From: Propionicimonas sp. | GTDB taxonomy: Bacteria > Actinomycetota > Actinomycetes > Propionibacteriales > Propionibacteriaceae | Assembly: GCF_029975155.1 (NCBI RefSeq) | Contig: NZ_JARKPQ010000140.1 | Location: forward strand, 16,195-80,194 | Direction: 5' to 3' | DNA: 64,000 bases | Shown here: in pieces, positions 1 through 64,000 of the stretch | Position numbering within the stretch: position 1 is the stretch's first letter | How the letters are laid out: every line of letters begins with the position of its first letter | Translations under genes and position numbers: made by a program | The notes under the pieces: model-generated | What the model was told of the DNA's origin: nothing | Databases searched by the model: none | The model's input: only the letters and a program-made list of their open reading frames with translations

Positions 1-272
1 GCGATCAACATGTCGTGCTCCTCGACCATGCGTTTCGAGACGTCCCGCATGCCGAGAGAGCGGATCAGATCCTGGTCGAGGATTCGCTCCGCGCTCGGGG
101 TCTGGATGTAGTCCAGCTGCACGCCCCCGGCCTTCAGCATGGCCAGCTCACCGATGCAGTCGTCGAAGCCCAGCAGGCCGCCGGTGAACACCACCAGCGC
201 GCGGCGGGGGGACGGGCCGATCATCTCGAGGATCGCCTCGCGGATGAGGGTGCGCAGGTCGGCGTCGGTCAT
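1..272 (-). CDS. Microcompartment-associated flavoprotein/PduM-like protein (partial, cut by window edge)
   Basis: The first ~90 residues are visible; the gene runs off the left edge. The protein starts with a short amphipathic helix (MTDADLRTLIREAILEMIG), the kind of N-terminal tail that targets cargo to microcompartment shells. A Rossmann-like strand and glycine turn follow (ALVVFTGGLLGFDDC). Its ATG overlaps the TGA of the preceding eutJ-like gene (ATGA), so the two are translationally coupled in the pdu operon. In firmicute and propionibacterial pdu loci a flavoprotein-like or PduM gene sits in exactly this place. The family call is made from position and N-terminal character; the missing C-terminus prevents a firm choice between PduM and flavoprotein. 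Confidence 0.6.
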   Translation of the reverse strand, partial: MTDADLRTLIREAILEMIGPSPRRALVVFTGGLLGFDDCIGELAMLKAGGVQLDYIQTPSAERILDQDLIRSLGMRDVSKRMVEEHDMLI

Positions 273-1294
273 CGGTCCTCCTCGGGGTGGGCCCTTCGTG
301 ACGCTCGCTGCGCTCGCTCCTCAGGGAGCGGGTTGGGGTGATGCGCTCGCTCCTCAGGGAGCGGGTTGGGGGGCTGCGCTCGCTCCTCGGCCCTGGTCCA
401 GCGAAACCGTTCGTCGAGCTTGTCGAGACGCGCTCGATCGGTGGATCCAGGCTCGGGGAGCGGGTGGGGGCGCATCGGGATGCCCAGCGGGGTGACGAAG
501 AGGGGCTCGATCGGACGGACGACCGGACGGCCGAGGCGGGTCGCGAAGACGTCGGGGGCGTTGGGGAATGAACTCGAGCCGCCGACGAGATAGACCATCG
601 GGGCATCGTGGCCGGTCAGCGCGGAGGCGGCGATCGAGGCCATCTTCTCCAGCGTCGGCCGGATCACGCCGAGCACGTCGTCGCGGCGGGCGGGGTCCTT
701 CTTCATCTCCTCGGCGTCCTCGTAGGCGATCCGGTAGGCGCCGGCCAGCACGAGCGTCATGTGGTGGCCGCCGGTGGCCTCGTCCACGGAGCGCAGCACC
801 TCACCGTCCGCCAGGATCGACACCCCGGTCGTACCGTGGCCGATGTCGACCACGCAGCCGTCGGTGATGCCCAGGACGCGCGCGGCCGCGACCGGCTCGT
901 CCACGACCTCGCCGGTATCGAGCCCGGCAGCACCCGCGACGTTGCGGAACACCGTGATGTCGCCCTCGCTGATCCCGGGCGGGACCGACACCGACGCCCG
1001 GGTGAACCGGTGGCCGAGCCGGCGCTCGACGTCCTCGGTGAGCCGGCGGACGGCGGTGGTCGCGCCCGCCCAGTCCACCACGACCCCGTCGCGGACGACG
1101 CTGGAGTGCACCCAGCCGCCCGCCACCGGACGGTTGAGTCCATCCACCACCGAGACGACGATGTTCGCCGTGCCGAGGTCGATCCCGAGCCGCGGCTCAC
1201 CGAGGGGCTCGTCCACCGCACCGGTGCGGACGAGTTCGGCGAAGCGGCGGATCGCCGCCTCGGGCGCTTCGAGACTCCGGATGGACGGTGCCAT
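269..1294 (-). CDS. eutJ: EutJ-like Hsp70-type chaperone of the pdu operon
   Basis: An actin/Hsp70-fold ATPase related to EutJ, thought to help maturation or encapsulation of microcompartment enzymes. The N-terminal phosphate-binding loop (RLGIDLGTANIVVSVVDG), the second phosphate loop (VVDIGHGTTGVSI) and the adenosine motif (MVYLVGGSSSFPN) are all present. The 470-residue track ORF starts too far upstream inside pduL; I chose the ATG 11 bases after an AAGGAG (a GTG overlapping the pduL stop is the alternative). The last ~60 residues are not EutJ-like. They encode near-repeats (NPLPEERA) and correspond to dispersed repeat DNA, including a 43-base copy that recurs almost identically at 39.65 kb. 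The core therefore probably ends near the motif 'FVTPLGIPMRPH', with a repeat-derived tail. Confidence 0.85.
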   Translation of the reverse strand: MAPSIRSLEAPEAAIRRFAELVRTGAVDEPLGEPRLGIDLGTANIVVSVVDGLNRPVAGGWVHSSVVRDGVVVDWAGATTAVRRLTEDVERRLGHRFTRASVSVPPGISEGDITVFRNVAGAAGLDTGEVVDEPVAAARVLGITDGCVVDIGHGTTGVSILADGEVLRSVDEATGGHHMTLVLAGAYRIAYEDAEEMKKDPARRDDVLGVIRPTLEKMASIAASALTGHDAPMVYLVGGSSSFPNAPDVFATRLGRPVVRPIEPLFVTPLGIPMRPHPLPEPGSTDRARLDKLDERFRWTRAEERAQPPNPLPEERAHHPNPLPEERAQRASRRAHPEEDR

Positions 1295-1302
1295 GGTCGC
1301 GG

Positions 1303-1935
1303 TCACTCCTTGAGCAGCTTTCCGAAATCGCCATCGCGGAGGCCGAGGGCGTTCGCCTCGTCGGTGTCGAGGTGGATCTCCGGCACCCAGTCGTCCTTGA
1401 TCCGGATGATGACGTTGTCCAGCACGCCGCCGCGCTCGCCGCAGAACCCGACCTTGACCAGGTCCTGGTCGGCCAGCCCGAGCGCCTTCGCGTGGCTCGG
1501 CCCCATGTGGATGTGCCTGGCGGCCACCATCACCCCGTGTGGGACGTGGATCTTCCCGCGCGGCCCCTCGATGTCGATCGGACCGGCGTCGTCCAGGTGC
1601 CCGGACTGGGTGACCGGGGCGTCGATGCCCAGCGCGACGCAGTCCGTCCGGCTCAGCTCGACCTGGGTCTTCGCCCGGCACGGCCCCATCAGCCGGAGCT
1701 TCGGGAACGTGCCCCTGGGTCCCGAGATCGAGACCGTCTGCTCGGCGGCGAAGTCGCTCGGTTGGCGGACCCTCCGGTACACCGTCAGCTCGTCGAGGCC
1801 GAACAGCGTCGCCAGGTCCTCCCGGGAGAGGTGCGCGTGGCGGTTCGACACACCCACGACGATGCGCAGCTGCAGTTCGCTGATCACCCTGCGGGTCACC
1901 TCCTCGACGAGTTGACGGGTGTCCGGAGCAGTCAT
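1303..1935 (-). CDS. pduL: PduL phosphate propanoyltransferase
   Basis: Converts propionyl-CoA and phosphate to propionyl-phosphate and CoA inside the microcompartment, recycling CoA before ATP formation by a propionate kinase. At 210 residues it has the normal PduL length. The zinc-binding signatures are clear: SNRHAHLS in the first half, AARHIHM in the second, and EIHLDTDEAN near the end. The N-terminal helix (MTAPDTRQLVEEVTRRVISEL) is the usual encapsulation peptide. The gene lies one base after the pduJ stop and just ahead of the eutJ-like gene, within a tightly packed shell-and-enzyme operon. Confidence 0.96.
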   Translation of the reverse strand: MTAPDTRQLVEEVTRRVISELQLRIVVGVSNRHAHLSREDLATLFGLDELTVYRRVRQPSDFAAEQTVSISGPRGTFPKLRLMGPCRAKTQVELSRTDCVALGIDAPVTQSGHLDDAGPIDIEGPRGKIHVPHGVMVAARHIHMGPSHAKALGLADQDLVKVGFCGERGGVLDNVIIRIKDDWVPEIHLDTDEANALGLRDGDFGKLLKE

Positions 1936-1936
1936 G

Positions 1937-2215
1937 TCAGGCCTTCTTGGGCAGCAGCTGCTCGACGTCGGCGTGGGGCCTCGGGATCACGTGCTTGCTG
2001 ACGACCTCTTCGCCCACCTGCGCGGCAGCAGCGGCACCGGCGTCGACCGCGGCCTTGACCGCACCCACGTCACCGCGGACCATCACGGTGACCAGGCCGG
2101 CGCCGACCTTCTGGTAGCCGATCAGGACGACGTTGGCCGCCTTGACCATCGCGTCCGCCGCTTCGACGGCGCCCACGTAACCCTTGGTCTCGACGAGACC
2201 CAGCGCTTCGCTCAT
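1937..2215 (-). CDS. pduJ: BMC-H shell protein PduJ
   Basis: A 92-residue single BMC-domain (Pfam00936-type) hexamer protein forming facets of the propanediol shell. It begins [19 protein letters not shown] and carries the typical KAANVVLIG and [14 protein letters not shown] segments, ending in [15 protein letters not shown]. It is very similar to the PduA copy at 8755-9033, and the names PduA/PduJ are assigned by operon position: pduA heads the operon, pduJ precedes pduL. A GAGGAAG sequence lies just before the ATG. Confidence 0.95.
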
Positions 2216-2233
2216 GGCACTTCCTCTCTCTCG

Positions 2234-2818
2234 TTACTTCTTCGTCCGGCTGGTTGACGGCTTGCGGGTGCGTGGCTTCGGCGGCGCGGGCAGCTCCGAG
2301 CCGCTGGTCGGGGCCCCCACATCGCTGGTTGAAGCCACCACATCGCTGGTTGAGGCCACCACATCGCTGGTTGAGCTTGTCGAAACCGGCTCGGACGTCT
2401 CGACAGGCTCGACGAGCGGTGGGGCGGGGGGCGTCTCGACAGGCTCGGCGGGCGGTGGGGCGGGGGGCTCGACGGGCGGTGGGGCGGGGGGCTCGACGAG
2501 CGGTTCCGCGGGGGGCGTCGGGCGCTCCAGGCCCACCGTGACGTCGGTGAGGACCACGGGGTCGAGCTGGTCGCTCGGGCGCGGGATCACCGAGGTGGCG
2601 AAGACCTTCGAGATCCTGGACGCGGCGGCGCAGGCTGCGGAGACCGCGGACTGGACGGCCGAGACCTGGCCCTGGATCTTCACGGCCACCATGCCCATGC
2701 CGTCGGTGGTCTCGTAGCCGATCAGGGACACGTCCGCTGTCTTCAGCGCGACGTCCGCGGCCTCCACCGCGGCGGGCAGGCCGAGCACCTCGATGGTGCC
2801 GAGGCTCAGGTTGGGCAT
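2234..2818 (-). CDS. pduK: BMC-H shell protein with long C-terminal extension (PduK-like)
   Basis: Residues 1-90 form a BMC domain (LGTIEVLGLPAAVEAADVAL, then VAVKIQGQVSAVQSAV). The remaining ~100 residues are a low-complexity tail rich in Pro, Glu, Val, Ser and Thr, ending in a basic patch (PRTRKPSTSRTKK). I place the start at the ATG preceded by AAGGAG; the GTG overlapping the pduH stop would add five residues. The tail DNA is made of 21-base tandem units (three copies giving STSDVVA) and blocks resembling the dispersed 'tcgacaggctcgac' repeat, so it seems to have grown by repeat expansion. PduK of enterics also carries a C-terminal extension, but with different sequence. It is followed by pduJ. 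Confidence 0.88.
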   Translation of the reverse strand: MPNLSLGTIEVLGLPAAVEAADVALKTADVSLIGYETTDGMGMVAVKIQGQVSAVQSAVSAACAAASRISKVFATSVIPRPSDQLDPVVLTDVTVGLERPTPPAEPLVEPPAPPPVEPPAPPPAEPVETPPAPPLVEPVETSEPVSTSSTSDVVASTSDVVASTSDVGAPTSGSELPAPPKPRTRKPSTSRTKK

Positions 2819-2829
2819 GACGTGCTCCT

Positions 2830-3180
2830 TCACACTGCTGTCGGGTCGGTGAGTGGCATGCGCTTGACGAGGCGGGCGGCGTTGGCGCCGGCGGCGCGAT
2901 CGCTGGCCTCAGCGCGGTTGAGGTTCTCGACCAGGTACGGATGCCCGGCCGGCAGCTTCTCGGTGGTGATCACGACGAAGTCGAGGCTGATCCCGATCCC
3001 GATGCCGAGCCGGGACTCGAGGCTCGCGTCGTGGGCCAGCACCAGCGGGTTCCGTTCGGCGTGCCGGCTCACCTCGATCGGGACGCCCTCCTCCTCCACG
3101 CCGTGCAGGACCTCGGCGATCCGGGCGTCGGGGATGTCGTCGTTCAGGCGCAGCCTGATGGTGGGACGGTCGCGGTTCAT
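2830..3180 (-). CDS. pduH: Diol dehydratase reactivase small subunit
   Basis: The 116-residue small subunit of the diol dehydratase-reactivating factor. With PduG it releases damaged cobalamin from inactivated PduCDE in an ATP-dependent cycle. Diagnostic stretches include 'GVEEEGVPIEV', 'LESRLGIGIGISLDFVVITTEKL' and 'HPYLVENLNRAEA', which resemble the matching fold of the medium dehydratase subunit that it displaces. Its ATG overlaps the pduG stop (ATGA), consistent with equimolar synthesis of the two subunits. Confidence 0.95.
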   Translation of the reverse strand: MNRDRPTIRLRLNDDIPDARIAEVLHGVEEEGVPIEVSRHAERNPLVLAHDASLESRLGIGIGISLDFVVITTEKLPAGHPYLVENLNRAEASDRAAGANAARLVKRMPLTDPTAV

Positions 3181-4991
3181 CGCTGCGCCTCCCAGGCCAG
3201 GACGAGTCCCGTGGCCACGGCGTTCCGCGGGCCCTCGCTGCCCCGGATGTTCGCCCGTCCGGCCACCACGCGGTACTCGCCCAGCGCTTTGGTGACCAGC
3301 TGCGGGATCTCGAAGTCCAGCGCGGAACCACCGACGAGCACCACGTGGGCGATGTCGCGGACGTTGCTGGTCGGGCTGACCGCCGCCAGGGCCCGCAGCG
3401 CGTTGGTGACGAACACCCGCTCCTTCGCCCGGATCCGCACCTGCCGAATCACCTCCAGGGGCTGCCTCAGCGGCAGCGGAATCATGCCCTCGGGATGCAG
3501 GACCACGGTCCGGGCGAACACGTGCGGCGGCAGCGGCTCGTCGAAGAACTGGACGGTGCCGTCCTCGTGGCGGATGTTGAACAGCGTCTCCACCCTGGCC
3601 AGGGGGTAGCGCTTGACGTTCTCGGCGTCCTCCGCGCTCTCCAGCCCCAGCTCGGACTGGATCAGCAGCGTGACCATGTTGCCCGCGCCGGCCAGGTGGA
3701 CGGAGCGGGCCACCCCGTCCGCCCTCAACACGGACGCGTCGGTCGAGCCCGCGCCCATGTCGAGGATCGCGATCGGGATGGACGTGCCGGGCGTGGTCAG
3801 CGCCCCGCGGATGGCCATGTCGGCCTCCACCCCGCCGACCTCGACCGGGATGCCGAACTGGGCGGTCATGTCGTGCGCGATCCGCTGCATCTGCAACCGG
3901 TCGGCCTTCACCATCGCCGCGATGCCGACCGCCGCCTCCAGCGAGAACTCGCCGGCCAGTCCGCCGGTGACCTTCTGCGGCACCTGGGTGTCGACGGCGA
4001 GCAGGTCGGTGACCTCGATGCCGGACGGGTCGCGGTCGGTGAGCCGGCCCATCACGACCCGGACCTTCTCCATCATCCCGCCGATGTTGGTGCCGGGTTC
4101 GCCTCTGACGTTGGTGATGTGACCGACCGTCCCGGCCACCCGCATGATCTCGTCCGCGCCGGCGTCGACGTCGACCTCGGCGGTCCGGTCGCCGATGAAC
4201 TGCAGCGACCCGGCCGGGATCCGGCGCTCGGTGACGTCGCCCTTCGGCGTCTTGATCACCACCGCCGACCGGTTGCCGACCAGCGAGCGGGCCATCGGCA
4301 CCACGGAGGCGGTCTCGTCCGAGTCGAGGCCGAAGAGGGTCGCGATGCCGTAGGGGTTGGCCAGCGTCTCGATGATCCGGCCGACCTCGGCGACCTCGAT
4401 CGCGGCGAGCATGCCGATCGGCACCTTGTCGATCAGGCCCACCTCGTCGACGATCGGGATCTTGTGCCGCAGCCGGTTGTGCACCAGCACGCCGTCGTCC
4501 CGCTGCAGGATCGCGCCGGTCACCTCCACCCGTCCGGCGGCGGCGTTGATCCGGGCGGCGACGTCCTCGAAGCTGTACGACCGGTCGGCGACCACGATGT
4601 ACGGCGTGCCCGCGCTGGCGTGGGCGAGGTCGCCGATGCCGATCGTCGTGCCCACGCCGATGCCCAGGCCGCCGGGCGTGGTGGGGTTGTGGCCGATCAT
4701 CGTCGACTCGGTGATGATCGTCTCCGAGATCGTCTCCATCGCGACGTCGCCGATCACCGGCGCCGCCTCGTTGATCCGGATCAGGTCGAGCTCGGTCAGC
4801 GAGCGGCCGGCCGCGTCGAGCGCCATGGTGAGCGCCTGGAACACACCCTGGGTGTTCTGCGCCGTGCCCTTGATCCCCGTGGTGGACACGATCGACGACG
4901 CGACGAACACCGGGGCGGCGCCCGCGGGGAGTTCCGCGAGCGCCACCTCGGTGGTCGCGTTCCCGATGTCGATACCGGCGATCAGGGCCAT
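3177..4991 (-). CDS. pduG: Diol dehydratase reactivase large subunit
   Basis: 604 residues, the normal length for the ATPase subunit of the diol/glycerol dehydratase reactivase. It starts MALIAGIDIGNATTEVALAE, the first phosphate loop of the Hsp70/actin fold; a second nucleotide motif is 'ILDMGAGSTDASVL', and the late 'VVLVGGSALDFEIPQLV' matches the adenosine-binding loop. With PduH it exchanges inactive cobalamin from PduCDE. It lies 83 bases downstream of pduE, a spacer that carries a short copy of the dispersed 'gtgatccctgagcttgacgaagg' repeat. This is one of the larger gaps in the operon. Confidence 0.97.
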   Translation of the reverse strand: MALIAGIDIGNATTEVALAELPAGAAPVFVASSIVSTTGIKGTAQNTQGVFQALTMALDAAGRSLTELDLIRINEAAPVIGDVAMETISETIITESTMIGHNPTTPGGLGIGVGTTIGIGDLAHASAGTPYIVVADRSYSFEDVAARINAAAGRVEVTGAILQRDDGVLVHNRLRHKIPIVDEVGLIDKVPIGMLAAIEVAEVGRIIETLANPYGIATLFGLDSDETASVVPMARSLVGNRSAVVIKTPKGDVTERRIPAGSLQFIGDRTAEVDVDAGADEIMRVAGTVGHITNVRGEPGTNIGGMMEKVRVVMGRLTDRDPSGIEVTDLLAVDTQVPQKVTGGLAGEFSLEAAVGIAAMVKADRLQMQRIAHDMTAQFGIPVEVGGVEADMAIRGALTTPGTSIPIAILDMGAGSTDASVLRADGVARSVHLAGAGNMVTLLIQSELGLESAEDAENVKRYPLARVETLFNIRHEDGTVQFFDEPLPPHVFARTVVLHPEGMIPLPLRQPLEVIRQVRIRAKERVFVTNALRALAAVSPTSNVRDIAHVVLVGGSALDFEIPQLVTKALGEYRVVAGRANIRGSEGPRNAVATGLVLAWEAQR

Positions 4992-5074
4992 CTGGTCAGG
5001 ACTTCCTTATCCGTACGGGCTTCGTCAGTGGTGATCCCCGAGCTCGAGTGGTGATCCCTGAGCTTGACGAAGGG

Positions 5075-5584
5075 TCACTCCGCCTTGAGCCGGCCGCGCT
5101 TCTCGTAGACGTCCGCCGCTTCCTTGATGAAGGAGGCGCTGACCGTGCAGCCATAGTCGTGCTCCAGCTTGTCCGCGATGCCGTACAGCTCGGCCTTGGT
5201 CGAGCGGTACGGGCGCAGCGCGTTGTACACGCTGAGCAGCTCGGCGTCCGGCACCTTGATCAGCTCGGCGGCACGGCGCATGTTGCGGGCCAGTGTGTCC
5301 CGGCCGACGGACTCGGCCACCTGTGCCTGCATCTCCAGCGTCTCCGGGGCGATCCGGAAATCGTCCGCGGTGAGCTGGCCCGAGATCACCTTGTCCAGGC
5401 TGAACTCGGCGAGCACCTTGCCGGTGGCCGCCTTGATCTGACCGGGCATCTTCTCGCCCAGCGGGTAGCTGGAGGCGTCGATCGTCCCCGTCGCGGCCGT
5501 CTTCTTGGCGAACGACACCTGGTCCTTGCCGAGGTTCGCCATCACCTCGGCCATGATCTGGCGGATCAGTTCCTCTGATTCCAT
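5075..5584 (-). CDS. pduE: Propanediol dehydratase small subunit
   Basis: The 169-residue gamma subunit of the coenzyme-B12-dependent diol dehydratase. The N-terminal helix (ESEELIRQIMAEVMANLGKD) and the following flexible stretch are typical of subunits that are targeted into microcompartments. The C-terminal body contains 'LSVYNALRPYRSTKAELYGIADKLE', a hallmark of PduE. It sits nine bases after pduD and completes the pduCDE set. Confidence 0.96.
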   Translation of the reverse strand: MESEELIRQIMAEVMANLGKDQVSFAKKTAATGTIDASSYPLGEKMPGQIKAATGKVLAEFSLDKVISGQLTADDFRIAPETLEMQAQVAESVGRDTLARNMRRAAELIKVPDAELLSVYNALRPYRSTKAELYGIADKLEHDYGCTVSASFIKEAADVYEKRGRLKAE

Positions 5585-5593
5585 GTCGCTCTC

Positions 5594-6259
5594 CTAGCGG
5601 TACTCGACCCGAAGGGTCTGCGTCTTCTTGTTCGGGTCACAGAGCTGGGTCTCCTTGATGTGCCACAGCGCCGCGATGGCCTGGTACTTCGGCCTGGCCA
5701 TCTGGTCGTTGCGGACCGGCACCGGGGACGGCGACTCGCCCTTGGCGTACTTGGCTGCGTTCTGGCCGATGGCGCGGAACGTGTCCGCGTCGATCAGCGG
5801 CGCCTGGGAGAACAGCTCCAGGTTGCTCAGCGGCGGCAGGTCCCTCTGGTGGATCACCGTCGTGCCGCGGGACTGGATGCCGATCCCGATCCCGGACCCG
5901 GAGAGCTTCGCCGCCTCATGGGCGATGAAGCCGACATCCGCGGTGCGGAACACCCGGATGAACCGGTAGCTGAGCCCCTGCTCCTCGATGCCCGCGCACA
6001 GTTCGCGCAGGACGTCGTCGTGGGGCAGCCCGATGATCGTGCTGGTCATCCGGCCGCCGAAGCCGGGAGCGAGGGCGATCACGACCTCGCGCGGATTGGT
6101 GCCGCGCTCGGCCGGGCCGGCCTCGCTGATCTGTAGCGCACCGGACGCGGAACTCACGCTCGGTGCGGTGGCGACGGCGGTTGCCGTGCCGCCACCGGAA
6201 CCGGTCGCGAACTCACGCACGACCTCTTCGATGATGCTGCGCAGCGTCTTCTCGTCCAT
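5594..6259 (-). CDS. pduD: Propanediol dehydratase medium subunit
   Basis: The 221-residue beta subunit of diol dehydratase, which contributes to the cobalamin-binding face. An N-terminal encapsulation helix ([18 protein letters not shown]) is joined by an Ala/Gly/Ser linker to the conserved domain: '[20 protein letters not shown]', '[21 protein letters not shown]', '[25 protein letters not shown]'-type sequence and a C-terminus ending TLRVEYR. It lies ten bases after pduC and nine before pduE. Confidence 0.96.
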
Positions 6260-6269
6260 CTCACTCTCC

Positions 6270-7931
6270 TCAGACGTTCTCTGGGCTGATCGCCTGGCGG
6301 ATGGTCTTCAGCTGCTCCCAGCGCTCGTCGGAGATCTGGTAGCCGGTCTGCGGCCCGCGGTAGTCGTTGGGCTGGTTGACCGCGCTGATCACCTCGAAGT
6401 CCTTCGTCAGGATCGCCGCGGTGTGCAGGTAGTCGCCGGCCACGCGCTGCTTGAGCATCCCGAAGACCGACGTCGCGACGTCGTCGAAGCCCGCCTTCGC
6501 CAGCGCCTTGACGATGTCGACGCCGGTCAGGCCACGCTTCATCAGGTCCTCGGTGGCCTTCAGGTCCTCCACCACGTTCCGGTTCGGCATGTCCTCCGAG
6601 CCGCGGGCGTAGGTGGCCGCCTCGACCTCGGCGTCCGTGACCTCGGTGAGCCCGAGTTCGCGGAACAGCGCCTGGATCACCCGCGCGGCCTTGTTGCGGA
6701 CCCGGACCACGTCCTCCTCGAGCACCGGCACCAGGCCACCGTCGACCTTGAGGTCGCGCTGGATGATCAGCCAGTCGTCGAAGTCGTCGGCGTCCCAGTT
6801 GGAGCCGGCGAACATGTTGTCGTAGTTCGGGGTGGCCGAGTAGCCGGAGCAGATGAAGTCCGTGCCGGGCACGAACTGCATCAGCGACCGGGCCACCCGC
6901 CGCAGGTCGGAATGGGTGAAGGTCTGGTCGTTGCTGGACGCGCACTCGAGGTCGAGCGCCATCGCGATCAGGTTCTCGGCCAAGATCGCCCGGACGCCGG
7001 CCGGGACGGCGGCGGGGACGCCGACGCACGACACGGAGCCGTTCTGGATGCCCTGGGAACCGGCCGCCTTGGTGATGTACAGGCAGCGGGCCTCCAGGTA
7101 CAGCATCGACTTGCCCTCGGCGTAGCCCATCTGGACCTCGGAGCCGGTGCCGGAGGTGAACCGCATCTTCAGGCCGCGGGACGCGTAGCAGGAGGCCAGG
7201 AAGGCCTTCGACCACGGGGTGTCGTCGCCGTCCATGAACACCGGCTCGGTGCCGTAGACCGACACGGTCTCCGCGTACGCGGTGAAGCCGCGCATGCCGA
7301 GGTTCAGCTCGGTGGCCTCCTCGACCGCGCACTGGGTGAGGATGCCGGGCCGTCCGACCTGCGCGCCCACCATCAGCGAGATGGCGTTGAACGGCGCGTA
7401 CCGGACGATGCCGACGGTCGTCTCCAGCTCGGCGAAGCCGCGCAGTGCGGCCTCGGCCGCGTCCGCCGCGATCTGGACCGGGTGGTCCTTCACGTTGGTG
7501 ACGTGCGCCTGGTTGGCCGGGGACTTGCGGGCCCGCATCTTGGTGACGGCCATCATCATCTCGAGGACGGTCATCTTCCCGACGACCTCGCAGATCTTGG
7601 CCGGGGTCATGGCGGTGGTCAGCTTGACGACCTCCGCGCGCGGCACATTGATGTCGCACAGCTTGCTGGCCAGCTCGACCGAGTCCATCCGGCAGACGGC
7701 CTCGGCGTTCTCGAGCTTGATGCCGTAGTCGGCGATGAACGTGTCGATCATGTCGAAGTCGGCGCGCTGCTTGCCGTCCAGCTCCACGACCAAGCCGTTC
7801 TCGATCCTGATCGACGGCTTCGGGTCCTGCGGGCTGCTCATGGCGATCAGGCCGACCTCAGGCCACTCGGTGACGAACCCGTCCTGGTTCACCGGACGGG
7901 CGTCGAGCGCCTCGAATCGTTTGCTCTGCAC
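6270..7931 (-). CDS. pduC: Coenzyme-B12-dependent propanediol dehydratase large subunit
   Basis: The 553-residue catalytic alpha subunit converting 1,2-propanediol to propanal (or glycerol to 3-hydroxypropanal) by a radical mechanism. The reading is near full family length and shows the expected segments: [18 protein letters not shown] at the start, [79 protein letters not shown] and [15 protein letters not shown]. The start codon is GTG. The enzyme needs adenosylcobalamin, which links this locus to the B12-binding light regulator at 59.5 kb only in cofactor demand. Whether diol or glycerol is preferred cannot be told from sequence by eye; the shell context favours 1,2-propanediol. Confidence 0.98.
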
Positions 7932-7945
7932 AGTGGTGCCTCGTC

Positions 7946-8740
7946 TCAGATGTACGGGGTCGTGGTGGACTCGGGGTACGCGCCGAGCGCACCGAGCAGG
8001 CCACGGCCGACCTCACGGGCGGCGATGATCGCCTGGCGGACCGCGCCGGAATCGCCACTGAAGAACGAGATGACCTCGTTGGAGTAGCTGGTGCCGGCGG
8101 CGGGGCTGGAGTAGCCGATCACGTCGATCGTGGATGCCTTCACCGCGGTGTCGGCCAGGACCACGCCGATCGCGGCCGGGGCGCCGACGGTGATGCCGAA
8201 CGACTTCCCGAGCGGGGCTCCGAACGCCTTGTTGAGGGCATAGGACGCCCGCGCGGTGTACTGGAACTCCAGGTGCCCGGCGTCGTTGCCGTAGACGTCA
8301 CCGAAGGTCCGGTCGAGCTCGCTCAGGGCCACCTCGACCGCACGGCGGGCATCGGAGACGTCCACCGCGCCGAAGACGATCAACGAGCCGTGGCCGGCGC
8401 CGCCCTTGGTGTCGCGGGGCAGCTCGATGGTCACGATCTCGGTGTTGGTGGCCTTCACGGCCTCGTCCGCGGCGAAGATGTGCGGACCGGCGCCGGTACG
8501 GGCACCAAGGATGCCGATCGACTTGTACTTCGGGTCGATCTTCATCAGCGCGTGGATCTGCGGGTCGACATTGGCGATGACCAGGCCGATGGTGTCGCCC
8601 AGCGGGTTGCAGCCGACGTACTCGGTGCTCGCCGGACGGGCACCCGCCGGTGCCGGGGCCGCTGCCGCGGGCGCCGACCCACCGTCGAGCTTCTTCATGA
8701 CGGCCGACATGATCTGGTCGACCAGTTCCTCAGTTGCCAT
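7946..8740 (-). CDS. pduB: BMC-T trimeric shell protein PduB
   Basis: A 264-residue tandem-BMC-domain shell protein that forms trimers with a gated pore. The N-terminal extension (MATEELVDQIMSAVMKKLDGG plus an Ala/Pro linker), known in PduB to help bind the enzyme core to the shell, is present. The body has 'EYVGCNPLGDTIGLVIANVDPQIH', 'KATNTEIVTIELPRDTKGGAGHG', and 'FFSGDSGAVRQAIIAAREVGRGLL'. It is second in the operon, immediately upstream of the dehydratase genes. Confidence 0.96.
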   Translation of the reverse strand: MATEELVDQIMSAVMKKLDGGSAPAAAAPAPAGARPASTEYVGCNPLGDTIGLVIANVDPQIHALMKIDPKYKSIGILGARTGAGPHIFAADEAVKATNTEIVTIELPRDTKGGAGHGSLIVFGAVDVSDARRAVEVALSELDRTFGDVYGNDAGHLEFQYTARASYALNKAFGAPLGKSFGITVGAPAAIGVVLADTAVKASTIDVIGYSSPAAGTSYSNEVISFFSGDSGAVRQAIIAAREVGRGLLGALGAYPESTTTPYI

Positions 8741-8754
8741 GAGGGTTCACGTCC

Positions 8755-9033
8755 TCACTTCTCGATCGACGGGAGGATCTTCTCCACGTCGGTGTGCGGG
8801 CGCGGGATCACGTGGACGGAGACGAGCTCGCCCACGTTCTTGGCCGCGACGGCGCCGGCGTCGGTGGCGGCCTTGACTGCTCCGACGTCACCGCGGACGA
8901 GCACGGTGACCAGGCCGGAGCCCACTCGCTGGCTTCCGATGAGGACGACATTGGCCGACTTGACCATGGCGTCCGCTGCTTCAACAGCGGCGACGAAACC
9001 CTTCGTCTCCACCATTCCGAGGGCTTCCTGCAT
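8755..9033 (-). CDS. pduA: BMC-H shell protein PduA
   Basis: A 92-residue BMC-H protein heading the main pdu operon, with the motif set [37 protein letters not shown] and [13 protein letters not shown], ending in [10 protein letters not shown]. PduA hexamers have a central pore for propanediol entry. The track ORF is 60 residues too long; I take the ATG preceded by AGGAG. It is a close paralogue of the pduJ copy, probably by duplication. The 315-base region upstream is shared with divergent pduU and must hold the operon promoter. Confidence 0.95.
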
Positions 9034-9348
9034 TCCAGACTCCTGTCGTTGGGTCTCCTCCACCGGCACCGATATTCCCGGCGGCATTCGCATTGACGGT
9101 AGGTCGGGATGGCAGCACGAAACGGCCCTCCAGGGACCACTTTCGGCGCGCCTTCGGCCGGCCAAGTCGACCGGAAAGTGCAAGCCGGACGACGGGATCG
9201 TGCAGGTCTGCACACGACCGTCCGATCTGTTGACACCCCGTCCGGGCGCACGGACGATGACCCTGTCCGACCACGGGGACAGGTCCCATTACCGTTCGCT
9301 CCCGCGGCCGACCCGCGGCGGCCACCGCCCACGAGGTGAGAGGCAGGG
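9034..9348. promoter_or_regulatory. Divergent pduA/pduU control region
   Basis: This 315-base gap between divergent pdu operons should contain both promoters and the PocR sites. Two features stand out. One is a perfect 6-2-6 palindrome GTGCAGgtCTGCAC at 9200-9213. The other is an imperfect pair CACTTTCGG / CCGGAAAGTG around 9140-9180. A partial copy of the 'ggggacaggtcccatt' dispersed repeat lies at 9273-9299, close to pduU. I could not assign -10/-35 boxes with confidence, and I did not see a cobalamin riboswitch. Confidence 0.45.
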
Positions 9349-9690
9349 ATGGCTGAGAAGCAGCGCATCATCCAGGAGTTCGTCCCGGGCAAGCAGGTCA
9401 CGCTGGCCCATGTGGTGGCGAACCCGGACGCGCGCCTCTACCCGAAGGTCGGCCTCGCCCAGCAGGCGGGAGCGATCGGCGTGATGACCATCACCCCTAG
9501 TGAAGCAGCGATCATTGCCGCGGACATCGCCACGAAGGCCGCGGCGGTGGAGCTGGGCTTCGTCGACCGGTTCTCCGGGTCTCTGGTGGTGCTCGGCAGC
9601 CTGACCGACGTCCAGTCCGCCGTGGAGAACGTGGTCACGATCCTGTGCGACCAGCTCGGTTTCGCCAGACCGCCGCTGACGCGGACGTGA
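9349..9690 (+). CDS. pduU: Circularly permuted BMC-H shell protein PduU
   Basis: 113 residues matching the PduU/EutS type of permuted BMC protein, whose hexamer pore is plugged by an N-terminal beta-barrel. The start (KQRIIQEFVPGKQVTLAHVVANP) is the barrel strand, followed by 'AIGVMTITPSEAAIIAADIATKAA' and 'FSGSLVVLGSLTDVQSAVENVV'. It is divergent from pduA and its TGA overlaps the GTG of pduV, so the two are co-translated. Confidence 0.93.
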   Translation: MAEKQRIIQEFVPGKQVTLAHVVANPDARLYPKVGLAQQAGAIGVMTITPSEAAIIAADIATKAAAVELGFVDRFSGSLVVLGSLTDVQSAVENVVTILCDQLGFARPPLTRT

Positions 9691-10112
9691 AGCGGATCCT
9701 GCTGGTCGGCGGCGTCGGCTGCGGCAAGACCACCCTGCTGCAGCGCCTGCACGGCACCGAACTCAGCTACGCGAAGACCGAGACCATCTACACCGACGGC
9801 GCCGTGGTGGACACCCCTGGGGAGTACCTCGAGCTGCCCTGGTTCAAGCATGCGCTGCGGCTGGCGTCGTTCGAGACCGAGCTGGTGGTGCTGCTCGCGT
9901 CCGCCACCGTCGGGGAGGCGCGGTTCCCGCCCGGCTTCACCACGTTCTTCATGCCACCGTCGATCGGCGTGGTGACCAAGATCGACATCGCGACCCCGGC
10001 CGAGGTCGCCACCGCGTCCAGCCACCTGCGCCTCGCCGGCGCGACCGAGTTGTACGAGGTCTCCGCCCTCACCGGAGAGGGCATGGACGTCCTCGCCGCC
10101 CGCCTGGCCTGA
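9687..10112 (+). CDS. pduV: EutP/PduV-family GTPase-like protein
   Basis: A 141-residue Ras-like P-loop protein of the PduV/EutP family. The GTG start (VKRILLVGG) overlaps the pduU stop; the track version begins upstream in pduU. The P-loop GGVGCGKTT, a G3-like 'VVDTPGEYLELPW', and 'VVTKIDIA' (G4) are intact, and 'YEVSALTGEGMD' matches the SAL loop. In Salmonella, PduV binds PduU and has been linked to microcompartment movement. It is the last gene of the two-gene pduUV unit; repeat DNA follows. Confidence 0.92.
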   Translation: MKRILLVGGVGCGKTTLLQRLHGTELSYAKTETIYTDGAVVDTPGEYLELPWFKHALRLASFETELVVLLASATVGEARFPPGFTTFFMPPSIGVVTKIDIATPAEVATASSHLRLAGATELYEVSALTGEGMDVLAARLA

Positions 10113-10529
10113 GGACCGTCCTCCGTCATCCCGGCGAACGCCGGGGTCCCCGCAACCCGACCGGCGACGTAGCGCACGGGATCCCGGATCAAGTCCGGGA
10201 TGACGAGGGAAGAGTCCGGGATGACGAGGGAAGAGTCCGGGATGACGAGAGAAGAGTCCGGGATGACGAGAGAAGAGTCCGGGATGACGAGAGAAGAGTC
10301 CGGGATGACGAGAGAAGAGTCCGGGATGACGAGAGAAGAATCCGGGATGACGAGAGATGACGCACGGGCTGGACCGAGTCAGAACCGTCCCCTTACCGTT
10401 CAGCTCCCGCGCGCCCACGCACCGTCATCCCGGCGAACGCCGGGATCCCCGCAGCCCGGCCGGCAACACACGTGCAGGGGATCCCGGGTCAAGCCCGGGA
10501 TGACGTCAAGCCCGGGACGACAGGGCACG
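10113..10529. repeat. Repeat-filled intergenic region with 21-base tandem array
   Basis: No gene is visible. Copies of the dispersed element bounded by 'gtcatcccggcgaacgccgg' and 'cccgggatgac' occupy 10124-10205 and 10425-10505. Between them, from about 10197 to 10352, the end of one copy has been amplified into about eight 21-base units (gggatgacgagagaagagtcc). Because 21 is a multiple of three, the array is open in several frames and produces the spurious plus-strand ORF beginning MTREESG. It separates convergent pduV and pduQ, and its hairpins may terminate both. Confidence 0.85.
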
Positions 10530-11660
10530 TCAGACGATGCGGCGCAACAGGGCGGCCAGGTCGGCCTCGGTGACTGCGACGGGGTTGCCGGACGTGCAGA
10601 AGTCCTTCAGCGCGGTCGCCGCGAGGGACGGGACGGCGGCGAGGAAGGCGTCCCGATCGACGTCGGCGGCGGTGATGGTCGCGGGCATGTCGAGCGTCCA
10701 GCGCAGCTGCTCCACCCAGTCGATCAGCGCCAGCACCAGGTTGCGGTCGCTGGACGCCCGCAGCCCGACCGCCCGCGCGAGGGTGACGTAGCGGCGTCCC
10801 ACCCCCGACAGTCCGCCGTAGCCGAAGCCCAGATCGCCGGCGTTGAAGGCGATCACGTGCGGCAGCAGGATCCCGTTGAGGCGGCCGTGCGCGACCTTGA
10901 ACGAGCCGCCGATCGCGTGGGAGAGACCGTGGACGATGCCCAGCCCGGAGTTCTGGAACGCGATCCCGGCCATGGTGGCGCCGGTGTGCTGGTGCTCCCT
11001 GGCCTTCAGGTCGTCGCTGCTGCGGTAGCTGCGCACCAGGTAGGTGTCGGCGATCCGGAGCGCCTTCTCGGCGAGGGCGTCGGAGAAGTCGTTGTGGCCC
11101 ACCGCGACGTAGGCCTCGATCGCGTGGCTCACCGCGTCCATCCCGGAGTCGGCGACGAGCCGCGGCGGCGCCGTGCGGACCGCGTCCGGGTCGAGGATCG
11201 CCATCTCCGGCAGCATGTCCGCTGACGTCAGCGGCAGCTTGGCGTGGCTGACCGGGTCGGTGACCACCGCGAAGGAGGTGACCTCCGAGCCGGTGCCGCT
11301 GGTGGTCGGGATCACGATCAGCCCGTCGCTGAGCGGATGGCCCTGTTCGAGAGCGAGTTTGCGGACCGCCTTCGCGGTGTCGATCGGTGACCCGCCGCCG
11401 AGCGCGACGATCGCGTCCGGCTCGAAGGCGAGGAAGGCGCGCAGTCCCTCCGTGACGGCGTTGATGTCGGGGTTCGGCTGCACCTGGTCGAAGACCTCGA
11501 CGATCGCCTTCCGCAACTCGGCCAGCACCTGGTTCATCAACTCGGTGGTCGCCATGAAGGCGTCGGTGACCACCAGGACCCGCTTGCCCTGGAGCGTGTC
11601 CAGGGCCTTCAGTGAGTCAGGCCCGTAGCAGAGGGTGGTGGTGAGCTGGAAGCGAAACAC
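10530..11660 (-). CDS. pduQ: Iron-dependent propanol dehydrogenase PduQ
   Basis: A 376-residue group III (iron-containing) alcohol dehydrogenase that reduces propanal to 1-propanol and recycles NAD+ in the microcompartment. The NAD-binding motif is 'IVALGGGSPIDTAKAVR', followed by '[12 protein letters not shown]'. Metal ligands sit in 'DSGMDAVSHAIEAY', 'HGLSHAIGG' and 'AHGRLNGILLPHVI'. The GTG start lies inside the 3' end of pocR (44-base overlap), with GGGAGA at a fair distance. Grouping with pocR, apart from the main operon, makes it a separate regulator-enzyme transcript. Confidence 0.93.
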   Translation of the reverse strand: MFRFQLTTTLCYGPDSLKALDTLQGKRVLVVTDAFMATTELMNQVLAELRKAIVEVFDQVQPNPDINAVTEGLRAFLAFEPDAIVALGGGSPIDTAKAVRKLALEQGHPLSDGLIVIPTTSGTGSEVTSFAVVTDPVSHAKLPLTSADMLPEMAILDPDAVRTAPPRLVADSGMDAVSHAIEAYVAVGHNDFSDALAEKALRIADTYLVRSYRSSDDLKAREHQHTGATMAGIAFQNSGLGIVHGLSHAIGGSFKVAHGRLNGILLPHVIAFNAGDLGFGYGGLSGVGRRYVTLARAVGLRASSDRNLVLALIDWVEQLRWTLDMPATITAADVDRDAFLAAVPSLAATALKDFCTSGNPVAVTEADLAALLRRIV

Positions 11661-12915
11661 CGGCTGGTCTCCCGTCGCGCGCAGAGAACTGACGCCGGAA
11701 CTCGCTCGGGGACAGCCCGGTGTGCGAGCGGAAGACCCTGGAGAAGTAGTTGACCTGGTGGAAATCGAGCTCCGCCGCGATCTTCTGCACCGGCATCTGC
11801 GTGGAAGCTAGCATCAGCTGGGCGCGGGAGATCCGCCAGGCCGTCACATACGACACGAATGTGTAGCCGGTGACCGATTTGAACAACTTCGACAGGTGGC
11901 CGGGCGACCAGTGCGTGGACGCCGCCGCCTCGGTGAGCGACAGCGCGCGGTTGGGGTGCCGGGCGATGTCGTTGAGCAGGTCCCTCAGGTCGCGGGCGCG
12001 GTGCGGGCGCGAGCGGACGATCTCGTCCAGCACCATGCCCAGCAGGCGCTCGAAGTACAGCTGCGCGGAGTAACGGTTGGTGGACGCCGTCCTGCGGTCG
12101 CGCTGGCGCTGGACGACCTGGGTCAGGTGCGGCAGCAGCCGGGGCGCGCTGTCCCGGGTCGCCGCCAGCACCCCGTCCTCGATCCGGACGAGGTGGTCGC
12201 GGACGTCGCCGGCGCCGGCGTACGCCTCGTCCAGCAGCCGGCTGATCTCGCCGAACGCGCCGGCGAGGTCTTCTGCGTCGATGGCGGCGCGCAGCGAGCT
12301 CCAGTCCTCGGCAGGGGTGCCCGTCGCGCCCGTCCCCTCGGCGGCGGGCGGCCGCGGCACCAGGGTGAGCAGCGGGAACCGGGATCGCGGCGCCTCCGCG
12401 ACGCCGCGGCGGCTCCGCACGCCGTCGATGCCCTGGCTGAGCCCCAGCAGCGTCTTGGCCGCGGCGGCGATCCGGCGCAGGTTGGACCGCGGCACCTGCT
12501 CGTACAGTTCCTCCAGCTGGACGTCGCCGCGCCAGCCGGAGTTGTTGGTGAGGTACTCCGGCTGTTCCGCCTCCGGCACCCGCACCTGGCCGCAGAGGAT
12601 GGCGCCCACGTAGGTGTCCCCGTCCGTGATCGGGACGGAGAAGTCCACCAGCCCGGAGTGACAGCGGTAGGCCTGCGGTGAGCCCTCGATCAGTGACTGC
12701 AGGCCGCCGTGGGCGTCGCAGCCGTGACAGAGCTTGTCGCGACGCGGATCGGAGCGCATCATCCGGCAGAAGTCGGTGAACGCGCAGGCCGGTGTCACCG
12801 GGATGCCGCGGGTGTCCACAGCCACCGTCGCGAGCCCCGTCGCCTCTGAGAAGTCTTCGAGTACCTTCTGGAGCTGGTCGAGGTCCAGCACCGCTCCAAT
12901 CCCCAGCTCAGCCAT
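11617..12915 (-). CDS. pocR: PocR-type AraC-family transcriptional activator
   Basis: A 432-residue regulator. Residues ~8-165 form a PocR sensory domain with the cysteine-rich stretch FCRMMRSDPRRDKLCHGCD, followed by YRCHSGLVDFSVPI and GAILCGQVRVPE. A central helical region follows, then a C-terminal AraC-type double helix-turn-helix (SLTEAAASTHWSPGHLSKLF and VQKIAAELDFHQVNYFSRVFRSHTGLSPSEFR). In Salmonella, PocR activates pdu and cob genes in response to propanediol; the location beside pduQ supports the same role here. It overlaps pduQ by 44 bases. Confidence 0.93.
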   Translation of the reverse strand: MAELGIGAVLDLDQLQKVLEDFSEATGLATVAVDTRGIPVTPACAFTDFCRMMRSDPRRDKLCHGCDAHGGLQSLIEGSPQAYRCHSGLVDFSVPITDGDTYVGAILCGQVRVPEAEQPEYLTNNSGWRGDVQLEELYEQVPRSNLRRIAAAAKTLLGLSQGIDGVRSRRGVAEAPRSRFPLLTLVPRPPAAEGTGATGTPAEDWSSLRAAIDAEDLAGAFGEISRLLDEAYAGAGDVRDHLVRIEDGVLAATRDSAPRLLPHLTQVVQRQRDRRTASTNRYSAQLYFERLLGMVLDEIVRSRPHRARDLRDLLNDIARHPNRALSLTEAAASTHWSPGHLSKLFKSVTGYTFVSYVTAWRISRAQLMLASTQMPVQKIAAELDFHQVNYFSRVFRSHTGLSPSEFRRQFSARDGRPAGVSLPAHHHPLLRA

Positions 12916-13174
12916 TGACGCCTCCGGTTGGATCGATGCCGAGACTAGCTCAACCGGCCACCCCGGGAAAGGGTGCGGTCGCCGCCCCCGGACGGGCGCC
13001 AGGCCGGTGCCGGCGGGGCGGCGGGGCCCGCAGAATGCCGGCCCCGCGACCCGAGGAGTCGCGGCGGATCTTCAGGAAAAGCTCAGCAAATGGGCTGCCG
13101 GTCACCCATTCGGGGGATTACCATATTCGACAGGTGCTTTGCCCATTGGCAGTCCTTTAGGGATAGGGGACCGC
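12916..13174. other. pocR upstream region
   Basis: A 259-base gap between pocR and the LacI gene, both on the minus strand. It must hold the pocR promoter. The segment near 13100-13150 ('gattaccatattcgac') is locally AT-richer than its surroundings and is the best place for a promoter, but no clear -10/-35 pair or riboswitch was recognised. Confidence 0.35.
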
Positions 13175-13200
13175 GGCCCCGCCTTCTTCGAGGCGGGGCC
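13175..13200 (-). terminator. Stem-loop terminator after lacI-type gene
   Basis: A perfect 9-base inverted repeat GGCCCCGCC / GGCGGGGCC with an eight-base loop. It begins at the last base of the TAG stop of the minus-strand LacI gene. No long T-run follows, as is common for high-GC actinobacterial terminators. Confidence 0.7.
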
Positions 13201-14231
13201 TAGCCGTTTCCTGGGCCGGTGACCCCGCAGCCGCAGGACTCCCGCACCACCAGCGTGGTCGGGTACGACCGGGACTTCGGCACCGTGCCCAGCACCTCGG
13301 CGACCGCGGCCCGCGCCATCCGCGCGAGCGGCACCCCCGCCGTCGTCAGCGGGGAGACGGCGAACTCCGCCCCCGGCGAGCCGTCGAAGGAGGTGACCGC
13401 GACCGCGCCCGGCACCGGCCGTCCGGCCCGCTGCAGGCCCGCGACCAGCCCGATCGCGATCTGGTCGGACGCGGCGAACGCCGCGGTCACGCCGGGATGG
13501 GCGGACACCAGGAGTGCGGCGGCGGCCAGTCCGCCGGCCGACGACCAGTGCACGCGGATCCGGTGGCCGGTGCCGAGGCCGGCCTCGACCAGTTCGTCCC
13601 GCCAGCCGCGCTCGCGGTCGTCCATGGGCTCGTCCGTCGCCTCGGGGTGGTCGGTGCCGATGACCAGCGCCACCTCGCGGTGCCCGTGGACCTCGACGAG
13701 GTGCCGGACCGCCGCCCGCGCACCGCCGTAGTAGTCCGGCCAGATCGCCAACCGCTCGGTCGGCGTGGCCAGACTCATCCGGACCAGCGGGACGCGGCTG
13801 CGCAGCGCCACCGCCACGGCTTCCGGTTCGGGGGCGGTCGCGGTGATCACACCGGCCACGAGGTGTCCGCTGAGGGTCTCGACCAGCGGAGCGATGCCGC
13901 CGGTCGTGCTCTGGGCCAGCACGAGGTTCATCGACTTGGCGCGGGCAGCGACCTCGACAGCCTGCGCCAGCGCAGCGAAGTACGGGTTGCTGACGTCGGG
14001 GACGATCAGGCCGAGCAGGTCGGAGCGTCCGGTGATCAGGGACCGGGCCGCGGCGTTGGGCCGGTAACCCAGCTTCTCGATCGCGTCCAGGACCTTGGTG
14101 CGGGTGGCCTCCGCGACCGGCCGCGGCCCGTTGTTCACGACGTAGCTGACCACCGCGGAACTCACCCCGGCCAGCCGGGCCACGTCGTTCCGCGTGACGT
14201 CCCGTGGCGGCCTGGCATCGCTGCTGGACAT
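13200..14231 (-). CDS. LacI-family transcriptional regulator
   Basis: A 343-residue LacI/GalR repressor. The N-terminal helix-turn-helix and hinge are intact (TRNDVARLAGVSSAVVSYVVN, then KLGYRPNAAARSLITGR), and the periplasmic-binding-like sensor follows (LIVPDVSNPYFAALAQAVE, VAAFAASDQIAIGLV-type core, AVTSFDGSPGAEFAVSPLTT). The C-terminus ends with VVRESCGCG, a feature of the sugar-responsive actinobacterial subgroup. Its neighbours are the alpha-galactosidase operon on one side and pocR on the other. The second LacI (16791-17909) is the more likely galactosidase regulator, so the target of this one is open. Confidence 0.9.
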   Translation of the reverse strand: MSSSDARPPRDVTRNDVARLAGVSSAVVSYVVNNGPRPVAEATRTKVLDAIEKLGYRPNAAARSLITGRSDLLGLIVPDVSNPYFAALAQAVEVAARAKSMNLVLAQSTTGGIAPLVETLSGHLVAGVITATAPEPEAVAVALRSRVPLVRMSLATPTERLAIWPDYYGGARAAVRHLVEVHGHREVALVIGTDHPEATDEPMDDRERGWRDELVEAGLGTGHRIRVHWSSAGGLAAAALLVSAHPGVTAAFAASDQIAIGLVAGLQRAGRPVPGAVAVTSFDGSPGAEFAVSPLTTAGVPLARMARAAVAEVLGTVPKSRSYPTTLVVRESCGCGVTGPGNG

Positions 14232-14285
14232 CCACCCCCCTGTCGCTCTGTGCCCGCCAAGCCTAGAGGCCCGCCGTCGGCGACT

Positions 14286-14500
14286 CGTCAGCCCTTCGTG
14301 ACGGTCGCAGCGCGACCTCCTCAGGGAGCGATGACGACTGTCGTCCCGGCGAACGCGTCATCCCGGCGAACGCCGGGATCCCCGCACATGCCCGGCAGCC
14401 CGACCATTGTCATCCCGGCGAACGCCGGGATCCCGGGTCAAGCCCGGGATGACAAAGACAGCCGGGATGACAAAGACAGCCCGGGATGACAAAGACAGAG
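14286..14500. repeat. Dispersed palindromic repeats
   Basis: The gap between the alpha-galactosidase and the LacI gene holds a copy of the 'cttcgtgacg...cctcagggagcg' repeat (14286-14330). Nested copies of the 'gtcatcccggcgaacgccgg' element follow, ending in three short 'ccgggatgacaaagacag' units (14440-14490). No gene is seen. Confidence 0.85.
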
Positions 14501-14508
14501 GGGACAGC

Positions 14509-16794
14509 TCAGACGGCCTCGGCGAGGTAGAGCACGACGTGGTCGGGCTGCATCGGGGCCTCGATCAGGCCGGTGGTGGCCAGCAGCGAGCCGGGCAGGA
14601 CCACGCCGGACGGTGCGCCGGCGAGTCGCAGCGTGGGGACGGGACCGGCGCCGGCGGACTCGGGGCTGAGGTCCAGTTCGACCCCCCACCAGGGCGGGGG
14701 AAGGACGCCCGACGGCGGCGGGCCGACCAGGACCGGTGACACCCGGTAGCGCCGGGCGGGATCGAGGCCCGGCAGCGGCAGCCGGCCCAGGAGCGCGGGG
14801 GTGTGCCACGCCACGGTCGCGAACGAGTAGAGCGCCCGGGAGCGGTCCGGCGCGACCACGCCACCGGCGACGATCGAGTCGTCCGGGACGTCGATGCGGA
14901 CCAGATCGCCGCCCAGCAGCAGGTCGCGATGAGCCTTGTAGAACGCGATCCAGCCGGCGAGCTCCGCACGCTCCGCCGGGGTCGCCGTCCGGATGTCCCA
15001 CTCGATGCCGAAGTGGCCGAAGAGCGCGGTCCCCGCCCGGAAGCCCAGCTCGTGGGTGCGTCCGGTGGTGTGCGACGTGCCGGACGCGATGTGCGAACCC
15101 ATCAGCTCCGGCGGGAGGAGCTGGGTGGTCCACCGCAGCATCTGCTGCCGCTCCTGCGGGTCGATGCAGTCCGACACCCAGACCCGGTCGGTGTGCTGCA
15201 GGACGCCCAGGTCGACCCGGCCGCCGCCCGCCGAGCACGACTCGATCTCCAGGCCCGGATGCGCGGCCTTGAGTTCGTCCATCAGCCGGTAGGTGGCCTC
15301 GGTCTGCGCGTGCACCCCGGGACGGCCGTCGGGCCGGCTGCCCGCGTCGATCAGGTCGCGGTTGTGGTCCCACTTGATGTAGTCGATCCGGTACTCGTCG
15401 AGCAGCGCGAGCATCGCGTCCCGCAGGTAGGCGTAGCACTCCGGGATCCCCAGGTTGAGCACCTGCTGGTGGCGGAACGCCGGCGGCAGCCGGTCCCCGG
15501 CGGCCAGCACCCACTCCGGGTGCGCCCTGGCGACGTCGGAGTCGAGGTTCACCATCTCCGGCTCGAACCACAGGCCGAACTGCATGCCCAGCTCGCGGAC
15601 CCGGTTCACCAGCGGGTGCAGCCCGTCCGGCCAGACCTCCGCGGACACCTGCCAGTCGCCCAGCCCCGCCCAGTCGTTGCGCCGGGCGCCGAACCAGCCG
15701 TCGTCCAGCACGTACCGCTCGACGCCGATCGCCGCCGCCTGCTCGGCCAGCTCCAGCAGCGGCGGCAACGAATGGTCGAAGTAGACCGCCTCCCACACGT
15801 TGATCGTCACGGGACGCTGCGTGGACGGATGCGTCGGACGCGCGCGCAGGTGCCGGTGGAAGCGGCGGGCCACCTCGTCCAGGCCGACGCCGTACGAGCC
15901 GTAGAGCCACGGACCGGTGTAGGCCTCGCCGGGACCGAGCACCATCTCCCCCGGCAACAGCAGTTCCCCGCCGCCGAGCAACTGCTCGCCGGTGATCATG
16001 CGTTCGGCGTAGTGGGTGTGGTTGCCGCTCCACCCGATGTGGACGCCCCAGACCTCGCCGGACCCGAAGCCGAAGCCGGCCGTGCCCGCGTGCAGCACGG
16101 TGGCCGCGTCCGCGCCGGTGCGGCCCCTGCGGCCCTCGCGCAGGTGGGTCCCGATGGTGAACGGACGGCGTTGCGGCACGCGCTCCTTGCCCCAGCGGCC
16201 GGTCAGGTCGAGCAGTTCCGATGCCACGACGGGCACCGGGTACGCCAGCACGAGATCGTTCAGCTGGTAGTCGGTGGAGCCGGTGTTCGTCAGCCGCGCC
16301 CGGCTGCGCAGCACCCCGCCGGCGGCCAGCTCGACCGTCAGCACCAGCTCGAGCCCGGCGACCTCGTCCACGGCGGTCACCTCGACGCTGCCGGTGCCGA
16401 GGGTGACGAGGGTGGGGCGGCCGGACGGGGTCTCGACCCTTCGACGGGGCTCAGGGGAACCCGGCTCGACCAGCGGTTGGGGTGCAACCCTGAGCGTCCT
16501 CGTCGTGAACGCCGGCGACCAGTCGCGGCCGCCGCGCGAGCCGCTCAGCCCGGGCCGGCCCATCCAGCCGGTGCGGTGCTCGGGCAGCATTCCCACCCGC
16601 ACCGGCTCGTCCACCAGGTTCGGGGCCATCGGGTACGCCCCGGCCGTGACCAGGGCCGTCACGTCCGCGAGGGTCAGCTCGCCGGGATCGGCACCCCAGT
16701 GCGCGATCGCCGGCAGCCGGCCGCCGGCCAGGTCGAGGACGACCCCCACGCCGTCGGCGCGCAGTACGACGTAGGCATTCACGGTCTCGGTCAT
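14509..16794 (-). CDS. GH36 alpha-galactosidase
   Basis: A 761-residue glycoside hydrolase family 36 enzyme that releases terminal alpha-galactose from melibiose or raffinose-type sugars; no signal peptide is seen, so it acts in the cytoplasm on imported sugar. The N-terminal beta-supersandwich is followed by the TIM barrel with 'VLDDGWFGARRNDWAGLGDW', the nucleophile D476 in IKWDHNR and the acid/base D542 in WVSDCIDP. Residues ~104-126 (LVEPGSPEPRRRVETPSG) do not look like native protein and match dispersed-repeat DNA, probably a surface-loop insertion. Its ATG overlaps the stop of the upstream LacI gene (ATGA). A divergent ABC importer supplies the substrate. Confidence 0.93.
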   Translation of the reverse strand: MTETVNAYVVLRADGVGVVLDLAGGRLPAIAHWGADPGELTLADVTALVTAGAYPMAPNLVDEPVRVGMLPEHRTGWMGRPGLSGSRGGRDWSPAFTTRTLRVAPQPLVEPGSPEPRRRVETPSGRPTLVTLGTGSVEVTAVDEVAGLELVLTVELAAGGVLRSRARLTNTGSTDYQLNDLVLAYPVPVVASELLDLTGRWGKERVPQRRPFTIGTHLREGRRGRTGADAATVLHAGTAGFGFGSGEVWGVHIGWSGNHTHYAERMITGEQLLGGGELLLPGEMVLGPGEAYTGPWLYGSYGVGLDEVARRFHRHLRARPTHPSTQRPVTINVWEAVYFDHSLPPLLELAEQAAAIGVERYVLDDGWFGARRNDWAGLGDWQVSAEVWPDGLHPLVNRVRELGMQFGLWFEPEMVNLDSDVARAHPEWVLAAGDRLPPAFRHQQVLNLGIPECYAYLRDAMLALLDEYRIDYIKWDHNRDLIDAGSRPDGRPGVHAQTEATYRLMDELKAAHPGLEIESCSAGGGRVDLGVLQHTDRVWVSDCIDPQERQQMLRWTTQLLPPELMGSHIASGTSHTTGRTHELGFRAGTALFGHFGIEWDIRTATPAERAELAGWIAFYKAHRDLLLGGDLVRIDVPDDSIVAGGVVAPDRSRALYSFATVAWHTPALLGRLPLPGLDPARRYRVSPVLVGPPPSGVLPPPWWGVELDLSPESAGAGPVPTLRLAGAPSGVVLPGSLLATTGLIEAPMQPDHVVLYLAEAV

Positions 16795-17909
16795 TCCTGG
16801 TTCCTCCTGGTCCGGCTGTGCTGGCGGGTGATCACGTCCACCCTGGTCGGTTCGATCTGGTCAGGGGTGCAGCCGCAGGAGCCGCGGCGCACGAGCTCGG
16901 TGGGGAACTGCCGATGAACGCCCCGGGCGAGCTCGGGTTCGTCGAGCAGCTCGATCACCGCCGCGGCGAGCTCGGGCAGCGGCTGGCGGGCGACGGTGAG
17001 CGGCGGCCAGCAGAACTCCGACTCCTTGGTGCCGTCGAAGGCCACCACCGCCACGTCCTCGGGGATCCGCACACCCCGCTCGTGCAGCGCGCGGACGAGC
17101 CCGACGCCCTGCAGGTCGTTGCTGGCGAAGACGGCGTCCAGCCGCGGGTCCTCGGCGAGCAGCGCCGCGGCCCCGGCGTAGCCGCCCTCCCGGCTCCACG
17201 GCACCCGGACGATCGCGCCGTCCGGCAGCCCGGCGGTGCGGAGCGCCCGCCGCCAGCCCTGCTCGCGCGGGTCGGGATCGCCGAAACCGCCCTCGCCGAC
17301 GATCATCGCGATCCGTCGGCGACCGTGCTCCAGCAGGTGGTTCACCAGCGTCTCGGCCCCGCCGGCCACGTCCGAACCCACCGTGCGGCGCCCCGGCACC
17401 GGGCCGGGACAGTCGATCAGGACCGTCGGGACGCCCAGGGACTGGAACATCGCGCTGGCGTCGAACCCGGTGAACAGGAGCCCGTCCACCTGCCGCGAGA
17501 CGAGGTCGTCGACGATGGCCTTCTCGGCCCTCGCGTCCTCGTGGGTGTCGCCGATCAGGATCCGCTTGCCCCGCTCGGCCGCGGCCTTGACCAGCTCGGC
17601 GGTGTACTCGGCGAAGTAGGGGTTGAGCGCGTCGGCGACCACCAGGCCGAGTGTCTCGGTCGTGCCGCGGCGCAGCGCCCGCGCGCTGGCGTTGGGCCGG
17701 TAGCCCAGCAGCTCCATCGCCTCCCGCACCCTCGCGGCCGTCGCCGGCGCCACCGGACGGGGGCCGCTGTTCACCACATAGCTGACCACCGCGGTGCTCA
17801 CTCCGGCGAGCCTGGCCACGTCCGCACGGGTCGTCGGCGCGCGCCAGCCGGGCTCCCGCGCCCCGGTCCTGGCGCGCGGCAGCTGCTCGGCCTCGTGCTG
17901 GGTCGACAC
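16791..17909 (-). CDS. LacI-family repressor of the alpha-galactoside locus
   Basis: A 372-residue LacI/GalR regulator. The helix-turn-helix TRADVARLAGVSTAVVSYVVN and the hinge LLGYRPNASARALRRG are clear; the sensor domain carries 'LGLVVADALNPYFAEYTAELV' and 'DAVFASNDLQGVGLV'. The C-terminus has VRRGSCGC. I use the GTG five bases after AAGGAG rather than the track start. It is coupled by ATGA overlap to the alpha-galactosidase and is divergent from the sugar ABC importer. The spacer has a perfect CTACACGTGTAG palindrome that is a good candidate operator. Together this suggests a galactoside-inducible system. Confidence 0.9.
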   Translation of the reverse strand: MSTQHEAEQLPRARTGAREPGWRAPTTRADVARLAGVSTAVVSYVVNSGPRPVAPATAARVREAMELLGYRPNASARALRRGTTETLGLVVADALNPYFAEYTAELVKAAAERGKRILIGDTHEDARAEKAIVDDLVSRQVDGLLFTGFDASAMFQSLGVPTVLIDCPGPVPGRRTVGSDVAGGAETLVNHLLEHGRRRIAMIVGEGGFGDPDPREQGWRRALRTAGLPDGAIVRVPWSREGGYAGAAALLAEDPRLDAVFASNDLQGVGLVRALHERGVRIPEDVAVVAFDGTKESEFCWPPLTVARQPLPELAAAVIELLDEPELARGVHRQFPTELVRRGSCGCTPDQIEPTRVDVITRQHSRTRRNQE

Positions 17910-18029
17910 CGGCACTCCTTCGTCCTCGACCGGCGTGAATCTACACCAATAGATAGAAGAGTTGCATGGGAGCACTCGGTTCGGCAAGCGTGACTTTTTC
18001 GTTATCTTCACCTCTTGCGCTCTCCGACT

Positions 18030-18041
18030 CTACACGTGTAG
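18030..18041. promoter_or_regulatory. Candidate LacI operator
   Basis: CTACACGTGTAG is a 12-base perfect palindrome with a central CG, the usual form of LacI-family sites. It lies in the gap between the LacI gene and the sugar importer, about 70 bases before the first permease. A partial copy (ctacaccaatag) occurs near 17939, closer to the repressor gene. A weak TTGCGC-N17-GTAGCT promoter for the importer would be covered by this site. Confidence 0.55.
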
Positions 18042-18108
18042 CTTTTCATCGTCAGCCGCCGGCTCCTCCTCGTCTCGAGGTGGCGGAAGTCCCAAAGAGG
18101 GGAACGTG

Positions 18109-19050
18109 GTGAGTACGGACACAGCACAAGCAGCAGCGAAGGCACGCCGCAGGGCCAACCGGTCGGACGGCCGGACGTCCGCCGGCCGAAGCGAACTCAA
18201 GACCGCTCTGGTGTTCATCGCGCCGGCGCTGGTCGGCTTCCTGATCTTCTACCTCTATCCGACCATTCGCGGCTTCTACTTCAGCCTCACCCAGTACAAC
18301 CTGCTGGGCACCCCGAAGTGGATCGGCTTCGACAACTTCGCCCGGATCGGCAAGGACCCGCTGTTCTGGAACGCGCTGGGGGTGACGGTCGAGTACGTCC
18401 TGCTGAACATCGGCTTCCAGACCGTGATCGCCGTCCTGCTGGCGGTGCTGATGCAGCGGCTCACCCAGTCCACCCTGCTGCGGGGAGCGCTGCTGTTGCC
18501 CTGGCTGATCTCGAACGTGATCGCGGCCATGCTCTGGTTCTGGCTGCTCGACTACCAGATCGGCCTGGTCAACCAGGTCATCGAGTGGATGGGGCTGGGG
18601 AAGATCGCGTTCTTCGCCGACGAGTTCTGGGCCATTCCCACCATGGCGTTCGTGAACGTCTGGCGCCACATGGGCTACACCGCGCTGCTGGTGTTCGCCG
18701 GCATGCAGACGATCCCCCGGTACGTCTACGAGGCGGCCGCGATCGACGGCAGCTCGGAGTGGACGTCCTTCTGGCGGATGACCCTGCCGCTGCTGCGTCC
18801 GGTGCTCGCGATGATCCTGGTGATCACCGTGACCGGCTCGTTCCAGGTCTTCGACACCGTCGCGGTCACCACCCGTGGTGGTCCCGTCAACGTCACCCGG
18901 GTGATGCAGTACTACATCTACCAGAAGGCCTTCGGGGAGGGGCAGTTCGGCTACGGCAGCGCCCTCGCCGTGGTCCTGTTCGCCATCCTGGCCGTCCTGG
19001 CCGCCCTCCAACTCCGCCTGCTGCGTGCCGGCGAATCAGACCTCGCGTAA
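18109..19050 (+). CDS. Carbohydrate ABC transporter permease (MalF type)
   Basis: A 313-residue inner-membrane permease. Its N-terminal cytoplasmic segment is followed by about six membrane helices beginning 'ALVFIAPALVGFLIFYLYPTI'. The EAA loop that contacts the ATPase is 'YEAAAIDGSSEWTSFWRMTLPLLRP'. Start chosen at the second of two adjacent GTG codons, six bases after GAGGGG. It heads the importer operon that is divergent from the alpha-galactosidase, so an alpha-galactoside such as melibiose or raffinose is the likely cargo (inference). No ATPase gene lies here; a shared MsiK-type ATPase elsewhere is expected. Confidence 0.92.
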   Translation: MSTDTAQAAAKARRRANRSDGRTSAGRSELKTALVFIAPALVGFLIFYLYPTIRGFYFSLTQYNLLGTPKWIGFDNFARIGKDPLFWNALGVTVEYVLLNIGFQTVIAVLLAVLMQRLTQSTLLRGALLLPWLISNVIAAMLWFWLLDYQIGLVNQVIEWMGLGKIAFFADEFWAIPTMAFVNVWRHMGYTALLVFAGMQTIPRYVYEAAAIDGSSEWTSFWRMTLPLLRPVLAMILVITVTGSFQVFDTVAVTTRGGPVNVTRVMQYYIYQKAFGEGQFGYGSALAVVLFAILAVLAALQLRLLRAGESDLA

Positions 19051-19060
19051 GGACCAGGCC

Positions 19061-19990
19061 ATGGCAACGATCGAAGCACGCGCCCTCGCCAACGCGGAGA
19101 GCCGGCGCCGCCGCCGCAACCTCGAACCGGGCCGGATCGCGGCCTGGGTCGTGATGATCCTCTTCCTCGCCCTGACGATCTTCCCGTTCCTGTGGATGCT
19201 CCGCACGGCGTTCTCGACCACACGCTCGCTGCCGTCCGAGCCCGGCTCACTGCTGCCGGTCGACTTCACCTGGGGCGCCTTCCAGCGCGTCCTCGGGCTG
19301 GGCACCCAGGAGCAGGCCATCGCCGAGGGCGGGTCCGGCGCATCGGTGAACTTCTGGCTGTACCTGCGCAACTCGGTGTTCTACGCCGGCGCGGTGACCC
19401 TGGGCCAGGTGTTCTTCTGCGCGATGGCCGCCTACGCCTTCGCCCGGCTGCGCTGGCCCGGGCGCAACGTGGTCTTCGGCATCTTCCTCGGCGCTCTGCT
19501 GGTCCCGCCGATCTTCACCAGCCTGCCCAACTTCATCCTGATCAAGAACCTGGGACTGCTGAACACGCTGCCGGGCATGATCCTGCCGACCTTCCTGATG
19601 ACCCCGTTCGCGATCTTCTTCCTGCGGCAGTTCTTCCTCGGCATCAACCGCGAGATCGAGGAGTCCGCGTCCATCGACGGAGCCGGGCCGTGGCGGACCT
19701 TCTTCCGGATCATCCTGCCGATGAGCACGGCACCGATCACCACGCTCGCGATCCTCACCTTCATCGGCACCTGGAACGACTACTTCTGGCCGCTGCTGGT
19801 CGGCAACACCGAGAACACCAGAGTGCTCACCGTCGCCCTCGGCGTGTTCCGGTCGCAGACGCCGGCAGGGTCGCCGGACTGGGCCGGCCTGATGGCCGCC
19901 ACCGTGGTCACCGCCCTGCCGGTGCTGCTGCTGTTCTTCGCGTTCGCGCGGAAGATCATCGACTCCATCGGCTACTCCGGCGTGAAGTAG
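19061..19990 (+). CDS. Carbohydrate ABC transporter permease (MalG type)
   Basis: The 309-residue partner permease. It starts MATIEARALANAES and has six predicted membrane helices, with the EAA-like loop 'EESASIDGAGPWRTFFRIILPM' and the usual C-terminus KIIDSIGYSGVK. It lies ten bases after the first permease. It forms the membrane channel with that protein and receives sugar from the lipoprotein encoded next. Confidence 0.92.
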   Translation: MATIEARALANAESRRRRRNLEPGRIAAWVVMILFLALTIFPFLWMLRTAFSTTRSLPSEPGSLLPVDFTWGAFQRVLGLGTQEQAIAEGGSGASVNFWLYLRNSVFYAGAVTLGQVFFCAMAAYAFARLRWPGRNVVFGIFLGALLVPPIFTSLPNFILIKNLGLLNTLPGMILPTFLMTPFAIFFLRQFFLGINREIEESASIDGAGPWRTFFRIILPMSTAPITTLAILTFIGTWNDYFWPLLVGNTENTRVLTVALGVFRSQTPAGSPDWAGLMAATVVTALPVLLLFFAFARKIIDSIGYSGVK

Positions 19991-20077
19991 CCCCGCGCCC
20001 ACCCCCACTCCGAGCACCGGCCGTCGAGACGACCGGATCCACACCAAACCGCAAGATCGCCCTACGGAAGGAAACCC

Positions 20078-21469
20078 ATGTCCAGAATCACGAGGAAGGC
20101 CGGCGCGGCGGTCGCAGCGTTCGCGGCCCTCGCTCTCACACTGACCGCCTGCAGCGGCGAATCGGCGCCCAACGCCGATGGCGGCGCCGATGCGATCGAC
20201 ACCAGCACCGCGTCCGGCGAAGTCAGCTACTGGCTGTGGGACAACAACCAGAAGCCCGCCTACCAGCAGTGCGCGGACGCGTTCCACACGGCGAACCCGG
20301 ACATCACGGTCAAGATCACCCAGTACGCCTGGGACGACTACTGGAGCGGTGTCAGCAACGGCTTCGTCGCCGGCACCGCGCCCGACGTGTTCACCAACCA
20401 CCTGTCGAAGTACCCCGAGTTCGTCACCCAGGGCCAGCTCGTCCCGCTCGACGACACCCTCGCCAAGGACGGCGTGAAGACCGACGTCTACCAGAAGGGC
20501 CTGGCGGATCTGTGGGTCGGCCAGGACGGCAAGCGCTACGGCCTGCCCAAGGACTTCGACACCGTGGCGATCTTCTACAACAAGAAGCTGGTCGCGGATG
20601 CAGGGGTGGCCGAGGCCGACCTGCAGAACCTGACGTGGAACCCGACCGACGGCGGCACCTACGAGAAGATGATCGCCCACCTGACCGTGGACGCCAACGG
20701 CAAGCGCGGCGACGAGGCCGGCTTCGACAAGACCAAGGTGAAGGTCTACGGCCTCGGTCTCGACGGCGGCTCCGGCGGTGGCAACGGCCAGACCCAGTGG
20801 AGCATGTACTCCGGCACCACCGGCTGGACCGTCACGGACAAGAACCCGTGGGGCACCCACTACAACTACGACAAGCCCGAGTTCCAGAGCACCATCGCCT
20901 GGATGCGCTCGCTGATCGAGAAGGGCTACGCCCCCACGATCGAGGCCGTCACCGGCCAGAGCTCCGGCGACATCTTCGGTGCCGGCAAGTACGCGATGAT
21001 CACCAACGGCTCCTGGATGATCAACCAGATGTTCGGCTACAAGGGCATCGAGACCGGTCTCGCCCCGACGCCGGTCGGCCCGAGCGGCAAGCGCTCCAGC
21101 ATGTACAACGGTCTCGCCGACTCCGTCTGGACCGGCTCGAAGAACAAGGCCGCCGCCGTCAAGTGGGTCGAGTTCCTCGGTTCCGCCGCGTGCCAGGACA
21201 TCATCGGCAAGTCCGGCGTGGTCTTCCCGGCGATCCCGAGCGGTACCGATCTCGCCGGTGCGGCGTTCAAGGCCAAGGGCATCGACGTGGAGTCGTCCTT
21301 CCTCGTGCACGTGAAGGAAGGAACGACGTTCCTGTTCCCGATCACGGACCACGCCTCGCAGATCACCAACATCATGCAGCCCGCGGTGGACGCGGTGATG
21401 ACCGGCAAGGCCCCGGCCGACTCGCTGACCGCGGCGAACGACCAGGTGAACCAGCTGTTCGCCAGCTAG
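20078..21469 (+). CDS. Sugar-binding lipoprotein of ABC importer
   Basis: A 463-residue extracellular solute-binding protein of family 1. The signal peptide ends in a lipobox LTAC with the lipidated Cys at about residue 26. Binding-protein features include 'ITQYAWDDYWSGVSNGFVAGTAPDVFTNH', 'YGLPKDFDTVAIFYNKKL' and 'YAMITNGSWMINQMF'. A GGAAGG ribosome-binding site precedes the ATG. It closes the importer operon; a strong inverted repeat begins eight bases beyond its stop. Substrate is assigned only from the neighbouring alpha-galactosidase. Confidence 0.93.
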   Translation: MSRITRKAGAAVAAFAALALTLTACSGESAPNADGGADAIDTSTASGEVSYWLWDNNQKPAYQQCADAFHTANPDITVKITQYAWDDYWSGVSNGFVAGTAPDVFTNHLSKYPEFVTQGQLVPLDDTLAKDGVKTDVYQKGLADLWVGQDGKRYGLPKDFDTVAIFYNKKLVADAGVAEADLQNLTWNPTDGGTYEKMIAHLTVDANGKRGDEAGFDKTKVKVYGLGLDGGSGGGNGQTQWSMYSGTTGWTVTDKNPWGTHYNYDKPEFQSTIAWMRSLIEKGYAPTIEAVTGQSSGDIFGAGKYAMITNGSWMINQMFGYKGIETGLAPTPVGPSGKRSSMYNGLADSVWTGSKNKAAAVKWVEFLGSAACQDIIGKSGVVFPAIPSGTDLAGAAFKAKGIDVESSFLVHVKEGTTFLFPITDHASQITNIMQPAVDAVMTGKAPADSLTAANDQVNQLFAS

Positions 21470-21477
21470 CCACTCCC

Positions 21478-21525
21478 CCAAGGTGGACCGAAACCGTCGA
21501 CGACGGCGCTTTCGGTCCACCTTGG
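21478..21525 (+). terminator. Long perfect stem-loop after sugar-binding protein gene
   Basis: A 16-base perfect inverted repeat, CCAAGGTGGACCGAAA / TTTCGGTCCACCTTGG, separated by 16 bases. It is placed to end the importer operon. Its core 'ggaccgaaa' resembles parts of the dispersed repeat at 49.6 kb, so it may be a repeat copy recruited as terminator. No T-run follows. Confidence 0.65.
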
Positions 21526-21652
21526 CAACTCCGTCGAGCGTGTCGGGTGCAGGGCGTGGCCGAGGAACCCGCGAGTGGTGGAAACGGGGACAGGTCCCTT
21601 TCCACCACAAGGGAGGCACCGGGCGTCGGTGGCCTCTTGTTAGGGTGCGAAC
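21526..21652. other. Gap before pentapeptide gene
   Basis: Contains a fragment of the 'ggggacaggtccctttccacc' dispersed repeat (21588-21613) and presumably the promoter of the pentapeptide gene. Nothing else is recognised. Confidence 0.4.
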
Positions 21653-22336
21653 GTGGCGGAGAGCACAACGCGCGCAGAGCGGACGGGACCGGCGCAGCCC
21701 CGGCTCACCGCCGTCCGGCTGGGTGCGCTGGTGCCGGCAGACCCCGCTGACGTGGCGGACGGCGACGCCGACCTCGATGACACCGAAGTCCGGGACCTGC
21801 GCACGGACACGCTCGTCTGGAGCGGCCGACGGCGACTCGGCTCGTCCCGCGTCGCGCAGCTGGCGGCGGCGGAGTGGATCGCGCCCGGTGCATCCATCGT
21901 CGGCTCGGTCCTCGAAGAGGTATCGGTCGTCGCGCTGGGCGGCCGCGAGTCGTCGTGGCGGAACGTCGAGATCAGCCAGAGCCGGATCGGATCCGCGGAG
22001 CTGTACGACAGCATGTGGCGCAACGTCCGCTTCTCCCACTGCAAGCTGGGCTACCTCAACCTGCGGGGCGCGAAGCTCACCGACGTCGTCTTCGCCGACT
22101 GCGTGATCGACGAGCTCGACCTGGGTCGTGCGACCGTGAATCGCGTCGCCCTGCCCGGCACGAGGATCGGCCGGCTCGAACCGGCCGGCGCCACGCTCAC
22201 CGACGTCGACCTCAGGGGCGCGACGCTGGCCGACATCGGCGACCTGGCCGGCCTGCGCGGGGCGACCGTCACGATCGACCAGTTGCTCGACCTCGCCCCG
22301 ATGCTGGCGGCGCGCATCGGCATCCGGGTCGAATGA
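21653..22336 (+). CDS. Pentapeptide-repeat protein
   Basis: A 227-residue protein with a GTG start. After a variable N-terminal ~70 residues, the rest reads as pentapeptide-type A(D/N)LXX units: 'SWRNVEISQSRIGSAELYDS', 'NVRFSHCKLGYLNLRGAKLT', 'DVVFADCVIDELDLGRATVN', and 'ATLTDVDLRGATLADIGDLA'. Such proteins form a right-handed beta-helix. The C-terminus adds a short helix (TIDQLLDLAPMLAARIGIRVE) typical of a conserved actinobacterial group. Function unknown; some relatives protect gyrase but nothing here shows that. Confidence 0.85.
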   Translation: MAESTTRAERTGPAQPRLTAVRLGALVPADPADVADGDADLDDTEVRDLRTDTLVWSGRRRLGSSRVAQLAAAEWIAPGASIVGSVLEEVSVVALGGRESSWRNVEISQSRIGSAELYDSMWRNVRFSHCKLGYLNLRGAKLTDVVFADCVIDELDLGRATVNRVALPGTRIGRLEPAGATLTDVDLRGATLADIGDLAGLRGATVTIDQLLDLAPMLAARIGIRVE

Positions 22337-22487
22337 TCCACCGACCGTTCGTGCTACGCCAGCGTCGCTATCGGGAGGGCCGGACCGTCGCCACCACGTC
22401 CGTGCTACGCGAGAGTCGTTATGCCGCATCCACGACCACTCATAACGACACTGACGTAGCACGAACCTCGGCATGAGCCCTGCGTCA
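22337..22487. repeat. Inverted repeats around 'cgtgctacg...cgttatg'
   Basis: The gap between two convergent genes holds GTGCTACG-cgagaGTCGTTATG and its near-complement CATAACGACactgACGTAGCAC (about 22401-22462). A third diverged copy (gtgctacgccagcgtcgctat) lies at 22351. It can fold as a long hairpin and probably ends both genes. It differs from the four common repeat families of this window. Confidence 0.6.
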
Positions 22488-23488
22488 TCAGGACAGGCCC
22501 AGTTCGCGCGCGACCCGCTCCACCACGAGCGCCGGATGCGCCATGATCTCCTTGCCCAGCCAACGGACGACGCGGTAGCCCAGCCGGCGCAGCAGTTCCT
22601 CTCGCTCGCGCTCGCGCACCACGGCGTTTCGTTCGTCGTACTTCCCCGCGCCATCGGCCTCGCCAATCAGCCGGTGCTCCGGCCACAGGAAGTCGGGATA
22701 GAGGGTGCCGTACGAAGTCCGGACCGGCTCCTGGCACAGTGGCCGCGGCAGCCCCGCCAGCTCGAAGTAGCCGGCCGACAACGACTCGATGGCCGACTCC
22801 CGGCTCGGCTCGACGAGCGCGATCACCGGCTCCAGTCGTCGGCTGCGGACGGTCCTGGCGGCGTCGGTGAGCAGGTCCCGAGCGGCGGCGACGTGCTGGG
22901 GATTTCGGTAGTCCCGGCGCCGGGCCTGCGTGACGAATCCCTCGCACGCCAACCGTGCGGCCCAGTCGAGCAGCACCAGCGCCTCGGGTAGTTCCTGCCC
23001 GTCGGCGAGGTCGACCGCGGTCCTGGCCGCCGTCGTGACCCGGCACCCCCGGCATCCCGCACCACCTGGGACGCCGGGAGTGCGCCGAGGTGGTGCGTGA
23101 CGCCCTCCCGGGAGCGCCGGGCACCGGAGACCCGGGTGAGGTGGACGCCCTCGGACGGCCAGTCGCCGAAGCCAGGGTGCGGGAAGCCCCACAGCGAGGC
23201 CGCCGACGCATGGCTGATCACGGCAGCCGGATGCAGCACCTGCTCCGCCCGGGCGAGCACGATCTGCTGTTCGCGTGCGCCCTCCGGCCACTGGGCGGCG
23301 GCCAGGTAGACGTCCGGACGCAACCGCAGCAGCGTCCCGCAGGCAACCTGCGTGCGGAGCATCGACACCGAGATGCCGCTGGCCCTCAGGTCTGTGCCCG
23401 AGGTGGGGGCGGTGGGCAGAATCCAGGGACGGGGAGTTCGCACCTGCCAAGGCTGGGACTCGGGCATGCGCCCGCGGAACCCCTCCAT
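22488..23488 (-). pseudogene. Frameshifted DUF559-domain protein with AbiEi-type N-terminus
   Basis: Two overlapping frames together make one ~333-residue protein. The N-terminal frame (from ATG at 23488) has a winged-helix/AbiEi-like part (GTLLRLRPDVYLAAAQWPEGA, VISHASAASLWGF). The C-terminal frame has the DUF559 nuclease-like region: 'YPDFLWPEHRLIGEADGAGKYD', 'EREREELLRRLGYRVVRWLGKE'. They join at a run of five C (plus strand 23046-23050). One more base there would restore a continuous product reading DAGGCRVTTAARTAVDLAD. This is either a real single-base loss or a homopolymer sequencing error. Intact relatives are common in actinobacteria; their role is unclear. Confidence 0.8.
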
Positions 23489-23569
23489 ACACGAATTGTG
23501 GACAACTCGGCCCCACAGCACTCAGCCCGGCGGGCAGGATGGGAGACACCACCCGATCCGGAGGTAGCC

Positions 23570-24328
23570 ATGACGACACCCCGGCCGCGGCTCGTTCCCG
23601 CGGCGCGCGACGAGGCCCTGCGCAGCCGCGACCGCGCGGCGGCGCTGGCTGCCGGCCTGCGGCCGGCTGAGGCCGAGCTGGCCGAACGATCCGCGCTCAC
23701 CGGCCGGCGGGTGGCGGATGCGCGCGCGTGGCACCCCTGGATGATGCTGCTGCGCGCGCCCCGGTACCTCGTCGCGGCCGCCCTCGCGGTGCCGCTCACG
23801 ATGATCCTCGTGATCACGGTCGCCGCGCGCGACGCAGCGGACGCAGCCATGCCTCTGATCTTCGGCTTCGCGACCCTCGCGGCGGCGCTGTGGCTGGCCA
23901 ATCTAGTCGCGTCCTGGTTCGTGCCGGACGTCCTGAAGGCCGTCGACAGTGCGACCACCCTCCGCTCGGACGGCTACTGGTCGCGGGCGATGCGCGCGGT
24001 GATCGAGGTCGAGCAGCGGCTCGGCCCGGAGGCCGCCGCCACGTTCGACGGCACCCTCGCGGACCTGCACGACGACGCCGTCCGGCTCGCCGAGGGTGAT
24101 GCCCTGTGGCTGAAACTCAACGGCCCGGCCACCTCCGACCCCGAACTGGTCGGCCTGCGGCACCGGGTGGAGACGCGGGTGCAGGAGATCACCACCGCGG
24201 CGGTCCGGATGATCTCTCCGAGCCCGGGGCAACTGGAGGGCAGACCGGTCGAGTGGCATCCGGCGGGCGAGTCGCCCGTGATCGCGGACCGTCCGCAGGA
24301 ACTCCTGAACGAGACCGACCTGCGCTGA
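23570..24328 (+). CDS. Membrane protein of unknown function
   Basis: 252 residues. The track ORF is too long; the ATG after GAGGTAG is the likely start. A charged N-terminal ~60 residues precedes two adjacent membrane helices (YLVAAALAVPLTMILVITVA and LIFGFATLAAALWLANLVAS). A cytoplasmic helical domain follows (YWSRAMRAVIEVEQRLGPEAAATFDGTLADL...). No domain is recognised. It lies alone between the frameshifted DUF559 gene (divergent) and the peptide ABC operon. Confidence 0.75.
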   Translation: MTTPRPRLVPAARDEALRSRDRAAALAAGLRPAEAELAERSALTGRRVADARAWHPWMMLLRAPRYLVAAALAVPLTMILVITVAARDAADAAMPLIFGFATLAAALWLANLVASWFVPDVLKAVDSATTLRSDGYWSRAMRAVIEVEQRLGPEAAATFDGTLADLHDDAVRLAEGDALWLKLNGPATSDPELVGLRHRVETRVQEITTAAVRMISPSPGQLEGRPVEWHPAGESPVIADRPQELLNETDLR

Positions 24329-24413
24329 TTTGGGTCCCGGTTGTTCAGCGTGCAGTGAATAGCAGACATTGGTAACGCTCTGATTACGCTTGTCGCTGGC
24401 CGATCCAGCGCTC

Positions 24414-24442
24414 TTCGGTGCGCTCAAATGGCGTGCTAGATT
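24414..24442 (+). promoter_or_regulatory. Possible promoter of the peptide ABC operon
   Basis: TTCGGT, 17 bases, TAGATT: a fair match to a sigma70-type promoter about 70 bases before the first ABC gene, in a locally AT-richer stretch of the 185-base gap. Tentative. Confidence 0.35.
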
Positions 24443-24513
24443 ACGCAAGCCCGCGAGGGTGGACGGACAGTAGTGTGTCTGGCCAGGCGCTCGGGTGAGA
24501 AGAGGGTTTCCGG

Positions 24514-25491
24514 ATGGCAGACATCACCGCCGTCGATGCACGCGACGGCGCGGTCCCGATCGCCGGGCGCACTCCGTGGGAGATCACACGGTCGCGACTG
24601 GTTCGGGACAAGGTCACCATGGTCGCCCTCGGCGCAGCGATCTTCTTCGTTCTGCTCGCCGCCTTCGCCCCGCTGATGACCCAGCTCGGCTGGATCGACC
24701 CGTACAGCTCCAACACCGATCTCGTGGGCGGTCTCGGCTCGCTGCCGAAAGGCCCACTCGGCGGCGTCTCCAGTTCGCACTGGATGGGCGTCGAGCCCGG
24801 CACGGGACGCGACATCTTCTCCCGCGTGATCTCCGGCCTCACGGTCTCGCTGACCGTCGCGACGCTCGCGGTGCTGGTCTCCGTGGTGATCGGCGTGATC
24901 ATCGGCATCGTCTCCGGCACAGCCGGCGGCAAGGTCGACTGGCTGTTCTCCCGGGTGATCGACTTCGTGCTCAGCTTCCCGCAGACGCTGATGCTGATCG
25001 CCCTCTCGACCATCGTGATCGATGTCCTCCAGGCAGCGATGGGGGTGGAGCGCACCCCGGCGTCCATGGTCTTCATGATCCTCGTGATGGGCTTCTTCGG
25101 CTGGCCCTACTTCGCCCGGATCATCCGCGGCCAGGTGCTCTCGCTCAAGGAGCGCGAGTTCGTCGAGGCGGCCCGCTCGCTGGGCGCCGGGCGAATGCGG
25201 ATCTACTTCACCGAGCTGCTGCCCCACCTGTGGGCGCCGATCCTGGTGTACACCACGCTGATCATGCCGCAGAACATCGCCACGGAGGCCGCGCTGGGCT
25301 TCCTCGGCGTCGGCATCCAGGCGCCCACCCCGTCCTTCGGCTCGATCCTCAACGACTCCGTGCACTACGCCACGTCGGATCCGGCCTACTTCATCTTCCC
25401 GGGCGTCACGCTCTTCCTGGTGGTGCTCGCGTTCAACCTGCTCGGCGACGGTCTCCGCGACGCCCTCGACCCCAAGGCGGACCGCCAGTGA
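24514..25491 (+). CDS. dppC: Peptide ABC transporter permease (DppC/OppC type)
   Basis: A 325-residue inner-membrane permease. Its N-terminal region includes 'PWEITRSRLVRDKVTMVALG' and a first membrane helix, then an external loop (HWMGVEPGTGRDIFSRVISG) typical of DppC. Five more helices follow, with the ATPase-contact loop 'EREFVEAARSLGAGRMRIYFTELLPHL'. It is the first gene of a five-gene operon in the order C-A-B-D-F, which differs from the usual A-B-C-D-F. Confidence 0.93.
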   Translation: MADITAVDARDGAVPIAGRTPWEITRSRLVRDKVTMVALGAAIFFVLLAAFAPLMTQLGWIDPYSSNTDLVGGLGSLPKGPLGGVSSSHWMGVEPGTGRDIFSRVISGLTVSLTVATLAVLVSVVIGVIIGIVSGTAGGKVDWLFSRVIDFVLSFPQTLMLIALSTIVIDVLQAAMGVERTPASMVFMILVMGFFGWPYFARIIRGQVLSLKEREFVEAARSLGAGRMRIYFTELLPHLWAPILVYTTLIMPQNIATEAALGFLGVGIQAPTPSFGSILNDSVHYATSDPAYFIFPGVTLFLVVLAFNLLGDGLRDALDPKADRQ

Positions 25492-25540
25492 CCCAGAGCA
25501 GCCCTCACAAGAACTCCGCAACAACGACAAAGGAGAATCC

Positions 25541-27277
25541 ATGAAGCGCATCAAGATCGTCGCGGGTGTCGCGACGACCCTGGCGCTGGCACTCGCGGCC
25601 AGCGCCTGCGGTGGTGGTGGCACCACCGGCGGCGGTGGCGGCTCGACGGAGGCCGCGGGAGCGGCCACGGCCGGCGGCACCCTGCACATCCTGTCCGGCA
25701 CGGCGACCGAGCACTGGGATCCCCAGCGCGTGTACGTCGGCGTGAACATCGAGTACGGCAACCGGATGTTCACCCGGACGCTGACCACCTTCGGCCCTGT
25801 GGCGAAGGACGGCGAGCCGGCCACCCTCATCGCGGACGCCGCCACCGACACCGGCCAGGTGAGCGCGGACGGCAAGGAGTGGAAGTTCACCATCAAGGAC
25901 GGGATCAAGTGGGAGGACGGCAAGCCCGTCACCTGCGAGGACTTCAAGTACGGCATCTCCCGCACCTTCGCGGTCGACGTGATCACCGGTGGCCCGAACT
26001 ACGCCATCCAGTACCTCGACATCCCGAAGAACAAGGACGGCTCGTCGCAGTACGCCGGCCCGTACAAGAAGACCGGCCAGGACCTCTACGACAAGGCCGT
26101 GACCTGCGACGGGAGCACCATCACTTTCAAGATGGCCAACCCCGCCGGTGACTTCAACCAGGCCATCACCATGACTGCGTTCGGCGCGTTCCGCCAGGAC
26201 AAGGACCAGGGCGACAAGTCGAACTTCCAGATCTTCTCCAACGGCCCGTACAAGCTGGACGGCAACTGGACGAGCAACAAGGGCGGCACCTTCGTCCGCA
26301 ACGACCAGTGGGACGCCGCGACCGACCCGTTCCGGAAGGCCTACCCGGACAAGATCGTGTGGGACGAGTCGCTCACCCAGGAGACGATGTACGAGCGGCT
26401 GATCGCCGACCAGGGTGACGACAAGAACGCCATCGCCATGGACAACGCGCCGGTGACCGCCATGTCCAACGTGACCAGCGCTGAGGGCCGGTACACGGTC
26501 GTGGCTTCGCCCTACACCCGCTACCTGGTGCCGAACTACAAGTCCAAGGTGTTCAGCAACGACAAGGCCCGCGAGGCTCTGGCCCTGGCCACCGACCGCA
26601 GCGCCTACGTGTCCGCTGCTGGTGGCGACGAGGTCGTGAAGGCGACCAACTCGCTGATCAACCCCGCGCTGTCCGCCTTCCCGGACACTCCGCTGCCCGC
26701 GGGTGAGAAGGGCGACCCGGCGAAGGCCAAGGAGATCCTGCAGGGATCCGGCCTGACCCTCCCGGTCAAGATCAACGTGGCGTACCGCAAGAACGACACC
26801 CTCGACAAGGTGTTCGCCGGCCTGAAGACCGGTTGGGACGCGGCCGGGTTCCAGGTCAACCTGATCGGCATTCCCGCCGAGCAGTACTACGGCACCCTGC
26901 AGTCGCCCGACTCGGCCACCAAGTACGACGCGTACTGGGCCGGTTGGGGTGCGGACTTCCCGTCCGCCTCCACGGTGATCCCGCAGCTGCTGGACTCGCG
27001 TAGCCAGATCTCCGCCGGTGGCCCCGGCCAGGACTACGGCTACTTCGACAACGCCGAATTCAACGCCGGCATCGACAAGGCGCTGGCGCTCACCGGCGCT
27101 GAGGCTGACAAGGCCTGGGGAGCCCTCGACACCGAGGTCGTCACCAAGCACTTCGCGATCATCCCGCTGATCAACGATCAGTTCGTGTTCGTGCACGGCA
27201 GCAACGTGCAGGGCGCTGTCGTGAACACCACGTTCACGGGCTACTACGACATCGCCAACGTCAGCGTCAAGCACTGA
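25541..27277 (+). CDS. dppA: Peptide-binding lipoprotein (family 5)
   Basis: A 578-residue solute-binding lipoprotein: signal peptide KIVAGVATTLALALAASACGGGG with lipobox ASAC, then a Gly-rich linker. The SBP_bac_5 features include 'GTATEHWDPQRVYVGVNIEYGNRMFTRTL', 'FTIKDGIKWEDGKPVTCEDF' and 'YDAYWAGWGADFPSASTVIPQL'. It would capture di- or oligopeptides for the DppBC channel; substrate is not resolved further. A 12-base hairpin follows its stop, separating it from dppB. Confidence 0.93.
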   Translation: MKRIKIVAGVATTLALALAASACGGGGTTGGGGGSTEAAGAATAGGTLHILSGTATEHWDPQRVYVGVNIEYGNRMFTRTLTTFGPVAKDGEPATLIADAATDTGQVSADGKEWKFTIKDGIKWEDGKPVTCEDFKYGISRTFAVDVITGGPNYAIQYLDIPKNKDGSSQYAGPYKKTGQDLYDKAVTCDGSTITFKMANPAGDFNQAITMTAFGAFRQDKDQGDKSNFQIFSNGPYKLDGNWTSNKGGTFVRNDQWDAATDPFRKAYPDKIVWDESLTQETMYERLIADQGDDKNAIAMDNAPVTAMSNVTSAEGRYTVVASPYTRYLVPNYKSKVFSNDKAREALALATDRSAYVSAAGGDEVVKATNSLINPALSAFPDTPLPAGEKGDPAKAKEILQGSGLTLPVKINVAYRKNDTLDKVFAGLKTGWDAAGFQVNLIGIPAEQYYGTLQSPDSATKYDAYWAGWGADFPSASTVIPQLLDSRSQISAGGPGQDYGYFDNAEFNAGIDKALALTGAEADKAWGALDTEVVTKHFAIIPLINDQFVFVHGSNVQGAVVNTTFTGYYDIANVSVKH

Positions 27278-27288
27278 GTGACTGAAGG

Positions 27289-27320
27289 GCTGGGGGTGCG
27301 TCACGCGGCGCACCCCCAGC
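27289..27320 (+). promoter_or_regulatory. Intercistronic hairpin between dppA and dppB
   Basis: GCTGGGGGTGCG and CGCACCCCCAGC form a 12-base perfect stem with an 8-base loop. It lies just after the binding-protein gene and ends 18 bases before the dppB start. Such hairpins often stabilise binding-protein mRNA or reduce read-through so that the lipoprotein is made in excess. Confidence 0.65.
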
Positions 27321-27338
27321 ACCTTGCGAGGAGATCGC

Positions 27339-28352
27339 GTGTTCTACTACATCGTCCGGCGGCTGGTGTCGGTCGTCGCCATGGTCTTCCTGATCACGGC
27401 CACCACCTTCGCGCTGTTCTACGCCTCGCCGATCGACCCGGCGCGGTACACCTGCGGGAAGAACTGCACGCCGACCATCCTCGAGGGCAACCGCAAGGCC
27501 CTGGGCTACGACGAGCCCGTGCTCGTCCAGTACGGCAAGTTCGTCTCCGGACTGTTCGTCGGCCGGGACTTCCCCAACAGCGAGGAACTGCGCGCCCAGT
27601 ACCCCGAACAGATCGTCCATTGCCCGGCCCCGTGCCTGGGCTACTCCGCCAACCAGCACCGCACGATCAACGAGATGGTGGCCGAGGCCTGGCCCATCTC
27701 CATCTCGATCGCCATCGGAGCGTTCACCCTGTGGATGCTCATCGGCGTCGGCGGCGGCATCGTTGCCGCCCTCAACAAGGGCCGATGGCCCGACCGCAGC
27801 ATCGTCGGGGCCGCGCTGGTCGGCTTCTCGCTGCCCACCTTCTTCGTCGGCCTCGTGCTGCTGACGTTCCCGGCCATCAAGTGGGGCTGGGTGCCGATCC
27901 CCAACTTCGTCCCGTTCACCGAGAATCCGTTCCGCTGGGCGCAGAACCTGATCCTGCCGTGGATCACGCTGGCGTTCTTCTTCGCCGCGAGCTACGTGCG
28001 ACTGACCCGCGCCTACATGATCGAGACCCTCAGCGAGGACTACATCCGCACCGCCAACGCCAAGGGCGTGGCGAAGTGGCCGGTGATCTTCCGGCACGGT
28101 CTGCGGGCCGCCCTCACCCCGATCGTCACGGCCGCCGGCCTCGACCTGGGCGGCCTGCTGGGCGGCGCCATCATCACCGAGAGCGTGTTCTCGATGCACG
28201 GCCTGGGGTACCTGGCCGTCCACTCGGTGACCAACATGGACCTGCCGACGATCGTCGCGATGGTGATGATCGTCTCCAGCTTCATCGTGATCGCCAACAT
28301 GCTCGTGGACATCGCCTACGGCTTCATCGACCCGAGGGTGAAGGTGGCCTGA
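27339..28352 (+). CDS. dppB: Peptide ABC transporter permease (DppB/OppB type)
   Basis: A 337-residue permease starting at GTG (VFYYIVRRLVSVVAMVFLITATTF), five bases after GAGGAG. The first helix is followed by a long external loop with four cysteines (TCGKNCTPT and HCPAPC), an unusual feature that could form disulfides. Five further helices and the EAA loop 'TANAKGVAKWPVIFRHGLRAAL' complete the fold. Its TGA overlaps the ATG of dppD. Confidence 0.93.
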   Translation: MFYYIVRRLVSVVAMVFLITATTFALFYASPIDPARYTCGKNCTPTILEGNRKALGYDEPVLVQYGKFVSGLFVGRDFPNSEELRAQYPEQIVHCPAPCLGYSANQHRTINEMVAEAWPISISIAIGAFTLWMLIGVGGGIVAALNKGRWPDRSIVGAALVGFSLPTFFVGLVLLTFPAIKWGWVPIPNFVPFTENPFRWAQNLILPWITLAFFFAASYVRLTRAYMIETLSEDYIRTANAKGVAKWPVIFRHGLRAALTPIVTAAGLDLGGLLGGAIITESVFSMHGLGYLAVHSVTNMDLPTIVAMVMIVSSFIVIANMLVDIAYGFIDPRVKVA

Positions 28353-29371
28353 TGGAAAAGTTCCTGCAAGTCAACGACCTGAAGGTCCACTTCCCGACCG
28401 ACGACGGCGTGGTCAAGGCCGTGGACGGGCTGACGTTCGACCTGGCCAAGGGCAAGACCCTCGGCATCGTCGGCGAGTCCGGCTCCGGCAAGTCGGTCAC
28501 GTCGCTGGCCATCATGGGTCTGCACCGCGGGTCGCGCGCCCGGATCAGCGGCGAGATCCTCCTGGACGGCCAGGACCTGACGAAGGTCTCGGACGAGGAA
28601 CTGCGCAGCCTCCGCGGCCGCAAGCTGGCGATGATCTTCCAGGATCCGCTGTCCGCGATGCACCCGTACTACACCGTGGGACAGCAGCTGACCGAGGCGA
28701 TCCGCGTTCACGAGAACGTGTCGAAGCAGGCCGCACGCACCACGGTGATCGAGATGCTCGCCCGGGTGGGGATCCCGAACCCCAACAAGCGGGTGGACCA
28801 GTACCCGCACGAGTTCTCCGGTGGCATGCGGCAGCGGGCGATGATCGCGATGGCCCTGATCAACAACCCCGAACTGCTGATCGCGGACGAGCCCACCACC
28901 GCGCTCGACGTGACTGTGCAGGCGCAGATCCTCGACCTGATGCGCGACCTGCAGGCCGAGTTCGGCTCGGCGATCATCATGATCACCCACGACCTCGGCG
29001 TGGTCGCGGAGATCGCGGACGACGTGCTGGTCATGTACGGCGGCAAGTGCGTGGAGTACGCCGAGGTCGACGACGCCTTCCATCAGCCCGACCACCCCTA
29101 CACCTGGGGGCTGCTGACCTCGATGCCCCGGCTGGACCGGCTCAAGCAGGAGCGGCTGGTCCCGGTGGCCGGCAACCCGCCGTCCCTGATCAACATCCCG
29201 CCGGGGTGCGCCTTCCACCCACGCTGCGCGTTCCGGGAGTTCTCCTCCGTCGCCTGCGACCAGGTGGTGCCGGAGCTGGTCGAGTCGTATCCCAAGCACG
29301 ACTCCCGATGCCACATTCCGGTGCCCAAGCGGGCGGAACTCTTCACCGAGCAGATCGCTCCGAGGCTTTAG
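28352..29371 (+). CDS. dppD: Peptide ABC transporter ATPase DppD
   Basis: A 339-residue ATPase. Walker A GESGSGKS, Q-loop 'MIFQDPLSAMHPYYTVG', signature 'YPHEFSGGMRQRAMIAMAL', Walker B 'ELLIADEPTTALD' and switch His 'MITHDLGV' are intact. The C-terminal extension with CAFHPRCAFREFSSVAC resembles the iron-sulfur/cysteine motif of peptide-type ATPases. It starts at the ATG that shares its A with the dppB stop and lies ten bases before dppF. Confidence 0.95.
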   Translation: MEKFLQVNDLKVHFPTDDGVVKAVDGLTFDLAKGKTLGIVGESGSGKSVTSLAIMGLHRGSRARISGEILLDGQDLTKVSDEELRSLRGRKLAMIFQDPLSAMHPYYTVGQQLTEAIRVHENVSKQAARTTVIEMLARVGIPNPNKRVDQYPHEFSGGMRQRAMIAMALINNPELLIADEPTTALDVTVQAQILDLMRDLQAEFGSAIIMITHDLGVVAEIADDVLVMYGGKCVEYAEVDDAFHQPDHPYTWGLLTSMPRLDRLKQERLVPVAGNPPSLINIPPGCAFHPRCAFREFSSVACDQVVPELVESYPKHDSRCHIPVPKRAELFTEQIAPRL

Positions 29372-29380
29372 GAGGAACCC

Positions 29381-30361
29381 GTGAGCCTGCTCGCTGTCAC
29401 AGACCTGAAGAAGTACTTCCCCACCTACAACCAGAAGCTCGTGCGCACCGAGGGCGCACCGGTGAAGGCCGTGGACGGACTGACGTTCAGCCTCGATGCC
29501 GGGGAGACCCTCGGCGTGGTGGGCGAGTCCGGCTGCGGCAAGTCCACGGCGGGCCGGACGGTGCTGCGGCTGCTGGAGCCCACCGGTGGCACGATCGAGT
29601 TCGAGGGACGCGACGTCACCAACCTCCAGGGCGAGGATCTGCGGAAGCTGCGCCGGCAGGTGCAGATGGTGTTCCAGGACCCGTACGGCTCGCTGAACCC
29701 GCGCCATCCGGTGGGGGCGATCATCGCGGCACCGTTCGAGATCCAGGGCGTCAAGCCGGCCGGCGGGGTGAAGCAGGCCGTCCAGGAGCTGATGGAACGG
29801 GTCGGCCTCAACCCCGAGCACTACAACCGCTACCCGCACGAGTTCTCCGGTGGCCAGCGGCAGCGGATCGGCGTCGCCCGCGCCGTGGCGCTGAAGCCGA
29901 AGCTGGTGGTCTGCGACGAGCCGGTCTCCGCGCTGGACGTGTCCATCCAGGCGCAGGTGATCAACCTGCTGGAGGACATTCAGGCCGAGCAGAACCTCGC
30001 CTACGTGTTCATCGCGCACGATCTGAGCGTGGTGCGGCACATCTCCGACCGCGTGATGGTGATGTACCTCGGCAAGATGATGGAGGTCGCCGACCGCGAC
30101 ACCCTCTACGAGCGGCCGATGCACCCGTACACGCAGGCGCTGATGTCCGCCGTCCCCGTGCCGGAGCCGCGGCGCGGCCGCGACCGGATCCTGCTCAGCG
30201 GTGACCTGCCCAGCCCACAGAACCCGCCGTCCGGCTGCGTGTTCCGGACGCGCTGCCCGATCGCGACCGAGCGCTGCGCCGTCGAGGTGCCGCTGCCGAC
30301 CGAGGTCGAGCCCGGCCACCAGGTCGCCTGTCACTACCCCGCCGTCCGCGCGGTCCTCTGA
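29381..30361 (+). CDS. dppF: Peptide ABC transporter ATPase DppF
   Basis: A 326-residue ATPase, partner of DppD. Walker A GESGCGKST, 'MVFQDPYGSLNPRHPVG', signature 'YPHEFSGGQRQRIGVARAV', Walker B 'LVVCDEPVSALD' and 'FIAHDLSVV' are present. The C-terminal oligopeptide motif has CVFRTRCPIATERCAVEVP. It is the last gene of the operon; a 27-base perfect inverted repeat begins six bases after its stop. Confidence 0.95.
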   Translation: MSLLAVTDLKKYFPTYNQKLVRTEGAPVKAVDGLTFSLDAGETLGVVGESGCGKSTAGRTVLRLLEPTGGTIEFEGRDVTNLQGEDLRKLRRQVQMVFQDPYGSLNPRHPVGAIIAAPFEIQGVKPAGGVKQAVQELMERVGLNPEHYNRYPHEFSGGQRQRIGVARAVALKPKLVVCDEPVSALDVSIQAQVINLLEDIQAEQNLAYVFIAHDLSVVRHISDRVMVMYLGKMMEVADRDTLYERPMHPYTQALMSAVPVPEPRRGRDRILLSGDLPSPQNPPSGCVFRTRCPIATERCAVEVPLPTEVEPGHQVACHYPAVRAVL

Positions 30362-30366
30362 CCTGA

Positions 30367-30425
30367 GTGAACGGGAATGGGACCTGTCCCCGGCCAACCC
30401 GGGGACAGGTCCCATTCCCGTTCAC
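30367..30425. repeat. Perfect 27-base inverted repeat (ggggacaggtccc family)
   Basis: The arms 'gtgaacgggaatgggacc...' and its exact complement flank a five-base spacer (59 bases in all). This is the most symmetrical copy of the dispersed 'gaacgg-aa-gggaca ggtccc' family in the window. It is placed to terminate the peptide ABC operon. Confidence 0.85.
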
Positions 30426-30467
30426 CGGGTCGCTAGACTCCGGGCCAGGATCCTCGAGGAGGCGACG

Positions 30468-30761
30468 ATGCACCAGATCGACCTGATCGCCACGATTCCG
30501 GTGCCGGCTGACCGGCTGGCCGCGGCGTCCGCGCTGCTGCTGGAGTACGGCGAGGTCGTCCGCGCCGAGCCCGGGAACCTACGGTTCGAGGCCTACCTGG
30601 ACGGCGACGGCGGCGCGATGGTCGTCGTGGAGCGCTATCGGGACGCGGCGGCGTTCGAGGCCCACCTCAGCGATCCGGCGAACGCCACCTTCAACGCGAA
30701 GCTCGCGGACGTGCTGGACGGCGGCGGCTCCACGCTGCAGATGCTCGAACTGCTGGGCTGA
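30468..30761 (+). CDS. ABM-domain (antibiotic biosynthesis monooxygenase-like) protein
   Basis: A 97-residue single-domain protein of the dimeric ferredoxin-like ABM/YgiN fold. It begins MHQIDLIATIPVPADRL, with 'VVRAEPGNLRFEAYLDGDGGAMVVVERYRD' and 'FEAHLSDPANATFNAKLADVL', the usual strand-helix order. GAGGAGG precedes the ATG. Relatives act as small monooxygenases or as detoxifying/quinone-handling proteins; nothing here narrows it. Confidence 0.82.
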   Translation: MHQIDLIATIPVPADRLAAASALLLEYGEVVRAEPGNLRFEAYLDGDGGAMVVVERYRDAAAFEAHLSDPANATFNAKLADVLDGGGSTLQMLELLG

Positions 30762-30771
30762 GCGTCCGGGC

Positions 30772-31674
30772 TCAGGCCTTCGCCGCCCGCTCCGCCTCCG
30801 CGTTGATCTCCGCGCCGAGCAGCACGGCGTAACTGGTGATCCACAGCCACAGCAGCAGCACGATGACCCCGGCGAGGGCGCCGTACGTCTTCGCGTAGTT
30901 GCCGAAGAGCGTCACGTAGAGCGAGAAGCCGACACTGGCGAGCAGCCACAACACGGTCGCGACGACCGCGCCGGCCGACGCCCAGCGGAACGTCGGCGCG
31001 TCCCGGTCGGGAGCGACCCGGTAGAGCACGGCCAACGCGCCCATCACCAGGACGGCGACCAGCACCCAGCGCACTGCCTCGGCCAGCCAGCGCCAGCCGC
31101 CGCCGAGACCGACCACCTCGAGGACCACCGGCACACCGGCGACGAGCGCCATCAGCACGACCATGAACACGACGGCTCCGACGGTGAGGCCGAGCGCGAC
31201 CAGCTTCTCCTTCACGAAGCCGCGCGTGCGCTGCTCGTCGTAGGCGATGTTGATCGCCGTGACCAGGTTGCCCACACCGCCGGACGCGCTCCACAGCGCC
31301 ACCACCAGGCTCAGCGCGAGGCCCCAGCCGAGCCCCTGCGCCGGGGCCGAGGCCAGCTGCCGCAGCTGGGTCTCCAGCAGCGTCCGCGCCTCTGCGGGCA
31401 GCGAACTGGTGAGGTTGCCGAGCTGTCCGGAGATGGTGGCCGGGTCCGCGATCAGTCCGTAGACGAGCGTCAACGCGATCAGCGCGGGGAACAGGGCGAG
31501 GAAGCCGAAGAAGGCCACGCCGGCGGCGAGCAGCGGCACCTGGTCCGCGGACGACTCCTTCCAGCCGCGGACGACGATCTGCCGCCAGCCGCGCGGCGGG
31601 AGCTCCGTCGGGGAGTCGGCCGGGACGACGGGGACGGGACGGCTACGGTCGCGGGGCTGCGAGGTGCTGGACAT
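30772..31674 (-). CDS. YihY/BrkB-family inner-membrane protein
   Basis: A 300-residue membrane protein of the YihY (formerly 'ribonuclease BN') family. After a Pro-rich N-terminus come six membrane segments, including 'QVPLLAAGVAFFGFLALFPALIALTLVYGL' and 'AGAVVATVLWLLASVGFSLYVTLFG'. The signature 'YGALAGVIVLLLWLWITSYAVLLGAEINAE' is at the C-terminus. It is convergent with the ABM gene, 10 bases away. Function in bacteria is unclear; it is not a nuclease. Confidence 0.9.
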   Translation of the reverse strand: MSSTSQPRDRSRPVPVVPADSPTELPPRGWRQIVVRGWKESSADQVPLLAAGVAFFGFLALFPALIALTLVYGLIADPATISGQLGNLTSSLPAEARTLLETQLRQLASAPAQGLGWGLALSLVVALWSASGGVGNLVTAINIAYDEQRTRGFVKEKLVALGLTVGAVVFMVVLMALVAGVPVVLEVVGLGGGWRWLAEAVRWVLVAVLVMGALAVLYRVAPDRDAPTFRWASAGAVVATVLWLLASVGFSLYVTLFGNYAKTYGALAGVIVLLLWLWITSYAVLLGAEINAEAERAAKA

Positions 31675-31724
31675 GGGCCTTCGTTACCCCGACCCGCGCG
31701 GCCGCCAACCTGCCCGTGCCGTTG

Positions 31725-32088
31725 TGCGTGACGGCCGTCCCTCAGGGATCGCCATCCCGGCGGACGCCGGGACCTCCGGCGCCTGACTGGCAACGCAGGT
31801 CACGGGATCCCGGATCAAGCCCGGGATGACACCGGATCAAGCCCGGGATGACGACACGGCCGGGATCTCGCGACCCTGACCGCCAGCCTCGCCAGACGAC
31901 CTGGCCCTACCCACCGTCCTGACTGCAACAGCTACAACATGCCGCGAAGCCCGGCAGCCACGACTCACCTGTCATCCCGGCGGACGCCGGGACCCCCGGC
32001 GCCTGACTAGCGACTCAGCCATCGGGGATCCCGGGTCAAGCCCGGGATGACAGGTGAGGGAGCCGGGATGACAGGAAGGGGCGGGGGA
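31725..32088. repeat. Two copies of the 'gtcatcccggcg...cccgggatgac' element
   Basis: The 417-base gap between two minus-strand genes carries two full elements (about 31752-31845 and 31973-32072). Both have the left arm 'cccggcggacgccggga', a variable centre 'cggcgcctgact', and the right arm 'gggtcaagcccgggatgac'. A short 'cgtgacggccgtccctcagg' repeat piece lies at 31725. The middle stretch 31860-31970 is unique and shows no gene. Confidence 0.85.
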
Positions 32089-32091
32089 ACG

Positions 32092-32760
32092 TCAGCCGGT
32101 CTCGGAGTGGGGGGCGCCGACCGGCTTGGACTCCGGTGATCCGCGCTGGCGCAGGAAGACGGCGAAGATCGCCATCGAGCCCACGGCCAGCAGTTCCGAC
32201 TGCCAGTTCTGCAGCGTCCGGCCCCAGAAGTCGGGACTGAGCAGGTACGCGCCCAGCGACAGTGGGTCGAGCAGATCGCGCAGCCGCTCCTCGTTGTACG
32301 CCACCCGTCCGGTGACCGCCTGCGCGGCCCAGGAGAGCAGGAAGATCGTCGCCATCACCAGGGTCAGCGAGGCCGAGTACAGGCTGGCCAACCGCCCACC
32401 GGCACGAACGGGAGCCGGCGAGTCCGGCTCGGCGAACGCGCCCATCCGCTGTTCCCTCTCGTCGCCGAGACCCACGTCCTCCGGCTGCTTGGACTCCGAC
32501 GACCCACGCTGCACGAGCCAGACCGTGAGCAGGATGTAGAGGGTGAACTGCAGGTACTCCGACTGCCAGTTCTCGGCCACGTCCACCGCGAACGACGACG
32601 ACGTGACATAGCGCCACAGGTCGATCTCGGCCAGTCCCTCGGTGCGGGCTGCCTGGTTGTAGCCGGCGAGCCCGACCAACGCCTGCGCGATCAGCGTCGC
32701 GAGCAGCAGCAGACCGAAGACGATCGAGAGCGAGTTGTCCCGCAGACTCCAGCGTCTCAT
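32092..32760 (-). CDS. DUF6766-type membrane protein
   Basis: A 222-residue membrane protein with four segments in two similar halves: 'DNSLSIVFGLLLLATLIAQALVGLAGYN' plus 'NWQSEYLQFTLYILLTVWLVQRGS', then 'TLVMATIFLLSWAAQAVTGRVAYN' plus 'NWQSELLAVGSMAIFAVFLRQRGS'. The repeated NWQSE-x-LQ/LA and QRGS motifs show internal duplication. Its ATG overlaps the stop of the 30-residue gene upstream. The family occurs widely in actinobacteria and proteobacteria without a known function. Confidence 0.8.
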   Translation of the reverse strand: MRRWSLRDNSLSIVFGLLLLATLIAQALVGLAGYNQAARTEGLAEIDLWRYVTSSSFAVDVAENWQSEYLQFTLYILLTVWLVQRGSSESKQPEDVGLGDEREQRMGAFAEPDSPAPVRAGGRLASLYSASLTLVMATIFLLSWAAQAVTGRVAYNEERLRDLLDPLSLGAYLLSPDFWGRTLQNWQSELLAVGSMAIFAVFLRQRGSPESKPVGAPHSETG

Positions 32761-32849
32761 CGGGACGCGGCCCCGATCACGAACGCCGCGATCAGCACCG
32801 CGCCGATCATCGACAGGTAGGTGACGAAGAGCACCCTGGCCAGTTTCAC
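32757..32849 (-). CDS. 30-residue membrane micropeptide
   Basis: Too short for the ORF track. GTG start overlapping the stop of the upstream lipoprotein gene (GTGA), and stop overlapping the ATG of the DUF6766-type gene (ATGA). The product, VKLARVLFVTYLSMIGAVLI..., is one membrane helix with a basic N-terminus and ends in a short Arg-terminated tail. Perfect double overlap argues that it is translated. A role as a small subunit of the neighbouring membrane protein is inference. Confidence 0.65.
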   Translation of the reverse strand: MKLARVLFVTYLSMIGAVLIAAFVIGAASR

Positions 32850-33235
32850 GGTTCCACCTCACACTCGTAGGGCACTGCGGGATCGGGGTCGTCCCGGACG
32901 CAGCCGGCCGCGGTCACGCGCCAGCCGTCCGGGAAGTGGGCGAGGAAGAGCACCTGGTCCTCCAGCCGCACCTGGGCGCTCTCCCCGGCCACCTCCACCT
33001 GACGGACGCCGGTCGCCGTGGGCAGGTCGAGGGTGCCGAGCGCCTGCGCGCAGTCGGCGTCCGCGCGGTCAGCGACCGCTTCGGCCGTCTCGGGCGCCAG
33101 CAGTCCACAGGCCTCGGCCGGAGCGGCGCGGACGAAGGCCACGGCCGCCGCCACGGCATCGTCGGTGGCCACGTCGCCACACCCGGCCAGCAGCGCGAAC
33201 GCCAGCGAGCCGGCCGCGACACACCGTCCGCGCAC
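32846..33235 (-). CDS. Small secreted lipoprotein
   Basis: A 129-residue protein with an N-terminal signal and lipobox (SLAFALLAGC). The mature part has two Cys pairs (EACGLL...DADCAQAL and AAGCVRDDP...YECEVEP) and a short beta-rich domain (QVRLEDQVLFLAHFPDGWRVTAAGC). I start it at the GTG five bases after AAGGAGG; the track start overlaps that site. It heads a coupled unit with the micropeptide and the DUF6766-type protein, suggesting a membrane assembly of unknown role. Confidence 0.78.
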   Translation of the reverse strand: MRGRCVAAGSLAFALLAGCGDVATDDAVAAAVAFVRAAPAEACGLLAPETAEAVADRADADCAQALGTLDLPTATGVRQVEVAGESAQVRLEDQVLFLAHFPDGWRVTAAGCVRDDPDPAVPYECEVEP

Positions 33236-33348
33236 TCCCACCTCCTTCGTCGTGTGCCGCAGAAGTACCCGTCCGCCGCTCTGCTCTCACCGACGGGAGA
33301 TCGGCGGGGACGGGTTTGGGCCACCGGGACGAGGGGCAGTGGAAACCC

Positions 33349-34533
33349 ATGCGCGCAGTCACCTGGCAGGGCAAGGCGGACGTGCAGGTCACTGACGTCC
33401 CGGATCCGCGGATCGAGCAGCCGACGGACGTCGTGGTGAAGGTCTCGTCCACGGCGATCTGTGGTTCGGACCTGCACCTGTACGGCCCGCTCACCCCGTT
33501 CATGACTCCGGGCGACGTGCTCGGTCACGAGTTCATGGGCACCGTCGAGGAGGTGGGCACCGAGGTGGGCCGGCTGCGTCCGGGCGACCGGGTGGTGGTG
33601 CCGTTCACCATCTCGTGCGGGGTCTGCTTCATGTGCACCCACGGCCTGCAGTCGCAGTGCGAGACCACCCAGGTGACCGCGTTCGGGACGGGCGCAGCAC
33701 TGTTCGGCTACACCAAGCTCTACGGCCAGGTGCCGGGCGGGCAGGCGGAGTACGTCCGCGTCCCGCAGGCGCAGTACGGACCGATCAAGCTGCCGGAGAC
33801 CGGTCCCGACGAGCGCTGGCTCTTCCTCTCCGACATCCTGCCGACCGCGTGGCAGGCGGTGAAGTACACCGACATCCAGCCCGGGGACACGGTGGCTGTC
33901 GTCGGGCTGGGCCCGGTCGGTCAGCTGGCCACCCGGTGCGCGTGGCAACAGGGTGCCGCACGCGTGCTCGGGGTCGACCTCGTGCCGGAGCGGCTCGCCA
34001 TGGCCGAGACCCATGCCGTGGAGGTGATCGACGCGTCGCGCGTGGACGACGTGGCGGCGGCGATCCGCGAGCTGACGCGGGGTCGCGGTGCCGACCGGAC
34101 GATCGACGCCGTCGGCATGGAGGCGCACGGCTCGCCGGTGGCCGAGACGGCGGCGAACGTGGTCACCTCGATGCCGAAACCGGTCGCGTCCGCGCTGATG
34201 CAGAGCGTCGGGGTTGACCGGCTCGCCGCGCTGGAGACGGCGCTGGACGCCGTGCGCCGGGGTGGGACGGTGTCACTGTCCGGCGTGTACGGCGGCGCCG
34301 CGGACCCGCTCAACCTGATGAGGCTGTTCGACAAGCAGGTGACGATCCGGATGGGCCAGGCGAACGTCCGCCGCTGGAGCGACGAGCTGTTCGACCTGCT
34401 CTACGCCGACGATGACCTGTTCGGCGTGGAAACCCTGCCCAGTCACCACCTGCCGCTGGAGGACGCGCCGGACGCCTACCGCAAGTTCCGCGACAAGGAA
34501 GACGGCTACATCAAGGTCGTGCTGCGCCCCTGA
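33349..34533 (+). CDS. Zinc-dependent alcohol dehydrogenase (MDR family)
   Basis: A 394-residue medium-chain dehydrogenase. Catalytic-zinc motifs are ICGSDLHLY and GHEFMGTVEEVG. The structural-zinc loop appears altered (SCGVCFMCTHGLQSQCE), keeping four cysteines. The NAD(P)-binding fold has 'VAVVGLGPVGQLATRCAWQQG'. It resembles the glutathione-independent formaldehyde/threonine dehydrogenase subgroup. The start is the ATG of MRAVTWQGKADVQV. It is divergent from the lipoprotein gene, and repeats follow it. Confidence 0.9.
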   Translation: MRAVTWQGKADVQVTDVPDPRIEQPTDVVVKVSSTAICGSDLHLYGPLTPFMTPGDVLGHEFMGTVEEVGTEVGRLRPGDRVVVPFTISCGVCFMCTHGLQSQCETTQVTAFGTGAALFGYTKLYGQVPGGQAEYVRVPQAQYGPIKLPETGPDERWLFLSDILPTAWQAVKYTDIQPGDTVAVVGLGPVGQLATRCAWQQGAARVLGVDLVPERLAMAETHAVEVIDASRVDDVAAAIRELTRGRGADRTIDAVGMEAHGSPVAETAANVVTSMPKPVASALMQSVGVDRLAALETALDAVRRGGTVSLSGVYGGAADPLNLMRLFDKQVTIRMGQANVRRWSDELFDLLYADDDLFGVETLPSHHLPLEDAPDAYRKFRDKEDGYIKVVLRP

Positions 34534-34539
34534 GTTCTC

Positions 34540-34790
34540 CCGTCATCCCGGGCTTCGACTGAGTTCTCCGTCATCCCGGGCTCCGACCCGGGATCCCCGA
34601 ACAGTCCCCACACCGACTCACGGGATCCCGGCATCCGCCGGGATGACACGACGAGAGACCACCCCAAACCGTCATCCCGGGCCGGGATGACAACGAGAGA
34701 CCACCCCAAGCCGTCATCCCGGGCTCCGACCCGGGATCCCCGAACGGTCCCTACACGGACTCACCGGATCCCGGCGTCCGCCGGGATGAC
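34540..34790. repeat. Dispersed palindromic repeats entering the GTPase gene
   Basis: At least two copies of 'gtcatcccgggctccgacccgggatcccc...ggatcccggcgtccgccgggatgac' lie here. The last copy overlaps the final codons and the stop of the minus-strand GTPase gene. No separate gene is present. Confidence 0.85.
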
Positions 34791-36422
34791 ACTCGCCGCC
34801 GTCCCGACCGTCGCGTCGAGTGAGGCCAGGTCCGCCTCGATCGCCGGGAGGTCGGTGCTCTGCGTGTCCAGGAGTTGCCGGCACGTGAGCTCGGCCTCGC
34901 GCAGGGCGGCCACGTGGTCGGCCAGGCTCTGTTCGAGGCTTCGCCTCGCCGCGGCTGCCGTGCGGTAGCCGGTGCGGGCGAGGTTGCGCTCCACCTGCGC
35001 AGGCACCATCCGCAGGAAGTGCCGGTGCACCAGCGGACGCAGCAGCGCCATCGGCAGAGCCCAGGAGAGCAGCTCCAGATGGCTGTCGAAGACCGCGCTC
35101 ACCATCACGTCGACCGGTTCCACGGGCGTCCGGACGGGCTGCGGGACGGGGAGGTCGAGACCGACGCCGGTCGCCTCGCGGACGAGCCGGCCGAGCCGCT
35201 GCAGAAAGGCCTCCCCCATCCGTTCCGCCGGCTCCAGGCCCTGGTCGAGGAGCGGTCCGAGCTCGTCCGCGCAGGCCGCGGCGAACGGCGTGGCCGCGTC
35301 GCGGAGCGCGTGCCGCAGCCAGTCCCGGAACTGCGCGGTCTCGGCGGCGAGAGAGCCCCGCCACGCAGGCAGGCGTCCGGCGAGATCGCGCTGCACCCGC
35401 CACGCGGTGGCCGGCAGCGCCTCCCCCACCATCGCCTGGCAGCGCGCGGTGATCGTCCGGTTGACCGGTTCGAGCTGGGCGCGCGCCTGGCGGGTGAGGC
35501 TCGGCAGGCGCCGGCTCTCCGCGTCCAGGGCACCGCGCAACTGCGCCATCGCCTCGGCGTGGGTCGTCGCGGCGAGCCGGGCCAGCTCCAGGTAGGTCCG
35601 GCACTCGGTGGCGAGCCGGACCGACCGGTACGCCGCGAGGTCGGTCGCCGCGGCCGTCGCCGAGTCGCTCAGCTCCCGCAACTCCCTGCGCAGCCGCTCG
35701 CGCTGCGGCCGGTGCCGGGCGGCGCTGGACACGGGCAGGACGGACGGCGCAACGGGCAGCCGCCGGCCGAGCTGCGTCCTGACGTGCTCGAGGACGGCTC
35801 GCTGGTCGTGCTCAGTGAGCAGGTCGATCTTGGTCAGCGCGATCAGGATCCGCGGCGTGTGCGGGTGGAGCAGTTCGAGGAGCTCCAGGTCGTCCTCGGC
35901 GAGCGGCTGGGTGGCGTTGACGGCGAGGATCGCGGCGCCGACGTTCGGCAGCCAGTCCAGGCTCGCGCGGGTGTTGTGCTTCCAGGAGCTCCCCGTCCCC
36001 GGAGTGTCCACCAGGACCAGTCCGGCGAGGTCGGCCAGCGCCGGGGACGCCACGTCCACCCACTCCACGCCGCGGTGGTTCGACGGGTTGCCGGTCTCGG
36101 TGGCCCAGTGCCCGATCTCCGCCGGCTCGATGCCGAACGGCGCCCCCGTCCCGGTCTTCACCGACACGCGCAGGGCCGGGCCGAACCGCAGCCGGGTGAT
36201 CACGGCGGTGGCCGGGATCGCCTGCACCGGCAGCAGGTCCTCCCCGAGAAGCTGGTTCAGCAGCGTGGTCTTGCCGGCCTTGAACCGGCCGAGGACGGCG
36301 ACCGTGACCAGCCCTTCGGCGGCCTGCTGCTGTGCCGTGCGGCAACGCCGGTCGATGTCGGTCAGGTGGTGACGGCGCGCGATCCCGGCGATCGTGGCCA
36401 GGTCAGGGGAGAACGATCCCAT
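34761..36422 (-). CDS. Dynamin-like GTPase under fluoride riboswitch
   Basis: A 553-residue large GTPase. G1 GRFKAGKT (45-52), G3 DTPG (139-142, followed by TGSSWKHN), and G4 TKID (197-200) are intact. Residues 250-450 are mostly helical, and a hydrophobic patch near the C-terminus (LLSWALPMALLRPLVHR) could be a membrane paddle, as in bacterial dynamin-like proteins. The last residues (SVIPADAGIR and the stop) are translated from a dispersed repeat. A fluoride riboswitch-like RNA lies 10 bases upstream of the start, back to back with the one serving enolase. Its role in fluoride stress is not described to my knowledge; membrane repair or remodelling is a guess. Confidence 0.86.
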   Translation of the reverse strand: MGSFSPDLATIAGIARRHHLTDIDRRCRTAQQQAAEGLVTVAVLGRFKAGKTTLLNQLLGEDLLPVQAIPATAVITRLRFGPALRVSVKTGTGAPFGIEPAEIGHWATETGNPSNHRGVEWVDVASPALADLAGLVLVDTPGTGSSWKHNTRASLDWLPNVGAAILAVNATQPLAEDDLELLELLHPHTPRILIALTKIDLLTEHDQRAVLEHVRTQLGRRLPVAPSVLPVSSAARHRPQRERLRRELRELSDSATAAATDLAAYRSVRLATECRTYLELARLAATTHAEAMAQLRGALDAESRRLPSLTRQARAQLEPVNRTITARCQAMVGEALPATAWRVQRDLAGRLPAWRGSLAAETAQFRDWLRHALRDAATPFAAACADELGPLLDQGLEPAERMGEAFLQRLGRLVREATGVGLDLPVPQPVRTPVEPVDVMVSAVFDSHLELLSWALPMALLRPLVHRHFLRMVPAQVERNLARTGYRTAAAARRSLEQSLADHVAALREAELTCRQLLDTQSTDLPAIEADLASLDATVGTAASVIPADAGIR

Positions 36423-36432
36423 GCGTGTCCGG

Positions 36433-36488
36433 TCCTTCTCTCGTCAGGGACCGTCAGCAGGGTGCGGTTGAGGCGAGCCCCATCGCCT
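36433..36488 (-). promoter_or_regulatory. Fluoride riboswitch (crcB motif) upstream of GTPase gene
   Basis: Read on the minus strand: GGCGATGGGGCTCGCC, then TCAACCGC, a short loop, and GCTGACGGTCCCTGA. This matches the fluoride-riboswitch pattern GGCGATG-N-CGCC, AAC(C/T)GC, GCTGATGG(C/T)TCC(T)AC, with the GGGG/TCCC pseudoknot possible. It ends about ten bases before the GTPase start, which favours control of translation. The core was identified by eye from the known consensus. Confidence 0.82.
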
Positions 36489-36544
36489 GGAACACATGGT
36501 AACCGTGGTCGCCCCTGACGCGACGGGTCGACTAGAGTCGGCAG

Positions 36545-36604
36545 TGGGCGGTGGGGCTCGCCCTTACTCAAACTGCCGTGCCCGCGGCCAACGGTCCCTA
36601 CCTC
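36545..36604 (+). promoter_or_regulatory. Fluoride riboswitch (crcB motif) upstream of enolase
   Basis: GGGCGGTGGGGCTCGCCC, TTACTC, AAACTGCC, loop, GGCCAACGGTCCCTAC. The P1 stem, the AAACTGCC strand and the 3' GGTCCCTAC pseudoknot strand all match the fluoride aptamer; the usual GATG is GGTG here. It lies about 125 bases before the enolase ATG. The spacer contains a hairpin (GGCTCCA/TGGAGCC) near 36690 that could be part of the expression platform. Confidence 0.78.
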
Positions 36605-36728
36605 ATGTGCAGTCCGGCTGGACATGGAGGTGGGGCTTTCGCTCACTTTCACCTCACCCTTCGCGGCCAGCCGGGCTGCACCCCTCCCGGGCTCCACCGT
36701 GGAGCCGGCGAAGCGAAAGGGGACGGTC

Positions 36729-37994
36729 ATGGGTTTCGAGATCAGCAGCGTGCAGGCGTTGGAGGTGCTGGACTCCCGCGGGCGTCCCACGCTCTCGGTG
36801 ACGGTCGGCCTCGCGGACGGGACGGTGGCCGAGGCCGGGGTGCCGTCCGGCGCGTCGACGGGGACGCGGGAGGCCGTCGAACTCCGCGACGGGGACCCGG
36901 CCCGGTTCGGCGGTGCGGGCGTCAGCCAGGCCGTCGCCCACGTGAACACCGAGATCAACGCCGGGCTGGCCGGACGCGAATGGGCCGGTCTCGCCGAGGT
37001 CGACCAGGCCATGCGCGACCTGGACGGCACCCCGAACAAGGCCCGGCTGGGCGCCAACGCGATCATCGGGACGTCGATGGCGCTGGCCCGGGCGCTCGCC
37101 GCCGCCGCGGGGTCGCCGCTGTACGAGTGGCTGCCCGGCACCGGTGCGTCCCGCCGCCTGCCGGTGCCCTGTTTCAACGTGCTGAACGGCGGCGCCCACG
37201 CCCCCAACCCGCTGGACTTCCAGGAGTTCATGGTCTGCCCGCTCGGCGCGCCGTCGATGCGCGAAGCCGTCCGCGCGGGGGCGGAGGTGTACCAGGCGCT
37301 GCGGAAGCGGCTCGTCGCCGGCGGACACGCCACCGGGCTGGGCGACGAGGGCGGGTTCGCGCCGAACCTCGCCGAGCCGGAGGAGGTCCTGGAGCTGATC
37401 GTCGCGGCGATCGGGGACGCCGGCTACGCCGCCGGCAGTGACGGGGTGGGCATCGCGCTCGACCCGGCCGCGTCCGAGTTCTGGTCGGACGGCGGCTACA
37501 CGGTGAACCAGGTGCGGCTGTCCAGCGCGGATCTGATCGCCCGCTACGCCGAGATGCTGGACCGCTTCCCGATCTGGAGCATCGAGGACGGCCTCGGCGA
37601 GCAGGATCCGGACGGCTGGAAGCAGCTCACCGCCGAGCTCGGCGACCGCGTCCAGCTGGTCGGGGACGACAACTTCTGCACGAACCCGGCGATCATCACC
37701 GCGGCGATCGCCGACGGGATCGCCAACGCCGCCCTGATCAAGGTGAACCAGATCGGCACGGTCACCGAGACCCTGGAGGCGATGCGGATCTGCCACGCGG
37801 CCGGGTACGGCCAGATGGTCTCCCACCGCTCCGGCGAGACCCCGGACACGTTCATCGCCGACCTCGCGGTGGCCACCGGCTGCGGCCAGATCAAGACCGG
37901 CGCCCCCGCCCGCGGCGAGCGGGTGGCGAAGTACAACCGCCTGGTCCAGATCGAGGCCCAGCGTCCCGCCCTGCCCTACGGTCTGGCCCGGTAG
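36729..37994 (+). CDS. eno: Enolase, fluoride-responsive copy
   Basis: A 421-residue phosphopyruvate hydratase (2-phosphoglycerate to phosphoenolpyruvate). Conserved parts: PSGASTGTREAVELRD, NVLNGGAHAPNPLDFQEFM, GLGDEGGFAPN, IEDGLGEQDPDGW, KVNQIGTVTETLEAM and SHRSGETPDTFIADLAVA. The usual 'GDDLFVTN' reads GDDNFCTN, two changes next to a Mg-binding Asp. Fluoride with phosphate is a classical enolase inhibitor, so a copy behind a fluoride riboswitch fits a compensating or less sensitive isozyme. Whether the genome has another, housekeeping eno cannot be seen here. Confidence 0.95.
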   Translation: MGFEISSVQALEVLDSRGRPTLSVTVGLADGTVAEAGVPSGASTGTREAVELRDGDPARFGGAGVSQAVAHVNTEINAGLAGREWAGLAEVDQAMRDLDGTPNKARLGANAIIGTSMALARALAAAAGSPLYEWLPGTGASRRLPVPCFNVLNGGAHAPNPLDFQEFMVCPLGAPSMREAVRAGAEVYQALRKRLVAGGHATGLGDEGGFAPNLAEPEEVLELIVAAIGDAGYAAGSDGVGIALDPAASEFWSDGGYTVNQVRLSSADLIARYAEMLDRFPIWSIEDGLGEQDPDGWKQLTAELGDRVQLVGDDNFCTNPAIITAAIADGIANAALIKVNQIGTVTETLEAMRICHAAGYGQMVSHRSGETPDTFIADLAVATGCGQIKTGAPARGERVAKYNRLVQIEAQRPALPYGLAR

Positions 37995-38009
37995 TCCAGC
38001 GGCGCAGCG

Positions 38010-38125
38010 CCCTTCGTGACCGCCCTCCGCAAGCTCCGGGCGCTCCTCAGGGAGCGTGCAGCGGGACCGGACGCGTCACGAAGGGCCCACCAGCGCGTCT
38101 CGACAAGCTCGACGCACGGTTGTCG
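38010..38125. repeat. Repeat cluster between eno and crcB
   Basis: The convergent gap contains 'cttcgtgaccgccctccgc...gcgctcctcagggagcg...cgtcacgaagggc' (a large hairpin, 38010-38092), followed by 'gcgtctcgacaagctcgacgcacgg' (38094-38120). It probably serves as terminator for both converging transcripts. Confidence 0.8.
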
Positions 38126-38134
38126 TCAGGACGG

Positions 38135-38503
38135 CTACAGGCTGCCCAGCCAGAACCCCAGTGCGGCGCCGGCGACGCTGAGGACCAGCATGCCGCCGGC
38201 ATGGACGAGCAGTGCCCAGCCGCGGCCGCCCCGGGCGAGCCGCGCGGCCTCCACGCAGGCGGTGCTGAAAGTCGTGTAGCCGCCGAGGAAGCCGGTGCCG
38301 AGCAACTGCTTGAGTTCCGGGTCGCCGGTGTGGGTGGCCCACCAGCCGGTGATCACGCCGAGCAGGAGCGACCCGGTGACGTTGATCACGGCCGTGCCCA
38401 GGGGCATGCCGCGGTTCGTCGTCCGCCGGGCGACCTCCGAGTCGACCACGAACCGCGCGACCGCGCCGAACCCGCCGGCGAGCGCGACCAGGAACGGGAT
38501 CAT
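38135..38503 (-). CDS. crcB: Fluoride exporter subunit CrcB/Fluc (distal copy)
   Basis: A 122-residue four-helix membrane protein. Signature segments are GGFGAVARFVVDS (first helix), GTAVINVTGSLLLGVITGWW (the pore Asn helix) and GFLGGYTTFSTACVEAARL (the TTFST phenylalanine-box break). Fluc channels act as dual-topology dimers that let fluoride leave the cell. Two adjacent genes usually give an antiparallel heterodimer. The ATG overlaps the stop of the other crcB (ATGA). Confidence 0.95.
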   Translation of the reverse strand: MIPFLVALAGGFGAVARFVVDSEVARRTTNRGMPLGTAVINVTGSLLLGVITGWWATHTGDPELKQLLGTGFLGGYTTFSTACVEAARLARGGRGWALLVHAGGMLVLSVAGAALGFWLGSL

Positions 38504-38979
38504 CGGATCGCCCCCTTCGCGAGCCGGTAGCGGCGCAGCAGCCGCCGCACTCCTCTGGCGCCGAGGAACGCGCACAGAAGGCCGAGCAGCACGCTGCCCA
38601 GCGCGTAGCCCAGACCGACCAGCCATGCCCCGGAATGGACCAACTGCGCCGTTTCGACCGCGAACGTGCTGTACGTGGTGTAGCCACCCATCACGCCGGT
38701 GCCCACGCCGAGCCTCAACCCGCGGCGCCAGCCTCGATCGGGACCGGTCTCGGCCAGCACCTCCAGCAGCACCCCCAGCACGAGCGCGCCGGAGACGTTG
38801 ATCCAGAAGGTGGTCCACGGCCACTCCCCCGGCATGGCCGGGAACGCACCCTCCAGCCACGCGCGGGCGGACGTGCCGACCGTGCCGCCGAGGAGGATCA
38901 CCCCCAGCCACGCGGGACGCACCGGAATGCGCAGCATCCGCAGGCCGGGGATGGAATGGCCGTCCTGCGGCCGGGTCAC
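38500..38979 (-). CDS. crcB: Fluoride exporter subunit CrcB/Fluc (proximal copy)
   Basis: A 159-residue Fluc subunit. The GTG start overlaps the stop of the uspA-like gene (GTGA). After an N-terminal ~30-residue extension come 'LGGTVGTSARAWLE', 'TFWINVSGALVLGVLLEVL' and 'GVMGGYTTYSTFAVETAQLV', the three Fluc signatures, and a basic C-terminus (RRLLRRYRLAKG). The charge distribution differs from the partner copy, as expected for two fixed-orientation subunits. Confidence 0.95.
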   Translation of the reverse strand: MTRPQDGHSIPGLRMLRIPVRPAWLGVILLGGTVGTSARAWLEGAFPAMPGEWPWTTFWINVSGALVLGVLLEVLAETGPDRGWRRGLRLGVGTGVMGGYTTYSTFAVETAQLVHSGAWLVGLGYALGSVLLGLLCAFLGARGVRRLLRRYRLAKGAIR

Positions 38980-39518
38980 CACGGGGTCGGTGCCTTCCAG
39001 TCGACGACGGAGAGCGGCACGATCAGCACGGGACGGTGCTGGTGCCGCGACAGCCGCAGCGCCACCGAACCCGCGATGAACTCGCGCAGCCGGTCGGTGG
39101 ACGACAGCCGCTTCGCGCCCACGACGATCGCGGACGCCTCGACGGCCCGCGCCAGGTGCGTGAGCGCCCGGTCGGGACGCCCGGCGAGGTAGCGGAACTC
39201 CCACGGACCCTCGTGGCTGGCCAGTGCGCGCCCGAGGAAGGCGGTGATGTCCCGCTCGCGCTGCTGCCAGGAGTCGTCCGCCTGGTCGGGGTCGAGATCC
39301 GAGTGCCGGACGGTGCCGTCCGCGTACTCCTCGTCGACGATCCGGGACTCGTCCGCGTAGCCGAAGTACAGCGGCACACCGCCGAGCGCGTCCGACCAGG
39401 CCGACGCGGTGAGCGCCACCAGTTCGGACTGACCCGGCACCACACCGACCACCAGCGGCTGGCCCGCCACCGGGGCCATGCGATCGGGACTGGGCTGCGG
39501 CACGTGGTGGAACGGCAC
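38976..39518 (-). CDS. Universal stress protein-like protein heading the fluoride exporter operon
   Basis: A 180-residue UspA-fold protein. 'PLVVGVVPGQSELVALTASAW' is the first strand and helix. The later motif 'ASAIVVGAKRLSSTDRLREFIAGSVALRLSRHQHRPVLIVP' follows the nucleotide-binding GxxG-x9-G(S/T) pattern in spacing. Start set at a GTG seven bases after GGAGG; an internal ATG at 39479 lacks a clear ribosome site. It lies between a fluoride riboswitch and two crcB genes, all coupled. UspA-like genes are known among riboswitch-linked fluoride genes. Confidence 0.85.
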   Translation of the reverse strand: MPFHHVPQPSPDRMAPVAGQPLVVGVVPGQSELVALTASAWSDALGGVPLYFGYADESRIVDEEYADGTVRHSDLDPDQADDSWQQRERDITAFLGRALASHEGPWEFRYLAGRPDRALTHLARAVEASAIVVGAKRLSSTDRLREFIAGSVALRLSRHQHRPVLIVPLSVVDWKAPTPW

Positions 39519-39570
39519 GGATCGACCTCCGCTCAGAGGGGCGCCGAACTCCCGCGCGCCCGCCAAGGAC

Positions 39571-39634
39571 GTACAGGAACCATCAGCCGGTCGGCGGTTC
39601 GGGATTGCCCCGGGTGGGATCCATCACCCGCCGC
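39571..39634 (-). promoter_or_regulatory. Fluoride riboswitch (crcB motif) upstream of uspA-crcB-crcB
   Basis: Minus strand: GGGTGATGGATCCCACCC, a small extra hairpin (GGGGCAATCCC), AACCGCC, loop, GGCTGATGGTTCCTGTAC. This is the best match in the window, with the canonical TGATGG, AACCGCC and GGCTGATGGTTCC segments. It ends 52 bases before the uspA-like start. Confidence 0.9.
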
Positions 39635-39649
39635 ACACCCTAGCCCGGA

Positions 39650-39692
39650 TCCACTGATCGAGCGCGTCTCGACAAGCTCGACGAACGGTATT
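39650..39692. repeat. 43-base dispersed repeat, near-identical to part of eutJ
   Basis: The sequence 'ggatccactgatcgagcgcg' continuing to 'tctcgacaagctcgacgaacgg' recurs, inverted and with one difference, at about 408-451 inside the eutJ reading frame. Here it sits in the gap between the phosphatase gene and the uspA riboswitch. Confidence 0.85.
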
Positions 39693-39731
39693 GGTGGAGC
39701 AGCGAGCGCCAACCCCACCCCAAACCGGTCC

Positions 39732-40340
39732 TCAGAGACCGGTCTGGTGCGTGACGGCCAGGGCCGTCTCGATGGGGTCGTCCTTGCTGTTGGCGCGGAT
39801 CAGGTGCCAGCCGGTGTCGTCGTGGCGCAGGAGGCTCCAGCAGCCGGTGCGGGGCTGGACGTGCTCGGTGTGGCCGGGGGTGGGGGTCAGGGTGTCGAGC
39901 AGGATCCGGATCACGGCGTCATGGCTGACCACGGCGACCGCGACGTCCTCGCCCAGGTCGGCCAGCTCGGCGACCACGGCGTGGGCGCGCTCGGCCACCG
40001 CAGCGGACGGTTCCACGCCCGGCGCGGCATCGAAGGACCCGTAGTCGGCCAGCACGTCCGCCGCCGGCGTGCCGTCGAAGCGGCCGTACGCGCGGTCGGC
40101 GAGCCGCTCGTCCGTCTCGACCTCCACCTCGGCGGCCTCGGCGATCGGGGTCGCCGTCTCCACCGCCCGGCTCAGCGGGCTGGAGATCACCCGGACGAGG
40201 CCCACGTCCCGCAGCGCGGCGGCGAGGTCGCGGGCCTCCGCGTGACCCACCAGGTCGAGGTCGGGGTCGAGCCGTCCGCGCAGGAGCCCCGCGACGTTGA
40301 GCTGGGTGCGACCGTGGCGGCACAGGTAGATGTCGGTCAT
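39732..40340 (-). CDS. Histidine phosphatase family protein
   Basis: A 202-residue member of the phosphoglycerate mutase-like histidine phosphatase superfamily. The catalytic RHG motif is YLCRHGRTQLN (His9), with 'VISSPLSRAVETA' containing the second catalytic Arg and 'AVAVVSHDAVIRILL' the C-terminal His. It is the last gene of the MutS-like operon, its ATG overlapping the stop of the second MutS-like gene. Substrate unknown. Presence in a fluoride-regulated operon may point to a phosphorylated metabolite that builds up when enolase is blocked (speculative). Confidence 0.85.
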   Translation of the reverse strand: MTDIYLCRHGRTQLNVAGLLRGRLDPDLDLVGHAEARDLAAALRDVGLVRVISSPLSRAVETATPIAEAAEVEVETDERLADRAYGRFDGTPAADVLADYGSFDAAPGVEPSAAVAERAHAVVAELADLGEDVAVAVVSHDAVIRILLDTLTPTPGHTEHVQPRTGCWSLLRHDDTGWHLIRANSKDDPIETALAVTHQTGL

Positions 40341-41824
40341 GTCGGTGTCCTTTCACACAGGCGTTCGTACAGGTCGATGCCATGGCTGGTGGCCTGCGGT
40401 TGCCCGGGCAGGACGCGGAAGCTGCGCGTCCCGTCCAGCTGCCGTTCGGCCAGCAGGAAGATCGTGCCCGGCCGGTCGAGGTAGTGCCGCGCGAGCCGGG
40501 CGAAGTGGGTGACCACGACCAGCCGCAGGCCGTGGTCGAGGAGCGCGTCGATGATGTCCGCGGCGATCCAGGTGCCCTCCACCTCGTCGGTGGAGGCGAA
40601 GGACTCGTTCATCAGCAGCAGGTCGCCCGGCTGGCACCGGTCGACGATCGCGCTCATCCGGACGAGCTCCTCCGCCAGCTTGCCGCTGGCCAGGTCGTCG
40701 TCCTCCGCCCTCCGGAAGTGGGTGTGCACCGCGGGCGCCGGGCACGACCGGAACGCCCTCGCCGGCACGAACATGCCGGCCTGGAGGAACAGCTGCGCGA
40801 TGCCGATGCTGCGCAGGAACATGGTCTTGCCGCCCTGGTTGGCCCCGGTGATCACCGCCAGGCCGACCCGCGAGCCGGTCAGGTCGTTGGGCACCGGCGG
40901 CGCGCCGGTCCGGACGGCCAGGCTCAGACAGGACAGCCCGGAGGCGGACAGCGCGTCGCGTTCGCCCGCCGGCTCCGGCCAGCAGACGCCCACACCGATC
41001 TCGGCGAGCCGCTCGTGCAGCTGCACGCAGCCGACGTAGAAGCCGGCCTCCCAGCGCAGCTGCCTGAAGAACGCCACGACGTGGTCGTTCGCCCGGCCGA
41101 GGATGACGGCCACGTCGTGGATGGCGTCGTCGCGGAGTTCGGCCAGCGCCCGCGCCCCGGCCTCGTCGCGGTCCGCGATCGTGAACCGGGGCTGGCCCGG
41201 CGGGGTGAATCCGAGGGCAGCCCACCAGTGCCGCCGTCCCGGACGGGGGGCGAGCAGCTCCAGCGAGCCGAGCAGCCCCGACTCGTCCAGGCGCGCCCTG
41301 CTGACCACCCCCTGCGGGAACTCGAGCCGGGTCAGCAGCGCGGCCATGTCGTCGAGGTACCCGGCGTCCAGTTCCTCGACCAGTCGCCGGTACAGCCCGA
41401 ACAACCCGGGCGAGCGGACGGACGGCAGGTGCTGCGCGGCGAACCCGGCGAGCTCCCCCAGCAGGGGCAGCAGCGCCCGCAGGCCGTGGATCGAGCGGGA
41501 CAGCAGCGAGTCGGCGGTCCGCCCGGCGTACATCCAGATCGAGTGCTGGCTCTCCAGCGCCCGCCCGGACAGGTCGAAGAGAGCGCGGATCGCGGACGGG
41601 TCGGCGAGCGCGTCGGCGAGGACGTGCTGGCGCCAGGCGATCTGCGCGGGATCGACCAGCGGACGCAGCAGGACGGCCGGGCACAGGCCCTGCAACCGCC
41701 GCTCGGGGACCATCACCTCGAACACCGAGTCGAGGTCGAGGTCGGCGATCAGCTCGTCCGCGCCGTCCGGGAGGGTGGTGCCCAGGTCGGCGTCCCGGTC
41801 GGGGAACAGCAGCTGGACCTTCAT
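40337..41824 (-). CDS. MutS-like ATPase, second copy
   Basis: A 495-residue protein with only the core/clamp-like helical region and C-terminal ATPase of MutS; the mismatch-recognition N-terminal domain is absent. Walker A is TGANQGGKT (327-334 region). The Walker-B segment reads DLLLMNESFAST, so the usual Asp-Glu is Asn-Glu, while Glu is kept. 'LVVVTHFARLARHYLD' supplies the switch His. It starts at the ATG overlapping the stop of the first copy (the 862-residue track ORF runs into that gene in another frame). The pair probably forms a heterodimer. MutS-like genes are known companions of fluoride riboswitches, with unknown function. Confidence 0.88.
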   Translation of the reverse strand: MKVQLLFPDRDADLGTTLPDGADELIADLDLDSVFEVMVPERRLQGLCPAVLLRPLVDPAQIAWRQHVLADALADPSAIRALFDLSGRALESQHSIWMYAGRTADSLLSRSIHGLRALLPLLGELAGFAAQHLPSVRSPGLFGLYRRLVEELDAGYLDDMAALLTRLEFPQGVVSRARLDESGLLGSLELLAPRPGRRHWWAALGFTPPGQPRFTIADRDEAGARALAELRDDAIHDVAVILGRANDHVVAFFRQLRWEAGFYVGCVQLHERLAEIGVGVCWPEPAGERDALSASGLSCLSLAVRTGAPPVPNDLTGSRVGLAVITGANQGGKTMFLRSIGIAQLFLQAGMFVPARAFRSCPAPAVHTHFRRAEDDDLASGKLAEELVRMSAIVDRCQPGDLLLMNESFASTDEVEGTWIAADIIDALLDHGLRLVVVTHFARLARHYLDRPGTIFLLAERQLDGTRSFRVLPGQPQATSHGIDLYERLCERTPT

Positions 41825-43389
41825 CGCAGCCTCCGGGCCAGATCGTCGCCGGAGAGGCCGTGCCGGGCGGCCAGCGCGGCCGCGTGGGTGCGGCCGGCGG
41901 GCGGCTGGGCGCGGAACCGGAAGGTCGGCCGGGTGGGGTCGTCGGACGCGACCTGGCCCACCATGCTGACCGCGCCGTCCGTCGCGGTGACCAGCTCTTC
42001 GAGGAACGTCACCCACAGCACCCGGCAGCCCGCCTCGGCGAAGCGGCCGAGCACGCGTCCGGACAGCTGCAGCGCGTCCTCGGCCGTGGTGGCCGAGAAC
42101 AGCTCGTTGAGCACGAGCAGCGCCGACCCGTCCGCCGCGTCCAGCAGGTCGCGCAACCGGACCAGCTCGTCGGCGAGACCACCCCGCTGGTTGGCCGGGT
42201 CGTCCGGACGCGGGAAGTGGGTGAGCACCGGGTTGAGCACCGGCAGGGATGCCGCTCTGGCAGGCACGGGCAGGCCCAGCGACGCGAGGTGCGCCAGCTG
42301 CCCGGCCGCACGGACATAGGTGGTCTTGCCGCCCTGGTTGGGTCCGGTGACGAAGACGAGCCGCTCGTCCGGGCGCAGGGCCAGGTCGTTCGGCACGAGC
42401 GGGTCGTCCGGGCCGGCCTTGAGCGCGAGGGCGAGATCGACGAAGCCGCTCAGGTCGAGCGGGCCGCCACCGGGCTCGCGGACCTGCGGCAGGCACCACG
42501 GGACGCCGCGGGCGGCGAGCCCGTCCGCGACCTTGAGGAAGCCGAGGTAGAAACGCAGCTCCTCGCCCAGGTGGTCCAGCTCGTCGGGCAGGAAGTGGGC
42601 GTGGGCGGTCGCGAACCGGTGCAGGCGCTCGAAGGCCTCGGGCATGAGCTCGGCAACCAGCCCGATCGCCTGGGCCTCGACGTGGTTGAGGTAGCGCCGC
42701 GGACGCGCCGGGGCGGGGCTCGCGTCCCCGTCCGGCGTGGCGAAGCGGGCGAAGAACGACTCGACCTGCTCGCCCCACGGCTGCCGGCCGCCGTCCGGGG
42801 CGGCCCAGACGGTGCCGCTCTGGATGCCGAGTTCCACGGCGGGGCCGCGCACCTCGACCAGCGAGGCCGCGCAACCCTCTGCCAGGTCGCCGAACGGCTG
42901 GCTGCGCTCGTAGTCGGCCAGCCATTCGGCGACACCGGTCAGCCCGGCGGACCGTGGCCGGAGGTGATCCAGCCGGGCGCGAAAGTCGCGCACGGCCGCC
43001 GTGAACCGTCGGATCGCCTCAAGCGTGTCGAGGTCGGCGGGGATCCGGTAGTGGGCGTTCGCACGGGCGGCGATGGCATTCCTGGAGGCGGCGACGGCGG
43101 CCTCGAACGAGGTGGCCGCCGCGCGGAGATCGGTCCGCTGCAGGTCGCGGACGACCTCTTGCCGGTAGCGGATCTGCTCCGGGTCGCGGAGGGGCCTGAG
43201 CCACACCGCGCGCTGGAACTCACCCGGCGCCATGGCGGCGACGACGGCGTCCAGGTGCAGGTCCTCGATGCAGGCCGGCTGCACGACAGCCGTCCGCTCG
43301 GGACCGGACGGGCCGAGCAGCGTCGGTGCGGCAGGACCGCGGGTGGTGACTGTCCCTGGTGGGTGAATGACATAGCCGGCTGCGCTCAT
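41821..43389 (-). CDS. MutS-like ATPase, first copy, under fluoride riboswitch
   Basis: A 522-residue MutS-type ATPase lacking mismatch-binding and connector domains. An N-terminal segment is followed by a helical clamp-like region and the ATPase with Walker A GPNQGGKT (349-356). The region after it (RAASLPVLNPVLTHFPRPDD) resembles the MutS dimer interface. The Walker-B analogue is ALLVLNELFSAT, again Asn-Glu. It heads a three-gene unit joined by ATGA overlaps and is preceded by a fluoride riboswitch 19 bases upstream. A role in classic mismatch repair is unlikely. Confidence 0.88.
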   Translation of the reverse strand: MSAAGYVIHPPGTVTTRGPAAPTLLGPSGPERTAVVQPACIEDLHLDAVVAAMAPGEFQRAVWLRPLRDPEQIRYRQEVVRDLQRTDLRAAATSFEAAVAASRNAIAARANAHYRIPADLDTLEAIRRFTAAVRDFRARLDHLRPRSAGLTGVAEWLADYERSQPFGDLAEGCAASLVEVRGPAVELGIQSGTVWAAPDGGRQPWGEQVESFFARFATPDGDASPAPARPRRYLNHVEAQAIGLVAELMPEAFERLHRFATAHAHFLPDELDHLGEELRFYLGFLKVADGLAARGVPWCLPQVREPGGGPLDLSGFVDLALALKAGPDDPLVPNDLALRPDERLVFVTGPNQGGKTTYVRAAGQLAHLASLGLPVPARAASLPVLNPVLTHFPRPDDPANQRGGLADELVRLRDLLDAADGSALLVLNELFSATTAEDALQLSGRVLGRFAEAGCRVLWVTFLEELVTATDGAVSMVGQVASDDPTRPTFRFRAQPPAGRTHAAALAARHGLSGDDLARRLR

Positions 43390-43407
43390 GGGCGTCCCTC
43401 CATCCGA

Positions 43408-43453
43408 GGTAGGGACCGTCAGCGTTCGCGGTTGTCGGCGAGCCCCATCGCCG
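43408..43453 (-). promoter_or_regulatory. Fluoride riboswitch (crcB motif) upstream of MutS-like operon
   Basis: Minus strand: GGCGATGGGGCTCGCC, GAC, AACCGC, GAAC, GCTGACGGTCCCTAC. Nearly the same as the copy ahead of the GTPase gene (same P1 stem, same TGACGGTCCCT). It ends about 19 bases before the MutS-like ATG, and the spacer contains GGAGGGA as ribosome-binding site. Confidence 0.85.
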
Positions 43454-43525
43454 TCCCTCCACTGTACCCGCAGCGCCCGCCGGGAGAACCTGCCGCCAAC
43501 CCCACCAACCGTTGGTCGGGCGGCG

Positions 43526-44049
43526 TCAGCCCTTCAGGCCGACGGAGGCGGTGCCCTCGATGAAGTAGCGCTGGCCGAAGGCTGCGGCACCGCGAACACC
43601 TGGCCGTCGTAGGTCACGTCGTCGATCGTCGACTGGTAGTACTGCTGGTTCGGCGTGACGCCCCACAGGGCGTAGCACTGATCGAGCGGGATGATCAGGT
43701 TCTTCGCCGCGAAGGTGGCGACGACGTTGCGTTCCACCTGGATCAGGTCCGGCGCCTGGCCGGCCGCCGCCCGGGCCGCGAACTTCTGCGGGTCGAAGTT
43801 GGTGGTGTCCATGTCGACCTTCAGGCCGCCGAGCTTGCTCGCCGCGAAGTCGGCGCGCGACTGGCCGACCTCGTCGGACGGGTTGAAGCCGCTGGTCCTG
43901 AGCGTGCCCGTGACGTCCTTGCTGAAGACGCTCGACGCGGACGCGCCGGGCGTCGCCTTGCCGCCGGTGTTCGGGCCACCTCCGCATCCGGTCGCCACCA
44001 GTGCGGTCGCCACTGCGAGCGCCGCTCCTGCCAGGTGGATCCTGCTCAT
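43526..44049 (-). pseudogene. Deletion remnant: sugar-binding lipoprotein N-terminus joined to a permease C-terminus
   Basis: The first ~155 codons encode a normal solute-binding lipoprotein start: signal AALAVATALVATGCGGG, then 'QAPDLIQVERNVVATFAAKNLIIPLDQCY' and 'TIDDVTYDGQVFAVPQ'. The reading then jumps, with a frame change, to AFGQRYFIEGTASVGLKG and a stop. That ending is typical of the C-terminus of MalG-type permeases (QR-x-F-x-x-G-x-x-x-G-x-x-KG). An internal deletion must have removed the rest of the binding protein, one permease and most of the other. The lipoprotein piece has a good GGAGG site and may still be made. Confidence 0.75.
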
Positions 44050-44242
44050 CTCCAACCTCCGCTCCCGACGTCTGGCGAGAGAAGTGCCCTTCTTCACCGG
44101 TCCTTAACCGGTGTTCATCACGGACGTGTGAATCGCGCCCCCGAACCTCAGAAGTGTTGCCCAGTTACCTGTTCCGAGAGAGCCGGTTAGTGGGGAGCAC
44201 AGGCATCCGACGCCGTCGGCGCAGCAGGACGAGGAGAAGACC
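44050..44242. other. Promoter region of envelope-type operon
   Basis: A 193-base divergent gap between the lipoprotein remnant and the 44.2-kb operon. No repeat or palindrome stands out; GAGGAGAAG lies just before the downstream ATG. The region around 44105-44125 ('ttaaccggtgttcatcacgg') is the likeliest promoter area. Confidence 0.35.
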
Positions 44243-45241
44243 ATGACGAACGACAGGCTCGACCCGATCACCGGACGGAGGGTGCCCGGCCAGGTGCCCG
44301 AGGACACCCTGAGTTCCGGCGCGGGCAGCGACCGCAACTACCCCGACCTCGGCGACGTCGACCCCGCCGTCGCCAACCCGGCCTACGGTCTGGACGACAC
44401 CGAGCCGGTAGGTGACGCGGAGATCCCGGGTCAAGCCCGGGATGACGTGCGCGGGGGCCGGGATGACGTGCCCTCCTCCCGTCATCCCGGCGAACGCCGG
44501 GATCCCCTGAGCCCGTCCGGCGACCCCACCACGGGGTTTCCCGGGCAAGCCCGGGATGACGCGGCTGGCGGCGGAGGCGACGCCAGGGCGAAGGCAGAGC
44601 ACGTCGTCGAACACGCCGCTGACCAGGCTTCCGACGTGAAGGACACCGCCGTCGAGAAGGCCTCCGACGTCAAGGACGCGGCGCGGGACCGCGGCGCCGA
44701 CGTGGCCGACGTGGCCAGGGACGAACTCGCCCGGCTGGCGGGCGACACTCGCGCCCAGTTCCAGGGCCTGTGGGACCAGGCCAGCGGGCAGCTCCGCGAG
44801 CAGGCGAGCACCGGCAAGCAGCAGCTGGCCGACCTGCTGCACGCACTGGCGGGTGAGCTGGGCGAGATGGCGTCGAAGTCCGAGCAGGACGGTCCGGTGA
44901 CGGCGCTGGCGAAGCAGGCGTCCCGGCGGGGCGGCGAGCTGTCGCACTGGCTGGCGAACGCCGACGCGTCCGATGTGCTGGCGGAGGTCCGGCGTTTCGC
45001 GCGGCGCCGTCCGTTCGTGTTCCTCGCCGGGGCGACCGTCGCCGGCGTGGTCGTCGGCCGGCTCAGCCGGGGCCTGATGGCCGGCAGGGACGTCACCCCG
45101 TCCCGGGCGGCGACCGCAGCGGCGGAGGCGACGGACGTCCCCGCTCCCCGGCTCGTCGCCGTGGTGCCGACCTACGGCGGCGGCACCACCGGTCAGACCT
45201 ACGGCTACGACCGGGCCGACGCGGGCGGTGACCTGCGGTGA
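44243..45241 (+). CDS. Apolipophorin-like/DUF3618-associated membrane-anchored protein with repeat insertion
   Basis: 332 residues. The N-terminal ~58 residues are acidic (LDPITGRRVPGQVPEDTL). Residues ~110-270 form long amphipathic Ala-rich helices with repeats such as ASDVKDTAVEKASDVKDAA. One membrane helix follows (FVFLAGATVAGVVVGRLS) and then a Gly/Tyr tail. Residues ~60-108 (IPGQARDD..., SRHPGERRDP) are the translation of two dispersed-repeat arms and are alien to the rest. It is the first of three overlapping genes (GTGA to the next). The set resembles stress-linked envelope operons of actinobacteria; precise function unknown. Confidence 0.75.
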   Translation: MTNDRLDPITGRRVPGQVPEDTLSSGAGSDRNYPDLGDVDPAVANPAYGLDDTEPVGDAEIPGQARDDVRGGRDDVPSSRHPGERRDPLSPSGDPTTGFPGQARDDAAGGGGDARAKAEHVVEHAADQASDVKDTAVEKASDVKDAARDRGADVADVARDELARLAGDTRAQFQGLWDQASGQLREQASTGKQQLADLLHALAGELGEMASKSEQDGPVTALAKQASRRGGELSHWLANADASDVLAEVRRFARRRPFVFLAGATVAGVVVGRLSRGLMAGRDVTPSRAATAAAEATDVPAPRLVAVVPTYGGGTTGQTYGYDRADAGGDLR

Positions 45242-45678
45242 CGACGTCCAGCGACCCGGTGGTGCCGGGCGCCGCGACCCCGGCCCGGCGGGAGCCGGAG
45301 CGGTCGATCGGCGAGCTGATGGGCGACGTCAGCCGCGACCTGTCCACCCTGCTGCGGCAGGAGGTGGAGCTGGCCAAGGCGGAGCTGCGCGAGTCCGGCA
45401 CCCGCGCCGGCAAGGGTGCGGGGCTGCTCGCTGGCGCGGCTGTCGGCGGCTTCCTGGCGATCCTGTTCCTCTCCATCGCGCTGTGGTGGGGACTGGGCCT
45501 GGCGATCGGCAACGCCTGGTCCGCGGTCGTGGTGGCCGTGGTGTGGGCGATCATCGCCGCGATCCTCGCGGTCGTCGGACGCAACGAGCTGGCCCGGGTG
45601 CGCGGCCTGCCCCAGACCGCGGAGACGGTCAGCAAGATCCCGAATGCAGTGAAGGGCAAGGAAGAGGAGAACCGATGA
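45238..45678 (+). CDS. Actinobacterial holin-X/DUF1469-type phage-holin-family membrane protein
   Basis: A 146-residue protein with the family pattern 'SIGELMGDVSRDLSTLLRQEVELAKAELRES' followed by two membrane helices (GAGLLAGAAVGGFLAILFLSIALWW and AVVVAVVWAIIAAILAVVG). Despite the family name these are not linked to phage; they lie in envelope operons. GTG start overlaps the stop of the preceding gene, and its stop overlaps the next ATG. Confidence 0.85.
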   Translation: MTTSSDPVVPGAATPARREPERSIGELMGDVSRDLSTLLRQEVELAKAELRESGTRAGKGAGLLAGAAVGGFLAILFLSIALWWGLGLAIGNAWSAVVVAVVWAIIAAILAVVGRNELARVRGLPQTAETVSKIPNAVKGKEEENR

Positions 45679-46358
45679 CCAGCGACCCGTCCGTGATCCG
45701 GGCACAGATCGAACAGACCAGGGCGAACCTGTCCGACGACGTCGACGCGCTCGCCGACCAGGCCAACCCCACGCACATCGCGCACCGGCAGGTGGCGAAG
45801 GCCAAGCGGGCGGGCGGCCGGCTGCTGGACCGCATCCTCGGCACGGCGGAGGACGTCCGCGACGCAGCGGCGGACAAGGCCCACGAACTCGCCGCCGACG
45901 TCCGGGGCGCCACCGAGGACGTCACCGGGCGCGCCTCCCAGTGGGGCCACGGCGTGGCCGAGCTGCCCCACCAGGCGGGACGGCAGGCCCAGGGCAATCC
46001 CGTCGCGGCCGGGGTGGTGGCGTTCGGCATCGGCCTGCTGATCGCCGCGGCGTTCCCTGCGTCCCGCAAGGAGCAGGAACTCGCCCAGGCCGTGAAGGAG
46101 CAGGCCCAGCCGCTCACCGACCAGGTCACCGCCGCGGCCAGGGAGGTGGCCGACAATCTCGCCGGTCCGGCGAAGGAGGCCGTCCAGAACCTGAAGGAGT
46201 CGGCCGGTGAGGCCGCCGCCGCCGTCCAGGAGGAGGGCAGCGCCGCCGTCAGCGACGTCCGGGACGTGGTGTCTGACGCGGCGGCCGAGGTCGCCGACAC
46301 CGCCCGCGACTCCGCCGAAGAGGTGAAGGACGAGGCCCGCCGCGCCGCCGGCAGCTGA
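45675..46358 (+). CDS. DUF3618 domain protein
   Basis: 227 residues. The N-terminal DUF3618 motif (PSVIRAQIEQTRANLSDDVDALADQANP) is clear. One membrane helix follows (NPVAAGVVAFGIGLLIAAAFPAS), and then an Ala/Glu/Val-rich amphipathic C-terminal part made of ~11-residue periods (AAREVADNLAGPAKEAVQNLK). It ends the operon with the holin-X-like gene; the trio probably associates at the membrane. Confidence 0.87.
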   Translation: MTSDPSVIRAQIEQTRANLSDDVDALADQANPTHIAHRQVAKAKRAGGRLLDRILGTAEDVRDAAADKAHELAADVRGATEDVTGRASQWGHGVAELPHQAGRQAQGNPVAAGVVAFGIGLLIAAAFPASRKEQELAQAVKEQAQPLTDQVTAAAREVADNLAGPAKEAVQNLKESAGEAAAAVQEEGSAAVSDVRDVVSDAAAEVADTARDSAEEVKDEARRAAGS

Positions 46359-46367
46359 CCCGAAAGC

Positions 46368-46461
46368 CAGGGACGGTTCCTCACTCGGTCCACCCGGACG
46401 GAAAGGGGACGGGTCCGTTTCTGTTCAGCTGAACGGAAAGGGACCCGTCCCCTTTCTGTTC
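46368..46461. repeat. Tandem copies of the 'ggaaaggg(g)acccgtccc' inverted repeat
   Basis: Three adjoining repeat pieces: 'ggacggttcctcactcggtcc', 'cggaaaggggacgggtccg' with '...ttctgttcag', and 'ctgaacggaaagggacccgtcccc' with '...tttctgttcag'. The last is a perfect hairpin. It follows the DUF3618 gene and may end its transcript. Confidence 0.85.
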
Positions 46462-46510
46462 AGGACGGAACCCCGGCTTCGTTCGAGGCGGGACGGGGTA
46501 CTTCCCGGCC

Positions 46511-46705
46511 ATGAGTGAGAGTCTGCGGCAGCTGGCCGAAGAACTGACCCGGGTCGACGAGGCCATCGCGAGCGCACCGCTGTACGCCCAGCCGGGTGAT
46601 CCGAGCTCGGGGTTCAGCGACGAGCTCGTCGAGCTGGTCGCGCGGGAGGAAGACGTGGTGGACCGGCTCGTCCACGAGGCTCGGGACGACGTCGCCGGCG
46701 AGTAG
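46511..46705 (+). CDS. Small hypothetical protein
   Basis: 64 residues, acidic and helical (MSESLRQLAEELTRVDEAIASA...FSDELVELVAREEDVVDRLVHEA). Ribosome-binding site is weak. It is placed 12 bases before the topoisomerase gene, in the same direction, and codon use looks coding. No family recognised. Confidence 0.55.
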   Translation: MSESLRQLAEELTRVDEAIASAPLYAQPGDPSSGFSDELVELVAREEDVVDRLVHEARDDVAGE

Positions 46706-46717
46706 ACCGGAGGCAGG

Positions 46718-47743
46718 ATGCCGAGACTGCGCCGGGTCTCCCCCCACTCCCCCGGCTGGACGCGACGCCGCTCCGGACGGGGGTTCCGCTACCTCGATGA
46801 ACGTGGAGAACCGCTCTCCGGGGAGAACGTGGAGCGCGTCCGCTCGCTGGTGATCCCGCCCGCCTGGCAGGACGTGTGGATCTGTCCGGTCCCGAACGGC
46901 CATCTTCAGGCCACCGGCGTCGACGCGGCCGGCCGGCGCCAGTACCTCTACCACCAGCGCTGGCGCGAGTTGCGGGACAAGCTGAAGTTCGACCGGGTGG
47001 CTACCGCGGCACTGCGGTTGCCCGAGGCCCGCACGCGGGTGTCGTCCGACCTCGGCCTGGCCGGCATGCCGGTGGAGCGGGCCGCGGCGACCGCCGTCCG
47101 GCTGCTCGATCTGGGCTACTTCCGGATCGGCAACGACGCCTACGCGGACGCCAACGGCTCCTTCGGGCTCACCACGCTGGAGCGGCGGCACGTGCGACGT
47201 CATGGCGGCGGGCTGGCGTTCCGGTTCGTCGGCAAGTCGGGGATCGAGCATCACGTGCTGATCGACGACCCGCAGGTGATCGAGGCACTGCAGGTGATGC
47301 GGCGGCGTCCCGGCGGGGAGCGGCTGCTGGCCTGGCGGAACGGGTCGGGTTGGGTCGATCTCGCGTCCGGGACGGTGAACGCCTACCTCGCGGAACTCTT
47401 CGGCGGCGACATCACCGCCAAGGACTTCCGTACCTGGCACGCCACGGTGATCGCCGCGGAGGTGCTGGCGCTGAGCGAGGAGAAGGGGACGTCGGCCGCG
47501 TCCCGGAAGCGGGCCGTCAAGGCCGCGATCGGTGCGGTGGCGAGCTACCTCGGCAACACCCCCGCCGTGGCGAAGTCGGCCTACATCGACCCGCGGATCG
47601 TCGACGAGTACGAGTCGGGCGCGACCATCGCGGACGCCGCGTCGCAGTCGTACCGCACACCCGACGCTCGTCAGGCGGCCCTGGAGCAGGCCGTGCTGGA
47701 GCTGCTGGGGATCGAACGGGATCCCGGGTCGAGCCCGGGATGA
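46718..47743 (+). CDS. DNA topoisomerase IB (poxvirus-like, bacterial)
   Basis: 341 residues; relaxes supercoils through a 3'-phosphotyrosine. N-terminal domain 'GFRYLDERGEPLSGENVERVRSLVIPPAWQDVWICP', then catalytic residues in 'YFRIGNDAYADANGSFGLTTLERRHV', 'VGKSGIEHHVLI', 'TAKDFRTWHATVIAAEVL' and the active-site Tyr in 'AVAKSAYIDPRIVDEY'. GGAGG four bases before the ATG. The last ~11 residues (ERDPGSSPG and stop) come from a dispersed-repeat arm rather than from the family. Confidence 0.94.
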   Translation: MPRLRRVSPHSPGWTRRRSGRGFRYLDERGEPLSGENVERVRSLVIPPAWQDVWICPVPNGHLQATGVDAAGRRQYLYHQRWRELRDKLKFDRVATAALRLPEARTRVSSDLGLAGMPVERAAATAVRLLDLGYFRIGNDAYADANGSFGLTTLERRHVRRHGGGLAFRFVGKSGIEHHVLIDDPQVIEALQVMRRRPGGERLLAWRNGSGWVDLASGTVNAYLAELFGGDITAKDFRTWHATVIAAEVLALSEEKGTSAASRKRAVKAAIGAVASYLGNTPAVAKSAYIDPRIVDEYESGATIADAASQSYRTPDARQAALEQAVLELLGIERDPGSSPG

Positions 47744-47830
47744 CGCAAGGGCCTCATGCCCGCGCCGCACCCCCATAACCGCTCGTCGCGCCCCCACCAC
47801 CACTCTCCCAACCGCTCACCGCACCCCATA

Positions 47831-47887
47831 ACCGCTCGTCGAGTCTGTCGAGACGCCACCCACGGTCTCGACAGGCGCGACCAGCGG
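47831..47887. repeat. Dispersed 'tcgtcgagtctgtcgagacg...tctcgacaggcgcgaccagcgg' repeat
   Basis: An inverted-repeat unit filling the convergent gap between the topoisomerase and arginase-family genes, ending exactly at the arginase-gene stop codon. The neighbouring 47744-47830 contains further short repeat pieces ('ataaccgctcgtcg') and no gene. Confidence 0.75.
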
Positions 47888-48769
47888 CTAACCCAGCAGC
47901 GGGAACCCGGCGATCACCTGCTGCAGGTGCATCACCTGCCTGGGGATGAACTCGGCGATCGTGAATCCCACCACGTCCGCGGCGGCGCTGACATCGGCGA
48001 CGATCCGGCGGACCTGGGCGCTGGTCAGTCCGCCGGGGACGGCCCCGAGGCCCAGCCGGAACTCGTCGCTGTCGATCGTGTCGACGTCGAAGTGGATCGC
48101 CACGTGCCGACAGCCCGTGGCCGCGAGCCAGTCCAGGACGGGAGCGGTGGTGGTGCGCAGGGCGTCCGGGCCGAACGAGGCAAGGCCCCATTCGGCGATC
48201 CGGGGATAGTCGTCGTCCGTCCATTCGCACAGGCCGACGAGTGCCACCCGCTCGGACGGCAGGGTGGCCGGCAGCGCGGTGAGGACGTCAGGATCGCCGT
48301 GGCCGGTGAGGGCGGTGACGGCCATCGCGTGGTAGCCCGGGTAGGCGCTGGCCCCCGTGCCGGTGTCCGGGTGTGCGTCGATCCAGAGGACGGCGAGGTC
48401 GTCCGGGTAGCGAGCGGCCAGCGCGGCGAACGGGGCGACGCTCACCGAGCACTCGCCGCCGAGGGTGAGGATCCGGTCGGGGTGGTGCTGTCCGATGAGG
48501 TCGAGGGCCGCGGTCAGCTGGCGTAGCACGACGGCCTTGGCCTCCATGCCGTCCCGCTCGGTGAGGCCCTCGTCACCCATGGTGACCGGGACGGTCGCGG
48601 TCGGGCCGTCGTGCGGCGGCAGGACGGCCGCCAGCACGGCCGAGCCGACCACGTAGCCGCGCCGCGCCACGCCGAACGGGAACTCCGGAGCCAGTTCGCG
48701 CACAGCTGGCGTCCCGGCCCCCTGCCACTGCGGCCACACGAGCCGCAGGGTGCGTCCGGCTTCGTCCAT
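47888..48769 (-). CDS. Arginase/ureohydrolase-family protein with altered metal site
   Basis: 293 residues with the ureohydrolase fold. The conserved motifs appear as ILTLGGECSVS (normally GGDHS), LWIDAHPDT (intact DAHxD) and AIHFDVDTIDSDEF (normally SxDxDxxDP). The first metal-binding His is replaced by Cys, a change found in some uncharacterised actinobacterial relatives. Start set at the ATG after AAGGAG. It may not act on arginine; substrate unknown. It diverges from the START-like gene. Confidence 0.82.
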   Translation of the reverse strand: MDEAGRTLRLVWPQWQGAGTPAVRELAPEFPFGVARRGYVVGSAVLAAVLPPHDGPTATVPVTMGDEGLTERDGMEAKAVVLRQLTAALDLIGQHHPDRILTLGGECSVSVAPFAALAARYPDDLAVLWIDAHPDTGTGASAYPGYHAMAVTALTGHGDPDVLTALPATLPSERVALVGLCEWTDDDYPRIAEWGLASFGPDALRTTTAPVLDWLAATGCRHVAIHFDVDTIDSDEFRLGLGAVPGGLTSAQVRRIVADVSAAADVVGFTIAEFIPRQVMHLQQVIAGFPLLG

Positions 48770-48861
48770 GGTGGCTCCTTCCGTCGCATCCATCCTCGCG
48801 AACTCCGGCGTGATCCGCGCGGGTTCCGGGTACCTGTGGGGCAACCCGGCCGGAGGAGGCG

Positions 48862-49368
48862 ATGACCGTGCGGACGCGCGACGCGAACCCGGCGGAGCAC
48901 GCCCGCGAGCCCGGGCCGACGATCTCGCGCGAGGTGGCGGCGCCGCCGTCCGCGGTGTGGGGCGTCCTGGCGGACGGCTGGTCGTACGCGAACTGGGTGG
49001 TCGGCGCCTCCCGCGTGCGGGACGTGGACGCCGACTGGCCCGCCGCCGGCGCCAGGGTGCACCACTCCTTCGGGCTGTGGCCCCTGCTGATCCAGGACTT
49101 CACCCGGGTCGAGCGGGTCGAGGAAGGCTCGGACCTCGTGCTCACCGCGCGCGGCTGGCCCGCCGGCGAGGCGCACGTCCATCTCAGCATCCGTCCGGAC
49201 GGCCCGGATCGCAGCGTGGTCACCATCACCGAGGACGCCGTCTCCGGACCCGGCCGGCTCGTCCCACTGCCCGTCCGACACCTGCTGCTCGGCCCGCGCA
49301 ACCGCGAGACCCTGCACCGCCTCGCGCTGCTCGCCGAGGGCCACCACCGGGAGGAACGCATTGCCTGA
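48862..49368 (+). CDS. SRPBCC (START-like) family protein
   Basis: 168 residues with a single SRPBCC hydrophobic-pocket domain: 'TISREVAAPPSAVWGVLADGWSYANWVVGASRVRDVDADWPAAG', then strands 'GARVHHSFGLWPLLIQDFTRVERVEEG' and the C-terminal helix 'NRETLHRLALLAEG'. It is a typical actinobacterial polyketide-cyclase-like lipid-binding protein; ligand unknown. GGAGGAGG lies before the ATG. The stop TGA falls inside the terminal repeat of the element at 49365. Confidence 0.85.
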   Translation: MTVRTRDANPAEHAREPGPTISREVAAPPSAVWGVLADGWSYANWVVGASRVRDVDADWPAAGARVHHSFGLWPLLIQDFTRVERVEEGSDLVLTARGWPAGEAHVHLSIRPDGPDRSVVTITEDAVSGPGRLVPLPVRHLLLGPRNRETLHRLALLAEGHHREERIA

Positions 49369-49714
49369 ACAGCAGGGGACGGGTCCCTTCTCGCTCGGCC
49401 GACTGCCAGCCTTCCAGGCTTTGCGGATCGGTTCTCGTCGCCGCTTTCGGCTGCCTGCCACGTTCTTCGGCTTGTGCAGGCGATTTCGGGCTTCGTATGC
49501 CGGGGAACCCGGTAGTCCCAGCGGCCGGGCGGCTTCCATCCGCCGACAGCCCGGGAAAACTGGCAGCCACCCGGCGTCGATCGGCTCCGGGGACGGTTCC
49601 TCATTCGGTCCACTTTCGGTCAATGATCGGCTGAGACTGGGCCAAGAGAGGGGAACCGTCCCCAGGTTGGGGCGAAGAACTGAATGGAAAGGGACCCGTC
49701 CCTTTACCGTTCAG
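49365..49714. mobile_element. MITE-like element with inverted terminal repeats
   Basis: A 350-base segment whose ends are CTGAACAGCAGGGGACGGGTCCCTT and, on the opposite strand, CTGAACGGTAAAGGGACGGGTCCCTT. A nested inverted pair GGGGACGGTTCCTC / GAGGGGAACCGTCCCC lies at 49592-49663. The interior minus-strand frames (for example NRLHKPKNVAGSRKRRREP) hint at a decayed reading frame but no transposase can be named. The element fills the whole convergent gap and supplies the stop codons of both flanking genes. Confidence 0.5.
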
Positions 49715-51308
49715 CGCGGAGCAGGCGCTCCCAGGCCGTCCGGACGAGGGCGTTCTTCACCGCGCCCAGGCGTCCGTTCGCGGCGAGCGCTGCCCGAGCG
49801 GCGTTCCAGCCGCAGGCGCCGTGCACGCCTCCGCCGGGGTGGGCGGACGCGCTGGCGAGGAACAGCCCGTCGATCGGGGTCTCCGGACGGCCGAGGCCCG
49901 GCGTCGGCCGGAACGCCAGCTCCTGGTGGATGGCCGCCGTGCCCGCGTTGATGGCTCCGCCGACGAGGCTGGGATTGCCCGCCTCGAGGTCCGCCGGCGA
50001 CTGGACGTACCGGGCCACCACCAGCTCGCGGAAGCCCGGCGCCACCCGCTCGATCGCGTCCTCGACCCGTGCCAGGTGGTGCGCGACGGCCGCGGCATCG
50101 GACGCGAACCGCCGCGGCAGGTGCGTGTACGCCCACGCCGACTCGCCGCCCTCCGGCGCCCGGGAGGGGTCGGCGACCGCCATCTGTCCGAACAGGACGA
50201 AGGGTCGCCGCGGCAGCCGGCCCACGCTCAGGTCGGCGGCGACGTCGACGAACCCGTCCAGGTCGACCCCCAGGTGCACCGTGCCCGCGGCCCTGCTGCC
50301 GTCACCCAGCCACGGCACCGGTCCGCGCAGTGCCCAGTTGGCCTTCAGGGTGGCGTGGTCCCAGTCGAAGGCCGCGAGGTCGTCGCGCAGCCGCCGCGGC
50401 AGCGGGACGTCCGCCATCAGATCGTCGTACAGCACAGGCGCGGGCACGTCGGCCAGGATCGCCCGCGCACCGATCACCGTCGCGTCCGCAAGCCGGACGC
50501 CGGTCGCCCGCCGGGCAGAGACCAGGACCTCCGTCACGGGGGTGCCGGTGCGTACCTCCGCACCCAGCGACTCCGCCCGCGCGCGGAGCGCCTGCGAGAA
50601 CCGGCCCGCGCCGCCCCTCGGCACGGGGAAGCCGACGTCCTGGCCGAGCATGCACAACAGCCATCCGAACAGGCCGCTGCCCGCCGCGTCCGGCGGGATG
50701 TCGCTGTGCAGCGCGTTGCCGGTGAGCAGCAGCCGCGCCCCGGCACCGGCGAACCGCTCCTCACCGAGCCGACGCACCGGCATGGACGCCAGCCGCGCCA
50801 GCCGCAGCGTCCCGGACGCGCCCAGCCGCCGGAACAGACGTGATCCGGCCCCGACCGGGGGAAACGGCGTGAACAGTGCGGCCAGCAGATCGTCTCGCAA
50901 CCCGCGCCACTGGGCGAACAGCCTCAGCCAGGCGTCGCCGTCCCCCGCGGCGAAGGAGTCCAGTCCGGCGGCGGTCTCCTCGGGGTCTTGGTTCAGCACG
51001 GCCGTCCGCCCGTCCTCCAGTTGGTGGGCGAGGACGACGGGCGCCTGCACCCACTCCAGCCCGTGCCGGTCCAGGTCGAGGCCCGCGATCACCGGGCTGG
51101 CCGCGGCGAGGGGGTAGAAGGCGCTGTACAGGTCCGTGATGTAGCCGGGCGCGGTCACCTCTCCGCTGCGGACGGCCCCGCCGACCTCGTCCGCTGCTTC
51201 CAGGACGACCACGTCCCAGCCGGCTTCGGCGAGCGCGCTGGCTGCGACGAGGCCGTTCGGTCCGGAGCCGACCACGACCGCGTCACACGTGCGCCTGGTT
51301 GCGTCCAT
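49704..51308 (-). CDS. PYROXD2/phytoene-desaturase-like FAD oxidoreductase
   Basis: 534 residues. N-terminal dinucleotide-binding motif 'DAVVVGSGPNGLVAASALAEAGWDVVVLEA' and 'DEVGGAVRSGEVTAPGYITDLYSAFYPLAA'. The C-terminal FAD segment is 'IDGLFLASASAHPGGGVHGACGWNAA'. It resembles the CrtI-like/PYROXD2 group, close to but distinct from true carotenoid desaturases. It lies near the carotenoid locus but is separated by other genes and repeats, so its part in carotenoid chemistry is uncertain. The final codons and TAA overlap the terminal repeat of the adjacent element. Confidence 0.85.
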   Translation of the reverse strand: MDATRRTCDAVVVGSGPNGLVAASALAEAGWDVVVLEAADEVGGAVRSGEVTAPGYITDLYSAFYPLAAASPVIAGLDLDRHGLEWVQAPVVLAHQLEDGRTAVLNQDPEETAAGLDSFAAGDGDAWLRLFAQWRGLRDDLLAALFTPFPPVGAGSRLFRRLGASGTLRLARLASMPVRRLGEERFAGAGARLLLTGNALHSDIPPDAAGSGLFGWLLCMLGQDVGFPVPRGGAGRFSQALRARAESLGAEVRTGTPVTEVLVSARRATGVRLADATVIGARAILADVPAPVLYDDLMADVPLPRRLRDDLAAFDWDHATLKANWALRGPVPWLGDGSRAAGTVHLGVDLDGFVDVAADLSVGRLPRRPFVLFGQMAVADPSRAPEGGESAWAYTHLPRRFASDAAAVAHHLARVEDAIERVAPGFRELVVARYVQSPADLEAGNPSLVGGAINAGTAAIHQELAFRPTPGLGRPETPIDGLFLASASAHPGGGVHGACGWNAARAALAANGRLGAVKNALVRTAWERLLRAER

Positions 51309-51359
51309 GCTCCTCCTTACCCCCGATCACACGCTGCGCGCCATGGGTAATGAGCCTCG

Positions 51360-51650
51360 CGTGGGACGAGCCGGGCGTCACGAAGGGCCACCGCCCGCCT
51401 TGAGCCACCAGGGCTTGCGAGGAATTGCACTCTCGATGCCCTCAACGGCGGCTCTCGGAAGGACTCTGGCCATCGAGCGTGCAATTCCGCCCGCCCTCCG
51501 TCATCCCGGCGAACGCCGGGATCCCTGCGCCGACCGCCCGCCCACCGTCATCCCGGCGAACGCCGGGATCCCTGCGCCGACCTGGGAAACCTGGTGCGGG
51601 GATCCCGGGTCAAGCCCGGGGTGACGGAGGGCGGGCGGGGATGACGCGGT
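51360..51650. repeat. Dispersed palindromic repeats
   Basis: 'gggcgtcacgaagggcc' (51368) is followed by two 'gtcatcccggcgaacgccggga' arms (51500 and 51549) and one right arm 'gggtcaagcccggg' (51608). Between 51385 and 51490 a stretch 'ggaattgcactctcgatgcc...catcgagcgtgcaattcc' forms an inverted pair. No gene seen in the 379-base gap. Confidence 0.8.
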
Positions 51651-51687
51651 GCGGCAGGATGACGCGGGGCCGGGAGGATCTACGCGG

Positions 51688-51957
51688 TCAGTGGTTGCGC
51701 AGGGCGTCCACCAGCTCGGACTTGGACATCTTCGAGCGGCCCTTGATGCCGAGTTCCCTGGCGCGGCTCAACAACTCGTCCTTGCTGCGCTCGTCGTAGT
51801 CCTTGGCGCTGCCGCCCTTGCGCCCGACCGACTTCCGAGACGTACCCGCGGCGGCATTGGCGATGCGCGCGGCCTTCTCCTTGCTGGCGCCGTCATCACG
51901 GAGCGCCTCGTACATCTCCTTGTCCTTCACCGACGGTCCGGGATCGCGTTTGGGCAT
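51688..51957 (-). CDS. Rho-N-like SAP-type small protein (DUF7218-like)
   Basis: 89 residues: a basic N-terminal part (KRDPGPSVKDKEMYEALRDDGASKEKAARIANAAA) with a conserved 'YEALR-DGxSKEKAARIAN' core, a Ser/Lys linker, and a C-terminal Rho-N/SAP-like helix pair (SKDELLSRARELGIKGRSKMSKSELVDALRNH) that may bind nucleic acid. Start at the ATG after GGAGG. Such proteins are frequent in actinobacteria and may be stress-linked; function unproven. Confidence 0.85.
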   Translation of the reverse strand: MPKRDPGPSVKDKEMYEALRDDGASKEKAARIANAAAGTSRKSVGRKGGSAKDYDERSKDELLSRARELGIKGRSKMSKSELVDALRNH

Positions 51958-52014
51958 GGGTCCTCCTTCTCGATGCCTTCCCATACCCGCGAAGGGGTTC
52001 TGGCACGCTCGCGT

Positions 52015-52066
52015 GGCCCTTCGTGACGGCCACTCGCTGCGCCCGCGGCCACCTCAGGGAGTGGGG
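52015..52066. repeat. 'cttcgtgacgg...cctcagggag' repeat copy
   Basis: One more copy of the 'cccttcgtgacggccac...cacctcagggag' family, between the small Rho-N-like gene and crtU. Confidence 0.8.
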
Positions 52067-52070
52067 TTGC

Positions 52071-53594
52071 TCAGCCCAGGAGGCCGCGCAGGGGCGGCGA
52101 CCAGAGCTCGTGGCCGCGGCGGCCGACGTGCGCGAGCAGTGTGTTCGCGGCCTGCCAGCCCGTGGTCGCCGCGCGCTCCATCAGGGCGATCGGCCATTCG
52201 CTGCGGACCAGGTCGCCGGCCAGGACCACCCGCGGGTCCGGCGTCGCGACGGTGGGACGCAGGTGCCATGGAGACAGGTCGACCAGCGGGCAGTCGTCCG
52301 CGACCAGCCATTCCTCCGCCGCGACCGGAGCCCCGGCCAGGTTCGGATACACCCGCGCGGCCTGCCGCCACAACTCGTCCCGGGTCGCCGAGGACGGCTC
52401 GCGCAGCGCGTACCCGTGTACCTCCACCACCGCCCCACCGGTGCGCCGTGCCCACCCGGCGGCACCGGCCTCGAAGGCGTCCAGCCGGCTCACGTTGTCC
52501 AGCGGACCGTACCCGCTCGTGCCGAGGAAGGCGGCCACCTCCGGGTGCCGCCCCGAGAGCCACCGTCGGCCCACACCGAACGGCGGTGCGGCACGCAAAG
52601 CGGCGATCCGCTCTCGCCACGGGGCGTTGCCCAGCCGGCCGGACACGCCGATCACGTGCTGCAACGACCGCGTGTCGAGGGCGAGGACGACCGCATCCGC
52701 CGCCAGTTCACCGTCGCTCGTGGCGACGACCAGGCCACGGTCCCCCGGCTCCAGCCCGAGCACGCGGACGCCGGTGCGCACCTCCGCGCCCAGACCGAAC
52801 AGGTGGCGGCCGAGCGGTGCCCACAGCGCAGTGTCGTAGTCGTCGTCGGGGACGTCGAACAGCAGCCCTTCCGCCGAGCCGACGAAGTAGGTGTGGAACA
52901 TCGCGACCAGCTCGCCCGCGGAGAACTCCCGTGGGTCGGCGAAGAAGCTGCGGGCGAACACCTCCAGTGCCAGGTGCCGGGCCGTCCCGGGGAAGCGCAG
53001 CCGGCCGAGGAATTCGGCCGCGCTCACCCCGTCCAGCTCCGAGTAGGTGCGCGGGAAGCGCACCCGTAGCAGGCCCAGTGCCTCGCGGACGTCTACCGTG
53101 GCCAGGTCGCCCACCGAGAAGGACGGGCTCCGCGCCACGAAGCCCACCAGATTCCACGGCGGCGTGCGCGGCACCTTCGCGAAGGAGTCGACCACCGGCT
53201 GTCCACCGTCGGACGGGGCCAGCTGCAGCGGGTAGTCGGCCACCGGGACCAGCCGCTCCAGGGCTGGATCCGCCCGGCGCAGCAGCGCCCGCAGGTTGTA
53301 GTACTGGCGGAAGAAGGCGTGGAAGCCGCGGCTCATCGTGCCGGTCCCGCCGTCCGGCAACGGGACCCGCCACGACCGGACCCGGCCACCGAGGGTGTCC
53401 GCCGCCTCCAGCAGCACCACCCGGACGCCGCGCTCGGCCAGGCCGGTCGCCGCAGCCAGCCCGGCGATGCCGCCGCCGACGACCGCGACCGTGGGGGTCT
53501 CGGGAAGTGACGCGGAATGGGACCTGTCCCCGTTTGTCGGTGGCGGGACGTAACGGACGGCGCGGCGGTCCCGTCCCGGACGCCAGGGCCTCAT
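52071..53594 (-). CDS. crtU: Isorenieratene synthase (carotenoid phi-ring synthase)
   Basis: A 507-residue FAD enzyme that desaturates and methyl-shifts beta-ionone rings of beta-carotene to aromatic phi rings, giving isorenieratene. The FAD motif 'TVAVVGGGIAGLAAATGLAERGVRV' and the family-typical 'TMSRGFHAFFRQYYNLRALLRRADPALERL', 'FARSFFADPREFSAGELVAMFHTYFVGSAEGLLFDVP' distinguish it from CrtI. The ATG overlaps the crtYd stop. Residues ~15-30 (YVPPPTNGDRSHSASLPET) are encoded by a copy of the 'ggggacaggtcccattc' repeat inserted between the conserved N-terminal peptide and the FAD domain. It is the last gene of the carotenoid operon. Confidence 0.9.
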   Translation of the reverse strand: MRPWRPGRDRRAVRYVPPPTNGDRSHSASLPETPTVAVVGGGIAGLAAATGLAERGVRVVLLEAADTLGGRVRSWRVPLPDGGTGTMSRGFHAFFRQYYNLRALLRRADPALERLVPVADYPLQLAPSDGGQPVVDSFAKVPRTPPWNLVGFVARSPSFSVGDLATVDVREALGLLRVRFPRTYSELDGVSAAEFLGRLRFPGTARHLALEVFARSFFADPREFSAGELVAMFHTYFVGSAEGLLFDVPDDDYDTALWAPLGRHLFGLGAEVRTGVRVLGLEPGDRGLVVATSDGELAADAVVLALDTRSLQHVIGVSGRLGNAPWRERIAALRAAPPFGVGRRWLSGRHPEVAAFLGTSGYGPLDNVSRLDAFEAGAAGWARRTGGAVVEVHGYALREPSSATRDELWRQAARVYPNLAGAPVAAEEWLVADDCPLVDLSPWHLRPTVATPDPRVVLAGDLVRSEWPIALMERAATTGWQAANTLLAHVGRRGHELWSPPLRGLLG

Positions 53595-53905
53595 GTCTCC
53601 TGCTCCCGGCGTCCGGCGACGTTCCAGGCGATGATCACGGCGGTGACCAGGGCGAAGCCGAAGCCGAAGTCCTCGATCGGGATGTCGAACGGGAACCGGA
53701 CGCCGAGGAAGTGCTCCGGCGCGTACCGCACGACCGGGTCGGAGAGCTTCGTCAGCCAGCCGTCCACCAGCACCTGGAAGAAGAACACGATCGCCATCGC
53801 CAGCCAGTACTGGACCGTGCGGAAGATGCCCGTGCGCGCCCAGAGCAGTTCGACGGCGACGACCCCGATCACCGCGGCCAGCGTGGCGAGGGTGTACTCA
53901 GGCAT
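53591..53905 (-). CDS. crtYd: Lycopene cyclase subunit CrtYd
   Basis: A 104-residue membrane protein with three helices (YTLATLAAVIGVVAVELLWA, YWLAMAIVFFFQVLVDG, FGFALVTAVIIAWNVAG). The cyclase motif PFDIPIEDFGFGF lies before the last helix. With CrtYc it forms the actinobacterial heterodimeric lycopene beta-cyclase. It overlaps crtYc by eight bases and crtU by four. Confidence 0.93.
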   Translation of the reverse strand: MPEYTLATLAAVIGVVAVELLWARTGIFRTVQYWLAMAIVFFFQVLVDGWLTKLSDPVVRYAPEHFLGVRFPFDIPIEDFGFGFALVTAVIIAWNVAGRREQET

Positions 53906-54353
53906 GGTCGTCCTCGGGGACGGGCCCTTCGTGACGCCGGCTCGTTCCCCGCCGGCTCCTCAGGGACCGGCTGTGGGGGGCCTCGCTCCCCAGCCCACCG
54001 TCATCCCGGGCTTGACCCGGGATCTCACGCCCACTCCTCAGGGACCGTTGGCGCAGCACCGTCCCGACCGCCTCGTAGGTGAGCAGACCACACACGGGGA
54101 TGACAAGGAAGAACACCAGCTCCTCGACCGGCACGGACCCCGGCAGGAGCACGCCGATCGTGGACAAGGGGCTGTAGTCCCAGTGGCCGCGGGAGATCGC
54201 GACGGCGTCCCAGACGTAGAACACGACCAGGGCGGGCGCCAGCGCCAGCAGCAGGCGGACGGGCCGTCGGTACACCCGCGCCCGTAGCCAGAACTCCAGC
54301 GGCAGGGTGATCGCCACGCAGGCCGCCATCAGCAGCAGGTACTCGGCCCTCAT
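53898..54353 (-). CDS. crtYc: Lycopene cyclase subunit CrtYc with repeat-derived tail
   Basis: 151 residues. The first ~105 form the normal CrtYc: helices at 'AEYLLLMAACVAITLPLEFWL', 'LLLALAPALVVFYVWDAVAISRG', 'GVLLPGSVPVEELVFFLVIPVCGLLTYEAV' with the PVEE motif. The remaining ~45 residues (SLRSGREIPGQARDD..., SRSLRSRRGTSRRHEGPVP) are translations of two different dispersed repeats and make the protein about 40 residues longer than expected. Start at the ATG overlapping the crtB-domain stop (ATGA). Confidence 0.9.
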   Translation of the reverse strand: MRAEYLLLMAACVAITLPLEFWLRARVYRRPVRLLLALAPALVVFYVWDAVAISRGHWDYSPLSTIGVLLPGSVPVEELVFFLVIPVCGLLTYEAVGTVLRQRSLRSGREIPGQARDDGGLGSEAPHSRSLRSRRGTSRRHEGPVPEDDHA

Positions 54354-56776
54354 GCCACCACCTGCCTCGGTCCAGTGGCAAGGACGGACGCCGCGGTCAC
54401 CGCCTTGCGCCAGGTCGGCACCCGCGCGCGGCCGGAGAACACGTCGTAGCCGCGCGACTCGATCCGCTCCAGGATGCGGGAGTACAGGTCCAGCGCCGTG
54501 CCCACGCACCGCGCGGACGCCGGCGGCAGCATCAGCAGGCCCGTGCGGGCCTCCTCGTACAGCTCCCGGTTGCGGGCGATCTCGAACGCCATCAGCTCAC
54601 GCCAGGGCTGGTCGACCACGCGCCGCCACGGGTCCGCACCGAACCGGGACAGGTCGTCGGCCGGCAGGTACACCCGGCCGCGGTCGAGGTCCTCGCCGAC
54701 GTCGCGCAGGAAGTTCGTCAGCTGGAACGCGAACCCCAGCGCCCGGGCCGGCGCCTTCGCGTCCGGCGTGAGTGGCTGCAGGACGGGCAGCATCATCTCT
54801 CCGACCACCGCGGCCGAGCCCTCCATGTAGCCGCACAGATCGGCCCAGGTGCGATAGCCGGAGACAGCCAGGTCGAGCTCCATCGCGCCGAAGAACCGGT
54901 CGAAGCACTCCCGCTCGATACCGGTCTCATGGACGGTGTGCGCGATCGCGGCGAGGGTCGCGTCCGGCGGATCGCCGGCGAGCGCAGCGGCGAAGCCGGC
55001 CCGGAAGGCGGCCAGCTGCTGAGCGGTGGCAGAGCCGCGGACGGTGGTGGCGCCGTCCGCGTCCACGATGTCGTCGGCCAGCCGGCACAGCGCGTAGACC
55101 GCGTACACGTGCCGCCGCTGCGCGGCCGGCAGCAGCGCGGCGCCCCAGTAGTACGTGGTGCCGTACGTCCTCGTCAGGCGGGCGCATTCGGCGTAGCCGG
55201 CGGTCAGTTCGGGAGTCATGGTGCCTCGCCGTCGGCCAGCCGGCCGCACGGGATCCCGGGGCGAGCCCGGGATGACGGTGGTTGCGGCCGGGACGACGGT
55301 GGGTGGGCGCGACGCGCCCAGGTACGTCCGGACGCGCTCGGCGGCCAGCTCGCCGCTGATCAGCACCATCGGTACGCCGACGCCGGGGGTGGTGCCCGAG
55401 CCGGCGAAGAACACGCCGGGCAGGCGCGGCTCGACGTTGGCCGGACGGAAGGGTCCGGTCTGGCCGAAGGTGTGGGCGAGGCTGAACGGCGTCCCCATCG
55501 CCATGCCCTGCTCGGCCCAGTCCAGGGGCGTGACCAGGCGCTCGGTGACCACGTCGTCCGGGTAGCCGTTGGCCCCGAGGAAGCGGTGCAGCCGCTCCCG
55601 CGCCGGGCCACGCTCCCGCGTCCAGTCGACCGACGCGCCCAGGTGCGGCACCGGCTCCAGCACGTACAGCGCGCTGTGGCCGTCCGGCGCGACGTCGGCG
55701 TCCAGGCTCGGCACGGTGACCAAGCGGGACGGGTCGCCCATCAGCTCCTTGCGCCTGATCAGCTGGTCGAACGCCACATCCCAGGACTCGGCGAAGTGGA
55801 TGTTGTGGTGGGCGACCCCGGCGTCCGGCAGCCCCTTCACCCCCACGTGCCAGACCAGCGCGGACGGCGACCAGGCCGCTCGGGCGAGGCCCCGGGGCGG
55901 GGTGAGGTCGGGAAGGAGCCGCGCGTAGGCCGTCGGCAGATCGAGGGTGACCACGGCCGCGTCCACGGCGAGCTTCTCGCCCCCGGCGACCACCCCGGCC
56001 AGCTTGCCGGTCGCGTCGGTGAGCAGCTCGGTGACCGGCGCCCCGTACCGCAGTTCCGCGCCGGCCGCGCCCAGCGCCCTGGCGAGCGCAACCGGCACCC
56101 GGTGCATGCCACCCTCGGGGTAGTACACGCCCGAGATGCAGTCCATGTAGGTGATCACCGCGTAGATCGCCAGCGCGTCGGTGGGGGCGAGGCCGGCGTA
56201 CATCGCCTGGAAGGTGAACAGCCGCACCAGCCGCGGGTCGGCGATCCGCTTCGCCACGGCCTTCTGCAGGCTGCCGAAGCCGCCGAGCCGGATCAGCCTC
56301 GCCGCAGCGGACGGGCGGGTGAGCAGATCCATCGGGGAGTCGAAGTTCCGCTCGATGAAGTGCGGCATCTCGGTCGAGTAGAGGTCCTGCAGCCAGTCGA
56401 CGAAGGCACCGAACGCCTGCGCGTCGCGTGCCAGGCCACGACGGCGCAACTCCGCCACCTGGTCGGCCAGGCCGGCGCGCACCAGCAGTTCGGAGCCGTC
56501 GGCGTAGACCGCCCGGTAGGCCGGGTCGAGGCGCCGCAGCGGCACCTCCGACTCCAGCGACGTCCCCAGCCGCGCGAACGCCCGATCGAGCAGGTGCGGC
56601 ATGGTCAGCACCGTCGGACCGGTGTCGAAGGTGAAGCCGTCCTGACTCAGCGTGCCGGCCCTCCCGCCCGGCTCGGCCTCCCGCTCCAGCACGACCACGT
56701 CGTGGCCGTCGCCCATCAACTGGGCCGCGGCGGACAGTCCGGCAAGGCCGGCTCCGACCACCGCGACGCGGCTCAT
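54350..56776 (-). CDS. crtIB: Fused phytoene desaturase-phytoene synthase (CrtI-CrtB)
   Basis: One uninterrupted 808-residue frame. Residues 1-~493 are CrtI: FAD motif 'RVAVVGAGLAGLSAAAQLMGDGHDVVVLE', 'TFDTGPTVLTMPHLL', and the C-terminal 'GVFFAGSGTTPGVGVPMVLISGELAAERV'. Residues 520-808 are CrtB: Asp-rich 'YALCRLADDIVDADG' and 'FQLTNFLRDVGEDLDRGRVYLPADDL'. The 25-residue joint (TVVPAATTVIPGSPRDPV) is the translation of a dispersed repeat that has replaced the crtI stop. CrtB may also start on its own at ATG 55219, where the ribosome site is weak. Together these steps make lycopene from geranylgeranyl diphosphate. Confidence 0.9.
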   Translation of the reverse strand: MSRVAVVGAGLAGLSAAAQLMGDGHDVVVLEREAEPGGRAGTLSQDGFTFDTGPTVLTMPHLLDRAFARLGTSLESEVPLRRLDPAYRAVYADGSELLVRAGLADQVAELRRRGLARDAQAFGAFVDWLQDLYSTEMPHFIERNFDSPMDLLTRPSAAARLIRLGGFGSLQKAVAKRIADPRLVRLFTFQAMYAGLAPTDALAIYAVITYMDCISGVYYPEGGMHRVPVALARALGAAGAELRYGAPVTELLTDATGKLAGVVAGGEKLAVDAAVVTLDLPTAYARLLPDLTPPRGLARAAWSPSALVWHVGVKGLPDAGVAHHNIHFAESWDVAFDQLIRRKELMGDPSRLVTVPSLDADVAPDGHSALYVLEPVPHLGASVDWTRERGPARERLHRFLGANGYPDDVVTERLVTPLDWAEQGMAMGTPFSLAHTFGQTGPFRPANVEPRLPGVFFAGSGTTPGVGVPMVLISGELAAERVRTYLGASRPPTVVPAATTVIPGSPRDPVRPAGRRRGTMTPELTAGYAECARLTRTYGTTYYWGAALLPAAQRRHVYAVYALCRLADDIVDADGATTVRGSATAQQLAAFRAGFAAALAGDPPDATLAAIAHTVHETGIERECFDRFFGAMELDLAVSGYRTWADLCGYMEGSAAVVGEMMLPVLQPLTPDAKAPARALGFAFQLTNFLRDVGEDLDRGRVYLPADDLSRFGADPWRRVVDQPWRELMAFEIARNRELYEEARTGLLMLPPASARCVGTALDLYSRILERIESRGYDVFSGRARVPTWRKAVTAASVLATGPRQVVA

Positions 56777-56841
56777 GCGGGGTCCCCGCAGAGTTGTTCG
56801 GGGGAGCGCAGCGGAGGAGAAGAACTCCGTGGGGTGCTCAT
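56773..56841 (-). CDS. 22-residue bridging ORF between crtE and crtI-crtB
   Basis: Absent from the track. ATG overlaps the crtE stop (ATGA) and TGA overlaps the crtI ATG (ATGA), so the 61-base gap is exactly bridged by MSTPRSSSPPLRSPEQLCGDPA. The DNA forms an imperfect hairpin (gagttgttcgggggagcg / cggaggagaagaactc). It may keep ribosomes moving from crtE to crtI; chance is not excluded. Confidence 0.4.
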   Translation of the reverse strand: MSTPRSSSPPLRSPEQLCGDPA

Positions 56842-57956
56842 GCGTCCCGCCAGGCGACCCGGCGCGCCAGCGACTCCAGCCCGGACGCGGCGTCGGCGTC
56901 GATCGCCGGGTCGTCGAGGGCGACGAACGCGGACGCGACCGCGTCCCGGATCATGGCCTCCACATCGGCGATCACGCCCGACCGGACGAACTCACCCTGC
57001 AGCGCAGCCACCAGCGACCGGGACGCGTGCCCGCCGGCCGCCCGCCGCAACGCGCGCTGCCAGCGGGGCGAGAATCGCTCCGCGGCCAACGCCATCAGCA
57101 CGGTCGGCTTGCCCGCGAGGAGGTCGTCCCCGACCGGCTTGCCCATGGCCTGCGCGTCGCCGATCACGCCGAGGACGTCGTCGCGCAGCGCGAAGGCCTC
57201 CCCCACCGCCACCCCGTAGCGTTCGAGTGCGACGAGCGTGCGCGGTCCGGCCCCGGCGGCCATCGCGCCCAGCTGCAGCGGCCGCCACACCGTGTACGCG
57301 CCGGACTTGACCCGCGCCACCTCACGGGCGTGCACGAGGTCGCGGCGGCCGTTGGCGGCACCGACCAGGTCGCGGCCCTGGCCCAGCATCAGCTCGATGC
57401 ACAGGGTTCGCCACAGCTCCTGCAATGGACGCGGCAGCGCGGCGACCAGCAATCCGGACTCGCTGTGCGCGAGGTCGCCGGCCAGGATCGCGATGTTCTC
57501 GCCGTATCGCTGCGCGTCCCCGATGCCGTGCCGCTGGACGTGCTGGCCGCGCGCGCTGGCATGGACGGACGGGCGCCCGCGGCGCGTCTCGGACCCGTCC
57601 ATCACGTCGTCGTGGATCAGCGCGAACACGTGCAGCAGTTCCAGCGCCGCGCCCACCGTGACCAGGTCCTCGTGCCCGGCGCCGGTGCGGTGCCCGCCGG
57701 CGGCCACCCAGCCCCAGTGGGCCATCCGCGGCCGGAACCGCTTGCCGCCCGAGCGGACCATCGTCTCGAGCAGGTCGAGCACGGAGTCGGTGTGCAGCAC
57801 GCCCTCGCGCGGCACCACGGCCGCGGCGAGGTCGGCCCACCTCGCCCGCAGCGAGTCGAGGGTCGCGTCGATGACGGCTTCGACCGCGGCCACCGTGCTG
57901 TCGTCCCGCGCGACGAGATGACCGACCTGCGAGGCTGAGGAGTGGATCAGGGTCAT
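56838..57956 (-). CDS. crtE: Geranylgeranyl diphosphate synthase
   Basis: 372 residues, type of actinobacterial CrtE/IdsA. First Asp-rich motif 'HVFALIHDDVMDGSETRRGRPSVH', preceded by 'MVRSGGKRFRPRMAHW'. Second region 'EAFALRDDVLGVIGDAQAMGKPVGDDLLAGKPTVL', the DDxxG form usual in this group. It extends isopentenyl diphosphate units to the C20 precursor of carotenoids. Start is the ATG overlapping the idi stop; the track start is too early. Followed by the 22-residue bridging ORF. Confidence 0.94.
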   Translation of the reverse strand: MTLIHSSASQVGHLVARDDSTVAAVEAVIDATLDSLRARWADLAAAVVPREGVLHTDSVLDLLETMVRSGGKRFRPRMAHWGWVAAGGHRTGAGHEDLVTVGAALELLHVFALIHDDVMDGSETRRGRPSVHASARGQHVQRHGIGDAQRYGENIAILAGDLAHSESGLLVAALPRPLQELWRTLCIELMLGQGRDLVGAANGRRDLVHAREVARVKSGAYTVWRPLQLGAMAAGAGPRTLVALERYGVAVGEAFALRDDVLGVIGDAQAMGKPVGDDLLAGKPTVLMALAAERFSPRWQRALRRAAGGHASRSLVAALQGEFVRSGVIADVEAMIRDAVASAFVALDDPAIDADAASGLESLARRVAWRDA

Positions 57957-58501
57957 GCCGCGCCCACTTTCCGCATCGCATTCTCCAGCAGCGGCAGCTG
58001 CAGCGCGCACCACGGGCTGAGCAGGGCCGGCACGGTGTCGGCGATCCGGAGCAGGTCGTCCCAGGGAGCCCAGGCGGTCTCGCAGACCTCCGCCGGGTCG
58101 GGCGTGAGCGTGCCTCGCGCCCGGCCGAGCCAGACCGGGCAGGTCTCGTTCTCGACGGTCCCGGACGCGTCCACGGCGCGGTAGCCGAAGTCGGGCAGGA
58201 CCAGGTTCAGGTCGTCGACCGAAACGCCGAGTTCCTGGGACACCCGCCGCCGCACGGCCGCCTCGCCGGCCTCACCGGGACGGGGATGGCCGCAGCAGGA
58301 GTTCGTCCACACCCCCGGCCAAGTGGCCTTGGTCAGGGCGCGGCGGGTGAGCAGCAGGCGTCCGGCGTCGTCGAACAGGTAGCAGGAGAACGCGAGGTGC
58401 CGCGGGGTGTCGCGGGTGTGCACGGCCGCGCGGTCGGCCTGTCCGATCGGGCGGTCGTGCTCATCGAGGAGCACCACCAGGTCGTCGACGTCGGCGTTCA
58501 T
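57953..58501 (-). CDS. idi: Isopentenyl-diphosphate delta-isomerase type I
   Basis: A 182-residue Nudix-fold isomerase that interconverts isopentenyl and dimethylallyl diphosphate. 'RHLAFSCYLFDDAGRLLLTRRALTKATWPGVWTNSCCGHPRPGE' contains the catalytic Cys in the TNSCCGHP motif; 'ENETCPVWLGRARG' holds the second (Glu) site. Start is the ATG overlapping the preceding gene. It raises precursor supply for the crt operon. Confidence 0.95.
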   Translation of the reverse strand: MNADVDDLVVLLDEHDRPIGQADRAAVHTRDTPRHLAFSCYLFDDAGRLLLTRRALTKATWPGVWTNSCCGHPRPGEAGEAAVRRRVSQELGVSVDDLNLVLPDFGYRAVDASGTVENETCPVWLGRARGTLTPDPAEVCETAWAPWDDLLRIADTVPALLSPWCALQLPLLENAMRKVGAA

Positions 58502-59307
58502 CGGGCGCCCCCGGACTGGTTGGCGTGGACGGGAACAAGCTGACCCGCCCGTCCGAGCCAGATCAAGCCGGTGACGGTCAGCACAACTGCTGCGGCCACC
58601 ACGGCAGCGACGCCGGTGAGCGTCGATGCCGGCTCGCCGGTCAGTCGCCCGACACCGATCCAGGACAGTCCCCAGGCCATGGCCAGGGCGACGCCGATCC
58701 GGCCGTCCAGCACGCGGGCCAGCACGGCGCCGATGGCCGCAGCCACCGCGAGCACGGCGACGGCCAGAAGCTCCGCGACCGGCAGCGGCGGGTTCACCCC
58801 GGACGCGACCAGGGCGGCGGTGATGTTCGCGGCGGTGGCGATCGCCACCCAGCCGAGGTAGAGCCCGAACGTGCCGTCCACCACGACCTTCTCGACCGCG
58901 GAGGCGTGCCGCGGCGGACCGAGCCGCCGCATCAGCTCGCCCAGCGTGGCGACGAGGGCGACGATCACGATGACGCTGACCCACAGCCAGCCCGCCTGCG
59001 TGACCAGCAACCAGGCGCCGTTCAGCACCATCGTCAGCGCGGCGAGGGCGCCGATCCGGCGGGCCCGCGGCGAGGCGGTGTTCGCGGGCAGCCACTGCCA
59101 GACCACGTAGGCGATCAGGCCCGCGTAGATCACCGACCAGATCGAGAACGCGCGAACAGCCGGTGCCAGCAGCGTCGCGGTCGCCGACAGGCTGCCGCCG
59201 GAGCTCTCCTCGACCCGCGTGCCGATCACGCCGACGCCGAACAGCGTGCCCACGACCATGCACACGGCGGCGGCGGTGACCGCCACCTGGCGAACTCGAT
59301 CCCTCAT
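58498..59307 (-). CDS. TspO/MBR-like membrane protein heading the carotenoid operon
   Basis: A 269-residue integral membrane protein with about seven helices: 'VAVTAAAVCMVVGTLFGVGVIG', 'RAFSIWSVIYAGLIAYVVWQWLPA', 'NGAWLLVTQAGWLWVSVIVIVALV', 'GLYLGWVAIATAANITAALVASG' and more. The Trp-rich pattern matches the long 'tryptophan-rich sensory protein' relatives of TspO. The 886-residue track ORF is an artefact of read-through. It is the first gene of the idi-crtE-crtIB-crtYc-crtYd-crtU operon and diverges from the B12/light regulator. In some bacteria TspO proteins modulate carotenoid genes. Confidence 0.82.
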   Translation of the reverse strand: MRDRVRQVAVTAAAVCMVVGTLFGVGVIGTRVEESSGGSLSATATLLAPAVRAFSIWSVIYAGLIAYVVWQWLPANTASPRARRIGALAALTMVLNGAWLLVTQAGWLWVSVIVIVALVATLGELMRRLGPPRHASAVEKVVVDGTFGLYLGWVAIATAANITAALVASGVNPPLPVAELLAVAVLAVAAAIGAVLARVLDGRIGVALAMAWGLSWIGVGRLTGEPASTLTGVAAVVAAAVVLTVTGLIWLGRAGQLVPVHANQSGGAR

Positions 59308-59338
59308 TGCGTACTCCTGCCCCCGAAACCTGCATCCC

Positions 59339-59413
59339 AAACCTTGTACAAAAACGATGCCAGTTACCCCACAGCTTGAACAGACTTCAGCGGTAAACCT
59401 TAGACAAAATGCG
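59339..59413. promoter_or_regulatory. Divergent carotenoid/regulator promoter with repeated 'aaaccttNNacaaaa' sites
   Basis: Two direct copies, AAACCTTGTACAAAAACG (59339-59356) and AAACCTTAGACAAAATGCG (59395-59413), lie 56 bases apart in the 153-base gap between the TspO-like gene and the MerR/B12 regulator. The TTGTACA core resembles operators reported for LitR/CarH regulators. They are good candidate binding sites for auto- and operon repression in the dark. Confidence 0.6.
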
Positions 59414-59460
59414 TACGACTCTCGCCGTTGTGGTGAACTCGCCGGTACCCTCGGACGGTC

Positions 59461-60291
59461 ATGGTCACGATCAAGAAGGCCGCCGAGCTCACCGGGGTCC
59501 CCGAGCACACGCTGCGGGCGTGGGAGCGCCGCTACGGCCTGGTCGCGCCGCACCGCACCGCCGCGGGCTACCGGCTGTACGACGAGGCCGCCCTGGAGCG
59601 GATCCGGCTGATGCACAGCCTCGTCCGGGCGGGCTGGTCGCCCCGCGAGGCCGCCGTCGAGTCTGCGCGCCGCGGGCAGGACGAGGCGGGACCGCATGGC
59701 GAGCGGGAACTGGTGGCGGCAGCGGCGGCCCTGGATGGGGACGCGGCCGCGCGGGTGCTGGACGCCCAGTTCGCCCGGGGGTCGTTCGAGACCGTCGTCG
59801 ACGAGTGGCTGATGCCGGCGATGACCGTGCTCGGCCGGGCGTGGGCGAGCGGCGAGGTGTCCGTCGCGGGTGAGCACCTGGTGAGCAACCTCGTCATGCG
59901 CCGGCTCGCCGCGGCCTACGAGGCCGCCGGCCAGCCCGCCTCGGGCCGGACGGTCCTCGTCGGCGCCCCGCCCGGCGTCGACCACGAACTCGGCCTGCTG
60001 GCGTTCGCCACCGCGGCCCGCCGGGCCGGGATCGCCACGGTCTATCTGGGTTCGCAGCTGCCCGCGGAGGCATGGCGCGACGCCGCGGGGAAGGTCGGCG
60101 CCCACGCGGCCGTCAGCTCGCTGTACCGCCGCAAGGACGCGGCGCGGCTGCGTCCGGTGGTCGCGGCGCTCGCCGACCTGCCGTCCCTTGAGCTGTGGGT
60201 GGGCGGACGCCACCAGCACCTCGCCCCGCCACCGTTCCGTCCGCTCGGCCACTCGATCAGCGAGGCCGCCGCGAAGCTCGCCGTCCCCTGA
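59461..60291 (+). CDS. MerR-family B12-dependent light regulator (CarH/LitR type)
   Basis: 276 residues. Residues 1-70 are a MerR helix-turn-helix (TIKKAAELTGVPEHTLRAWERRYGL). Residues ~85-165 form the helical cobalamin-cap domain with 'WASGEVSVAGEHLVSNLVMRRL' (conserved W, and EH pair). The rest is the B12-binding Rossmann domain, with 'PPGVDHELGLLAFATAARRAG' carrying the lower-ligand His. CarH/LitR proteins bind adenosylcobalamin, repress crt genes in the dark and let go when light breaks the Co-C bond. The divergent carotenoid operon is the obvious target. Confidence 0.9.
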   Translation: MVTIKKAAELTGVPEHTLRAWERRYGLVAPHRTAAGYRLYDEAALERIRLMHSLVRAGWSPREAAVESARRGQDEAGPHGERELVAAAAALDGDAAARVLDAQFARGSFETVVDEWLMPAMTVLGRAWASGEVSVAGEHLVSNLVMRRLAAAYEAAGQPASGRTVLVGAPPGVDHELGLLAFATAARRAGIATVYLGSQLPAEAWRDAAGKVGAHAAVSSLYRRKDAARLRPVVAALADLPSLELWVGGRHQHLAPPPFRPLGHSISEAAAKLAVP

Positions 60292-60317
60292 CCATTCGTC
60301 GATCTCTGGAGTGACCG

Positions 60318-60486
60318 GAAAATGGGGACAGGTCCCTTTCCCGTTCACCCGGACGACCCGCCGATCGTCGAGCCTGTCGAGACACGGCGCCGGTCTCGAC
60401 AAGCCCGACCAGCGAACTGCGGGGGTGACCAGCGATCTATGGGAGTGGAGCGTGAACGGTAAAGGACCCGTCCCCTTACTGTTCAG
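60318..60486. repeat. Dispersed repeat cluster
   Basis: Contains 'aatggggacaggtccctttcccgttcac' (60322-60350), 'cgtcgagcctgtcgagac...ggtctcgacaagcccgacc' (60366-60411), and 'gtgaacggtaaaggacccgtccccttactgttcag' (60451-60486). The last overlaps the tspO stop codon. No gene in the 191-base convergent gap. Confidence 0.85.
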
Positions 60487-60965
60487 GCCCGGTTGCGCCT
60501 TGCCACGGCGGCGGACAGCGCGGTGGCGAAGGCACACCAGGCGGCGTAGGCGAGGAACGGCGTGGTGTTGGCCCGCCCGGTCGGACGGGCGCGGCGAGCG
60601 AGGTCGGCGGCACTCGCCGCGAGCACGGCTGCGACACCAACGGCCGGACGCAGCGCGTGCGCGCGGAAGAAGACCCCGCTCCATGCCGCGTTCAGCACGA
60701 GGTTGGCGGCGTAGGCAGCCTTGAACCGGTCGGCGTCCGCCTGGCGTCCGCCCTCCTCCAGGCCGGCGATCGTGCGGGTCGCAGCCGCGCCGATGGCCGC
60801 GTAGAGCGTCGTCCAGACCAGCGGGAACGCCGCCGGCGGCGGCTGCCAGCGCGGCAGGCGCAGCGACCGGTACCAGGCCGACGTCGGGTTGGTCAGGATC
60901 GAGCCGGCCACCGCACAGGCGGTGGTCAGCGCGCCGACGACGGGGCCGGGTTCGCGGGTCTTCAT
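60483..60965 (-). CDS. tspO: TspO/MBR family protein
   Basis: A 160-residue five-helix TspO-type protein. Diagnostic 'WYRSLRLPRWQPPPAAFPLVWTTLYAAIGAAATR' and 'AYAANLVLNAAWSGVFF' are present; it ends 'FLAYAAWCAFATALSAAVARRNRA'. TspO binds porphyrins and other ligands; in photosynthetic bacteria it negatively affects carotenoid and pigment genes. Start ATG shares bases with the stop of the upstream DUF6328-like gene (TGATGA). Its stop lies within a dispersed repeat. Confidence 0.9.
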   Translation of the reverse strand: MKTREPGPVVGALTTACAVAGSILTNPTSAWYRSLRLPRWQPPPAAFPLVWTTLYAAIGAAATRTIAGLEEGGRQADADRFKAAYAANLVLNAAWSGVFFRAHALRPAVGVAAVLAASAADLARRARPTGRANTTPFLAYAAWCAFATALSAAVARRNRA

Positions 60966-61468
60966 CAGGTGTCCTCTCCGATCCGGGGACGGCTGCGCAG
61001 CAGCAGGGGTAGCAGGAGCCATGCGCCCAGGAATACGACCGCGCCGACGAGCGCCGCGACGAGGCCGGAGGTCGTGCCGAGCACGAACCCGAAGACGAGA
61101 GCGGTGACGAGTACGACGGTGACCGCGAGGAGGGCCAGTCCGATCTTGGCCAGGACATCGGACGAGTCGACGAGCAGGTCCTTCACGTGGCGCCGGAACA
61201 GCAGCCGGTGCAGCGGCACGGGCGCGACGACGAAGAGCGTGGCCAGCGTGCCGGAGGCGACGGCGCCGAGGAACACGGCCACCAGCGCCGGGTCGAGCTC
61301 GGCGAAGCGGGACTGGAACGGGATCGTCAGCAGGAAGCCCGACAGGATCTGGATGCCGGTCTGGGTCACCCGCAGCTCCTGGAGCAGTTCGCTCCAGTTC
61401 CGGTCGCTGCGCTCCGCGGGGGTCTCGTTGCGCTCGGGCCAGGGCCTCTCCGTCCGCTCGTCCGACAT
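60965..61468 (-). CDS. DUF6328-type membrane protein
   Basis: 167 residues: an acidic N-terminus (SDERTERPWPERNETPAERSDRNW), then 'ELLQELRVTQTGIQILSGFLLTIPFQSRF', the hallmark of this family. Four membrane segments follow, with a basic loop 'HRLLFRRHVKDLLVDSSDVLAKIG'. It is placed between tspO and the methyltransferase gene; function unknown. Confidence 0.82.
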   Translation of the reverse strand: MSDERTERPWPERNETPAERSDRNWSELLQELRVTQTGIQILSGFLLTIPFQSRFAELDPALVAVFLGAVASGTLATLFVVAPVPLHRLLFRRHVKDLLVDSSDVLAKIGLALLAVTVVLVTALVFGFVLGTTSGLVAALVGAVVFLGAWLLLPLLLRSRPRIGEDT

Positions 61469-61533
61469 CGTCCTCCCTGCTGTCGCGTGGACTACAGGCA
61501 ATACCCACGCGGACGGCCGGACAACCCCTGGCC

Positions 61534-62250
61534 TCAGCTCGCGGGGCGCCGGGCCACCCAGGTGTGCAGGATGCCGCGCTGCCAGCCGTCCACGTCGAGG
61601 CGGACGAGGTCGGTGAAGCCCGCCGCCGCCAGCCGGGCGGAGAAGGCGTCCGTGCCGTCGAACCCGCGCACGCTGCGCCATAGGTACACGTACAGGCTCG
61701 GACGGGCGCGCAGCACGAACGCCAGCGGCACGACGACCAGCCAGCAGACCAGCGACCAGACGATCCCGGCACGCCGTCGGCCGGCCACCGAGTACTCCTG
61801 GACGACCAGCCACCCGCCGGGTTCCAGCTGCTCGCGCACCATGCCGAGCACGTCGTCCCGGCCCGCCGCCGGCACGTTCCGGAACAGGTACGCGGCCAGG
61901 ACCCCCTGGGCCGGCGGCAGCCCCAGGCCGGGCAGCGTCTCCGCCGTGGCGTGGACGAACTCCACCCCGGCCGGCCACGCCTTCGTCCGCGCCTGGTCGA
62001 GCATGCCCTCGGACGCGTCCACGCCCACCACCCGAGCCTCCGGTAGGGCCTCGACCAGCGCCGCTGTGGACGATCCCGAGCCGCAGCCGAGGTCGAGGAG
62101 CACGAGGTCCCCGCGCCCGCCCAGCCGCTCGGCGAGCACCCTCGCTGCCGCCCGGAGGTGGCGGTGGTAGCCGGGGTTGAGCCGGGTCATCAGGTCGTAG
62201 CGCCCGGCCGCGCGGTCGAAGGCGTCGTCCAGCCCCGGCGTGGTCCTCAT
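61534..62250 (-). CDS. UbiE-type class I SAM-dependent methyltransferase
   Basis: 238 residues. Motif I 'LVLLDLGCGSGSSTAALVEAL', with 'RVVGVDASEGMLDQAR' following. The N-terminal 'DDAFDRAAGRYDLMTRLNPGYHRHL' is UbiE/MenG-like. A hydrophobic segment (IVWSLVCWLVVVPLAFVLRA) suggests membrane association. Related proteins are seen near carotenoid and quinone loci. Whether it acts on a carotenoid, a quinone or another lipid is open. The track ORF is far too long; the ATG near 62250 starts MRTTPGLDDAF. Confidence 0.85.
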   Translation of the reverse strand: MRTTPGLDDAFDRAAGRYDLMTRLNPGYHRHLRAAARVLAERLGGRGDLVLLDLGCGSGSSTAALVEALPEARVVGVDASEGMLDQARTKAWPAGVEFVHATAETLPGLGLPPAQGVLAAYLFRNVPAAGRDDVLGMVREQLEPGGWLVVQEYSVAGRRRAGIVWSLVCWLVVVPLAFVLRARPSLYVYLWRSVRGFDGTDAFSARLAAAGFTDLVRLDVDGWQRGILHTWVARRPAS

Positions 62251-62295
62251 CGCGGCACGGTAGCGGATTGGACGACTGCTCCGGAGGGTACTGCG

Positions 62296-63171
62296 GTGGG
62301 CATGAGTGAGCAGAAGTCGGGCTTCCCGCCGCAGGAGCAGCAGCCGCCGGGGCTGACCGGGGAGATGCGTCCCCGTCCCGACCACGGCGAGGACAGCTAC
62401 ACCGGTTCGGGCCTGCTGACCGGACGCCGCGCGCTGATCACCGGCGGCGACTCCGGCATCGGCCGCGCGGTGGCGATCGCCTTCGCTCGCGAGGGCGCCG
62501 ACGTCGCCATCGGCTACCTGGCCGAGGAGGAAGCGGACGCCCGGGAGACCCTCGACCTCATCGAGCAGGCCGGACGCACCGCTGTGGGCATCGCGGCCGA
62601 CCTGACCACCCGCGACGCCTGCCGCCAGACCGTCGAGGCCGCCGTCACGGGTCTGGGCGGGCTGGACATCCTGGCCAACAACGCCGGCTTCCACTTCACG
62701 AAGGGCGACTCGGGGACGCTGAAGGGCCTCGAGCCGGACCTGGTGGAACGCGTGCTGCAGCTCAACTTCGCCGCCGTACTGTGGCTGTCGCAGGCCGCGC
62801 TGCCCCACCTCGGGAAGGGTTCGGCGATCATCAACACCAGTTCGATCCAGGCGTACGAGCCGTCTGTCCAGCTGCTCGACTACGCGGCGACCAAGGCGGC
62901 GATCAACAGCATCACGGTGAACCTGGCCGAGCAGCTCGGCCCGAAGGGGATCCGGGTGAACGCCGTCGCACCGGGTCCGATCTGGACGCCGCTGCAGCCC
63001 GCCACCCGGGACGCGGAGGAGGTGGCGACGTTCGGCTCTGACACCCCGCTGGGCCGGGCCGGCCAGCCGGCGGAGGTCGCGCCCGCGTTCGTGTTCCTCG
63101 CGTCCGAGCGGACGGCGAGCTTCGTGTCCGGGACGATCCTCGGCGTCACCGGGGGCAAGGCGACGTTCTAG
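62296..63171 (+). CDS. SDR-family oxidoreductase (YghA-like)
   Basis: 291 residues. A Pro/Gln-rich N-terminal ~35 residues ([20 protein letters not shown]) precedes the SDR core: '[27 protein letters not shown]' (TGxxxGIG), '[11 protein letters not shown]' (NNAG), catalytic Ser in '[12 protein letters not shown]' and YAATK. It belongs to the extended-N-terminus YghA-like group, NADP-linked aldehyde/sugar reductases. The GTG seven bases after GGAGGG is taken as start; an ATG six bases later is possible. Confidence 0.88.
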
Positions 63172-63244
63172 GCTGGGTGCGGCCTCCGCGACGGCACGCA
63201 CGGCGAGAACGCGGAGGGCCCACCCTCATCGAGGGGAGGTGCGC

Positions 63245-63640
63245 GTGGAGCACAAGAGCTGGTTCCTCACCGTCGCGAATGCGCTGTCGCAGTTCGCGGG
63301 CCGGGCGACCACGTTCATCGGGGCGACCTCGCTGGTGGTGCTGTGGGCGGTCCTCGGTCCGGTGTTCGGGTTCAGCGACACCTGGCAGTTGGTGATCAAC
63401 ACGTCGACGACGATCATCACGTTCCTGATGGTGTTCCTGATTCAGAACACCCAGAACCGGGACACCGCCGCCATCCAGACCAAGCTGGACGAGCTGATCC
63501 GCGCCATCGAGGGTGCGAACGACGCCCTGCTCGACCTCGAGGAGCTGGACGAGAAGGACATCTCCAAGATCCGCGAGCCCTACGAGGACCTCGCCCGGAA
63601 GGCCAAAGAGAAGCACGGCCTCGGCTCCGACATCCCCTGA
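63245..63640 (+). CDS. Low-affinity iron permease-like membrane protein
   Basis: 131 residues with two membrane segments ([20 protein letters not shown] and [37 protein letters not shown]). The second, with '[21 protein letters not shown]', is the hallmark of the low-affinity iron permease family. A charged C-terminal part follows. The GTG five bases after GGGGAGG is the chosen start. Transport activity in bacteria is unproven. Confidence 0.85.
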
Positions 63641-63714
63641 GCGGACCGCGTCACCCGGGCCGCTGTTTCTCGTCCTCCCGGGCCGCTGCTTGTCGCCCTC
63701 CTAATGCATGTGCT

Positions 63715-64000
63715 CCTCGTCATCCCGGGCTTGACCCGGGATCCCTGTTGCCGCATTGCCAGACCGGTGCAGGGATCCCGGCGTCCGCCGGGACGACGAG
63801 TGGGGCCGCTGCCCCTCGTCATCCCGGGCCTGACCCGGGATCCCTGTTGCCGCATTGCCAGACCGGTGCACGGATCCCGGCGTCCGCCGGGATGACGGGT
63901 GGTGCTTCTTCTCGTCATCCCGGGCCTGACCCGGGATCCCCGTTGCCGCATTGCCAGACCGGTGCAGGGATCCCGGCGTTCGCCGGGACGACGAGTGGTG
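63715..64000. repeat. Three-copy tandem array of the 'gtcatcccggg...cggcgtccgccgggatgac' element
   Basis: Units beginning 'ctcgtcatcccgggc' start near 63717, 63818 and 63913 (spacing 101 and 95 bases). Each has a left arm (cccgggcttgacccggga), a nearly constant centre (tgttgccgcattgccagaccggtgc) and a right arm (cccggcgtccgccggga). The identical centres show recent tandem duplication. The array runs to the window edge and may continue. Confidence 0.85.

Follow-up and report, generated by a model that had tools for sequence, protein, structure and literature searches.

Cells are known to defend themselves against fluoride by exporting it, by replacing enzymes that it poisons and by making general stress proteins; enolase is a known fluoride target, and metal-fluoride transition-state analogues of GTPases are established. 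Among genes associated with the fluoride riboswitch (crcB RNA motif, RF01734), mutS, ion transport and formate hydrogen lyase genes were named in 2010 (PMC2864571), and enolase has also been named as a target (PMC11139923). In Enterobacter cloacae FRM, fluoride resistance has been proven genetically for an operon comprising ppaC, uspA, eno, gpmA and crcB (PMC5533749). On the protein side, the BDLP of Nostoc (PDB 2j68, 2j69) and the dynamin-like protein (DLP) pair of Campylobacter (5owv) have been investigated as proteins that tubulate and tether membranes, with no link to fluoride. IniA of Mycobacterium smegmatis (PDB 6j72), which consists of a GTPase domain, helical bundles and a basic tip, is stress-induced, its inducers being cell-wall drugs and not fluoride; the basic tip loop binds acidic lipids and the protein performs GTP-dependent membrane fission (PMC6715688). 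DynA of Bacillus subtilis serves membrane surveillance and gathers at damaged membrane (PMC8844932).

Here we describe a dynamin-like GTPase gene that directly follows a fluoride riboswitch in a 64,000-nucleotide stretch of Propionicimonas DNA, the whole of which is referred to as the window. The leader resembles described fluoride riboswitches in its conserved aptamer core, in its 5' UTR position and in the predicted use of the aptamer 3' strand for terminator or start-site platforms, but differs in its target, as no report of a dynamin-like target was found. A literature search for fluoride or its riboswitch together with dynamin returned nothing relevant, in agreement with an earlier note on this DNA, which knew of no described role for bacterial dynamin-like proteins in fluoride resistance; the primary publication on the fluoride riboswitch (Baker et al. 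2012) lay outside that search, and its supplement could hold an earlier listing.

A dynamin-like gene within a fluoride-resistance island

The gene, at 34761..36422 on the minus strand, starts with ATG and encodes a protein of 553 amino acids that matches Pfam Dynamin_N (PF00350, 66.4 bits, E 4e-18). It is preceded on the same strand by an aptamer at 36438..36496 (RF01734, E 1.2e-5), whose membership in the family is borderline, since its score of 34.0 bits is exactly the gathering score of 34. Both matches bear out the central claim of the earlier note, a dynamin-like GTPase directly after a fluoride riboswitch. The close spacing also stands, although the gap, put at about ten bases, was measured as 15 nt from the end of the model match to the start codon; the gene does lie in the span 34761-36488 given for it, but position 36488 falls within the aptamer, and the strand, which had been left unstated, is the minus strand. 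The GTPase-leader aptamer had further been called almost the same as that of the MutS-like operon, and the two indeed have nearly the whole core in common (GGCGATGGGGCTCGCC...CAACCGC...GCTGACGGTCCCT in both).

The neighbouring genes are arranged in several further units with aptamers of their own. On the plus strand, a divergent aptamer (36538..36607; RF01734 23.7 bits, below gathering, E 0.0045) precedes enolase (36729..37994; TIGR01060, 549.7 bits). On the minus strand, a riboswitch at 39567..39637 (38.2 bits) heads an operon formed by a universal stress protein (USP; 38976..39521; PF00582, 38.7 bits) and two CrcB/Fluc fluoride channel genes, the first at 38500..38982 (PF02537, 87.9 bits) and the second at 38135..38503 (79.6 bits). 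Another minus-strand riboswitch, at 43403..43461 (37.4 bits), precedes two MutS domain V ATPase genes (first gene, 41821..43389, PF00488 57.8 bits; second gene, 40337..41824, 55.3 bits) and a phosphoglycerate-mutase-like histidine phosphatase (39732..40340; PF00300, 140.9 bits). Three aptamers at or above threshold are found within 7 kb, the fourth being that of enolase, and these four are the only convincing RF01734 matches in the whole genome assembly. Because enolase, two CrcB channels, the USP, the phosphoglycerate-mutase-like protein and the MutS-like pair lie together with the four aptamers within 9 kb (34.7-43.5 kb), the block is a fluoride-resistance island. It shares with the E. cloacae FRM operon riboswitch control, a stress protein, enolase, a phosphoglycerate-mutase-like protein and CrcB, but consists of several aptamer-bearing units instead of a single operon, and the dynamin-like gene and the MutS-like pair, neither of which is named in that operon, appear as additions.

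At the borders of the island, tandem and inverted repeats (GTCATCCCGGG...CCGGGATGAC; 34540-34792) overlap the 3' terminus of the GTPase gene, making the last residues of the protein (VIPADAGIR) repeat-derived. Just upstream of the MutS-like operon there is a solute-binding-protein fragment of 187 amino acids (43534-44097, minus strand), seemingly from a truncated ABC transporter gene.

Distribution of the pairing and layout of the leader

The earlier note had proposed a search for riboswitch and dynamin-family pairs in other actinobacterial genomes. In a sample of 397 genomes drawn evenly across Actinomycetota the protein profile matched in 43; RF01734 was searched in this sample and in every genome that had given a GTPase match, and the coordinates were then compared. 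Excluding the window's own, 29 GTPase matches score above 114 bits; for 27 of them a same-strand aptamer lies 49-162 nt ahead of the first matched residue, although several of the aptamers score below gathering, down to 22 bits. The weaker matches (114 bits or less) have one upstream in only 1/15, and this exception (G395) is an aptamer followed by a dynamin-MutS-MutS operon in the order DLP-MutSa-MutSb. Counted from the RNA, 27 of the 116 fluoride riboswitches in the sample (E<=1e-4) directly precede a GTPase gene, and the aptamer-paired genomes cover about ten families. A plain-pattern search for aptamers, which returned numerous loose and false matches, served only as a lead; all claims rest on covariance-model scores.

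Within the family of the window organism the gene is sporadic, as only 4 full-length copies occur in 199 genomes. The two nearest relatives with sufficient flanking sequence (57% and 51% identity) come from a Propionibacteriaceae MAG and an Actinomycetota MAG; Rfam searches of the 1.5-kb flanks of the nearest relatives gave no match, their aptamers lying farther upstream, before MutS genes. The setting of the gene is the same: in locus L030 the GTPase closes a riboswitch-MutS-MutS-phosphatase-GTPase operon, and in L031 it stands between enolase and phosphatase, where enolase and the MutS pair are each preceded by an aptamer.

Outside the phylum, one genome per species was scanned and protein similarity was the sole basis for selecting loci, which makes the aptamers found there independent evidence. 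Full-length relatives occur in Acidobacteriota (32-35% identity) and, more distant, in Thermoplasmata. Among the former, an aptamer directly precedes the GTPase in L034, L036, L039, L044 (31.4 bits) and L038 (33.4 bits; contig positions 207635-207706, about 9785-9856 in the locus), the site in L041 is partly masked by N and scores 20 bits, and L035 has an aptamer-crcB unit upstream of the GTPase in the same direction; an aptamer directly before the GTPase was not found in L037, L040, L042 and L043. In several acidobacterial loci crcB directly follows the GTPase. Among Thermoplasmata, the aptamer precedes the gene in L046, L048, L049, L050 and L047 (32.3 bits), L045 is cut by the contig end, and a MutS-like pair follows the GTPase in L045, L046, L048 and L049 (order aptamer-GTPase-MutSa-MutSb). 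Homologues in several actinobacterial families, in Acidobacteriota and in Thermoplasmata thus carry the riboswitch, contrary to the possibility, raised in advance, that homologues elsewhere never do. A chance neighbourhood, or a false aptamer at the window site, could be suspected from a score merely at threshold; the same arrangement in 27/29 sampled homologues and in two other phyla makes it very improbable, and chance pairing is rejected by the homologue comparison (27/29 versus 1/15).

When 66 proteins are placed in a tree, the aptamer label clusters, with 11 changes against 19.9 for shuffled labels (0/500 as low). This count has to be read with the knowledge that some unlabelled rows belong to fluoride operons in which the gene lacks its own aptamer, and that the deep branches join very divergent proteins. 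In one actinobacterial group all 25 proteins carry the label; the 11 changes mean that a single origin of the pairing is not demonstrated. Proteins of the same family encoded in tandem pairs (L063-L068, L070) branch separately, with no aptamers before their genes; we take them for IniA/IniC-like, the name being inferred. The absence of a riboswitch sets these pairs apart from the window protein, and an assignment of the latter as an IniA/IniC orthologue was rejected on the basis of this separate branch.

In 22 of the 27 actinobacterial leaders the aptamer 3' strand (of the GCTCCTAC type) can pair with an arm farther downstream that leads into a U-rich stretch; from their sequences these are classed as a transcription-terminator layout, which the folded aptamer would preclude. 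Other leaders, and those of Acidobacteriota, place the arm over the Shine-Dalgarno site or the start codon. The longest-helix test used here is informative for the actinobacterial terminators, not for the archaeal leaders or the USP leader. The arm sequences vary between lineages while their complementarity is kept, which suggests selection. In the window, both the sequence and the minimum free energy (MFE) fold give a candidate OFF hairpin (36430..36453, minus strand), in which CGGUCC (36453-36448) and GGACCG (36435-36430) form 6 pairs over the Shine-Dalgarno sequence AAGGA (36437-36433); the whole leader is no more stable than shuffles (z -0.05, under a fold model without pseudoknots). Fluoride regulation of the dynamin-like gene is strongly supported, and appears as well established as comparative genomics allows; its membership in the fluoride regulon is very likely.

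Fold and proposed role of the dynamin-like protein

The motifs G1-G4 of the GTPase are intact (GRFKAGKT, T72, DTPG, TKID). An AF2 model built from 33 window and locus sequences (mean pLDDT 89, pTM 0.78) has a GTPase domain followed by very long helices (255-286, 289-353, 358-418 and 458-518) that make up a neck and trunk, and no transmembrane segment was found in the protein (best 19-residue hydropathy 1.2). The best solved structures in Foldseek were IniA (E 8.7e-19) and BDLP (E 1.8e-17), both with full-length alignment, the TM values being only 0.34-0.43 because the domains sit at other angles. IniA is also first in the PDB sequence search, although the identity in the structure alignment is 16-18%. 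The product is predicted to be a dynamin-like protein of the bacterial kind, with IniA and BDLP as its nearest counterparts and with the general fold of the Nostoc and Campylobacter proteins. A candidate tip at residues ~440-470 (FDSHLELLSWALPMALLRPLVHRHF in the window) is amphipathic and basic, and its 'LP...R' is conserved among relatives.

We propose, with a probability of about 0.6, that the gene encodes a fluoride-inducible DLP of the fluoride-resistance regulon that helps the cell to survive fluoride, probably at the membrane. In this mechanism, the aptamer in the leader would act as the fluoride sensor: from the base pairing, CGGUCC of its 3' strand would pair with GGACCG when fluoride is absent, hiding the Shine-Dalgarno site, whereas fluoride would stabilise an aptamer pseudoknot that keeps the CGGUCC strand, allowing translation to begin; in most actinobacterial relatives the same strand would feed a terminator instead. 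The product, a putative DLP that combines an intact GTPase with a helical trunk and an amphipathic tip, would, by analogy with studied DLPs, bind the inner face of the cytoplasmic membrane, assemble with GTP and reshape or seal a membrane under strain as HF enters and the proton gradient is lost; it would act alongside export through CrcB, additional enolase and the MutS-like ATPases. Fluoride enters as HF and is trapped by the pH gradient, and changes in membrane structure and integrity have been seen under fluoride stress (reviewed in PMC11139923); both observations fit a membrane role. A role of the protein in fluoride tolerance is likely, and membrane protection is plausible from the modelled fold and the studied relatives, while for membrane repair or remodelling as the actual mechanism we consider the odds to be even.

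Other functions can be conceived for a GTPase under this control. The protein might be a housekeeping membrane DLP that is itself poisoned, GDP together with MgF3- or AlF4- locking it, and whose amount is boosted by the riboswitch as is thought for enolase. Metal-fluoride analogues of GTPases are known, the fold matches include human Dlp1 in complex with GDP.AlF4, and the neighbouring enolase, a known fluoride target, has its own aptamer; moreover, some bacteria counter enolase inhibition by overproduction (reviewed in PMC11139923). However, the gene is absent from most genomes of the family, which accordingly have no such housekeeping target, and the tie to the riboswitch is peculiar to these DLPs and does not extend to the IniA/IniC-like ones, so we regard this explanation as unlikely. 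A role in placing, clustering or assembling CrcB in the membrane would agree with the position of crcB directly after the GTPase in several Acidobacteriota and just upstream in some actinobacterial loci, but seems improbable when crcB was not detected within ~8 kb of most actinobacterial copies and the archaeal partner is the MutS pair.

That partnership could in turn indicate a complex in which the DLP and the MutS-like ATPases free proteins or nucleic acid from fluoride-metal complexes. The aptamer-DLP-MutSa-MutSb operon of Thermoplasmata and of one actinobacterial genome, the MutS-MutS-phosphatase-DLP order of L030 and a weak match of one MutS-like protein to the aminomutase reactivase KamC (70.6 bits, with a cut-off of 300) point in this direction; many DLP loci, however, have no MutS-like gene nearby, and such a complex is quite improbable. 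Returning to the membrane-acting, fluoride-inducible DLP, we extend it only tentatively, at somewhat less than even odds, to a widespread class dedicated to fluoride stress in at least Actinomycetota, Acidobacteriota and Thermoplasmata, with membrane repair or remodelling as a general, undescribed branch of resistance. The presence of DLPs among the common fluoride-riboswitch targets, phylum-wide and in archaea, would point to membrane damage or remodelling as part of fluoride toxicity; microbes may survive fluoride partly through membrane remodelling, a side of the response that has been overlooked, and bacterial DLPs, whose roles are mostly unknown, would gain a defined inducing signal.

Further genes associated with fluoride aptamers

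The MutS domain V ATPase pair (40337-43389 in the window) is in itself a fluoride-regulated unit, conserved across both bacteria and archaea and frequently adjacent to a dynamin-like gene; loci with the pair are L045, L046, L048, L049, L164 and L171-L173. A second, very divergent dynamin-like gene with its own fluoride aptamer occurs in three Acidobacteriota loci, L036 (762-3008), L038 (6965-8995) and L041 (7976-10402, minus strand). Another genome of the family of the window organism (G148) contains ten fluoride aptamer matches (E<=0.01), most of them on one contig (C14; L171, 50000-69900), alongside two dynamin-like genes, a MutS pair, a crcB pair and a stress protein.

The divergent enolase aptamer (23.7 and 22.5 bits), which Rfam scoring would overlook, is 81% conserved over three genomes, its sites being 36538-36690 (plus strand) in the window, 8930-9090 (plus) in L031 and 15590-15730 (minus) in L030. 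Downstream of it, an arm GAGGUGGGG and a tail CUUUCGCUCACUUUC are conserved and have a terminator-like look.

Follow-up and report, generated by a model that had tools for sequence, protein, structure and literature searches.

The 306-base spacer (36423-36728) between the start codon of a dynamin-like GTPase gene, which ends at 36422 on the minus strand, and the ATG of a second enolase gene at 36729 on the plus strand most probably carries two complete fluoride riboswitches, one canonical and one belonging to a G6-C38 subtype of the aptamer, each predicted to start at its own outward-facing promoter and to act as an ON switch. We assign this reading, taken as a whole, a probability of about 0.78. 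The spacer lies in a 64,000-nucleotide stretch of Propionicimonas sp. DNA (hereafter the window). Two aptamers on opposite strands of a single 306-base divergent spacer, serving the GTPase and the enolase respectively, had been proposed in the initial annotation of this DNA, and both the matches to the Rfam family RF01734 and the spacer coordinates agree with that proposal. Two further aptamers, absent from that annotation, make the window a fluoride island with four aptamers, in which crcB, the second enolase and the universal stress protein (USP) are the fluoride-resistance genes (Table 1).

Table 1. Features of the fluoride island; positions refer to the window, and boxes and hairpins are predictions.
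Feature	Position	Strand	Score or remark
Dynamin-like GTPase, 553 aa	34761..36422	-	Dynamin_N 4.1e-18; minus-strand aptamer upstream
Predicted SD-sequestering hairpin	36430..36453	-	-10.6 kcal/mol; full-leader folding
GTPase fluoride aptamer, canonical A6-U38 type	36438..36496	-	P1 start 36487; RF01734 34.0 bits, E=7.8e-8
-10-like box TACCAT	36496..36501	-	8 nt before GTPase aptamer P1
-10-like box TAGAGT	36533..36538	+	8 nt before enolase aptamer P1
Enolase fluoride aptamer, G6-C38/A39 variant	36538..36607	+	core 36547-36602; RF01734 23.7 bits, R1 46.5, R2 61.4
Hairpin I (anti-pseudoknot), GGUCCCUACCUCAUG...CAUGGAGGUGGGGC, then CUUUC	36593..36638	+	-24 to -29 kcal/mol in 9/9 leaders
Hairpin II, long rod, mutually exclusive with hairpin I	36610..36678	+	91% of cells paired; -32 to -53 kcal/mol
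Hairpin III, just upstream of enolase SD	36690..36706	+	3/6 pairs altered on both sides
Enolase SD AAAGGGG	36716-36722	+	
Second enolase, 421 aa	36729..37994	+	Enolase_C 2e-104
Two crcB (Fluc fluoride channel) genes	38135-38530 and 38500-39204	-	CRCB 3.3e-22 and 1.7e-24
USP, first gene of the USP-crcB-crcB group	38976..39566	-	Usp 2.1e-9
Third fluoride aptamer, A6-U38 type, before USP-crcB-crcB	39567..39637	-	RF01734 38.2 bits
Two MutS-domain-V proteins and histidine phosphatase (PGM-like)	39732..43389	-	MutS_V 1.9e-15 and 1.1e-14; His_Phos_1 5e-41
Fourth fluoride aptamer, A6-U38 type, before MutS-MutS-PGM	43403..43461	-	RF01734 37.4 bits

The assembly, a draft, has 404 contigs and an estimated contamination of 8.3%; congeners carry the same gene groups, which argues against a misassembled island. 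Two congeners have GTPase orthologues that adjoin PGM and MutS genes inside an island of fluoride aptamers; there the second enolase likewise has a fluoride aptamer of its own. A related-locus search with the GTPase protein as query gave no matches.

The GTPase aptamer scores exactly the gathering score of RF01734 (34 bits). The enolase aptamer falls below it, with E-values that are far from chance (1.8e-4 on 421 bases and 5.1e-4 on the whole genome), and on account of this sub-cut-off score we class it as a variant subtype and not as a standard member of the family. A covariance model built from relatives together with the window aptamers (R1) gave 53.8 bits for the GTPase copy and 46.5 bits for the enolase copy, and a variant-specific model (R2), from whose training set the window enolase aptamer was left out while members of its clade were included, gave the latter 61.4 bits. 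In the numbering of Thermotoga petrophila, and with the A6-U38 and A40-U48 pairs as described in PMC11586693, the GTPase aptamer shows P1, P3, the five-pair pseudoknot and both long-range pairs in an alignment of 22 rows, all 22 of which keep A40-U48. The enolase aptamer likewise has complete P1, P3, five-pair pseudoknot and A40-U48 linchpin, and P1, P3 and the pseudoknot are 100% paired across nine leaders of the enolase type. The consensus ends of the two aptamers are 41 bp apart and the 5′ ends of their P1 helices about 60 bp. Both copies thus share the architecture of the RF01734 riboswitch (crcB motif; Thermotoga petrophila structure) as well as its gene contexts (crcB, eno, Na+/H+ antiporter, pyrophosphatase), the enolase copy differing by G6-C38 in place of A6-U38, A39 in place of G39 and its score. 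We infer from these sequence features that both aptamers bind fluoride.

That the two aptamers differ, with GATG in one and GGTG in the other and with unlike P3 loops, had been noted before and holds on the sequence. What the initial annotation lacked is that in the enolase aptamer the change from GATG to GGTG, i.e., A6 to G, is accompanied by U38 to C and G39 to A. In relatives too A6 to G is paired with U38 to C, and usually also with G39 to A, so that the tertiary reverse Watson-Crick pair A6-U38 becomes G6-C38. When the search pattern fixed neither position 6 nor position 38, 395 Actinomycetes genomes, the window's own included, returned 23 matches, namely 20 with G6/C38, three with A6/U38 and none mixed; with independent columns a split of this kind is expected by chance once in 1771 cases (Fisher's exact test, relatedness ignored). 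As far as the sequences indicate, the GATG to GGTG change is therefore better understood as half of a coupled swap at a tertiary pair, the mark of a widespread subtype, than as tuning private to this aptamer. The initial annotation had suggested that, with these differences, the two copies may respond at different fluoride levels. The Levitt pair 15-48 of tRNA resembles 6-38 in being a tertiary reverse Watson-Crick pair with an A-U and a G-C form; it belongs to a different RNA and serves just as a structural precedent for tolerance of such a swap.

With the variant positions fixed, at least 119 stretches of actinobacterial DNA in the named genome collection match the pattern, for the most part ahead of crcB and enolase, and the matches listed include Streptomyces, Mycobacterium, Nocardioides, Kribbella, Amycolatopsis and others. 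In 19 genomes with pattern matches the G6-C38 aptamers detected reach approximately 17-25 bits with RF01734, each of them under 34, and in 16 of these genomes nothing exceeds the RF01734 cut-off. Across the same 395 genomes R2 reaches 50 bits or more in 54, the window's own genome among them, against 12 in which the RF01734 cut-off is passed, a comparison to be read with the fact that R2 was trained on pattern matches and therefore favours sequences near that pattern; the A6-U38 aptamers at the loci read here score about 46 bits at most with R2. These counts imply that surveys relying on Rfam undercount fluoride control in Actinomycetes, Streptomyces and Mycobacterium included. The G6-C38 subtype thus appears to be common in actinobacteria and apparently undescribed, no description having been found in the literature searched, a set without the papers that first gave the consensus and the crystal structure.

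The fluoride riboswitch serves as a reference for how RNA senses anions. Its ligand site is held by two long-range pairs, of which A6-U38 is one; the natural and widespread A-U to G-C swap at 6-38 shows what this site can tolerate and supplies many natural variants for testing. A bolder and rather doubtful extension would be that Actinomycetes chiefly use the G6-C38 subtype as their fluoride riboswitch, overlooked by the Rfam model, and that it is a distinct sensor in affinity, Mg2+ dependence or kinetics, with pairs of A6-U38 and G6-C38 aptamers setting two thresholds in a shared promoter region. If this were true, neighbouring operons would receive different fluoride thresholds from one such region.

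In order for the aptamers to act they must be part of the mRNA. In the clade, 30 of 35 aptamers, both window copies included, have a TANNNT box whose end lies 6-9 nt before P1, as compared to 34 of 10225 control positions (0.33%), and TAGAGT, TAGATT or TACAGT precedes the enolase aptamer in 8/8 cases in the genus; in the wider variant class a box lies within 4-11 nt in 45 of 124 aptamers. No -35 box is recognisable at either window aptamer, and a promoter scan for the sigma-70 consensus found no site. Given TANNNT at a near-fixed distance before P1, transcripts should start at P1 or within a few bases of it, and it is unlikely on these grounds that the aptamers are absent from the mRNA. Two promoters would thus fire outward, each transcript beginning at or a few bases from the P1 of its own aptamer. 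With the opposing boxes 31 bp apart, the -35 contact regions are bound to overlap, and it seems unlikely that both promoters are occupied at once.

On the GTPase side, the 3′ strand of the pseudoknot, GGUCC (36448-36452), is complementary to GGACC (36431-36435) in the Shine-Dalgarno (SD) region AAGGACC, and the start codon (36420-36422) lies 8 nt beyond this pairing. The same design is found at the fourth aptamer of the window and at the MutS aptamers of congeners. In a set of 62 short-leader aptamers of the variant, pairing between the pseudoknot strand and the leader of the same locus has a mean energy of -14.3 kcal/mol, compared to -11.7 +/- 0.28 kcal/mol with the leaders of other loci, an advantage equalled in 0/500 permutations, and the extension past the pseudoknot covaries by eye (ACCT/AGGT, ACTCG/CGAGT, ACGTTG/CAACGT). 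The better pairing with the own leader and the covarying extension support an SD sequestration that is lifted by fluoride: without fluoride GGUCC would pair with GGACC, and with Mg2+/F- the pseudoknot would be locked and the SD freed, giving a translational ON switch. Control of the GTPase at the level of translation by SD release is likely, judging from the sequence, and it fits the observation that intrinsic-terminator switches are almost missing in Actinomycetota (PMC13273304). Translational fluoride riboswitches are known by name from Burkholderia pseudomallei and Pseudomonas syringae (PMC13273304), and translation control is the likely output that they share with the GTPase and MutS copies; in the window the GTPase SD itself faces the pseudoknot strand, just after the aptamer. 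In Streptomyces relatives (L073, L103, L104, L108) the SD that the GGAG aptamer sequesters seems to be that of a short open frame, possibly a leader peptide, with the enolase or another gene further downstream.

The enolase leader is longer. A downstream leader of about 125 bases with a hairpin had been described, and we find one of approximately 121 nt, kept in eight genomes of the genus (the window's and seven others) plus one further copy. In hairpin I the pseudoknot strand is paired with GGAGGUGGGGC; 97% of the cells are paired over the nine leaders, two pairs are altered on both sides, registers slid along the sequence give 34-53%, and in most of the nine leaders the hairpin is followed by 2-4 U. 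The covariation of hairpin II was no better than that of shuffles. The scan for intrinsic terminators detected none in the enolase leader. When the pseudoknot strand was blocked in folding of the leader, SD exposure shifted slightly and not in a consistent way, with no clear SD release, and a simple SD-accessibility model was rejected on this basis. Control by an upstream open reading frame was set aside as well: an SD and start codon just past the aptamer are present in some actinobacterial eno leaders (L089, L113), inconsistently and with no example in the genus. The conservation of hairpin I favours an ON switch through this hairpin, whose output may be termination or translation. Without fluoride, the pseudoknot strand would be held in hairpin I, which would act as a weak, U-poor terminator or via SD access; with fluoride, the strand would be captured in the aptamer, hairpin I blocked, and the leader would pass to hairpin II with the enolase expressed. 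Both the direction of switching and the part played by termination or SD access are inferred.

The most explicit form of the first output is intrinsic termination at hairpin I and its short U-run (CUUUC, UUUGUU), disarmed by fluoride as at crcB of Bacillus cereus, whose transcriptional riboswitch likewise forms an alternative hairpin on the pseudoknot strand. We consider this a real possibility, if somewhat short of even odds. The 5′ arm of hairpin I is the pseudoknot strand itself, the hairpin is stable in every leader and U residues follow it in most; on the other hand, the U-run is shorter than normal, the terminator scan was negative, and members of RF01734 from Actinomycetota almost never terminated in vitro in an assay that used the E. 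coli polymerase (PMC13273304). In contrast to Bacillus cereus crcB, the weak U-run of the enolase leader is followed by approximately 90 nt more of conserved leader before the start codon. The divergent layout may have a plain origin in a crowded fluoride island, in which two regulated operons come to lie divergently without being coupled in function, and we lean towards this reading, since other divergent pairs differ in partners and spacing and the pair is not kept as a unit; against it, several families show such pairs, and the two -10 boxes here lie so near each other that polymerases would be expected to interfere.

A second divergent pair is found outside the window on the same contig (C312:9580-9630(-) and 9732-9779(+), within L241, G000:C312:9575-9784), both aptamers being of the G6-C38/A7 (GGAG) type, before DUF2180 (-) and a Na+/H+ exchanger (+); a pair at C312:9575-9784 is absent from the RF01734 matches for the genome. 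Back-to-back pairs with gaps of 81-277 bp are present in six further genomes (G032, G021, G541, G576, G463, G461), with partners such as USP/eno (G032), DUF190/Nudix (G541), ABC-F/pyrophosphatase (G576) and, in G021, a variant with an enolase-type leader facing an NADHdh-family gene. Several pairs join A6-U38 to G6-C38 and others like to like, and the 41-bp gap of the window is the smallest among those found. Because the partners differ, the arrangement recurs without being inherited as a unit. Two candidate partners call for caution: L057 1946-2023(-), a weak and likely false match with a glutamine-synthetase-like frame downstream, was not counted, and L231 6921-7005(+), with C6/C38, may be degenerate. 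In G021 (L053 9428-9723) a canonical MutS aptamer has, approximately 166 nt upstream and in the same orientation, a G6-C38 aptamer with an enolase-type leader; the two may form a tandem.

As to what the variant senses, the genes behind it are informative. Downstream of the U7 variants we counted CrcB in 43/89, enolase in 19/89 and DUF190 in 7/89 cases. The A7 (GGAG) branch precedes more varied genes, among them HTH proteins, ABC-F, DUF6062 and YaaH, and is also found before enolase, CrcB, MutS, dynamin and pyrophosphatase, with a Na+/H+ exchanger behind an A7-branch aptamer in the window's own genome; Na+/H+ exchanger, NADHdh-family subunit and pyrophosphatase genes occur at other paired aptamers. 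The genes that most often accompany fluoride riboswitches include those for enolase, Na+/H+ antiporters, pyrophosphatase and formate hydrogenlyase (PMC11139923), and this match makes fluoride the likely ligand of both branches. A sensor of some non-fluoride ligand, be it the whole G6-C38 subtype or its G6/A7 branch, seems to us very unlikely: the changed tertiary pair adjoins the ligand site and the gene range of the A7 branch is wider, as such a sensor would have it, but CrcB and enolase dominate the U7 branch, the A7 branch includes the fluoride-type genes just named, and A6-U38 and G6-C38 types share islands. For the A7 branch in particular, a different ligand was judged unlikely after enolase, CrcB, pyrophosphatase and the Na+/H+ exchanger had been found with it. 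Still harder to credit is a decayed, non-sensing element on the enolase side with the GTPase alone regulated; the score of 23.7 bits, under the cut-off of 34, would suit it, yet eight genomes of the genus, and many actinobacteria besides, keep the same variant before enolase, positions 6 and 38 covary, and pseudoknot, P1 and P3 stay fully paired across the enolase-type leaders. Chance or decay as the origin of the element was rejected on account of this genus-wide and class-wide conservation.

The enolase under this control also differs from the housekeeping protein. The other enolase of the genome is encoded on a different contig. The window enolase carries SIEDG instead of SIEDP, and all readable aptamer-linked enolases (the window's and those of L216-L221, L223, L079, L089, L113, L138, L140, L142, L155, L170 and L179) have SIEDG and an N that ends the NGGxHAxN loop, compared to SIEDP and NGGxHADS in 8/8 readable housekeeping enolases. 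We take both sites to adjoin metal-binding and catalytic residues, and a fluoride-tolerant isozyme is for that reason a reasonable guess; the aptamer-linked enolases are possibly a clade of such isozymes, as their motifs suggest.

Some further gene families were observed directly behind fluoride aptamers. An HTH protein with the motif LYLCEGLSTYRI recurs there in Streptosporangiaceae and elsewhere, mostly with the GGAG type (L069, L087, L118, L122, L127 and L243 9659-10639), as do ABC-F type ATPases (L081, L088, L122 and L231 7790-9445); together with MutS and dynamin, the latter make P-loop NTPases a theme of the fluoride regulon. GPR1/FUN34/YaaH (acetate-type) transporters lie behind GGAG aptamers at L127 2530-3156 and L165 1442-2071. 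Several mycobacterial genomes have multiple G6-C38 aptamers, some with downstream genes other than crcB or enolase, including PPE, TauE and MFS families (L070, L078, L079, L100, L126, L158, L169).

Follow-up and report, generated by a model that had tools for sequence, protein, structure and literature searches.

Two adjacent genes for MutS-like ATPases lie behind a fluoride riboswitch in a 64,000-nucleotide stretch of DNA from Propionicimonas sp. (the window), and the question that they raise is what such a pair might do there: databases label it mismatch repair, whereas its gene neighbours and its catalytic motifs point to fluoride stress.

The locus and its fluoride aptamers

The first of the two, gene A (MutS4A-like; positions 41821-43389, minus strand), is an open reading frame of 522 aa with a MutS core and an ATPase domain (MutS_V, E 1.9e-15), and is followed by gene B (MutS4B-like; 40337-41824, minus; 495 aa; MutS_V, E 1.1e-14) and by gene P, which encodes a histidine phosphatase of branch 1 (39732-40340, minus; His_Phos_1, 5e-41). 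By the ORF coordinates, the A/B and B/P junctions both have a 4-nt ATGA overlap. A fluoride riboswitch aptamer (43403-43461, minus) is located 5' of A, whose start codon lies 13 nt beyond the aptamer's end. Its match to RF01734 (Rfam) exceeds the gathering threshold (37.4 vs 34 bits), and fluoride binding and control of A-B-P are predicted.

An earlier note on this DNA had described three ATGA-joined genes behind a fluoride riboswitch, which the ORFs and the RF01734 match bear out, and had called them a fluoride-regulated operon, a designation supported at the level of sequence by the riboswitch, by a plausible platform that would sequester the Shine-Dalgarno sequence, and by the islands of relatives. 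In this putative expression platform of A (43390-43416, minus), GUCCCU from the aptamer can pair with the Shine-Dalgarno AGGGAC, and a similar pairing occurs in two other loci (L071 and L072). With a fold z-score of only -0.78 for the leader, which is not significant, the platform is treated here as a candidate.

The three genes are part of a 9-kb island that also includes a universal stress protein, or USP (38976-39566, minus; Usp, 2.1e-9), two CrcB/Fluc fluoride channel genes (38135-38940, minus; CRCB, 1.9e-21), both of which match the CrcB genes of loci L071 and L076, a dynamin-like GTPase (34761-36422, minus; Dynamin_N, 4.1e-18), and a second enolase (36729-37994, plus), the better-scoring Enolase_C copy of the genome being found on contig C117. 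Three further fluoride aptamers are present within about 7 kb, located 5' of the USP-CrcB-CrcB genes (39567-39637, minus; RF01734, 38.2 bits), 5' of the dynamin-like GTPase (36438-36496, minus; RF01734, 34.0 bits), and, as a weak match below the gathering score, 5' of the enolase (36537-36606, plus; 23.7 bits). The 5.0-Mb assembly yielded four aptamers in all, every one of them in this island. Contamination of the assembly (8.3% of the bin) is an unlikely source of the locus, because two genomes of the same genus (G021 and G010) hold the same set of A, B, P, dynamin-like GTPase and enolase genes with riboswitches.

The phosphatase retains the RHG motif and the second His, has Asp at the usual catalytic Glu position in the alignment, and scores below every NCBIfam equivalog cut-off. 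It is an optional and separately movable member of the islands, with its own riboswitch in loci L074 and L076, and in the enterobacterial plasmids a BPG-dependent phosphoglycerate mutase takes its place. Given this independent movement and replacement, it was rejected as a part of the A-B pair. The suggestion in the earlier note that it may clear a stalled phospho-metabolite is a conjecture.

Domains, motifs and family of the two ATPases

The only Pfam domain found in either A or B is MutS_V, with no Pfam match to MutS_I or MutS_II, which agrees with the earlier description of ATPases that lack the mismatch-recognition domain. The same description held that the GxNQGGKT P-loop is kept and that Asn-Glu replaces Asp-Glu at Walker B, and both points are confirmed by the motifs of A (GPNQGGKT and LVLNE) and of B (GANQGGKT and LLMNE). 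The switch His is lost in A, which has TF for TH, and kept in B (TH), and the Ser-Thr of the trans signature has given way to Gly-Lys/Arg in both proteins. Neither of these losses had been noticed in the earlier note.

These features bear directly on the annotation. The proteins score far below the TIGR01070 cut-off, and their exclusion from MutS1 rests also on the missing MutS_I/II (mismatch-recognition and connector) domains, the Asn-Glu motif, and the lack of MutL. No other MutS was found in this genome and MutL gave 0 matches, so mismatch repair was rejected here. The idea that A and B act as a substitute for canonical mismatch repair in an organism without MutS1 is favoured by how databases name the proteins ("DNA mismatch repair protein MutS"), but it is highly improbable given the missing domains and partner, the altered catalytic motifs, and the pair's coexistence with both MutS1 and MutS2 in other genomes.

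Two other families of MutS-type ATPases resemble the pair. MutS2 (RqcU) likewise combines a MutS core, clamp, and ATPase without domains I and II, but it has KOW and SMR domains, and all its references carry DE and TH. Membership was rejected, given that Pfam finds neither KOW nor SMR in A and B, that TIGR01069 scores reach 62-71 bits against a cut-off of 400, and that A and B form a separate clade. KamC, the lysine 5,6-aminomutase reactivase ATPase (NF052383), is a MutS-type ATPase of about 500 aa with an annotated non-DNA job. The KamC-like reference retains DE, in contrast to the NE of A and B, and membership was rejected on scores of 44 and 70.6 bits (the latter for B) against a cut-off of 300. 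MutS2 far outscores A and B on this model, which chiefly detects MutS2.

On the other hand, the pair fits the MutS4A/MutS4B subfamily as it has been described in print, an assignment made on the described features. Two MutS-ATPase genes are adjacent with A first, the stop of A overlaps the start of B, only the MutSac (ATPase) domain is recognisable, and A and B are reciprocally monophyletic sisters, as a single ancestral duplication implies. MutS4, as far as it is described in the account of Lin et al. 2007 cited in PMC5742357, has the same adjacent genes, overlapping stop and start, and sister relationship, and is patchily distributed and laterally moved, as here. A pair of the same layout on a Mycobacterium plasmid, annotated as "DNA mismatch repair protein", gives this assignment indirect support only.

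The pair across bacteria and archaea

The pair is distributed over bacteria, archaea, and conjugative enterobacterial plasmids, with A upstream of B in 79 of the 80 named loci and an overlap of exactly 4 nt in 89 of 100 A-B pairs from bacteria and archaea. The distances within A and B co-vary over 100 pairs (mirror-tree r 0.94, against a permutation maximum of 0.28). The phylogeny resolves A and B as two monophyletic groups (support 100/99) that form sister clades outside MutS1 and MutS2. The Walker B motif is Asn-Glu in 198 of 199 A and B sequences, and Asp-Glu in the MutS1, MutS2, and KamC-like references, while the switch position holds Phe in all 95 scorable A sequences and His in all 103 B sequences. 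The earlier proposal of a heterodimer whose role lies outside mismatch repair has good support, as far as sequences can tell, from the obligate pairing, reciprocal monophyly, co-divergence, and asymmetric active sites, together with the lack of MutL and of any other MutS.

A fluoride riboswitch is present somewhere in 62 of the 80 pair loci, with none detected in the other 18, versus 0 of 20 control loci of canonical mutS1 or mutS2; it is immediately 5' of A in this locus and in 36 of the 67 evaluable named loci. Genome-level co-occurrence within the phylum is 9/10 versus 41/189 (Fisher p about 2e-5). The recurrent neighbours of the pair are also fluoride-resistance genes, that is, enolase, CrcB, USP, CLC, Na/H exchanger, pyrophosphatase, and the dynamin-like GTPase, whose cluster occurs close to A and B at 33 of 103 loci.

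In plasmids of E. coli and Klebsiella, the gene set ppaC-uspA-eno-gpmA-crcB adjoins the A-B pair. The same set forms the riboswitch-driven fluoride operon of GI3 in Enterobacter cloacae FRM, whose published gene table has no MutS pair (PMC5533749). As this operon confers high fluoride resistance (PMC5533749), the pair is not required everywhere.

Candidate functions in fluoride tolerance

On balance, A and B probably form an obligate MutS4A-MutS4B heterodimer, induced by fluoride, which serves fluoride tolerance and not mismatch repair. Fluoride binding would free the Shine-Dalgarno sequence of A, and the two proteins would dimerise through their MutS ATPase domains to yield an asymmetric machine. 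Since the switch His is found only in B, one site probably hydrolyses ATP, while the role of the other would chiefly be binding or regulation. With the Walker B Asn and the trans Gly-Lys/Arg, the pair would depend less on tight Mg2+ binding and so may still function under conditions in which ordinary enzymes that handle phosphate are poisoned by Mg-fluoride complexes, and the shortened core and clamp would grip and remodel a target.

If this holds, the preferred class of target, at somewhat less than even chances, is a fluoride-stalled protein or ribonucleoprotein, a choice guided by the ribosome-splitting precedent of MutS2 and the annotation of KamC. The main alternative target is recombining DNA. 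On this reading, which appears unlikely, fluoride would do no more than induce a factor for DNA recombination or repair, with the pair clamping branched DNA in the manner of MutS and thereby promoting homologous recombination. It would agree with the closest folds of the AF2 models of A and B, which are MutS, MSH2, and MutS2, but the pair's neighbours are metabolic and transport genes for fluoride, and fluoride is not known to damage DNA directly.

A published phenotype nevertheless favours DNA and counts against the fluoride-tolerance reading. The MutS4A-4B operon of M. yongonense, integrated in M. smegmatis, raised recombination, with recombinant rpoB colonies at 27/36 vs 5/16 and a tract length of 121 vs 44 nt, in an assay with few colonies and with no ATPase-dead or fluoride control (PMC5742357). 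Genes for enolase and NADH dehydrogenase are present in the mycobacterial MutS4 locus too (PMC5742357), as they are in many of the fluoride islands considered here, a point against the recombination factor.

The reading as a fluoride-tolerance machine has two narrower forms. In one, equally unlikely as the recombination factor, the pair would be a reactivase that extracts Mg-fluoride(-phosphate) from poisoned enolase, pyrophosphatase, or similar enzymes. At 27 loci an enolase gene lies close to A and B, and at about 8 a pyrophosphatase gene does; moreover, NCBIfam's named aminomutase reactivase is the MutS-type KamC, which B matches; on the other hand, the scores place A and B outside KamC, many pair loci have no enolase, and the islands already provide a spare enzyme. 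In the other form, which is still less probable, the pair would resemble MutS2 in splitting ribosomes stalled by fluoride-poisoned translational GTPases. Among solved structures, A and B come nearest in sequence to 7vuf, a MutS2 core (E 1e-24 and 3e-27), and MutS2 splits disomes through ATP hydrolysis (PMC10897456), but it recognises ribosomes via the KOW and SMR domains that A and B lack, and no translation gene recurred in the neighbourhood survey.

A wider claim, speculative and rather unlikely, would dedicate the entire MutS4 clade of bacteria and archaea to fluoride tolerance, as an asymmetric heterodimeric ATPase with sites rebuilt for weak Mg2+ coordination that frees fluoride-trapped enzymes or ribosomes and repairs no DNA. 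The MutS4 pair and the link of riboswitches to mutS have each been published; their joining and the motif swaps appear to be new in the literature searched. MutS4 has been treated as a mismatch-repair or recombination gene, with no mention of fluoride in PMC5742357, and mutS has stood since 2010, as "DNA repair", among the genes behind crcB-motif RNAs, in a passage that, unlike the present analysis, is silent on the MutS family, the pairing, and the loss of the repair domains (Weinberg 2010, PMC2864571). If the fluoride-tolerance reading is true, annotation pipelines mislabel the pair, the 15-year-old "mutS" entry of the fluoride regulon gains an identity, and the recombination phenotype may need re-reading.

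In E. coli MutS, the waters of Mg2+ are held by the Walker B residues 693-696, and substitutions there eliminate the ATPase activity (PMC3848065). The Walker B Asn of A and B could abolish hydrolysis instead of adapting it. Both subunits are natural counterparts of the E. coli MutS mutant D693N, crystallised as 3K0S, and a MutS-fold ATPase with NE in both subunits offers a direct test of the interplay between Mg2+ coordination and fluoride poisoning.

The operon and its fluoride context

In the window, the MutS4A-like ATPase gene A (41821-43389), the MutS4B-like ATPase gene B (40337-41824), both with MutS_V (Pfam), and the histidine phosphatase gene P (39732-40340; His_Phos_1, Pfam) lie on the minus strand downstream of a fluoride aptamer (43403-43461, minus strand; RF01734, 37.4 bits), with an ATGA overlap at each of the two junctions, in agreement with the riboswitch-headed, overlapping genes described in an earlier note. 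In the surrounding fluoride island, one aptamer precedes genes for a universal stress protein (USP) and two CrcB fluoride channels, another precedes a dynamin-like GTPase, and a weak one (23.7 bits) precedes a second enolase on the opposite strand; these four aptamers, all in this island, are all that a search of the 5.0-Mb assembly found. The GTPase of the window (34761-36422, minus strand) has its own riboswitch, and dynamin-like GTPases recur in fluoride islands (about 33 of the 103 loci with the pair; for example L215, 10560-12677); we know of no described role of dynamins in fluoride tolerance. Adjacent to the island, an apparently truncated solute-binding lipoprotein fragment (43534-44097, minus strand; SBP_bac_8, 187 aa) is possibly a broken gene at its edge, and the repeat-like sequence at about 44165-44950, reading RHPGERRDP or IPAFAGMT in several frames, is probably an interspersed palindromic repeat.

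Between the end of the aptamer and the start codon of A lie 13 nt, and the Shine-Dalgarno region of A contains an AGGGAC that can pair with the conserved GUCCCU of the aptamer, a pairing also found at locus L071 and, shifted to GGUCCC/GGGACC, at L072. This pairing, which is present in the minimum free energy fold of the leader, suggests that fluoride would release the translation of A, but the z-score of the fold is only -0.78, so that this step is inferred.

Of 25 loci taken from the phylum and family genome samples, 15 have an aptamer that passes the gathering score of Rfam. A model built from this first set matched at ≥20 bits in 62 of 80 named loci, these being the best matches, including a few near-duplicates (e.g., L161 and L167), to one island-borne B among at least 540 relatives confirmed in a genome-wide scan; this count is a lower bound, given that some real aptamers escape the model (L136 scores 12 bits with it and 38 with Rfam). 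Within the same best 80, the aptamer lies ≤500 nt upstream of A in 36 of 67 loci, whereas none of 20 canonical mutS1/mutS2 control loci (11 of the same genomes) has one (maximum 16.1 bits). Aptamers occur in 9/10 pair-bearing genomes as against 41/189 others (p about 2e-5, uncorrected for relatedness; 8e-5 if one more pair-bearing genome is counted). Recurrent neighbour clusters of the pair, in 103 loci, are the dynamin-like GTPase (33), MFS transporters (30), enolase (27), DUF190/USP (26), complex-I-like subunits (17) and histidine phosphatase or PGM (15), with CrcB in 14, a Na/H exchanger in 11, and pyrophosphatase and CLC also recurrent. At L073, L074, L076 and L081, genes for MFS transporters, DUF211 and VIT-like proteins are repeatedly found next to fluoride riboswitches and the pair.

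Pairing, descent and active sites

Relatives are patchy (11/148 genomes in the family, 15/397 in the phylum), and the best 80 relatives of B in the genome-wide scan span Actinomycetota, Bacillota, Chloroflexota, Pseudomonadota, Acidobacteriota, Bacteroidota, Thermotogota and archaea, with A immediately upstream in 79. The overlap is exactly 4 nt in 89 of 100 pairs, and the gap or overlap is ≤20 nt in 97; the distances within A and B correlate at r 0.94 (permutation maximum 0.28; 100 pairs). Judged from the sequences, A and B are an obligate pair across bacteria and archaea. The phylogeny that had been proposed as a check shows each of them as monophyletic (100/99) and the two as sisters, apart from MutS1, MutS2 and a KamC-like protein, with long branches and an uncertain deeper root.

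The Walker A Lys is present in 199/199 sequences, and the Asn-Glu at Walker B that had been noticed in the window proved general (96/96 A, 102/103 B), in contrast to the Asp-Glu of the MutS1, MutS2 and KamC-like references. The one exception, the B of L096 (7001-8488), has Asp-Glu and is a natural revertant of use as a control. All 103 B retain the switch His, whereas all 95 scorable A have Phe in its place; from this asymmetry, one site is predicted to hydrolyse and the other to regulate. At the trans signature, where MutS1 and MutS2 have Ser-Thr, B and most A have Gly-Lys or Gly-Arg, and the A of the window has Gly-Gly. The waters bound to Mg2+ in E. coli MutS are held by residues 693-696 of Walker B; substituting these residues abolishes ATPase activity, and a crystal structure of D693N exists (3K0S) (PMC3848065). 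With its Mg2+ site altered, the pair may be a machine built for running under Mg-fluoride stress.

Function of the pair and of P

Mismatch repair by A and B is ruled out by a genome without MutL (0 matches) or any other MutS_V protein, and by the domains of both ATPases, in which Pfam detected MutS_V alone and neither mismatch-recognition nor connector domains, the B profile aligning to MSH2 from residue 368 on, past domains I and II; the missing recognition domain noted earlier is confirmed, and the different job proposed with it is well supported. Their AlphaFold2 models (mean pLDDT 78.7 and 83.7) match MSH2/MSH3, MutS and MutS2 cores in a fold search, and a secondary-structure reading, made without superposition, would place only a beta-hairpin at the expected clamp position.

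We propose that A-B would be a fluoride-induced, asymmetric heterodimeric remodelling ATPase serving fluoride tolerance. MutS2, a MutS core without domains I/II, splits ribosomes through ATP hydrolysis (PMC10897456), and KamC is a MutS-type protein annotated as an enzyme reactivase. On the other hand, the target could be DNA, as favoured by the mycobacterial data, in which the M. yongonense MutS4 operon put into M. smegmatis led to more homologous recombination (PMC5742357). P may clear a stalled phospho-metabolite, as suggested earlier. It still has RHG and the second His, carries Asp where the catalytic Glu usually lies, and matches no named equivalog at NCBIfam cut-offs. P travels separately from the pair, having its own riboswitch in L074 and L076, and the counterpart on enterobacterial plasmids is a BPG-dependent phosphoglycerate mutase.

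Known relatives and plasmid islands

Two neighbouring genes, the stop codon of one overlapping the start codon of the next, reproduce the MutS4A/MutS4B layout given in PMC5742357, which cites Lin 2007, and by layout the pair of the window is assigned to MutS4. The M. yongonense locus also contains enolase and NADH-dehydrogenase genes (PMC5742357); that paper makes no mention of fluoride, and the island it describes, with genes for enolase, NADH dehydrogenase, a hydrogenase subunit and MutS4, may also be of the fluoride type. The 2010 crcB-motif paper already lists mutS, as "DNA repair" (PMC2864571), and the open-licence literature yielded no paper linking this riboswitch association to MutS4. 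The clade differs from characterised MutS proteins in its catalytic swaps and in its place within fluoride islands, both undescribed in the open-licence literature searched. In one Thermotogota genome (L173, G587), a 528-aa KamC-like MutS protein scores 283 bits, slightly below the KamC cut-off.

A relative of B is borne on 48 plasmid records, 21 of them predicted conjugative. On E. coli and Klebsiella plasmids, antiporter-USP-A-B is headed by a 59-bit aptamer and adjoins ppaC-uspA-eno-gpmA-crcB, the same order as in the fluoride operon of E. cloacae FRM, whose published gene table has no A-B-like pair (PMC5533749). On the E. coli and Klebsiella plasmids, A and B are each annotated as "DNA mismatch repair protein MutS", the label that the pair carries in the large fluoride-resistance islands of Enterobacteriaceae plasmids (including L213 and L216), and in one paper mutS has been listed among plasmid backbone mismatch-repair genes (PMC6317114). 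Finally, a Mycobacterium branderi plasmid (L217, 5382-8530) carries a pair in MutS4 layout directly downstream of a 53-bit fluoride aptamer.
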